DNA from: a virus
IMG/VR virus record: IMGVR_UViG_3300032215_000040
Coordinates: 1 to 23,995 of that record
Direction: 5' to 3' (one strand)
DNA: 23,995 nt
The position numbers and the translations under genes are program-made. The notes beneath the pieces were generated by a model. The model worked only from the letters and a program-made list of their open reading frames with translations. It was not told where the DNA came from and did no database searches. Below, piece by piece: positions 1 to 23,995 of the stretch (positions are counted from its first letter, which is position 1; every line of letters starts with the position of its first letter).

Positions 1-515
1 AGCGCATATCGCACGACGTCCACGCAAAGCCTGGATACATTGACGTACTGCTCGAATAGCGTAGAGTCAATCTCGAACGCCTGGCCTGGGAAGTTAAATA
101 GCCCCTCGACCATATCGCCACCGAACATAATCACGCAGTCATTTACTGGGTGATCTGCTCGCATAATGTCCGTGATCCGTATAGCTTTTTCCGCAAACGA
201 CAGGACTCGTGTACGCATAACCTCGCTGTTGTAGCTAGTCGTCCGCTTTGCACCCTGCCAGTCCGTCATATGCCAAAGAGCTACCTCAGCCTTTTTCTTA
301 GACTTAGATACAGCTGGAGCTGGTACTGGAGTGATAGGACCCATAGCTAGGGTCGCGTCGTGAGCTGCCTGGTGTGTGACCTCGACTAGATCGTCAGTCC
401 TCTGCTTTGCCTGGAGTAGCTGCTTCTGCAGACGCATAAGAGCATTTCGTAGCTCTACTACGTCGTCTGACTCGATACCCTCAGGTAGAGCTGCTAGACG
501 ATCCTCTAGGCTCAT
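1..515 (-). CDS. Calcineurin-like metallophosphoesterase, N-terminal part (cut by window edge)
   Basis: The frame is open from an ATG at 513-515 to the window edge, giving 171 visible residues; the C-terminus is missing. The start overlaps the stop of the upstream gene as ATGA, so translation is probably coupled. Residues 1-75 hold a helical, Gln/Leu-rich start (MRLQKQLLQAKQ) and a Pro/Ala/Lys linker. The catalytic fold then begins: a beta strand ending in HMTDWQG fits metal motif I, with Gln in place of the usual His of DxH, and VIMFGGDMVEG fits motif II (GDxxx). The following FNFPGQAF and EQYVNVSRL segments resemble phage phosphoesterases related to SbcD/Mre11 nucleases. By family knowledge these are two-metal phosphodiesterases or nucleases acting on DNA or nucleotides; the substrate cannot be read from this fragment. 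Fairly sure of the fold, unsure of the role. Confidence 0.72.
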   Translation of the reverse strand, partial: MSLEDRLAALPEGIESDDVVELRNALMRLQKQLLQAKQRTDDLVEVTHQAAHDATLAMGPITPVPAPAVSKSKKKAEVALWHMTDWQGAKRTTSYNSEVMRTRVLSFAEKAIRITDIMRADHPVNDCVIMFGGDMVEGLFNFPGQAFEIDSTLFEQYVNVSRLCVDVVRYA

Positions 516-763
516 TTTCTATCCACGATTGCTTTGTAGTGACGCAAATAACCGAGCTTGTCGTCGTAGCTGTCCTCGTGACCTGGATTGTAAAAGAGCC
601 GTACTGACTTGAGTGCGTCCATAAGGAGTGCGACCTCATAGGGTTGTATATCGTCGATTTTGAGGAGTGCTCCCCAGACTCGTCCGATAACTGTGAACTC
701 TGTTTCAGCGTCTCCATACTGCTCTAGCCTTTCGTCAAGTATTGCGTCTACCTTATCTCGCAT
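512..763 (-). CDS. DUF6378-like small phage protein
   Basis: An 83-residue protein starting with ATG at 761-763. It overlaps the upstream HTH gene by 16 bases and ends in an ATGA overlap with the phosphoesterase gene, so all three are probably co-translated. The pattern ILDERLEQYGDAETEF near the N-terminus, a central Trp (VIGRVWGALL), then EVALLMDALKSVRL and the closing HEDSYDDKLGYLRH match what I know as DUF6378, a helical family common in actinobacteriophages. The conserved acidic residues recall all-alpha nucleotide pyrophosphohydrolases of the MazG kind, but the full metal-binding motif is not evident and no activity should be assumed. Family assignment is from memory of the motif. Confidence 0.7.
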   Translation of the reverse strand: MRDKVDAILDERLEQYGDAETEFTVIGRVWGALLKIDDIQPYEVALLMDALKSVRLFYNPGHEDSYDDKLGYLRHYKAIVDRK

Positions 764-984
764 TTACAGGCTCCCGCCTTATGTAGTCTCAACGACTCCT
801 CGCTCATTTTTAGCTTCTCAGCTCGTAGTGCCTTGCAAATAATATGATTTGGAACGCCTCGATCCAGCGCAGTCTGCAGCGCCTGACGATTTTTCTCGTC
901 TAGTCTTTCCAGGAGCGCCTTTACAACACAAACGTCCTTGATACGATCTGGCTGGTGTTTTGCTATAGCTGACTCTAGATCCAT
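748..984 (-). CDS. Small helix-turn-helix protein with HxxGxCxC C-terminus
   Basis: A 78-residue, mostly helical protein starting with ATG at 982-984. The C-terminal half (GVPNHIICKALRAEKLKMSE, then ESLRLHKAGACKC) has the spacing of a helix-turn-helix: a helix with an ICKAL core, a short turn, a second helix, and a HxxGxCxC tail. The same layout is seen in a family of short actinobacteriophage proteins usually called HTH DNA-binding proteins, sometimes suspected small terminase subunits. It is the first gene after the lysis group and no clear Shine-Dalgarno precedes it; instead there is an AT-rich TATAGA element and an inverted repeat. Role unknown: a regulator is likeliest from position, a small terminase less so. 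Confidence 0.62.
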   Translation of the reverse strand: MDLESAIAKHQPDRIKDVCVVKALLERLDEKNRQALQTALDRGVPNHIICKALRAEKLKMSEESLRLHKAGACKCEIR

Positions 985-994
985 AGTGCGAAAG

Positions 995-1000
995 TCTATA
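995..1000 (-). promoter_or_regulatory. Candidate -10 element before the HTH gene
   Basis: TATAGA on the minus strand ends 10 bases before the ATG of the HTH gene. Transcription from it would start only a few bases before the ATG, giving an almost leaderless message; this would fit the missing ribosome binding site, and leaderless starts are common in Actinobacteria. No convincing -35 box is present at 16-18 bases. Low confidence. Confidence 0.27.
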
Positions 1001-1019
1001 TCTAAATATGAGATTTAGA
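1001..1019 (-). promoter_or_regulatory. 7-bp inverted repeat, possible operator
   Basis: TCTAAAT and ATTTAGA form a perfect inverted repeat around a 5-base spacer (1001-1007 and 1013-1019). It sits immediately upstream of a TATAGA box and the start of the HTH gene, where an operator would be expected. It could instead be a weak RNA hairpin, but it lacks GC pairs and a following T-run, so it is a poor terminator. Confidence 0.3.
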
Positions 1020-1030
1020 GTACGACACGC

Positions 1031-1108
1031 CTATATAAAACCTAGAGCCTCGAAATCGTCGATTGCGTCGTCGATAGTACGAGGCCCTGGCTCTTTGTCG
1101 CAGTGCAT
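1031..1108 (-). CDS. Possible 25-residue micro-ORF
   Basis: An ATG at 1106-1108 opens a 25-codon frame ending in TAG at 1031-1033, filling most of the gap between the holin-like gene and the HTH gene. The peptide is acidic with a natural-looking helix (TIDDAIDDFEALGFI). The ribosome binding site is poor: the nearest purine-rich run lies about 20 bases upstream, inside the end of the holin-like gene. No family recognised. It may be a real short protein, the remnant of a longer one, or chance. Confidence 0.3.
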   Translation of the reverse strand: MHCDKEPGPRTIDDAIDDFEALGFI

Positions 1109-1117
1109 ATTACTTAA

Positions 1118-1366
1118 TTATTTTTTAGCCTTTTTAGCAGCTGGTGTTTCTGCTGCCTCGATCTCAGCTGTAACAGCTGTAGCTACCATACCGAACGTTT
1201 TGTCGTTTGGGTTAATAGCTCTGATAACTGGAGCTGCAATAGAGGCCAGTCCAGCTAGTCCTAGATCTCGTAGATTCTTGTCGCCTGCCATATAAACAGC
1301 TAGAGCTGCAGCTATAAAGGTACCTGCATAGGTCTCTACTACTGCAATCCATTGTTTTTTAGTCAT
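1118..1366 (-). CDS. Holin-like small membrane protein
   Basis: An 82-residue protein with ATG at 1364-1366 and GGAG nine bases upstream. It starts two bases after the endolysin stop. Hydrophobic stretches at about residues 9-27 (VVETYAGTFIAAALAVYMA) and 33-51 (RDLGLAGLASIAAPVIRAI) suggest two membrane segments, followed by the NPNDKTFG motif that I associate with small holins or lysis membrane proteins of actinobacteriophages, and a charged Ala/Lys tail (AETPAAKKAKK). By role, such a protein would form the inner-membrane lesion that lets the endolysin reach the wall. Position directly after the endolysin supports this. No experimentally defined holin signature is visible, so 'holin-like' is an inference. 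Confidence 0.65.
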   Translation of the reverse strand: MTKKQWIAVVETYAGTFIAAALAVYMAGDKNLRDLGLAGLASIAAPVIRAINPNDKTFGMVATAVTAEIEAAETPAAKKAKK

Positions 1367-1367
1367 A

Positions 1368-1844
1368 TTAGTTACTCCATTTTGGTCGGACTACGGCGCG
1401 TACCGTAGTGATAGCTCGATACTTTAGATATACACCGTCGCCGTTAGCCTGGTTTCCAGCGTGGCTATCAGCAGTATTACCCTCCACCGTATTTATTAGG
1501 TGAGTATGAGGGTCATAGTTTATCGCTATGCCTGTGTGCTCAGCCTTGCCTGACTTAGAGAAGTCAAATAGCAGAATATCGCCAGCCTGGACCGTAACTA
1601 CAGGAACTACTAACGCGTGAGTCCTAGCCCAGCTCTCGAAGGCCTCGCAACCTGCGTAGCCCTTTTTAGACTGAGCTATTAGTGGCAGGCACTTAGCCTC
1701 ATTAAAAATATAACTAACAAACATAGCGCACCAGGGATTATGGTCTAGGCCATACCAGGCACCGTACTTGGTCTGATTGTTAGGACCCTCTTTATAGCCA
1801 ACCTCTTTTTTAGCTAGGTCTACTACTGTCTGAGCCTGGATCAC
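1368..1844 (-). CDS. Endolysin, single CHAP domain
   Basis: A 158-residue cysteine peptidase/amidase of the CHAP (NlpC/P60-like) fold, the peptidoglycan-cutting lysin. The catalytic Cys is in NPWCAMFVSYI (C39), the His in EHTGIAI (H103), and the third polar residue lies in TVEGNT (E121 or N123). The whole protein is the catalytic domain; no cell-wall-binding module, LysM or SH3 repeats follow, which is short for a phage endolysin. No signal peptide is seen, so release through a holin is expected, and a holin-like gene is immediately downstream. The start is GTG at 1842-1844, overlapping the upstream stop as GTGA. Whether it cleaves the stem peptide (endopeptidase) or the amide bond cannot be told from sequence. 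Confidence 0.88.
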   Translation of the reverse strand: MIQAQTVVDLAKKEVGYKEGPNNQTKYGAWYGLDHNPWCAMFVSYIFNEAKCLPLIAQSKKGYAGCEAFESWARTHALVVPVVTVQAGDILLFDFSKSGKAEHTGIAINYDPHTHLINTVEGNTADSHAGNQANGDGVYLKYRAITTVRAVVRPKWSN

Positions 1845-2128
1845 GCGGACGCTTGTGCTTTAATTTTACTAGTCGCCTTTATGACAGCTACGTCAGTCTT
1901 TAGCTCCTGGAGTGCTGAGTCCTGGCGGTCTAGCTGGTCCTTCATACTCTCGCCTGAGTTTGGCTTGAACTGGTACTCGATCCTGTCGAGTCGCTTATCT
2001 AGTGTCTCTAGCCTGCGATCAAACTTTTTAAAGAATCGACCAAGAGCTATCAGCCCTGCTGTAAAAATACCAATAATTTCAAAAATAGCCCAAATAGTAT
2101 TAGTAAGCATATTTGCATTGGATAGCAC
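1841..2128 (-). CDS. Membrane-anchored coiled-coil protein, possible lysis accessory
   Basis: A protein of about 95 residues with an N-terminal hydrophobic segment (TIWAIFEIIGIFTAGLIAL) and then a long charged coiled coil (FDRRLETLDKRLDRIEYQF, later DQLDRQDSALQELKTDVAVI). This layout, one membrane anchor plus coiled coil, is common for small proteins coded just before phage endolysins and called holins or lysis accessory proteins. I chose the GTG at 2126-2128 because GAGAGG lies eight bases before it; a GTG at 2135-2137 in the same frame would add three residues but overlaps that site, and the ATG at 2108-2110 has no ribosome binding site. It overlaps the endolysin gene by GTGA, so the two are probably translated together. 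Confidence 0.62.
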   Translation of the reverse strand: MLSNANMLTNTIWAIFEIIGIFTAGLIALGRFFKKFDRRLETLDKRLDRIEYQFKPNSGESMKDQLDRQDSALQELKTDVAVIKATSKIKAQASA

Positions 2129-2144
2129 TGCAGGCACCTCTCGG

Positions 2145-2360
2145 TTATGTCCAGGAGATCACGCGGGCCGTACCATTTGCGTCCACGATCTTTGCCTGGT
2201 TAGTAGTCGTATTGAGCCACGCGTCCCCGATACGAGGATTAGTAGGGTCTAATGTTACAGCAGGGAAAGTAAAGCGCGTAGCTGTCTCCAGCTTTCGCAG
2301 TCTGTCATAGATAGACGCAAATAGCTGTCGTAGCTCTGGTGGCTGATTTATATATCCCAC
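2145..2360 (-). CDS. Small tail-tip associated protein
   Basis: A 71-residue protein starting with GTG at 2358-2360, overlapping the stop of the hub-like gene as TAGTG. The first half is a short helix (LRQLFASIYDRLRKLETATR) likely to trimerise, and the second half contains NPRIGDAWLNTTTNQAKIV, a short beta motif found near the ends of many phage tail and fibre proteins (GDxWxNT...K). It lies between tail-tip and lysis genes. It could be a small fibre subunit or a chaperone for the tip. Function not known. Confidence 0.6.
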   Translation of the reverse strand: MGYINQPPELRQLFASIYDRLRKLETATRFTFPAVTLDPTNPRIGDAWLNTTTNQAKIVDANGTARVISWT

Positions 2361-3469
2361 TAGATAGATCCTGTCGTTAGTGTCAGTGTCACTCGCTCTG
2401 GTCCAGTCTCACCTGGCTCTACATTGAGCGCCACGATCCGATATACCGCATTGAGTGTCGTAGGAAATCTGTTATCCGTGATAATAACACGCACGTCGTC
2501 TGAGAGCTCATAGCTACCGTACGCTGGATCAACATATGGAGGAGCTACAACCTTAAGCGTAGTAGGAGGATAGGAAACAGCCGTGACCTGTCCTGCTCCT
2601 AAATTGCCTAGCATTGTAAAGTCTGTTACGTCTGAGTAATTAGCCTGATCCTCTAGCAGAGGCCAGCCAGCTGCCAGCTTTGTCGTATCCGTAGCTACAG
2701 CTATCAGCTTGCCCTCATTAGATCCAGCTCCGAGTGTGTAAATCGTATTTGCAGCGATCGTACCGTCCTCTGGATATGTGTACTCGACGATATTTCCAGG
2801 CAGCTGAAATACTGGTATTGACTGAGACGTGCTGGAGTATGCGATACCGCTGCGAGGATAGTAGGTGTTAAATGACTTAGCAGGGTTTCCACCACCGTCG
2901 TAGTAGACCGATATTTCAAAATCAAATCCGCTAGTCTGACGCGATAGATCCTGGACAGCTGAAAATACAGTTTTGTACTCGTATCCATAGTAGGTACGAG
3001 ATACCAGTACGCCAGAGGTAGAGCTAGATCCTGGATCTTGGTTATAGAGCATACCTATATTTCCACCGTATGCACCCTGAGCGTTAGACATAAGCGTCCG
3101 AGCTAGTGCCAGCTGGTCGATATTGTTATATGCCGTAGTAGCCGTGATCCGTCGTCGCTCGAAGTAGGATAGAAACTCTCTAGCCTGAAACTTTAGTGTT
3201 TGTGTCTGACTGTCGTACTCGCGTCCCCAGAGCAATCCACCCCAGACTAGCTTTCCATTTCTATCTACATATACAGCAGTCCTGCCTGGGATCGTGCCAT
3301 TAGCTACATTTAGTCCAGCTGCGTCTATACCAGAGAGCATTAGGTGTCCAGTAAATGTCCCAGCTACGTTTAGCTGCTGTGTGAAATTAACCCCAGTGAT
3401 AGGGAGCTCAGCCAGGATTTGATTTGTTACCAGATCTGCAAATAGGTATCGGTATGTTGTAGTTGCCAT
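2360..3469 (-). CDS. Minor tail protein, baseplate-hub/Tal-like
   Basis: A 369-residue protein starting with ATG at 3467-3469; the upstream AAAGTGACGG is only a weak ribosome binding site. The N-terminus (YRYLFADLVTNQILAELPI, then NFTQQLNVAGTFTGHL) and the stretch TAVYVDRNGKLVWGGLLWGR look like the opening beta domains of siphovirus tail hub (gp27/Tal-type) proteins. FQAREFLSYFERRRI followed by a helical segment, and the final TLNAVYRIVALNVEPGETGPERVTLTL, also fit that family as found in actinobacteriophages. Such proteins close the tail tube at its tip and open on DNA ejection. At 369 residues it has a hub but no obvious extra peptidase domain. Fold assignment is by recognition of pattern. 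Confidence 0.68.
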   Translation of the reverse strand: MATTTYRYLFADLVTNQILAELPITGVNFTQQLNVAGTFTGHLMLSGIDAAGLNVANGTIPGRTAVYVDRNGKLVWGGLLWGREYDSQTQTLKFQAREFLSYFERRRITATTAYNNIDQLALARTLMSNAQGAYGGNIGMLYNQDPGSSSTSGVLVSRTYYGYEYKTVFSAVQDLSRQTSGFDFEISVYYDGGGNPAKSFNTYYPRSGIAYSSTSQSIPVFQLPGNIVEYTYPEDGTIAANTIYTLGAGSNEGKLIAVATDTTKLAAGWPLLEDQANYSDVTDFTMLGNLGAGQVTAVSYPPTTLKVVAPPYVDPAYGSYELSDDVRVIITDNRFPTTLNAVYRIVALNVEPGETGPERVTLTLTTGSI

Positions 3470-3473
3470 ACCG

Positions 3474-3737
3474 TCACTTTACTGTATCTGTTTTTACCGT
3501 TTTAGTATCGAGCTCAAGTATCCCTATAGATATCAGGTACTCATCTGTTGGAGGAGTAAATTTCTTACCGTCATAGCTAGACCAGCGAGCAGGAGTAGGA
3601 GCGTCGTCGAGCCATACAGCTTGATCGTAGTCATACTCGATACATACCTGGTATGCCAGCTGCTCATTTTCGTCAGCGAAAACTAGGGTGTTCTCTACAA
3701 CGCCGTCCTTAATAAATGCGTAATGTTTCTCAGTCAT
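3474..3737 (-). CDS. Small tail protein, fibre-associated type
   Basis: An 87-residue protein with ATG at 3735-3737 and AAGGAGA seven bases upstream. It begins YAFIKDGVVENTLVFADE, a pattern seen in small phage proteins coded beside tail fibres, and has the WSSYDGKKFTPP motif (DGxxFxPP) also typical of those proteins. Position is directly after a glycine-rich putative receptor-binding protein. It could help fold the neighbouring fibre or be a small tip component. No catalytic residues are apparent. Confidence 0.62.
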   Translation of the reverse strand: MTEKHYAFIKDGVVENTLVFADENEQLAYQVCIEYDYDQAVWLDDAPTPARWSSYDGKKFTPPTDEYLISIGILELDTKTVKTDTVK

Positions 3738-3746
3738 TTTTTCTCC

Positions 3747-4523
3747 TTATGACCAGTAAGTAACTCTTGCGTAGCCTGAGCCACCAGCACCGCCAGTGCC
3801 TTGAGCGCCTGACCCTAATCCTCCACCTGACGCACCACCACCGCCACCGCCAGTATTAGCAGTTCCAGCAGTACCATTAGCACCAGTAGGGGTACCAGAG
3901 GTACCAGCATTGCCACCACCGCCACCACCGCCAAATCCGAAAATTCCTGGTCCTCCGTCAGCAGTTCCCACAGGAGTAAAACTACCAAGAGCGCCTGTAC
4001 CACCACCAGCAGTTGCAGCGCCACTATCCATTTGAACAAGTGTAGGGTTAGTGCTTCCGTCGTATCTATAAGAGATATTGACAACAGGTGCATTTCCACC
4101 AGCACCGCCACCGCCACCACCGCCAGCAGAGCGAAGGTTATAACTTCCAGCACCTCCAGTTGGAGAGTTTCCTCCTCTAAAACCTGAACCAGCAGTTCCA
4201 CCTCCTGCTGATAAAAGTGCGCCAAATGTAGAAGCATTTCCAGCGCCTCCATTAACAGCACCAGCAGCACCGATTGTTATTGTGTAAGCAGTATTAGGAA
4301 CAACAGCAAGGGTTCTTTGTAAAACTCCACCACCACCGCCACCTGAACCACCATTATAGGCAGGAGTGCCACCGCCTGACGCACCACCGCCGCCACCAGC
4401 ACCGCTTCCGACTAAAAATACTTCAACAGCAGTACAGTTATATGGAACAGTAAAAGTACCTGTAGCTGTGAACTCCTGGACCTTTTGAGTCGGTATAGAG
4501 TTTGGAAACGTAGATAAACCCAT
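3747..4523 (-). CDS. Glycine-rich tail-tip protein, putative receptor-binding protein
   Basis: A 258-residue protein. After a short N-terminus comes a beta segment (FTATGTFTVPYNCTAVEVFLVG) and then long runs of Gly broken by Ala/Ser/Asn/Thr, ending in GSGYARVTYWS. This matches the glycine-rich domain seen in many phage tail tip proteins, where a PAG-type strand leads into a sheet of polyglycine loops. The start is ATG at 4521-4523, overlapping the stop of the zinc-ribbon gene as TAATG. The DNA is made of repeated GGN codons (CC-rich triplets on the plus strand), which makes long false reading frames elsewhere. Its closest relative in the window is the gene at 4869-5726. Receptor binding is inferred from position and composition. 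Confidence 0.75.
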   Translation of the reverse strand: MGLSTFPNSIPTQKVQEFTATGTFTVPYNCTAVEVFLVGSGAGGGGGASGGGTPAYNGGSGGGGGGVLQRTLAVVPNTAYTITIGAAGAVNGGAGNASTFGALLSAGGGTAGSGFRGGNSPTGGAGSYNLRSAGGGGGGGAGGNAPVVNISYRYDGSTNPTLVQMDSGAATAGGGTGALGSFTPVGTADGGPGIFGFGGGGGGGNAGTSGTPTGANGTAGTANTGGGGGGASGGGLGSGAQGTGGAGGSGYARVTYWS

Positions 4524-4858
4524 TAGATATCCTTTGCTGAGCTGATTTTAGGAATTTTTCCGCTAGGAGTCTTAGGCTTCATTTCGTCAATTATACGTTG
4601 TGCCTGCTCAGCTAGTCGCTCAGCCTCAGCTAGTAGCGTCGCCTCAGCATTAGCTCTATGAGCCCTATCAGCCTCGTCCTTAGCCTTAGCTAGAGCTGCT
4701 AGGTGATCGTCGCCAATATAGTCCTTGCTCTGGAGTGAGTAGTTAGATTTTTCGCACACTACGCAGGTAATAAAAATTTGCGCGTCGAGCTCATCTCTCT
4801 GCTCGATATGGGTATGACCGCACCCAGAGCATACATACTGAAATCGAACCGTTGCCAT
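4523..4858 (-). CDS. Zinc-ribbon plus coiled-coil protein
   Basis: A 111-residue protein. C10-xx-C13 and C32-xx-C35 (YVCSGCGHTH and FITCVVCEKS) form a Cys4 zinc ribbon. It is followed by an Ala/Glu-rich coiled coil at about residues 52-92 (LAALAKAKDEADRAHRAN) and a basic tail (KTPSGKIPKISSAKD). ATG at 4856-4858 has AGGAGA eight bases upstream, a strong site. It sits between the two glycine-rich tail-tip genes and starts eleven bases after the first one ends. Possible roles are a structural trimeric spacer, or an assembly factor for glycine-rich proteins; neither is shown by sequence. I do not recognise a named family. Confidence 0.7.
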   Translation of the reverse strand: MATVRFQYVCSGCGHTHIEQRDELDAQIFITCVVCEKSNYSLQSKDYIGDDHLAALAKAKDEADRAHRANAEATLLAEAERLAEQAQRIIDEMKPKTPSGKIPKISSAKDI

Positions 4859-4868
4859 TATTTATCTC

Positions 4869-5726
4869 CTAGTAATAAAGCAGAATACAACCGCCACCGC
4901 CAACGCCTGAGGTATTGCCAGCACCACCACCGCCACCACCTGAACCACCTGCGCCACCTACAGTAGTTACACCAGCGCTACCTACAGCAAGAACTCCAGC
5001 ACCGCCACCGCCACCAGTATTTGCAGCAGCACCAGCACCACCAGAACCAGCCCAACCAGCACCGCCAGCAGGAGCAGTAAACGAACCACCAAAATCGCCT
5101 CTACCACCACCGCCACCAGTCATTGAACCAGCGCCACCAACTCCTCCATTGAAACCTGATGTAGCCGACCCACCACCACCACCGCCTGAAACTCCAGCAC
5201 CGCCCGCTTGTCCTGGAGCACTTTGTCCAGAGTTAGAGCCACCACCACCACCACCACCCCAACCTATACTTGCTGCGATTGGTGTCGCTGTGCTGTTATC
5301 TCCACCATTACCACCACCGCCAGAACCATATATTGAACTTCCCGCACCACCAATAGATGTAGTAGCGCCATTACCACCGCCACCGCCACCATTGAGTCCG
5401 ACTTTTGCAGTTCCACTACTTACACCACCGCCACCACCGCCAGCAATCAAACCGCCAATTAGAGTTGTGCCACCAGTTGCGCCAGTTGCTGCTCCACCTG
5501 CTCCAATAATGCAAGAAGTAGATGTTGAAACTCTTATCCAACCCATAGCAACACCGCCACCGCCACCACCACCGCCAGTTCCTCCACCGCCACCACCAAC
5601 GACTAAAGCCCAAACCCAGTTGATACCAGCAGGGATTGTGACTGTCGTGCCAGAGGTTATAGTTTGTTGTAGCACAAGATCGCGTGGAGCGATTGCCGAA
5701 ATGTTTGGAAATGACGTAGAGGCCAT
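4869..5726 (-). CDS. Glycine-rich tail-tip protein, putative receptor-binding protein (paralogue)
   Basis: A 285-residue protein of the same design as the gene at 3747-4523: similar N-terminus (STSFPNISAI versus STFPNSIPTQ), a beta segment containing TVTIPAGINWVWALVVGGG, then about 230 residues dominated by Gly and a hydrophobic end (GCILLYY). Runs of up to eight glycines occur. By analogy with glycine-rich phage adhesins, the polyglycine part may pack as a compact helical sandwich and expose variable loops to the host surface. ATG at 5724-5726 directly follows the previous stop (TAATAA then ATG) with GGTGG upstream. The opposite strand carries a long proline-rich frame, a by-product of GGN codons. 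Confidence 0.75.
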   Translation of the reverse strand: MASTSFPNISAIAPRDLVLQQTITSGTTVTIPAGINWVWALVVGGGGGGTGGGGGGGGVAMGWIRVSTSTSCIIGAGGAATGATGGTTLIGGLIAGGGGGGVSSGTAKVGLNGGGGGGNGATTSIGGAGSSIYGSGGGGNGGDNSTATPIAASIGWGGGGGGGSNSGQSAPGQAGGAGVSGGGGGGSATSGFNGGVGGAGSMTGGGGGRGDFGGSFTAPAGGAGWAGSGGAGAAANTGGGGGAGVLAVGSAGVTTVGGAGGSGGGGGGAGNTSGVGGGGCILLYY

Positions 5727-5729
5727 TTA

Positions 5730-6524
5730 TTACACCACCGTCATACCTGAAATGTGATATGTCACAAATGCAGAGTTGCTGGCTCCTGTTATCGTTTTAG
5801 TAGTTGCCTGTAGCTGCTTTAGATCAAAGAAGGCAGACGAGTTAGCTGCGATCGTATTTGCACCAGATAGAGCCACGCCGTCGAGAGCTACAGTAAAAGT
5901 AGCTGAGGAGGCTGAGGGATTAGCTACGACTATGTTAGTAGCAATCGTGTTAGTCGAGGCAGGCACCGTGTAGAGAGCTGGAAACTTACCAAAGGATCCC
6001 TGGGTGACAACTGTAGTAGCACCAGTCTGAGTAGCTGAGATATATGAAAATGTAGTTGTTGTAGGTATAGCGATTACCTGTGCGTACTTTGTATCGTAGA
6101 TTGTATCTCCGATAGTCACCGCGATCAGATCACCTACTGCTAGACCGTGAGCTGAGCCGACAGTCAGAGTAGCTACGTAGTTCTGGCAAACTTTGTTAGT
6201 AACCGCAAAGCCGACCGTCATAGGCTGGCAGAAAGTAGCTATGCCTACTGGAGATACTGCAGTCGTAGACTGAGTAGCTGTAGTGGAGACGTAGGTAAAG
6301 GTCGAGGTCGTAGGGATTGAGTGAATAGCGTAGGTACCGTCGTGCGTAGTATCGACGCCCTGGATTGTTACTACTGTACCAACCTGGGTAATACCGTGAA
6401 CAGCTGAGGTAGTAATAGTCGCTAGGTTAGAAGTAATCACCTTGTTAGAAATATTGAAGCGCGTAGGCGCAGTGCCAAATATAGGCGTTCCGCGATACAG
6501 CAGTGCAGGTGTATTTGTGGCCAT
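5730..6524 (-). CDS. Minor tail protein with two E1-FCCH-like beta repeats
   Basis: A 264-residue protein. Residues 28-96 and 108-176 are two copies of a beta module with the pattern xxATxTxxxxHGxxxGxxVxIxG...Y...xIPTTxTFxY (AVHGITQVGTVVTIQGV and SAHGLAVGDLIAVTIGD). I know this module from phage tail proteins, where it is labelled as similar to the FCCH domain of ubiquitin-activating enzyme E1; this is fold similarity only. The C-terminal 80 residues (ATNIVVANPSASSATFTVAL and then AFVTYHISGM) are a second known tail domain. Start ATG at 6522-6524 overlaps the previous stop as TAATG. Probably a structural tail-tip or fibre component. A related module is inserted in the Dit-like gene. Confidence 0.72.
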   Translation of the reverse strand: MATNTPALLYRGTPIFGTAPTRFNISNKVITSNLATITTSAVHGITQVGTVVTIQGVDTTHDGTYAIHSIPTTSTFTYVSTTATQSTTAVSPVGIATFCQPMTVGFAVTNKVCQNYVATLTVGSAHGLAVGDLIAVTIGDTIYDTKYAQVIAIPTTTTFSYISATQTGATTVVTQGSFGKFPALYTVPASTNTIATNIVVANPSASSATFTVALDGVALSGANTIAANSSAFFDLKQLQATTKTITGASNSAFVTYHISGMTVV

Positions 6525-7075
6525 TAGTACGCTCCCATAAAGATTTCAGTTTCGACGTTTGCAAGGCTAATTGTATTCGCTATTGGTGAGGTAGACAATA
6601 CACGAGTGTCAGTGATATTTGCGTTAGAAATGGTCGTTACGCCTGCTCCGACAGCGACTCTAGCTAGAACTATCGAGTTAGCAGGTGTAGCAGGAGCTAC
6701 TGGAGAGCCAGCTGGAGTACCAGCCACTACGTTAAAGGTAACGGTATTGAGTGATCCTGTGTAGTAGGCGTCCTGGACCGTGATACAAACTAGGTCAATT
6801 CTAGGGTTTGAAGCGTTAGCCGTCGTAATTGTCAGCGCAGTAGACGCGTCGTTATAGGACATATATACGCCCATATTTGACTGGGTAGTACCGAGAATTG
6901 CAGCCCAGCCAGCTGCAGCTAGGACCGACATACCAGTAGGAGAGTTCTGGGTGATCTGTAGATCAGTAGAGTTAATAATGCCTGTGGTGCTCCAGATAGC
7001 CTGAGTAGATAGGCGATCATTTTCCGCTGGGTGAGAGCCGTTCTGCAGCCAGCTGGGAGGTGTACGTAATGCCAT
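6524..7075 (-). CDS. Minor tail protein
   Basis: A 183-residue, mainly beta protein with AAGGAGA before ATG at 7073-7075. It opens with a typical tail-protein start (LRTPPSWLQNGSHPAENDR), and a middle part has NPRIDLVCITVQDAYYTG followed by VVAGTPAGSPVAPATPANSI and VLARVAVGAGVTTIS..ITDTR. That order is characteristic of a tail/baseplate protein family widespread in phages of Gram-positive bacteria. It would sit at the tail tip beside the Dit-like protein. No enzymatic motif. Name at family level only. Confidence 0.72.
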   Translation of the reverse strand: MALRTPPSWLQNGSHPAENDRLSTQAIWSTTGIINSTDLQITQNSPTGMSVLAAAGWAAILGTTQSNMGVYMSYNDASTALTITTANASNPRIDLVCITVQDAYYTGSLNTVTFNVVAGTPAGSPVAPATPANSIVLARVAVGAGVTTISNANITDTRVLSTSPIANTISLANVETEIFMGAY

Positions 7076-7084
7076 TTATTCTCC

Positions 7085-8203
7085 TTAGATATATGCCGAG
7101 CGCCAGGTAATCGTCGCAGCAGTAGTGCCAGGTAAAGTATAACTGCCTGTAAGGTAAAAGGAGGAGGATCCAGGAGGAGCTGAGAACCAGTTAGATCCAC
7201 CAGCTACTAGATTTCGAGCTGACGCTCCATTTACCGTCACCAGGCGATCCTGGAGATTTACCACTATCGAGTCAGCGCTTGAGTATGCGCCCTGGATAGT
7301 TATGTAGTTACCCTGGCTGACGTTTCCGACTGTAGGGTTATTTATAGGGCCAGTAATAGTAATAGTCGGATATGTAGTAGCCCAGCCATTATTAGCCACC
7401 GTCGTAGAGGAGGCTATTGAGCCACCACCGTAGACCAGTGGATAAATACGATTATAGGTACGACCTAGCGGATTAGATACCGAGAGCGTAGCTGTCTGTA
7501 GCGTATCGTCGTAGTAGCGAGGGTCAGGGCAAAAGAATTTGTATTGAGACTTAATAAATCCGTAGGTGTAGTCAGGATCGACCGTCGTAGTATCCATACG
7601 TACGCGAGACTCTACGCGCTGTAGGCCTCCAGAGGGTGATAGCTGAAACTGGAGCGTTGTAGTCCCAGTTGTCTGAGGCTGCAGGATTGACTGTAAAAGA
7701 TTGTAGTTAGCTTGAGCGCTCCTGGTCGAGCTGACGATACCGCCTGAGGTATAGGTATCTGTGAGCGTGACTGCCACCGTAAAGGTTGTAGGTGAGGTGA
7801 CTGTAATAGTTTTAGAGGTTTGATTAAATCCAGTACCAGCTGTACCTGAGGGGTTTCCAGTAGAAATAACGCCAGTGATCGTGACCGTGTTGCCAGTGCT
7901 GAGCTGGTGAGAGTTATTGGTTGTATAGGTAATAACGCCAGATCCAGTAGCTGTAGCTGTAGCTACGCTGAGCTGAGAGACACCTCCGAGCGTGAGCAGC
8001 GTGATCGTAATATGTCGCCCAGATAGGAAGTCATTACCTGAGAACATACCGTCAAAATAGCCACGATTGTCGTCCTGGTTTCTAATATCTGGCAGTGACT
8101 CTAGGCCGTCTACTGATAGGACCTGGTGGACTGAGCTGCCACCACCTAGCACGTAGCTATTAAACGCAAATGAGTAGTTATTGAGCGAGGTGACTGTAGC
8201 CAT
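7085..8203 (-). CDS. Distal tail protein (Dit-like) with inserted beta module
   Basis: A 372-residue protein directly after the tape measure gene, where siphoviruses code the distal tail protein that forms the ring joining tube and tip. The N-terminus (LNNYSFAFNSYVLGG...VDGLESLPDIRNQDDNRGYFDG) and the C-terminal VNLQDRLVTVNGASARNLVA and GGSNWFSAPPGSSSFYL fit the two halves of Dit. Residues 80-157 are an inserted module (NSHQLSTGNTVTITGV ... SPTTFTVAV) like the repeats in the protein at 5730-6524. ATG at 8201-8203 overlaps the tape measure stop as TAATG and has no separate ribosome binding site, so translation probably depends on the tape measure gene. Confident of role, less of exact domain limits. 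Confidence 0.78.
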   Translation of the reverse strand: MATVTSLNNYSFAFNSYVLGGGSSVHQVLSVDGLESLPDIRNQDDNRGYFDGMFSGNDFLSGRHITITLLTLGGVSQLSVATATATGSGVITYTTNNSHQLSTGNTVTITGVISTGNPSGTAGTGFNQTSKTITVTSPTTFTVAVTLTDTYTSGGIVSSTRSAQANYNLLQSILQPQTTGTTTLQFQLSPSGGLQRVESRVRMDTTTVDPDYTYGFIKSQYKFFCPDPRYYDDTLQTATLSVSNPLGRTYNRIYPLVYGGGSIASSTTVANNGWATTYPTITITGPINNPTVGNVSQGNYITIQGAYSSADSIVVNLQDRLVTVNGASARNLVAGGSNWFSAPPGSSSFYLTGSYTLPGTTAATITWRSAYI

Positions 8204-10854
8204 TATTTATTGTACTTCAATCCATAAATATCAGCGTAAGGAGCAGAAACTGTTATTGGTATTCCGTAGTTAATCATATCCATAGCCGATCTACTTAGAG
8301 CACTAGGATCCGCTGGTCCAGTCATATTGTTTGTTTGATAAAACGTAAGCCCTCCAGAGGTCCAGGTAGTTTGATCTGGAGCTGAATTCACTGGTGCAGA
8401 AGAAGGTAGTGGAGTTACAGGTGTGATAGGTATAGAAGGAGGAGTAGTTGTATCAAAAGGATTTCCATATTGAGGGTTATAGGCACCGCCACCGCTAAAT
8501 CCTCCTAGCTGTGAAATCAGATTTAGTGTTTCCTGGATTTTAGCCTGGAGAGCACTGAGTTTTTTATCCGTCGAGGCAGATATATCGCCAATCATTTTGT
8601 CATATGTTGCTTGTGATTTTTCAAGCGCAGCAGCAAGCGCGTCTTGAGCATTTTTAGTAGCTGTGTCACGAGCCTTGCCAGCTGCAGTTATAGCTTTATC
8701 GTATGCTTCCTGAGCCTTGGCTAGAGCGCGAGAGTATTGAGTATCCTCATCTGCTAGTGAATTTTGCAGATCTATACTCACCTGAGCGTACTCCTGAGCC
8801 ATAGCTAAAGTTGCAAAATGCGTACCGTCGTTCATAGTTTTAGCTAGTTTGTCTAAACCAGTCTGAGATACCGTGTCGATCTGACCGTATAGTTTTTTAA
8901 TTTGAGCAGCTGTCTCTGGTGTCGCGTTCAGTACAGCCTGAGCCATTTTGTCGCCTACGTCCGTGCCTTTAGCTAATACCTGGTCAATAAATGACTGTGA
9001 ATATCCAGCTGCTGCGAGCTGACCTGCGTCCTTTTGTAGCTGTAGTACCTGATCGAGCTGCTCCTGTAGCCCAGTCGCAAGACCACCAGCAGTGCCACCG
9101 CCAGCCGTGAATAGTGAGCCCAGGTCAATTTTAGTTGCGTTTTCAAACGCCGTTTTCATAACGTCTATCGACTTTTGAATTATCGACGCACGTTTGTCTA
9201 CAGCTGCTTGATTTATAGAATTTACTTTGTCCTCGTGAGCCTGGACAGCTGCCTCATTAGCGCTATTAAATGCGTCCAGAGCTGAGGCCTTAGCGTCCTG
9301 ATATCTTTGGTCAATATCAGCTTTAGCCTTGTCGTATGTAGCCTGGTGATCGAGGTCTCGTGTGCGCTGATCGTCTAGAGCGTTATCCATACGAGTCTGA
9401 CGGTCGAGTAGCTCAGCGCTGTATTGGTCGTTTAATTTGACCAGAGCGTCTTGAGCTTTCTGCTGTTGAGCTGCCATTTTTGCAGCTGCCTTATCCGCAG
9501 CCTTTTGCACCGCGTTAGACATTTTCTCGTGAGCCTGCCCAGCGATATCTGGATTCTGTCCAGCTTTACCACCAGCTGTAGCTAGCATTTTGGCAAAGTC
9601 TGGCATTTCTATATTTATCTTTTTATCTTTGACGCTCTCTAGAGTTTTCTTAAAGCCCTCGACTTTAGTAGCTGCACCGTCAAAGAAATCGCCAACCATT
9701 TTAGGTAGCTTGTCTAGCTCCTGAGAGGCAGTCTTAGCAGCTGGTACAAAGAATCCAAGCGCTTTTAGAAATAGCCGCAGCGGACCAGTCTCGATCTGAA
9801 TAAATGCCTCAGCTACAAATCCAATAGCTTTTAATAGGAAAGACACTACGTCAAGTATTGCCTCCATACCTGTCACTACAGCGTGTCTAAATCCGTCAAA
9901 CTTATTCCAAGCCCATACAAACCCTGCAGCTACAAGAGCAATTGTTGCAATTATGGCAATTATAGGTAAATTAGCTGCTACCCACGCAGCTGCCTGCTTG
10001 TATAAACTTTTAGTTAGATTTATCACTACTGGTATCAGAACTGCAGCTAATAATAAAGCTATGCCCTCCATAGCTGCCTTATGCTTTGTCAACCACTCTA
10101 GAGATCCGATAAACCAGCCACTGAGCTTTGTCAGTACAGGTAGGAGCATTGTGCCTACCTTCTCCTTGAGCTCATTAGTTTTAGCGCCCAGGATTGCCAT
10201 TTTGCCAGCGTAGGTCTCAGCATATGCAGCAGCCTGGCCACCAATTTTCTGATTGAGCTCGTCAAATGCTTTAGTAATAGCCTGATTTTTAGGCAGGTTG
10301 GTATCTAGGGTAATTCCATACTCTCGAAACGCTCTAGCTGCGCCTACAGTACCGCGTGAGAGCGTAGTAGCTGCAGTAGCTAGGTCCATATGTTTTAATC
10401 GCGCATAATCAGCAGCGACGCCCATTAGCTTCTGTGCCTGGGTGACTGATCCAGTAGAGGTGACGAGCTTAGTCAGCGCTCCTCGTGCGTCATTACCTGT
10501 AAAGCCCAGGTTCATCATTGCCTGGGTGGACTTCTCCATAGCCTGACGATTAGCCTCGGTATTCACCTTAGCGTTATTCATAGCCGTCGCTAGGCTTGTG
10601 ATAGAGGTTTGAGCCTCCTCAGCTACGTGTACTGAGTCCTTGAGAAAGCCCTCTAAATCTTTTAATCCTTTTTGCAGTGCAGCGCTGGCAAAGGTACCTA
10701 GCATTACTGTTTTCAGTCCAGAGAACTTGCTTGTAGCTGTCTCTACGCTAGCTGTAACGCCCTTTAGCTTGTCAGCAGTCGCCTGTACTCCAGCCTGGAC
10801 GCCAGAGGTCTCTAGGTTGATCTGGATATTTAGTGGAGGAATCTCACCAGCCAT
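8203..10854 (-). CDS. Tail tape measure protein
   Basis: The 883-residue tape measure protein sets tail length and is ejected ahead of the DNA. Its N-terminal region has the typical alternation of Ala/Thr-rich helices and a conserved block (MNLGFTGNDARGALTKLVTS, LATAATTLSRGTVGAARAFR). Hydrophobic segments at about residues 262-280, 297-315 and 334-352 would help membrane passage. A long coiled coil follows at about 445-560 and another near 690-790, and the C-terminus is Pro/Thr-rich (TTPPSIPITPVTPLP). At about 1.5 angstrom per residue the predicted tail is near 130 nm. A strong AGGAGG precedes ATG at 10852-10854. No lysozyme or peptidase domain is apparent, unlike many actinophage tape measures. 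Confidence 0.93.
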   Translation of the reverse strand: MAGEIPPLNIQINLETSGVQAGVQATADKLKGVTASVETATSKFSGLKTVMLGTFASAALQKGLKDLEGFLKDSVHVAEEAQTSITSLATAMNNAKVNTEANRQAMEKSTQAMMNLGFTGNDARGALTKLVTSTGSVTQAQKLMGVAADYARLKHMDLATAATTLSRGTVGAARAFREYGITLDTNLPKNQAITKAFDELNQKIGGQAAAYAETYAGKMAILGAKTNELKEKVGTMLLPVLTKLSGWFIGSLEWLTKHKAAMEGIALLLAAVLIPVVINLTKSLYKQAAAWVAANLPIIAIIATIALVAAGFVWAWNKFDGFRHAVVTGMEAILDVVSFLLKAIGFVAEAFIQIETGPLRLFLKALGFFVPAAKTASQELDKLPKMVGDFFDGAATKVEGFKKTLESVKDKKINIEMPDFAKMLATAGGKAGQNPDIAGQAHEKMSNAVQKAADKAAAKMAAQQQKAQDALVKLNDQYSAELLDRQTRMDNALDDQRTRDLDHQATYDKAKADIDQRYQDAKASALDAFNSANEAAVQAHEDKVNSINQAAVDKRASIIQKSIDVMKTAFENATKIDLGSLFTAGGGTAGGLATGLQEQLDQVLQLQKDAGQLAAAGYSQSFIDQVLAKGTDVGDKMAQAVLNATPETAAQIKKLYGQIDTVSQTGLDKLAKTMNDGTHFATLAMAQEYAQVSIDLQNSLADEDTQYSRALAKAQEAYDKAITAAGKARDTATKNAQDALAAALEKSQATYDKMIGDISASTDKKLSALQAKIQETLNLISQLGGFSGGGAYNPQYGNPFDTTTPPSIPITPVTPLPSSAPVNSAPDQTTWTSGGLTFYQTNNMTGPADPSALSRSAMDMINYGIPITVSAPYADIYGLKYNK

Positions 10855-10856
10855 AT

Positions 10857-11330
10857 CTATCCTCCTAGAGATCTAAACGAGTAGGCCAGGATCTGAGATA
10901 GCTTGCCACTAGTGACAATGCTAGTCAGTGCTGGCTGCATATATGGGTATTTTACCCCACTTGGCCACTTGCCACCGCCTAGCTCTAGCTGCCGTGCATA
11001 GATAGCACCTGCACCTACCTGCGCTGTATATGTACCAAATCCCTGCCGTGATGATGAGAACGTCATAGAGGTTAGGAGATTACCTGTACCTCTGTTAGGA
11101 CCCTCACCACTACGAGGTCCTATATGCGGACCGTACTTATAGTACTTACGACCAGACTTAGCCGTGACACGTACTGGAGGATTAGGTGCTGAGTCTGCAT
11201 TTTTCTTAGCGTCAATAAATATTTGACGAGCTATGAGTGAAACAGCCTGACCAGCTGCAGTATCGAATCGACCCTGCCACGCCTGGAGAGCAGATACTAC
11301 CTCTGGGAGGTTGTCACTCGTATCGCTCAT
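10857..11330 (-). CDS. HK97-gp10-like head-tail/tail completion protein
   Basis: A 157-residue protein. An N-terminal helical stretch (VVSALQAWQGRFDTAAGQAV, IARQIFIDAKKNA) is followed by PNPPVRVTAKSGRKY, the core RGTGNLLTSMTFSSSR, and AGAIYARQLELGG, then YPYMQPAL, which together match the HK97-gp10/tail completion family. Such proteins sit at the head-tail joint or tail end. ATG at 11328-11330 overlaps the stop of the frameshifted chaperone as ATGA. In most related phages this gene lies between the connector and the tail terminator; here it follows the tail chaperones, so the order is unusual. Fold call is good, exact position in the virion is uncertain. Confidence 0.73.
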   Translation of the reverse strand: MSDTSDNLPEVVSALQAWQGRFDTAAGQAVSLIARQIFIDAKKNADSAPNPPVRVTAKSGRKYYKYGPHIGPRSGEGPNRGTGNLLTSMTFSSSRQGFGTYTAQVGAGAIYARQLELGGGKWPSGVKYPYMQPALTSIVTSGKLSQILAYSFRSLGG

Positions 11331-11883
11331 TTATATTGTTTCTCAATCTGCTCAGCTTTCACTTGCTCAACGGTATCAGCGATAGCTAGTAGCCAGTCGG
11401 CCTGACCAGCTGGTAGCTCGTCTACCTGAGCTGGTGTCCAGCCAAATAGATCTGCGAACTTATAGTAGAACCACTCCTGATCTGGGTAAATAAAATCAGC
11501 GTGGCGCTGACCTCCCTGGAGCAGCCACTTTAAGCGCTCAAGTCTCCTAAAGGGCTACCAGCGTCCTTTTTGTTTTCTGGAGTATCAGCTAGCGCTGGAA
11601 ATAGCACTGCGCTGACTTCCTCAGAGGCCTTTACTAGTGCGTCATAGTCAGCTATCTCTAGCTCCTCTAGTGACTCAGGCTTGACTGAGGGGATAATAAG
11701 ATCAAATGACCAGTCCTCGATAATGGTAGATATAAGAGCCTCACTAAATGCTAGGCCCTTAGCAATATCACCTGTGAGACCGTCGCCAGCCTTGATAACG
11801 CGATTACGATCCTTGACGCGTAGCGTAGCTGGATCCTTGATAGTAGCTGTAGCGCCTGACGGTAGTGTTACTTTTTTAGACAT
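11327..11883 (-). CDS. Tail assembly chaperone, -1 frameshift fusion (G-T type)
   Basis: A -1 slip at CCCTTTA joins residues 1-112 of the short chaperone to 73 residues in the overlapping frame, giving 185 residues and ending in TGA at 11327-11329. The added part reads RRLERLKWLLQGGQRHADF, FADLFGWTPAQVDELPAGQA, then DWLLAIADTVEQVKAEQIE. A Trp/Pro motif followed by a helix with AEQ/E residues is typical of the second part of siphovirus G/GT chaperones. It lies where expected, between the tail tube and tape measure genes. The second frame has no start codon with a ribosome binding site near its beginning, which supports frameshifting rather than a separate gene. The product would hold tape measure and tube subunits together during assembly. 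Confidence 0.85.
11530..11883 (-). CDS. Tail assembly chaperone, short form (G type)
   Basis: The zero-frame product of 117 residues, starting with ATG at 11881-11883 with AGGAGGCA just upstream, and ending in TAA at 11530-11532. The sequence runs from a beta hairpin (KKVTLPSGATATIKDP) through LRVKDRNRVIKAGDG and an acidic helical end (SLEELEIADYDALVKASEEV). It belongs to the G-type chaperones that coat the tape measure protein during assembly and are made in excess over the fused form. Directly upstream is the major tail protein gene and a strong hairpin, which may reduce transcription into this gene. Confidence 0.82.
   Translation of the reverse strand: MSKKVTLPSGATATIKDPATLRVKDRNRVIKAGDGLTGDIAKGLAFSEALISTIIEDWSFDLIIPSVKPESLEELEIADYDALVKASEEVSAVLFPALADTPENKKDAGSPLGDLSA
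11548..11554 (-). other. Programmed -1 frameshift site, CCCTTTA
   Basis: C-CCT-TTA is a perfect X-XXY-YYZ heptamer in the zero frame, read as codons AGC CCT TTA, six codons before the zero-frame stop. AAGGA at 11564-11568 lies nine bases upstream, at the distance where Shine-Dalgarno-like elements stimulate -1 slipping in bacteria. A -1 shift here opens the frame that carries the T-type chaperone sequence. Confidence 0.82.
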
Positions 11884-11920
11884 ACTGCCTCCTAGATAGT
11901 TGTGCCTTCTATCCTAGCGA

Positions 11921-11982
11921 AAATAAGAGATAGAGGCGCTGGGAGTCGGAAGGCGATCGACTCGACCAGACACCCCTATCTC
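11921..11982 (-). terminator. Compound hairpin after the major tail protein gene
   Basis: On the minus strand GAGATAGGGG (11973-11982) pairs with CCTCTATCTC (11927-11936) with one G-U pair. Inside, CTGG and GAGTCG (11966-11969, 11958-11963) pair with CGACTC and CCAG (11939-11948) across a two-base bulge. A T-rich TTATTTT follows. It begins ten bases after the tail tube stop, so it fits a partly leaky intrinsic terminator or a stabilising 3' end for the abundant tube message. Confidence 0.68.
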
Positions 11983-11992
11983 GATCTATATG

Positions 11993-12970
11993 TTACGCAA
12001 ATGAGGTAGTAATAGCGTTCTTTACAACCCACTTGATAGGAGAGTATCCGACTGCACCTGAGTCAGTAAGGTTACCCTGCGCGTTGATATCTACTGTGAT
12101 TTCAACGTAGTCCTTTGAGCGCGCAATATCAGCCATTACATAGGCACCCTTTGTCAGAGTTGCCTGGATCTGTGTCAATGTAGCTCCAGTACCCTGAGTC
12201 CAGTTAAAGACTAGAGCTGGCTGTGTATTTGTGAGGTAGCGAGTGAGCTCAGTGTCAGCCTCCATTAGGAAGGTCACCTTGCCTGTTACCTCTAGAGGTC
12301 CCAGGAATACCTGGAAAGGATTTTGAGTATTTGAGATACCAAAGATAGGAGTAGCTGGACGCTTGATATCTATATTGCCTGTTACAGCGTTAGAGATAGA
12401 CGATCCACCTACAGTGACGGCACCAGCCCAGACTGGAGTAGGAAGGACTGTAGTAAATGACGGTGTTGGAGTAGAGGCTGTAGCTGATACCCAGCCAGTA
12501 GCCTTTGCGTCGTACTCTAGTAGACCCTCAGCTGAGAACTTGAGTGAGAAATCGTGGAACATAAGGCCTGGATAGGCGCGTACGTTTGCTGCGTAAAAGT
12601 CTGTGACTGTATAGCTAGTTGGCTGTGCGTCTGCAGCAGCTGTAGCTGAGTTCTCTAGCGAGATAGTGTGGACGTATGGAGCTGATCCTGATACGACGTC
12701 CTCACCCATAACTCCAGTGATAGCCCAGCCTACGGTGTCTGCAAATACAGCTCCACCAAAGTCAAATGTTGAGTGAGCTCGTCCCTGGATATATGCGTAG
12801 TTTTTAACCATAGATCCGCGTAGACCCTCATCAAAGAGAGCTCCGTAGAGGTCTACTGGCTTGAGAGTAGAGGCTATAACTGGGATATATGCTGTTGGTG
12901 TAACAGCTGTACCGCGAGTAGCTTCCTTAGCGATACCTATATACGAACGGTGGGTATTTTGTACTGACAC
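11993..12970 (-). CDS. Major tail protein (tail tube)
   Basis: A 325-residue tube protein starting with GTG at 12968-12970, GGAG ten bases upstream. The start SYIGIAKEATRGTAVTPTAYI is the classic opening of actinophage/Gram-positive phage tail tube proteins, and the middle contains GRAHSTFDFGGAVFADTVGW and HDFSLKFSAEGLLEYDAKATG. The end (YVEITVDINAQGNLTDSGAV) completes the tube fold. Hexameric rings of such a protein stack to form the tail. Order supports it: after the tail terminator and before the chaperones. A strong hairpin follows the gene. No extra Ig-like C-terminal domain is evident. Confidence 0.87.
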   Translation of the reverse strand: MSVQNTHRSYIGIAKEATRGTAVTPTAYIPVIASTLKPVDLYGALFDEGLRGSMVKNYAYIQGRAHSTFDFGGAVFADTVGWAITGVMGEDVVSGSAPYVHTISLENSATAAADAQPTSYTVTDFYAANVRAYPGLMFHDFSLKFSAEGLLEYDAKATGWVSATASTPTPSFTTVLPTPVWAGAVTVGGSSISNAVTGNIDIKRPATPIFGISNTQNPFQVFLGPLEVTGKVTFLMEADTELTRYLTNTQPALVFNWTQGTGATLTQIQATLTKGAYVMADIARSKDYVEITVDINAQGNLTDSGAVGYSPIKWVVKNAITTSFA

Positions 12971-12974
12971 TTAT

Positions 12975-13172
12975 TCACGCTCCTGCTGTTGAGTCAGACG
13001 AGGCTGACGATTGTGGTGCAGCTACTGGAGCTGCTTTCTTACTACTGCCTGCAGGAACGACGTCAGCTGAAACCAGATCATCTGGTCCGTCAAACGTATC
13101 TCCTGGATTAACTGTCAGTACAAGCGTAGGGAACTCACGAACCTCTGTGCCTGTATAGGTATAACTGGCCAT
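12975..13172 (-). CDS. Small protein between tail terminator and tail tube genes
   Basis: A 65-residue protein with AGGAGA before ATG at 13170-13172. The first 40 residues form a compact beta pattern (YTYTGTEVREFPTLVLTVNP, GDTFDGPDDLV) and the rest is a low-complexity Ala/Ser tail. Small proteins with this 'YTGT..REFP.L.LTV.PGD.F..P' layout are common just before the tube gene in actinobacteriophages; their role is not known to me. Its stop is five bases from the tube gene start. Confidence 0.65.
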   Translation of the reverse strand: MASYTYTGTEVREFPTLVLTVNPGDTFDGPDDLVSADVVPAGSSKKAAPVAAPQSSASSDSTAGA

Positions 13173-13179
13173 TTTTCTC

Positions 13180-13668
13180 CTATGCCTGGATCATCTCTGT
13201 AACATCAAAACGCATTTCTGCAAACGTCTCCGTAGCTGCGTTGTCTGAGGTGACTGGCTCTCCGTAGAGAGTGTCAATCGCAGGCTCCGCGCCCTGCCAA
13301 ACTAGAGTACCTGTGGTATCTCCGAATCTGTGATCTGCTCGCAGTGTCGTCTTTATGTTATCTACTAGTGTATCAAAATCTGCCATTGCAGCTTCGGCGC
13401 TCCTTTGTAAAGAGTGGTGGAATATCTGCAGAACGACCGTGAAGTCTACCTGTTTCCAGCCGTTTGTAGCTCCACCGATAGCTATACGCTTCTCGCGCTC
13501 ACTCTGAATAAAGATTACAACAGCTGCACGTGATAGCTGTCCAGGCTGGCTATTTACCTGGTAGTTAATTCTCTTTGGAAATGACGTAAATAGCTGATTG
13601 AGTCCAGGGATACTGGCACCTAGTAAATAGTTGTAGAGCGTAGCTCGGACAGCGGTACGACCTGCCAC
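13180..13668 (-). CDS. Tail terminator-like protein
   Basis: A 162-residue protein starting with GTG at 13666-13668, overlapping the connector stop as TAGTG. It runs from a helical start (AVRATLYNYLLGASI) through VVIFIQSEREKRIAIGG, WKQVDFTVVLQIFHHS and helix AAMADFDTLVDNIKTTLRAD to AEMRFDVTEMIQA. The alternating beta strands with one long helix fit tail terminator proteins (gpU/gp10-of-the-tail type) that cap the finished tube and join it to the head. Position between the connector and the tube gene supports the call; the family is too diverse for a firm motif. Confidence 0.68.
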   Translation of the reverse strand: MAGRTAVRATLYNYLLGASIPGLNQLFTSFPKRINYQVNSQPGQLSRAAVVIFIQSEREKRIAIGGATNGWKQVDFTVVLQIFHHSLQRSAEAAMADFDTLVDNIKTTLRADHRFGDTTGTLVWQGAEPAIDTLYGEPVTSDNAATETFAEMRFDVTEMIQA

Positions 13669-14555
13669 TAGCGCACCTTGCGGAAGGGACGTAGCAGCTC
13701 CTTAGCGAGCGCTAGGTCTGATCCGATAATGTCCTGAACGCTAGGTCCTGAGCTAGCTCGTGTTGTGACCGCCATAGTCAGTGAGTTATCTCCACGTACC
13801 TTTAGAAAGTCTGTAGTTACCAGGATTGCAGCCTCTTTTACAGCTGCTGGCATACCTGAGAAGGCTGCGCTGGTATGTGTGTAGGCCAGGTTAGTCGTCA
13901 GTACAACAGGTGAGGCGCCATAGACATAGGTAGGCGATACCTGCAGGCGCTCGCTGTACTGTCCGTCGTAGAAGTTAATAATTTGTCCAGGCAGGATACC
14001 TGTCACGTCCGTCGCTGTTACGTTTTTCTGTCCAGCTGCGCCACTGCCTAGAGTATTTACATATCCAGCAGTGTAGGTATAGCTAGCGTAGATCTGAGAG
14101 CTAGGAGACGGTGGAAAGCCAAATGAGAGAGGTCCCTGGGAGCTGTAGGTCAGAGGTCCCTGAGATAGTGGATAGATAAACTGGCTAGACTCTAGCCACG
14201 CCTGAGATACGTCAGGTACAGCTGCTAGCTGATTAGGTGAGGCACCCCAGCTGAGAGCACTTACCGAGATCAGTGGGTTAATTTCTGGCCTAATAATTAA
14301 ATTGCCCTGAGGCGTGATACGTGTCCGCTGTAGCTCGTTGATCGAGCGAGCGATCAAGGACTGATTGAGGTGAGTGTTGATCCAGGAGCTAGCGCGACCG
14401 ATTACCGAAAATAGCTCAGCGTCCTGTGCAGCTGCATTTCCACCTACTACTAGGTTGTCATAGTCAATCGCTGTTGGAGCATTTTTATACTCTGCAAGAG
14501 TCAGATACTCATTGTCCTGGTAATACGGTGTGCTATTGGTTACCGCTATCGCCAT
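13668..14555 (-). CDS. Head-tail connector / adaptor protein
   Basis: A 295-residue protein that overlaps the zinc-ribbon gene by 23 bases; ATG at 14553-14555 has GGAGA upstream. The N-terminus (YLTLAEYKNAPTAIDYDNL, LFSVIGRASSWINTHLNQSL) and the C-terminus (AVKEAAILVTTDFLKVRGDN, DLALAKELLRPFRKVR) are the two helical halves of HK97-gp6/gp15-like adaptors that form a ring under the portal. About 150 residues of mostly beta sequence lie between them (Tyr/Ser/Pro-rich, QGPLSFGFPPSPSSQIYASY and more), making it longer than the usual 100-150 residue adaptor but similar to actinophage versions. Confidence 0.75.
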   Translation of the reverse strand: MAIAVTNSTPYYQDNEYLTLAEYKNAPTAIDYDNLVVGGNAAAQDAELFSVIGRASSWINTHLNQSLIARSINELQRTRITPQGNLIIRPEINPLISVSALSWGASPNQLAAVPDVSQAWLESSQFIYPLSQGPLTYSSQGPLSFGFPPSPSSQIYASYTYTAGYVNTLGSGAAGQKNVTATDVTGILPGQIINFYDGQYSERLQVSPTYVYGASPVVLTTNLAYTHTSAAFSGMPAAVKEAAILVTTDFLKVRGDNSLTMAVTTRASSGPSVQDIIGSDLALAKELLRPFRKVR

Positions 14556-14847
14556 ATTCTATTTCTCCGTCAGTTTGTGGATCCGTTGTCTCGTGTCCGC
14601 ACCGTGAGCACTTGCGAAACCAGGACCCGAATCCGCATTGGGTACAAGTATAGCCTCGTCCAGTATCTCCAGGAGTGTAGGGATTGAGACTCTCCTCGAT
14701 AAAGCCCTCAGCCTTGAGAGCTCTAATATGATTTGGATTATCTACTGAGTACATACCCTGGCGATCAGCTGAGTACGTCACCTTGCCTGACTGCGAGTTA
14801 ATCTCTGTCTGCTTTACATATCCGTCACGTGGTACCAGTCGTGCCAT
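14533..14847 (-). CDS. Small zinc-ribbon protein after the capsid gene
   Basis: A 104-residue protein starting with ATG at 14845-14847, chosen because AGGAGG lies at the proper distance (14850-14855); an upstream in-frame start at 14949 would run back into the capsid gene and has no such site. Features: RLVPRDGYVKQTEINSQSG, then NPNHIRALKAEGFIEE, a motif I associate with small actinophage head genes, then C68-xx-C71 and C80-xx-C83 (YTCTQCGFGSWFRKCSRCG), a Cys4 zinc ribbon with a short loop. Acidic end. It may be a head decoration or completion protein or an assembly factor; function not known. Confidence 0.72.
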   Translation of the reverse strand: MARLVPRDGYVKQTEINSQSGKVTYSADRQGMYSVDNPNHIRALKAEGFIEESLNPYTPGDTGRGYTCTQCGFGSWFRKCSRCGHETTDPQTDGEIEYGDSGNQ

Positions 14848-14865
14848 TTTGCCTCCTATGAGTAA

Positions 14866-14891
14866 GGGGAGAGAGTTTGCACTCCCTCCCC
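14866..14891 (-). terminator. GNRA-looped hairpin after the capsid gene
   Basis: On the minus strand GGGGAGGGAGT (14881-14891) pairs with ACTCTCTCCCC (14866-14876) with one G-U pair, around a GCAA loop, a GNRA tetraloop. It begins 22 bases after the capsid stop and ends just before the next ribosome binding site. Only a short T-run follows, so it may be a 3' stabiliser of the capsid message rather than a strong terminator. Confidence 0.6.
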
Positions 14892-14912
14892 CTAGTCTAT
14901 TTAGTTTTTTAC

Positions 14913-16577
14913 TTACGCGTTGATGATACCTGACACTACACCGTTCCAAGCTGGAGCTGTGCAGAAGAAAGTACCGCGAAAATAAGTAGAAAATTCATAG
15001 GCAAACTGGGTCACAGGCCATTGAATCCCCATATAATCTTGAACGAGGTAGTTAGACCAAACATCAGAAACCTCTGTGTCTGGAATAGGAAGTGTCCAGC
15101 TAATTACTGGTGAGACTCCCTGTGGTAGCCAAGGGTGGACGATTAGATCCAGTGCCTTGCCTGTTACTTCGTTCACGATTCCACCAACGACTGATCCGTA
15201 GACCACGCCATTAGTTTCATCTTGAGAGATTTGTAGACGGTAGTTGCTGTTAGCAGCACCCTTAATAGCGTCAGATAGCTGCTTGCGATCTGAGCCGTTG
15301 ATAAGGATTGCGTCTGGATCAGCCTTTACAGCGTCATAGAGACCAGCGAATACCTTTTGATATTCCACGCCTGGATTAGTGTTGCTAAATGAGGCGTTGA
15401 TATCGTTGATATATCCTGAGTTAGATCCGAGGACTGTAGGCAGGATTCCGTCGTAGCCAGTTGCATAGGCTGAGGTGTCAGCGTTTGCACGTGAGGCTAG
15501 GATTGCGCTTGCAGTTGAGTAGACAAGAGTGTCGCCTACTGAGGCAGAGCCAGTTCCGACAATGTATGCAGTATTGCTCTTAAATGTTCCCTGGTACTTA
15601 GCGTTAGCTGTACCAGTTGTTGTACCGATATAGACGTTGTATCCGAGTGCTCCAGTGACGTCTGCGACGACAATCTTGAGAACTTGTGACGTTGTAGCTT
15701 GTGAGGCCACTGTAGGAACGATAGATTCACCGAATCCTGATCCTGAGATACCAGCGTCTGATGTTACGTAGATATAGTAGGTGTTGTTAGCTAGAGCTAC
15801 TTGACCTGTTGTAGCTGACGGTGCAGTGACAGTAACTGTAGGAGCTGCAAGAGCGCCTGAGTATCCGCTAGCTGTACCGCGAGCCATCAACATCATACGT
15901 TCTTCCATCAACATTGTTGCGTAAAGTGTTGAAGTTGAAGAAAGTTGACGTAGATCCTGGTATCCGAGACCAGAGAAGTTAGCGTCAAATGACACGCTAT
16001 CTGATAGTGAGTAGCTGTTGTATGGCAAGACTAGATCGTCAGCTGTGTACGAGATCTTAGGACCACGTTCGAAGGCGATTGAGCCAAATGAAGTGGTTGT
16101 AGATTCTGTGATACCAGGCCAGATATTGCCTTGACCGCCAGTGCCTGTACCTGTGTAGCCAGTTATACGCTTAACACGGTGGGAGGTACCAACACCCTTT
16201 TTACGAGGGATACGGTTACGTAGAGGAGTTGGACGTGGAGTCAGCAGCTTAGCTGGTGCTTCCAAGTCAAACGCTGCAAATGAGGTAGAGAGTGGAGAGG
16301 TAAGCGAAATATCCTTTTGGATATCTTGCATAGCTGTCCGTTGTGAGGCAATCGCGTTGTTTAGTCCAGCGAGAGCGTCAGGTGATAGAGACTTGTTATT
16401 AGCTAGCGCTTCGAGTGTAGCTACTGGGTCAGCTGCAGGAGCTTGTCCAGGTACAGTCGAGGCGTTGGAGAGTGACTTGCTGAGTTCAGCTGTGTACTCG
16501 TCCATTAGCTTTGCAGATTTTTTAGCAGAGCTGGCGTCTGAGAACAGGTCAGCTGCTTTTGGGGCATTTAGAGCCAT
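14913..16577 (-). CDS. Major capsid protein (HK97 fold) with inserted Ig-like domain
   Basis: A 554-residue capsid protein. Residues 1-110 are helical and charged (SAKLMDEYTAELSKSLSN, PDALAGLNNAIASQRTAMQD), like the scaffold-like delta domain that the prohead protease removes; a likely cut region is near residues 105-125 (LEAPAKLLTPRPTP). The HK97 body follows, including SFGSIAFERGPKISYTADDL and YQKVFAGLYDAVKADPDAIL. Residues 243-345 are an inserted Ig/fibronectin-like beta domain (APTVTVTAPSATTGQ, ANNTYYIYVTSDAG, GYNVYIGTT), which accounts for a length well above the usual 300-400. ATG at 16575-16577 has AAAGGA upstream. Neighbours are the protease on one side and head-tail genes on the other. 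Confidence 0.88.
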   Translation of the reverse strand: MALNAPKAADLFSDASSAKKSAKLMDEYTAELSKSLSNASTVPGQAPAADPVATLEALANNKSLSPDALAGLNNAIASQRTAMQDIQKDISLTSPLSTSFAAFDLEAPAKLLTPRPTPLRNRIPRKKGVGTSHRVKRITGYTGTGTGGQGNIWPGITESTTTSFGSIAFERGPKISYTADDLVLPYNSYSLSDSVSFDANFSGLGYQDLRQLSSTSTLYATMLMEERMMLMARGTASGYSGALAAPTVTVTAPSATTGQVALANNTYYIYVTSDAGISGSGFGESIVPTVASQATTSQVLKIVVADVTGALGYNVYIGTTTGTANAKYQGTFKSNTAYIVGTGSASVGDTLVYSTASAILASRANADTSAYATGYDGILPTVLGSNSGYINDINASFSNTNPGVEYQKVFAGLYDAVKADPDAILINGSDRKQLSDAIKGAANSNYRLQISQDETNGVVYGSVVGGIVNEVTGKALDLIVHPWLPQGVSPVISWTLPIPDTEVSDVWSNYLVQDYMGIQWPVTQFAYEFSTYFRGTFFCTAPAWNGVVSGIINA

Positions 16578-16595
16578 TTGGATCCTTTCGAGTGA

Positions 16596-18065
16596 TTAGT
16601 CCTCGTCAGTGGTGAGCTGTCCAGCCTTAGAGAGATATTCCTTCTCTAGTGCCTTATAGCCCTTGACGAGAATAGGGTCTGAGGTTGCTGCTGCCTTGAC
16701 ACGGTATTCCGTTGCCTTGGTCAGTAGCTCGTTGTTTGTTGTGACAGCTGCACGACCAGTCCGCTTTGGACCGCCAGCTACTGCTGCCGATTTTGCCGTG
16801 ACGAGCTCTGATTCAAGAGCTACCGCGTGTGCCTCAGCTGCCTTAGTTGCAGCTCGAAGTTCAGCGATCTCAGCCTTGACTGATTCAGTCGCACTCTTTA
16901 CAGCTTTCTCTACGATTTCAGCTACTGCCTCGTCGTCGAGAGATTCAGGTGCAGATACTTCCTCTGCAGGGGTTTCTACTGGGAGCTCAGCGTCTACTAG
17001 CTCAGGAGCGTCGTCGCCCTCAGCTGACTTAGGAGCTACGATCTCAGCTGTCGATACATCTGAGCGACCGTGAGAGTCGTCTACCTTGTGGCACCCGCAC
17101 TCTAGGCACTTTTCAGCTGTAGCTGACTTAGCCATAGTGCATTTGTCGCAGGGAGACTTATCGCAGCCACCGTCAGCCTTGCAGCCAGCGCAGCCGTCGC
17201 ACTCGCAATCAGACTTTGTCATATCTGTATCTGCTGATAGTCCTAGTACCTCGCTGACGTCTGAGTGAGGTGTTTCGCCTTCCTCAGTTTCACCGTCGTA
17301 CCAGTGGAATAAATGCTTTAGTGCGTCGAGTAGCTCGTCGATCGAGTCACGCTCGTCTGATCCACCCTCTGCCATTTCGCCAGCCTCAACGATGATGAGC
17401 TGAGCTAGTGCGCGTCGAGCTGTGTCGTATGCGCCCTGGTCAAACTTTACGGTGTCACCTACAGCAGACTTTTTGAGCTCTAGAATAGTTTCTACTAATG
17501 CTGATTTTTCCACTGGAGTCTCCGATACTGGTGTTTGATTACTAGAAAGTGTAACTGATTGGTCGCCCTCTATGAGCTCCTCGACCTGGGTCAGTGTGCT
17601 ATCGCCACCTACTGATTTAGCTAGCACTAGCTGGCAGGTAGGGTTAGCTGGTCTATCGACTAGTGATACCTCGACGATCTGACCGTCTACGATACGACCG
17701 TTAGCAGCCTTGTTATCGCGCACGATACGTGGTGCCTTGATACCAATAGAAAATCCCTTGAGTACCTTGTGCTCTACCTTTTTAATCGATCCCTCGTCCA
17801 CGACCTTAGCCGTGACGTAGTATCCGTCTTTCTTTTCCTCGTACTCTGTGGCGACGCCAGCTGCAATAGAGCTGTGCTGCTCACGAATATTTCCACCAGA
17901 CTTGAACCACTCTGGCATAGCTCGTCCAAGCCAGTCGTTGTCGCAGATTTGCTGGTCAATGTCCAGATCGTCGCTAGTTGCTTTCCCATAGACAGTCAGC
18001 GTTCCGTCGTCATTTTTGTCATATTTAATAATCTCCGCATAGGAGGTAGTGAAGTCTGTAGCCAT
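16596..18065 (-). CDS. Prohead protease fused to Cys-rich segment and scaffold-like coiled coil
   Basis: A 489-residue protein. Residues 1-150 form an HK97-type prohead protease (S78/U35 type): His in REQHS (H64), Ser in LKGFSIGIK (S106), and a third acidic residue in VEVSLVDRPANP (E132), the order expected for this serine protease. Residues 185-270 are mixed helical (DTARRALAQLIIVEAGEMAE, IDELLDALKHLFHWYDGE). Residues 287-326 hold ten Cys and one His in short spacings (CECDGCAGC, CDKSPCDKC, CLECGCH). Then an acidic stretch and a long coiled coil at about 375-430 end in a basic tail, like a scaffold. AGGAGA before ATG at 18063-18065. It is placed directly before the capsid gene. Protease call is firm. 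Confidence 0.85.
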   Translation of the reverse strand: MATDFTTSYAEIIKYDKNDDGTLTVYGKATSDDLDIDQQICDNDWLGRAMPEWFKSGGNIREQHSSIAAGVATEYEEKKDGYYVTAKVVDEGSIKKVEHKVLKGFSIGIKAPRIVRDNKAANGRIVDGQIVEVSLVDRPANPTCQLVLAKSVGGDSTLTQVEELIEGDQSVTLSSNQTPVSETPVEKSALVETILELKKSAVGDTVKFDQGAYDTARRALAQLIIVEAGEMAEGGSDERDSIDELLDALKHLFHWYDGETEEGETPHSDVSEVLGLSADTDMTKSDCECDGCAGCKADGGCDKSPCDKCTMAKSATAEKCLECGCHKVDDSHGRSDVSTAEIVAPKSAEGDDAPELVDAELPVETPAEEVSAPESLDDEAVAEIVEKAVKSATESVKAEIAELRAATKAAEAHAVALESELVTAKSAAVAGGPKRTGRAAVTTNNELLTKATEYRVKAAATSDPILVKGYKALEKEYLSKAGQLTTDED

Positions 18066-18072
18066 TTGTCTC

Positions 18073-18354
18073 CTAGTTACCAGAGTAGGTGATTACGATC
18101 GCACCTGCAGCTGTGCCAGCTGCTGAAACTGCATAAACCTGATCGTTGCCGTGTAGCCAGAGCTGGAAAGTCGCACCAGCTAAAATGACGTGTCCCTTAG
18201 TTGCGCCTGTAGCAGTAGTAGTGGAGTCACCAATCCAAATAGGAGCAGCGTCGCCATTTTGGATTTGTACAGCTGCTGTGCCAATGCCGTTTTGAACGGT
18301 AAATATCACGCTGGGTGCTGTAGAGGCTGTTGCGTTAATGTGAACTAGGGCCAT
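18073..18354 (-). CDS. Small beta-rich head-region protein, unknown
   Basis: A 93-residue protein starting with ATG at 18352-18354, AAGGAA upstream. The sequence is almost all beta strand and Ala/Thr/Gly: IFTVQNGIGTAAVQIQNGDA, APIWIGDSTTTATGATKGH, GATFQLWLHGNDQVYAVSAA. It lacks charged helices, which suits a small external capsid or decoration protein. Proteins with the PIWIGD motif occur in uncultured phage genomes at the same place, beside the protease, but I know no function. Its stop lies eight bases from the protease start. Confidence 0.6.
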   Translation of the reverse strand: MALVHINATASTAPSVIFTVQNGIGTAAVQIQNGDAAPIWIGDSTTTATGATKGHVILAGATFQLWLHGNDQVYAVSAAGTAAGAIVITYSGN

Positions 18355-18384
18355 AGAGATTCCTTATCTGCAGTGTATGAGTAG

Positions 18385-18413
18385 ATTGTAACGGTTTTAT
18401 TCTACACGCGTAA
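18385..18413 (-). promoter_or_regulatory. Candidate promoter before the small beta-rich gene
   Basis: TACAAT (18385-18390) resembles a -10 box and TTACGC (18408-18413) a poor -35 box, 17 bases apart. They lie in a 64-base gap, one of the few in the module, and would give a short leader with AAGGAA before the gene at 18073-18354, just ahead of protease and capsid genes that need high expression. Low confidence. Confidence 0.27.
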
Positions 18414-18418
18414 TCTCT

Positions 18419-18649
18419 TTAGCTGGAGGTAGCTCCACTAGGTAGGTATGACTCTACCTCTCCCTGGGTAGACTCCCAGATTTTGTCATTGCCTGCGAAG
18501 TACCACTGACGTACTCGATTTGTTTTCTCCCAGCCAGTGCCCTTGGGTATAGACCACTGCTGCTCAGATAGGAGTGTCGTGCCGTCAAAGGTCGCCCGAT
18601 AGATTGCAAATATGCCCTCTGAGTCCCTGCCTATAAAGTACTTTGTCAT
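18419..18649 (-). CDS. Small protein after MuF gene, unknown
   Basis: A 76-residue protein with GGAGGG before ATG at 18647-18649; the start overlaps the MuF gene stop (ATGA). It begins KYFIGRDSEGIFAIYRATFD and later has WSIPKGTGWEKTNRVRQWYF and KIWESTQGEVESYLP. Aromatic and polar, likely a small beta/alpha fold. Its location right after a MuF protein with a possible toxin-like domain makes an immunity or chaperone role worth testing, but the sequence itself does not indicate one. Confidence 0.58.
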   Translation of the reverse strand: MTKYFIGRDSEGIFAIYRATFDGTTLLSEQQWSIPKGTGWEKTNRVRQWYFAGNDKIWESTQGEVESYLPSGATSS

Positions 18650-20265
18650 AGCCCTCCCTCCTCTAGATAGTAGCGCACCTGTAATTTATTATCAACAAAC
18701 TTAGCAACCTTTGGAGTACCAAATCCCTGTAGTCCAGGAGGAGTAGATAGCGTTGCTGAATTAGCCACCATTTGAGCGTTCATAGCCTGAGCGCTAGAGG
18801 TGCTAGTGTCGTCGAGCTTACGATATACCTCATAGATTGGGTGATTAGTACTTTCTTTCATAGCCAGAGACTCAGCTGTATGGAACTGTAGTTCGATTTT
18901 CTGACCAGAGTGATCTGTAAGAGCTACGTTTACTCCCTTGTAGTTTGATCCCTCCTGCCAGTAATTTTTTACTCGTACATCAAATCCTCTGGCACGTAAA
19001 TCCTCAGTAACTGCACGTGCGCTGGCTGCATAGTCCTTTGGATCAGAAACCATTGTGTATCTAACAGCGTCGCTTACCTCACGAGCTGCACGAGCAACGT
19101 TGCCCTTATAGTCACGCCTAGCGTCGTCTGCAATTTTACGAGTGAGAGACTCGACTGTTTTCAGACGATTATTTAGCCCTGCTAGCTGAGTACCGTGAGT
19201 ACCTGCGAGCTCTCTCATAACGCTAGTAACACCAGGCTCAGCGTGTGACGCTTTTTCAAATATAGCCGTAGCGTGATAGGCAGCCTCGTGTTTAGACGTA
19301 GTTGAATCTCCACCGCCTGAGGTAAATCGTCCACCTGGGTCTCTAGCCTGAGACTCTGAGTACTTAGCTAGATCAGCTGCTACAGCCATATCAGCCTGGT
19401 CAGCGCTATCTCCACCGTCACCGTATCCAGTCATATCTGGCATTAGTGGCAGTAGGTCACACTGGCAGTTAGGGTGTACTGGAGGCTGTGTATCTCCAGA
19501 GTTAAACTCGTCGCCTAGATTTACTATCTGACCGTCATTATCTATGCAGTCGATATCGTCTGGCGCATTTACCGTCCACTCCACCTGCTCTACGCCATTG
19601 TCTGCGTAGCTCTGTACGTTAGCCTCGATCTTAGCTCGCTGTCCCTCAGTGATAGCTATAGTCAGAGCTCGTGAGGGGTCAGAAATAAAGTCGCCTAGCG
19701 AGTCAGCTATATCCTCAGGCGTCCAGCCCTTAGATATACCGTCAGCTAGAGCTGTGCCTAGTAGATCGTGCGTAGTGTCAGCTATACCGCGTGACTGAAT
19801 ATTTATATCACCCAGGAGTTTTTTTAGTCCACCTGGTGTATTGAGCAGTAGAGCTGCAGCCTCATTACCTGGCGTCCAGGTATCCCAATCTATAGAGAAG
19901 GTCGGATCAAATGCAGTTTGAGGATTTCCACTGACGCCTACTACTCCAGCCTTATCCAGGGATTTTTTAGACCTGGTGGCCTCTCTCATCTGCTCCTGAG
20001 CTGTATTTAGTCCCAGAGCGTAGAAATCCACGTAAGTTTTAGCTAATACTTTTTTGTATGCCTCTAGATCCAGGGAGACGTGAAGCATAGACCAGGCTCG
20101 TGCGCGAGCGCGATCCTGTGCGCGTGAGTCACTAGCTACTGGGTGAGTATCTAGATATCCAGCTACTACTCTGCTAGGAGTGATACTCGTAGCTAGAGCT
20201 GCTCTAATTTTGACTGCGCTACGTGCTGCTAGTCGCGCACTAGATCTGAGTGCGCCCTGGCTCAC
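18646..20265 (-). CDS. MuF-type minor head protein with RelA/SpoT-like C-terminal domain
   Basis: A 539-residue protein starting with GTG at 20263-20265, overlapping the portal stop (GTGA). Residues 1-275 are the MuF-type core: helical body, IAITEGQRAKIEANVQSYAD, a W...C region (EWTVNAPDDIDCIDND), and the closing PPVHPNCQCD (residues 261-270), which is diagnostic. Residues 301-319 are a linker nearly identical to one in the portal. Residues about 365-485 look like a RelA/SpoT nucleotidyltransferase: VESLTRKIADDARRD, VSDAVRYTMVSDPKDYA, then NYKGVNVALTD and KIELQFHTAESLAMK, in the place of the family's strand pairs and E-x-Q-x-R/H-T block. By family knowledge MuF proteins are inside the virion and may carry toxin domains. 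The enzyme call is fair, not certain. Confidence 0.8.
   Translation of the reverse strand: MSQGALRSSARLAARSAVKIRAALATSITPSRVVAGYLDTHPVASDSRAQDRARARAWSMLHVSLDLEAYKKVLAKTYVDFYALGLNTAQEQMREATRSKKSLDKAGVVGVSGNPQTAFDPTFSIDWDTWTPGNEAAALLLNTPGGLKKLLGDINIQSRGIADTTHDLLGTALADGISKGWTPEDIADSLGDFISDPSRALTIAITEGQRAKIEANVQSYADNGVEQVEWTVNAPDDIDCIDNDGQIVNLGDEFNSGDTQPPVHPNCQCDLLPLMPDMTGYGDGGDSADQADMAVAADLAKYSESQARDPGGRFTSGGGDSTTSKHEAAYHATAIFEKASHAEPGVTSVMRELAGTHGTQLAGLNNRLKTVESLTRKIADDARRDYKGNVARAAREVSDAVRYTMVSDPKDYAASARAVTEDLRARGFDVRVKNYWQEGSNYKGVNVALTDHSGQKIELQFHTAESLAMKESTNHPIYEVYRKLDDTSTSSAQAMNAQMVANSATLSTPPGLQGFGTPKVAKFVDNKLQVRYYLEEGGL
19309..19365 (-). repeat. 19-residue linker repeat, MuF copy
   Basis: MuF residues 301-319 read KYSESQARDPGGRFTSGGG, following the structural HPNCQC core and preceding the RelA/SpoT-like region. 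See the portal copy at 21210-21266. Confidence 0.75.
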
Positions 20266-22979
20266 GTCAGATACGCCCTAGCTAGTGCTCTAGCTGTATC
20301 TAGATCGCCGTCAAATGCACACTTATTTAGAGCCTCACCCACGATCGAGTCAAGCGCTACGAATACAAAGTCACGACGATTAGCTCCACCTTTTTTGGCC
20401 CACTTAAAAAATGCTCTGACCTCATCTGACGCAGCCTTAGCCATATCAGGAGTGCCTAGCCATACTGGAGCCTGGTCCATACCTAGTAGCCACATTGCAA
20501 ATAGTCTGTGATGACCGTCAATAATTATGTTTTTTTCACCGTCGTTATATACAAGTGCATAGCTACGATACTCAGTCAGCGCCTGGCCCATAGCCTCAAT
20601 ATGATCTGCGACGTTAGAGCGATCCAGGCTTGTATCTGTACCGTATAGCTCCCTGATATTTACCAGGGTCAGCTCAGCCTTACTCCATACGTCAGGAGAT
20701 ACTGCATAGTTGCCGTCGTTAGTTTCTACAATAGGCCAGGGACTAGCTACGGTATCTGCGAGCTCGTTAGGATCATCTGAAATAGGGTGCTCACCAGCTG
20801 CGTTAGGTAGGACCTTTAGCTTAGATAGACCGTCCTTTACCTCAGCCTTACTAGGTACGCCAGCTTTATTAGCTGACTTTACTGAACCACTAGATACTCC
20901 TGTGCTTAATGTAGATAATCTGTCAGCTACACCTGATAGGCGCTCAGCTGCTGTGCTGTATCCACTGCTAGAAAATGTAGTAGCTGCGTCACGTATGCCC
21001 TGAGCTGCGTCTGATAGGTGTCCAGCTGCGCTCTCTCCTGCTCCGTTATTAAGAGCGTTGTCTAAAGATCGTGACGCGTCGCGTAGTTTGTCGTGAGCGT
21101 CTCGTGTATCTGCATTAACAGGAACCTTGCTGCTAAATCTGCTTATATCGCTACTATGCGAGTTGATCTGGTTAGCTGTTTCTTTGCTAAATGCAGCGTC
21201 TTGGCCAGCTCCACCACCCGCTGAGAATCGACCGTGCTCGTCTCTTTCCTGGCTATCTGAATACTTGAGTCCGTCTGACTCAACATTGCCCTCACCAGCT
21301 GGTACAGGAGTGTTTAACTTTTCCTCAGCGCCAGGAGCAGGGATAGTCACTGGCTGCTTCTCTGGCTGTGGTGCTACTGGACTAGTGTCAGGATCTAGCT
21401 CCTCAGCTGATCCCGCAGCTGTAGTCACGTTCACTATGCCGTCTGGTGTAAATAGGAATACGCCTGCACCCGCGACCAGCATTGGCTGATCTGCAGCTGG
21501 AGTATCGAGTAGTGGTAGTCCGAGCTGTGATCGACGCTCGTTAATTGTACGTGTAGCTCCGCGTAGCTCTAGATCTGCTCGCGCTGCCTCCTGCTGAGTA
21601 TCTCTACCCTCGTCAATCATAAACTTAAACTCTAGCTCTCTAGGCATACCGAGATAGCTATAGCTGAGATTTGTTAGCATACGAGAGATCCAGGTGACGA
21701 GTGGTCCAACACCGATCTGCTGTGCTGAGGCCTGCTCTCCTGCCTGGTGTCCTGAGCCACCTAGTCCACCGTGACCAGAGAATCCGATCTCAGTAGGCAT
21801 AACGCCAAAGTGTCCGCATATAGAGGTGACTAGATAGGTGTCTAGTACCTCCTTGAACTTCTCGCCGTAGCCGTCAAATTGCACTGGATCAAATCCAGCT
21901 GGAAGTACGCGTGAGCGCTTGCGCTGCTCTGTCTGTCCAGCTAGGTCGTCATTAAGCGCGTTCTCTAGCTGCTTTAAAAGGATTGGATCGTTACCGAAGT
22001 CTGCGTCTACCTTAAACATCAGCTCTGGCATTACGCCGTCTGTGTACTCAGCTCGTAGCCACTGCTGGCGACGTAGGTAGATATCTGCCATAGGTAGACA
22101 GCGCTCTACTGGAGAGCTGCCATACATTGAGGTCGTTTTGCGATTGCGGATTAAATAGGCGAGCTCATCTGAGCTGAACTCACCGTCTGCCTCAATGTTG
22201 TCGTTCTCAGCCATAAACTCTGAGCGTGGGAATCCGTAGAGGATTTGCTGGAAGGCAGGGTGAGGTGGCATTGGCCTCATACCACGATCGTCTAGTAGTG
22301 GCTTGATAGTCGCGCCGTCCAAAATCTGTAGACCGTATAAGTCTCCACCTACTGATCGCTGAGGCCAGATAGCCCAGGCGTCTAGTACCAGGATCTCCTC
22401 TAGCGCAACCATTAGCCAGTCAATAAATGTAAGTCCGTTAGCCTTATCTGGGTTCTCCCAGAAACTACGCACTCGATAAATCTCGTCTGAGTACTTCTCA
22501 CGTGCAGCTGCCATAGCTCGTACGTGATCGCCACCAATCTCAGCTACGATCTTTTCTGACGCGTCCTCTGCGATAGTGATATCCCAGTCCAGGCCAGTAA
22601 TTTTATTCTTTAGTACCTCGATACAGCGACGCACAATGTCGATCTGCTCAGCTGCACCGCGTAAAGTTTTAAATGGGACGAGCTTCTGCTCAGTAGCTAT
22701 GTTTATATTTTGAGCTACCTGGTACTCGTATCGACGAGGAGCTGGTCGTCCGTCAGGACCTAGTGGGTTAATCGCTCCAGGGAATATGGGTGATCCTGGA
22801 CCAAATGGAATACCTGCAGTAATAGGATTTCGCTGTAGCGGATTACCAGAGCCATACGTAGCGTTCTGAGCTACTGTCCTCATATCCTGCTCGCTCATAA
22901 CTGCTGAGCCAGCTGGGAGATTTGGAGCCTTCTGTATTTGATCTGCTACTGCTTTTGCTAGACGGTCTAGTAGACCCAC
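20262..22979 (-). CDS. Portal protein with C-terminal ParB-like domain
   Basis: A 905-residue protein starting with GTG at 22977-22979 with AGGAGA upstream. Residues about 80-500 are a siphovirus-type portal: IDIVRRCIEVLKNKITGLDW, FIDWLMVALEEILVLDAWAI, then YGSSPVERCLPMADIYLRRQ, and FKEVLDTYLVTSICGHFGVM. The usual portal ends near 450-520 residues. Here a Pro/Ala-rich stretch, a linker at 572-590 shared with the MuF protein, about 110 residues of helical sequence (RDAHDKLRDASRSLDNALNN), and a ParB-like domain at about 735-842 follow. The latter has the GxxR box in IIIDGHHRLFAMWLLGM (821-825 DGHHR). The portal forms the dodecameric DNA gate. The added domain is an inference from motif. Confidence 0.87.
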   Translation of the reverse strand: MGLLDRLAKAVADQIQKAPNLPAGSAVMSEQDMRTVAQNATYGSGNPLQRNPITAGIPFGPGSPIFPGAINPLGPDGRPAPRRYEYQVAQNINIATEQKLVPFKTLRGAAEQIDIVRRCIEVLKNKITGLDWDITIAEDASEKIVAEIGGDHVRAMAAAREKYSDEIYRVRSFWENPDKANGLTFIDWLMVALEEILVLDAWAIWPQRSVGGDLYGLQILDGATIKPLLDDRGMRPMPPHPAFQQILYGFPRSEFMAENDNIEADGEFSSDELAYLIRNRKTTSMYGSSPVERCLPMADIYLRRQQWLRAEYTDGVMPELMFKVDADFGNDPILLKQLENALNDDLAGQTEQRKRSRVLPAGFDPVQFDGYGEKFKEVLDTYLVTSICGHFGVMPTEIGFSGHGGLGGSGHQAGEQASAQQIGVGPLVTWISRMLTNLSYSYLGMPRELEFKFMIDEGRDTQQEAARADLELRGATRTINERRSQLGLPLLDTPAADQPMLVAGAGVFLFTPDGIVNVTTAAGSAEELDPDTSPVAPQPEKQPVTIPAPGAEEKLNTPVPAGEGNVESDGLKYSDSQERDEHGRFSAGGGAGQDAAFSKETANQINSHSSDISRFSSKVPVNADTRDAHDKLRDASRSLDNALNNGAGESAAGHLSDAAQGIRDAATTFSSSGYSTAAERLSGVADRLSTLSTGVSSGSVKSANKAGVPSKAEVKDGLSKLKVLPNAAGEHPISDDPNELADTVASPWPIVETNDGNYAVSPDVWSKAELTLVNIRELYGTDTSLDRSNVADHIEAMGQALTEYRSYALVYNDGEKNIIIDGHHRLFAMWLLGMDQAPVWLGTPDMAKAASDEVRAFFKWAKKGGANRRDFVFVALDSIVGEALNKCAFDGDLDTARALARAYLT
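21210..21266 (-). repeat. 19-residue linker repeat, portal copy
   Basis: Portal residues 572-590 read KYSDSQERDEHGRFSAGGG. This matches the MuF copy (19309-19365) at 13 of 19 positions, the differences being mostly D/E, S/T and A/S. In both proteins it marks the end of the structural core and the start of an added domain. Confidence 0.75.
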
Positions 22980-22988
22980 GTGTCTCTC

Positions 22989-23995
22989 CTATGCGGTTGG
23001 TAGTCCTTGTTCTGCGACTGGTGTAATGATAGCGGTTTGACACGCTGGACATACTGCTGTTCCCTTAGGAGCAGGCATACGACAGCTAGGGCAGAAGTCT
23101 ACCTTTGTTGCTAGATATGCCATAGCTGGTGACGCTGTTGATATTTCAGTGACAGCCCAGACTAGTGCGTCCATACGATCTGGAGAGCTACCACTATCAG
23201 GAGTCCAGGTAACCATTTGATCCTCTAGCTCTGCGAATCCTCCTACGTGATGAACGCGTCCCTGCTCATATAGTGCAGACACTGGCTCAGCTCGTACCTG
23301 CTTACCTCTACTAGCTACTACCTTTTTCGTAGGCACCATAGGATCAACCTGCTTGAGTACATTTATCACTAGATCACCACCGTTATTTGTTTCAGCGATT
23401 ATTCGATTGGCTTTATGCTTTTTGTACAGCTCTACAGCCTTTCGCGCCCAGGTATCAGGACTAGCTCGTAGCGATCCGTCCTCTAGTACGTAGTAGTGAC
23501 CGTCCATACTCGCACCTACAACGACAATCCCAGTTTCATCTGACTCCTCACCTGAGGTAACAGCTGGGTCGATAGCTACGACAATCCTGGTCAAGACTGG
23601 GTGCTCAGTAACACGAGCGTCGTCGATCATTTTGTGCGTCCATAGTGCGCCCTCGATATCAGTCAGCAGCTCACCGTATAGCTCCTGGCGTCCGAGCCTG
23701 GTGCCGTTATATCTCAGCTGTAACTCGATCAGTGCCTGTGGAGCTAGATTAGCTGCGTTATCAAATGTCGATCCTCGTACTATCCTCACTGATCCGTCAG
23801 TACGAGCTACTAGCGAGCGCACGAGCGCTACAGGCTTAGGCGTAGTCGTAACTACGGTACGTGGGTGATCGCCTAGACGTAGGCCGAACTGGAGCTGGTC
23901 CCAGGTATCGGGATATCTCCAGGAGCTGAGCTCGTCGCACCAGGCGCCGTGAAACTGTGGACCTCTGAGGCGATTAGGCTCGTCAGCTGAGAATA
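22989..23995 (-). CDS. terL: Terminase large subunit, C-terminal part (cut by window edge)
   Basis: The frame is open to the window edge, so the Walker A ATPase start lies outside; 334 residues are visible. The visible part begins in the ATPase: FHGAWCDELSSWRYPDTWDQ contains the Walker B acidic pair (DE), and RTVVTTTPKP is the coupling motif III. The RNase H-like nuclease follows with Asp in RIVVAIDPAVTSG, Glu in ANRIIAETNNGGD, and a further Asp in SSPDRMDALVWAV, the metal-binding set. It cuts and packages DNA through the portal, whose gene follows with a nine-base gap. The last 40 residues hold CPSC and CPAC in a zinc ribbon, not usual for this family. A GTG at 23822 is only an internal codon. 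Confidence 0.92.
   Translation of the reverse strand, partial: FSADEPNRLRGPQFHGAWCDELSSWRYPDTWDQLQFGLRLGDHPRTVVTTTPKPVALVRSLVARTDGSVRIVRGSTFDNAANLAPQALIELQLRYNGTRLGRQELYGELLTDIEGALWTHKMIDDARVTEHPVLTRIVVAIDPAVTSGEESDETGIVVVGASMDGHYYVLEDGSLRASPDTWARKAVELYKKHKANRIIAETNNGGDLVINVLKQVDPMVPTKKVVASRGKQVRAEPVSALYEQGRVHHVGGFAELEDQMVTWTPDSGSSPDRMDALVWAVTEISTASPAMAYLATKVDFCPSCRMPAPKGTAVCPACQTAIITPVAEQGLPTA

Follow-up and report, generated by a model that had tools for sequence, protein, structure and literature searches.

The usual picture of prohead proteases and scaffolds in phages is that of a protease together with coiled coils. The window (the whole stretch of DNA analysed here, 23,995 nucleotides of an IMG/VR virus record) encodes a protease-scaffold protein in which 10 of the 12 Cys fall in residues 287–325, and the question that this locus raises is what so dense a set of Cys does in the linker of a head-maturation protein. 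The cluster, ten Cys and one His in residues 287–326, had been noticed in a sequence-only reading of the window, and we find it exactly where that reading put it: the Cys are residues 287, 289, 292, 295, 301, 306, 309, 320, 323 and 325 and the His is residue 326, and together they map to 17088–17207 on the minus strand. Chance can be ruled out as the source of the clustering, since none of 20,000 shuffles of the protein placed 10 Cys within 40 residues; in all remaining window proteins taken together Cys makes up 0.49%. The clustering is thus real, but the idea of a single cluster did not hold, and conservation among relatives resolves it into two separable modules, which we call A and B. The features of the locus are as follows.

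16596–18065, minus strand: protease-scaffold protein, an open frame of 489 aa
17616–18065, minus strand: prohead protease domain, residues 1–150, from the invariant columns of an alignment (A1)
17283–17501, minus strand: helical linker module, residues 189–261, predicted by AlphaFold2 (pLDDT 73–86 in residues 211–250, lower at the ends)
17139–17207, minus strand: module A, residues 287–309, CxCx2Cx2Cx5Cx4Cx2[C/H] with Cys at 309 here, from conservation
17124–17132, minus strand: A312-K313-S314, a Lys-Ser pair between modules A and B and a possible cut site, from Lys-Ser counts
17067–17108, minus strand: module B, residues 320–333, CLECGCx6HG (family form CxxCGCx6HG), from conservation
17070–17072, minus strand: H332, candidate fourth ligand of module B, invariant in 63 of 63 module DNAs
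17025–17030, minus strand: K346-S347, a Lys-Ser pair downstream of module B and a possible cut site, from Lys-Ser counts
16776–16934, minus strand: coiled-coil scaffold helix, residues 378–430, predicted by AlphaFold2 (pLDDT about 70–90)
14913–16577, minus strand: likely major capsid protein with a Lys-Ser-rich N-terminal region, from gene order

Residues 1–150 of the protein match head maturation protease PHROGs (phrog_80, 9.5e-8; phrog_3270, 2.6e-7), and the 489-residue protein matches phrog_21715, whose function is not assigned, at 1.3e-25; the matches to Peptidase_S78 (Pfam PF04586, E 0.077) and TIGR01543 (E 0.012) both miss the family cut-offs. H64, S106 and E132 of the protease domain are invariant in alignment A1 (34 sequences), and going by the S78/HK97 family we take them to be the likely catalytic triad. 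AlphaFold2 places a C-terminal helical hairpin (residues 444–480) after the coiled coil. The protease PHROG matches together with the predicted helical module, coiled coil and hairpin make "protease-scaffold fusion" a fair name for what, judged from sequence and model, appears to be an HK97-type prohead protease fused to a scaffold, and they bear out the placing of the Cys between the protease and a coiled-coil scaffold. The genes run in the order terminase, portal, MuF-like head protein, a 93-aa frame, protease-scaffold and likely capsid protein; the name of the last follows from gene order because its sole match, phrog_13692 (1.1e-81), is a PHROG without assigned function. The protein is like the HK97-family prohead protease in its invariant His, Ser and Glu and in having its gene upstream of the capsid gene, and differs from it by the fusion to a scaffold and by the Cys modules. 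We note that the MuF-like head protein (18646–20265, minus strand) has, after a YSESQARDPGGRF motif, a weak RelA/SpoT-like C-terminal region (residues 367–475, E 0.0095, below cut-off).

Conservation was assessed in 27 aligned members, 63 distinct module DNAs and 52 distinct module peptides. Apart from C309, no Cys of modules A and B varies (63 module DNAs, 27 aligned members), and because both TGC and TGT are found at each module Cys position among the 63 DNAs, selection acts on the amino acid. Position 309 is Cys in 58 and His in 5 of the 63 DNAs, and among the 52 peptides only Cys (46) or His (6) occurs there; the His309 forms (L127; L139/L157; L155/L195/L210) occupy different regions of the protease tree. 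G291, G300, L321, G324, H332 and G333 are also invariant, with H332 encoded by CAC as well as CAT, and the residues between these fixed Cys, Gly and His positions vary among relatives. The pN/pS ratio of the modules is 0.31, against 0.16 for a protease segment. H326, the His that the sequence-only reading had counted with the Cys, is His in only 38 of the 63 DNAs, and we therefore reject a functional role for it; the invariant His is H332, just outside the interval of that reading. Lack of Cys conservation in close relatives had been named there as grounds for refutation, and the metal-site-like feature withstands this test. A recent random insertion is rejected as well, since the modules are conserved across relatives, and a search for the same insertion in related phages, also suggested at that stage, finds the modules in many relatives in IMG/VR.

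Scanning IMG/VR gave 76 loci, and scans with distant members gave 6, 19 and 80 loci that overlap in part. With the module alone as query there were 354 confirmed relatives, so that several hundred environmental contigs carry it; among the best 80 of the 354, which were kept, all matches lie within the same protease-scaffold protein. We find that 75 of 145 distinct full-length relatives hold A and B, one holds A twice, 48 hold B only and 21 hold neither of these patterns, proportions that are biased towards holders because some of the search patterns contained the Cys motif. Relatives are about 390 to 704 aa long, and most of this variation lies in the linker. Module A is duplicated in L061/L062, and L039 and L044 have 9-Cys forms. 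In L014 and L045 the DNA to either side of the region is almost the same, but L045 is without A, and its B has diverged; the pair L032 and L051, with a 3′ flank in common, shows the same with/without difference in its modules. Because relatives whose flanks are almost the same can do without module A, the architecture does not depend on it. Mapped on a protease-domain tree, module A shows 12 changes, of which starred branches force at least 3, and module B shows 4; the tree has modest support, and any recombination that separated protease from linker would make these numbers too high. Going by these sequence comparisons, module A is a cassette that has been gained or lost several times, and module B is steadier than A and able to stand alone.

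Other Cys sets occupy the linker in some relatives: a CxxCx6CxC-like set in L057, L168, L171 and L174, the same kind of set together with module B in L260, and a CxCxCxxCx5Cx4CxC form in L261/L262. DUF5872 modules lie in or near the linker of L044, L064, L161 and L218, and since these enter it too, the linker appears to be a general site for small inserts. A YSDSQERDxxGRF motif is found in the portal protein (20262–22979, minus strand) and, as an insert, in the protease-scaffold linker of L056, with a shorter GGRF form in L064. Positions 1–219 of L165, a Gallionellaceae MAG contig, join a short protease piece to a Cys-rich, ferredoxin-like frame, a junction that is perhaps an assembly artefact. 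Two cellular contigs carry good relatives, namely L161, an Actinomycetota MAG contig with module B only, elsewhere in the linker, and L162, an Amycolatopsis contig with adjoining phage head genes and no cluster; on account of these two contigs we infer that the viruses with this protein, a large uncultured group, probably have actinobacterial hosts.

The cluster is absent from the nearest isolated phages (THSA-485A, Alicyclobacillus MMB025, Samisti12 and Dorin), and searches for the modules among isolated phages and plasmids gave nothing or chance matches only. The head protein of Thermoanaerobacterium phage THSA-485A has 44% identity in the protease domain and portal-side and capsid-side neighbours in a similar order, but has no Cys cluster, with 2 Cys in 661 aa. 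The capsid maturation proteases of Samisti12 (a Streptomyces phage) and Dorin (a Rhodococcus phage) likewise have an acidic, helix-like C-terminal part and, somewhat like the protein studied here, Cys directly after the protease domain; these are only three, however, at 193–214 and in another arrangement (CPxH...CxEC in Dorin). The remark that prohead proteases are not known for such a feature is therefore right for the full cluster but too broad for the Streptomyces and Rhodococcus phage enzymes with their three Cys. Among open-access papers, judged by title and abstract, none seemed to describe a zinc or Cys domain in a prohead protease or a phage scaffold.

Zinc ligands typically show exchange between Cys and His, and the modules present invariant Cys/His ligand sets with such an exchange. 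Module B, whose candidate ligands are C320, C323, C325 and H332, would make a complete one-metal site through these four residues. Module A offers seven potential ligands, six Cys and one Cys-or-His, and might form either one four-ligand site with three spare thiols or two metals sharing one bridging Cys. The earlier suggestion of two metal sites or a cluster is borne out in so far as the conserved residues look like metal ligands and would be numerous enough for at least two sites. Because Cys and His replace each other at position 309 and module B has a full CCCH set, we favour zinc or a similar metal over disulfides or iron-sulfur. Small zinc modules in general have CxxC/CxC pairs, Cys/His exchange and invariant Gly beside the ligands, as here, although no Pfam zinc module matches A or B. 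Searches of PDB, Pfam and PHROG with the module gave no significant match and no zinc domain, the best PDB match being ribosomal eS27 (E 0.16, not significant). AlphaFold2 gave no confident fold of the Cys region, either in the whole protein (pLDDT under 50) or for the module alone with 60 sequences (pLDDT 53).

We consider it fairly probable that the cluster consists of putative metal (most likely zinc) knots in the linker, which would space or join scaffold chains and be cut out at maturation. In the reducing cytoplasm the modules would fold around metal as small knots, which would space the protease-scaffold chains, or hold them together, inside the prohead; the active protease would then probably cut at the Lys-Ser pairs on either side of module B, and the knots would depart with the scaffold. 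Retroviral Gag, a structural polyprotein that undergoes cleavage at maturation, likewise carries small zinc modules, its zinc knuckles. This is an analogy only: there is no homology, the order of ligands differs, and the nucleic-acid role of the knuckle is not a feature shown here. A more elaborate version, in which prohead assembly throughout this large group of uncultured phages would depend on metal, strikes us as unlikely. In it, exchangeable metal-thiolate cassettes of the linker would nucleate or time scaffold assembly, with A perhaps a cluster of two metals and seven ligands that has one bridging Cys, and would be cut out metal-loaded at Lys-Ser.

The idea of excision draws on Lys-Ser pairs that bracket module B. 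We counted these in 60 B-holding proteins under 80% identity, in which the distances from Lys-Ser to B vary, and used shuffles as reference. A Lys-Ser lies within 12 aa upstream of B in 51 of the 60 (shuffles, mean 20, maximum 31) and within 50 aa downstream in 58 (shuffles, mean 10.9, maximum 21), counts far above the shuffles; because the sequences are related, the comparison gives no strict probability, and it is no proof of cleavage. Behind the protease domain Lys-Ser is 2.4-fold over expectation and Ser-Lys is not enriched, and we therefore reject mere Lys and Ser content as the source of the excess. The first 110 aa of the capsid protein in 60 relatives hold 109 Lys-Ser against 48 expected (2.3-fold), whereas beyond them 53 are seen against 59 expected; Ser-Lys is not enriched in the N-terminus. 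In HK97, cleavage of the capsid protein takes place at K103/S104 (PMC10275583). The bracketing and the HK97 cut lead us to propose that the protease cuts at Lys-Ser in its linker, and that the pairs around module B may be processing sites. The N-terminus of the capsid protein also has, in the relatives compared, a conserved Lys-Asp (QKDI) shortly before a stretch, LTPRPTPLRN, that is conserved as well. This Lys-Asp, a rival to Lys-Ser, may be the real capsid cut site.

How do other accounts of the cluster fare? The sequence-only reading had raised a latch that silences the protease until assembly, or a sensor of changed redox or metal conditions. The position between protease and scaffold would suit a latch, and Cys clusters elsewhere can respond to redox state; no observation links the cluster with the active site, however, and the protease is equally conserved in relatives without module A (L045, L051) and intact in relatives without any cluster (L162, L163, L242, L249). 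Since relatives without modules keep the same protease, the latch is left without specific support, and we regard a latch or sensor as decidedly unlikely. A metallothionein-like buffer of metal or thiols in the prohead or virion would explain the dense CxC and CxxC, and the 9-Cys and duplicated forms would add thiols to it. Strict spacing, the invariance of each Cys, several Gly and H332 speak instead for defined sites, Pfam metallothionein models have no match at E≤1 in the 27 members, and module B, which is alone in many relatives, would be too small; a buffer is therefore quite unlikely.

The same features bear on the three remaining accounts. Disulfides joining scaffold or protease subunits, a form of the subunit linking once suggested, would be at home in the Cys-rich linker of a presumably oligomeric protein, but the exchange at position 309 disfavours them, as do the invariant His beside invariant Cys and assembly in a reducing cytoplasm, so that we hold them very improbable. 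That exchange also weighs against an iron-sulfur site, one ligand being His in some members; the CxxCxxC runs are loosely like ferredoxin ligands, yet the spacing is unlike, Fer4 and other iron-sulfur models have no match at E≤1 in the 27 members, and such a site seems hardly credible. The linker varies so much in length, and modules come and go in it so readily, that one could take the cluster for a tolerated spacer of no function in a hypervariable stretch. Fixed Cys, Gly and His amid varying letters, invariant despite synonymous change, contradict this, and we find a spacer extremely improbable.

Short Cys pairs occur elsewhere in the window. The 105-aa protein encoded after the capsid gene (14533–14850, minus strand) has a zinc-ribbon-like CxxC...CxxC pair (CTQCGFGSWFRKCSRCG), and L162 encodes a similar stretch (YRCECGFGSHFKTCGRCG) behind its own capsid gene. 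A zinc-ribbon-like pair, CSGCGH...CVVCEK, is present in a 111-aa protein (4523–4858, minus strand), and the terminase (22989–23993, minus strand) ends in CPSC...CPAC, with a weak double-zinc-ribbon match (E 0.014).

For the reading that we favour, metal knots in the linker that are cut out at maturation, the L014/L045 and L032/L051 pairs are natural with/without comparisons of the module, and the Lys-Ser cut-site predictions are directly testable. If that reading is true, head assembly or maturation in a common group of aquatic phages would have a metal- or thiol-dependent step not yet seen in any model system.
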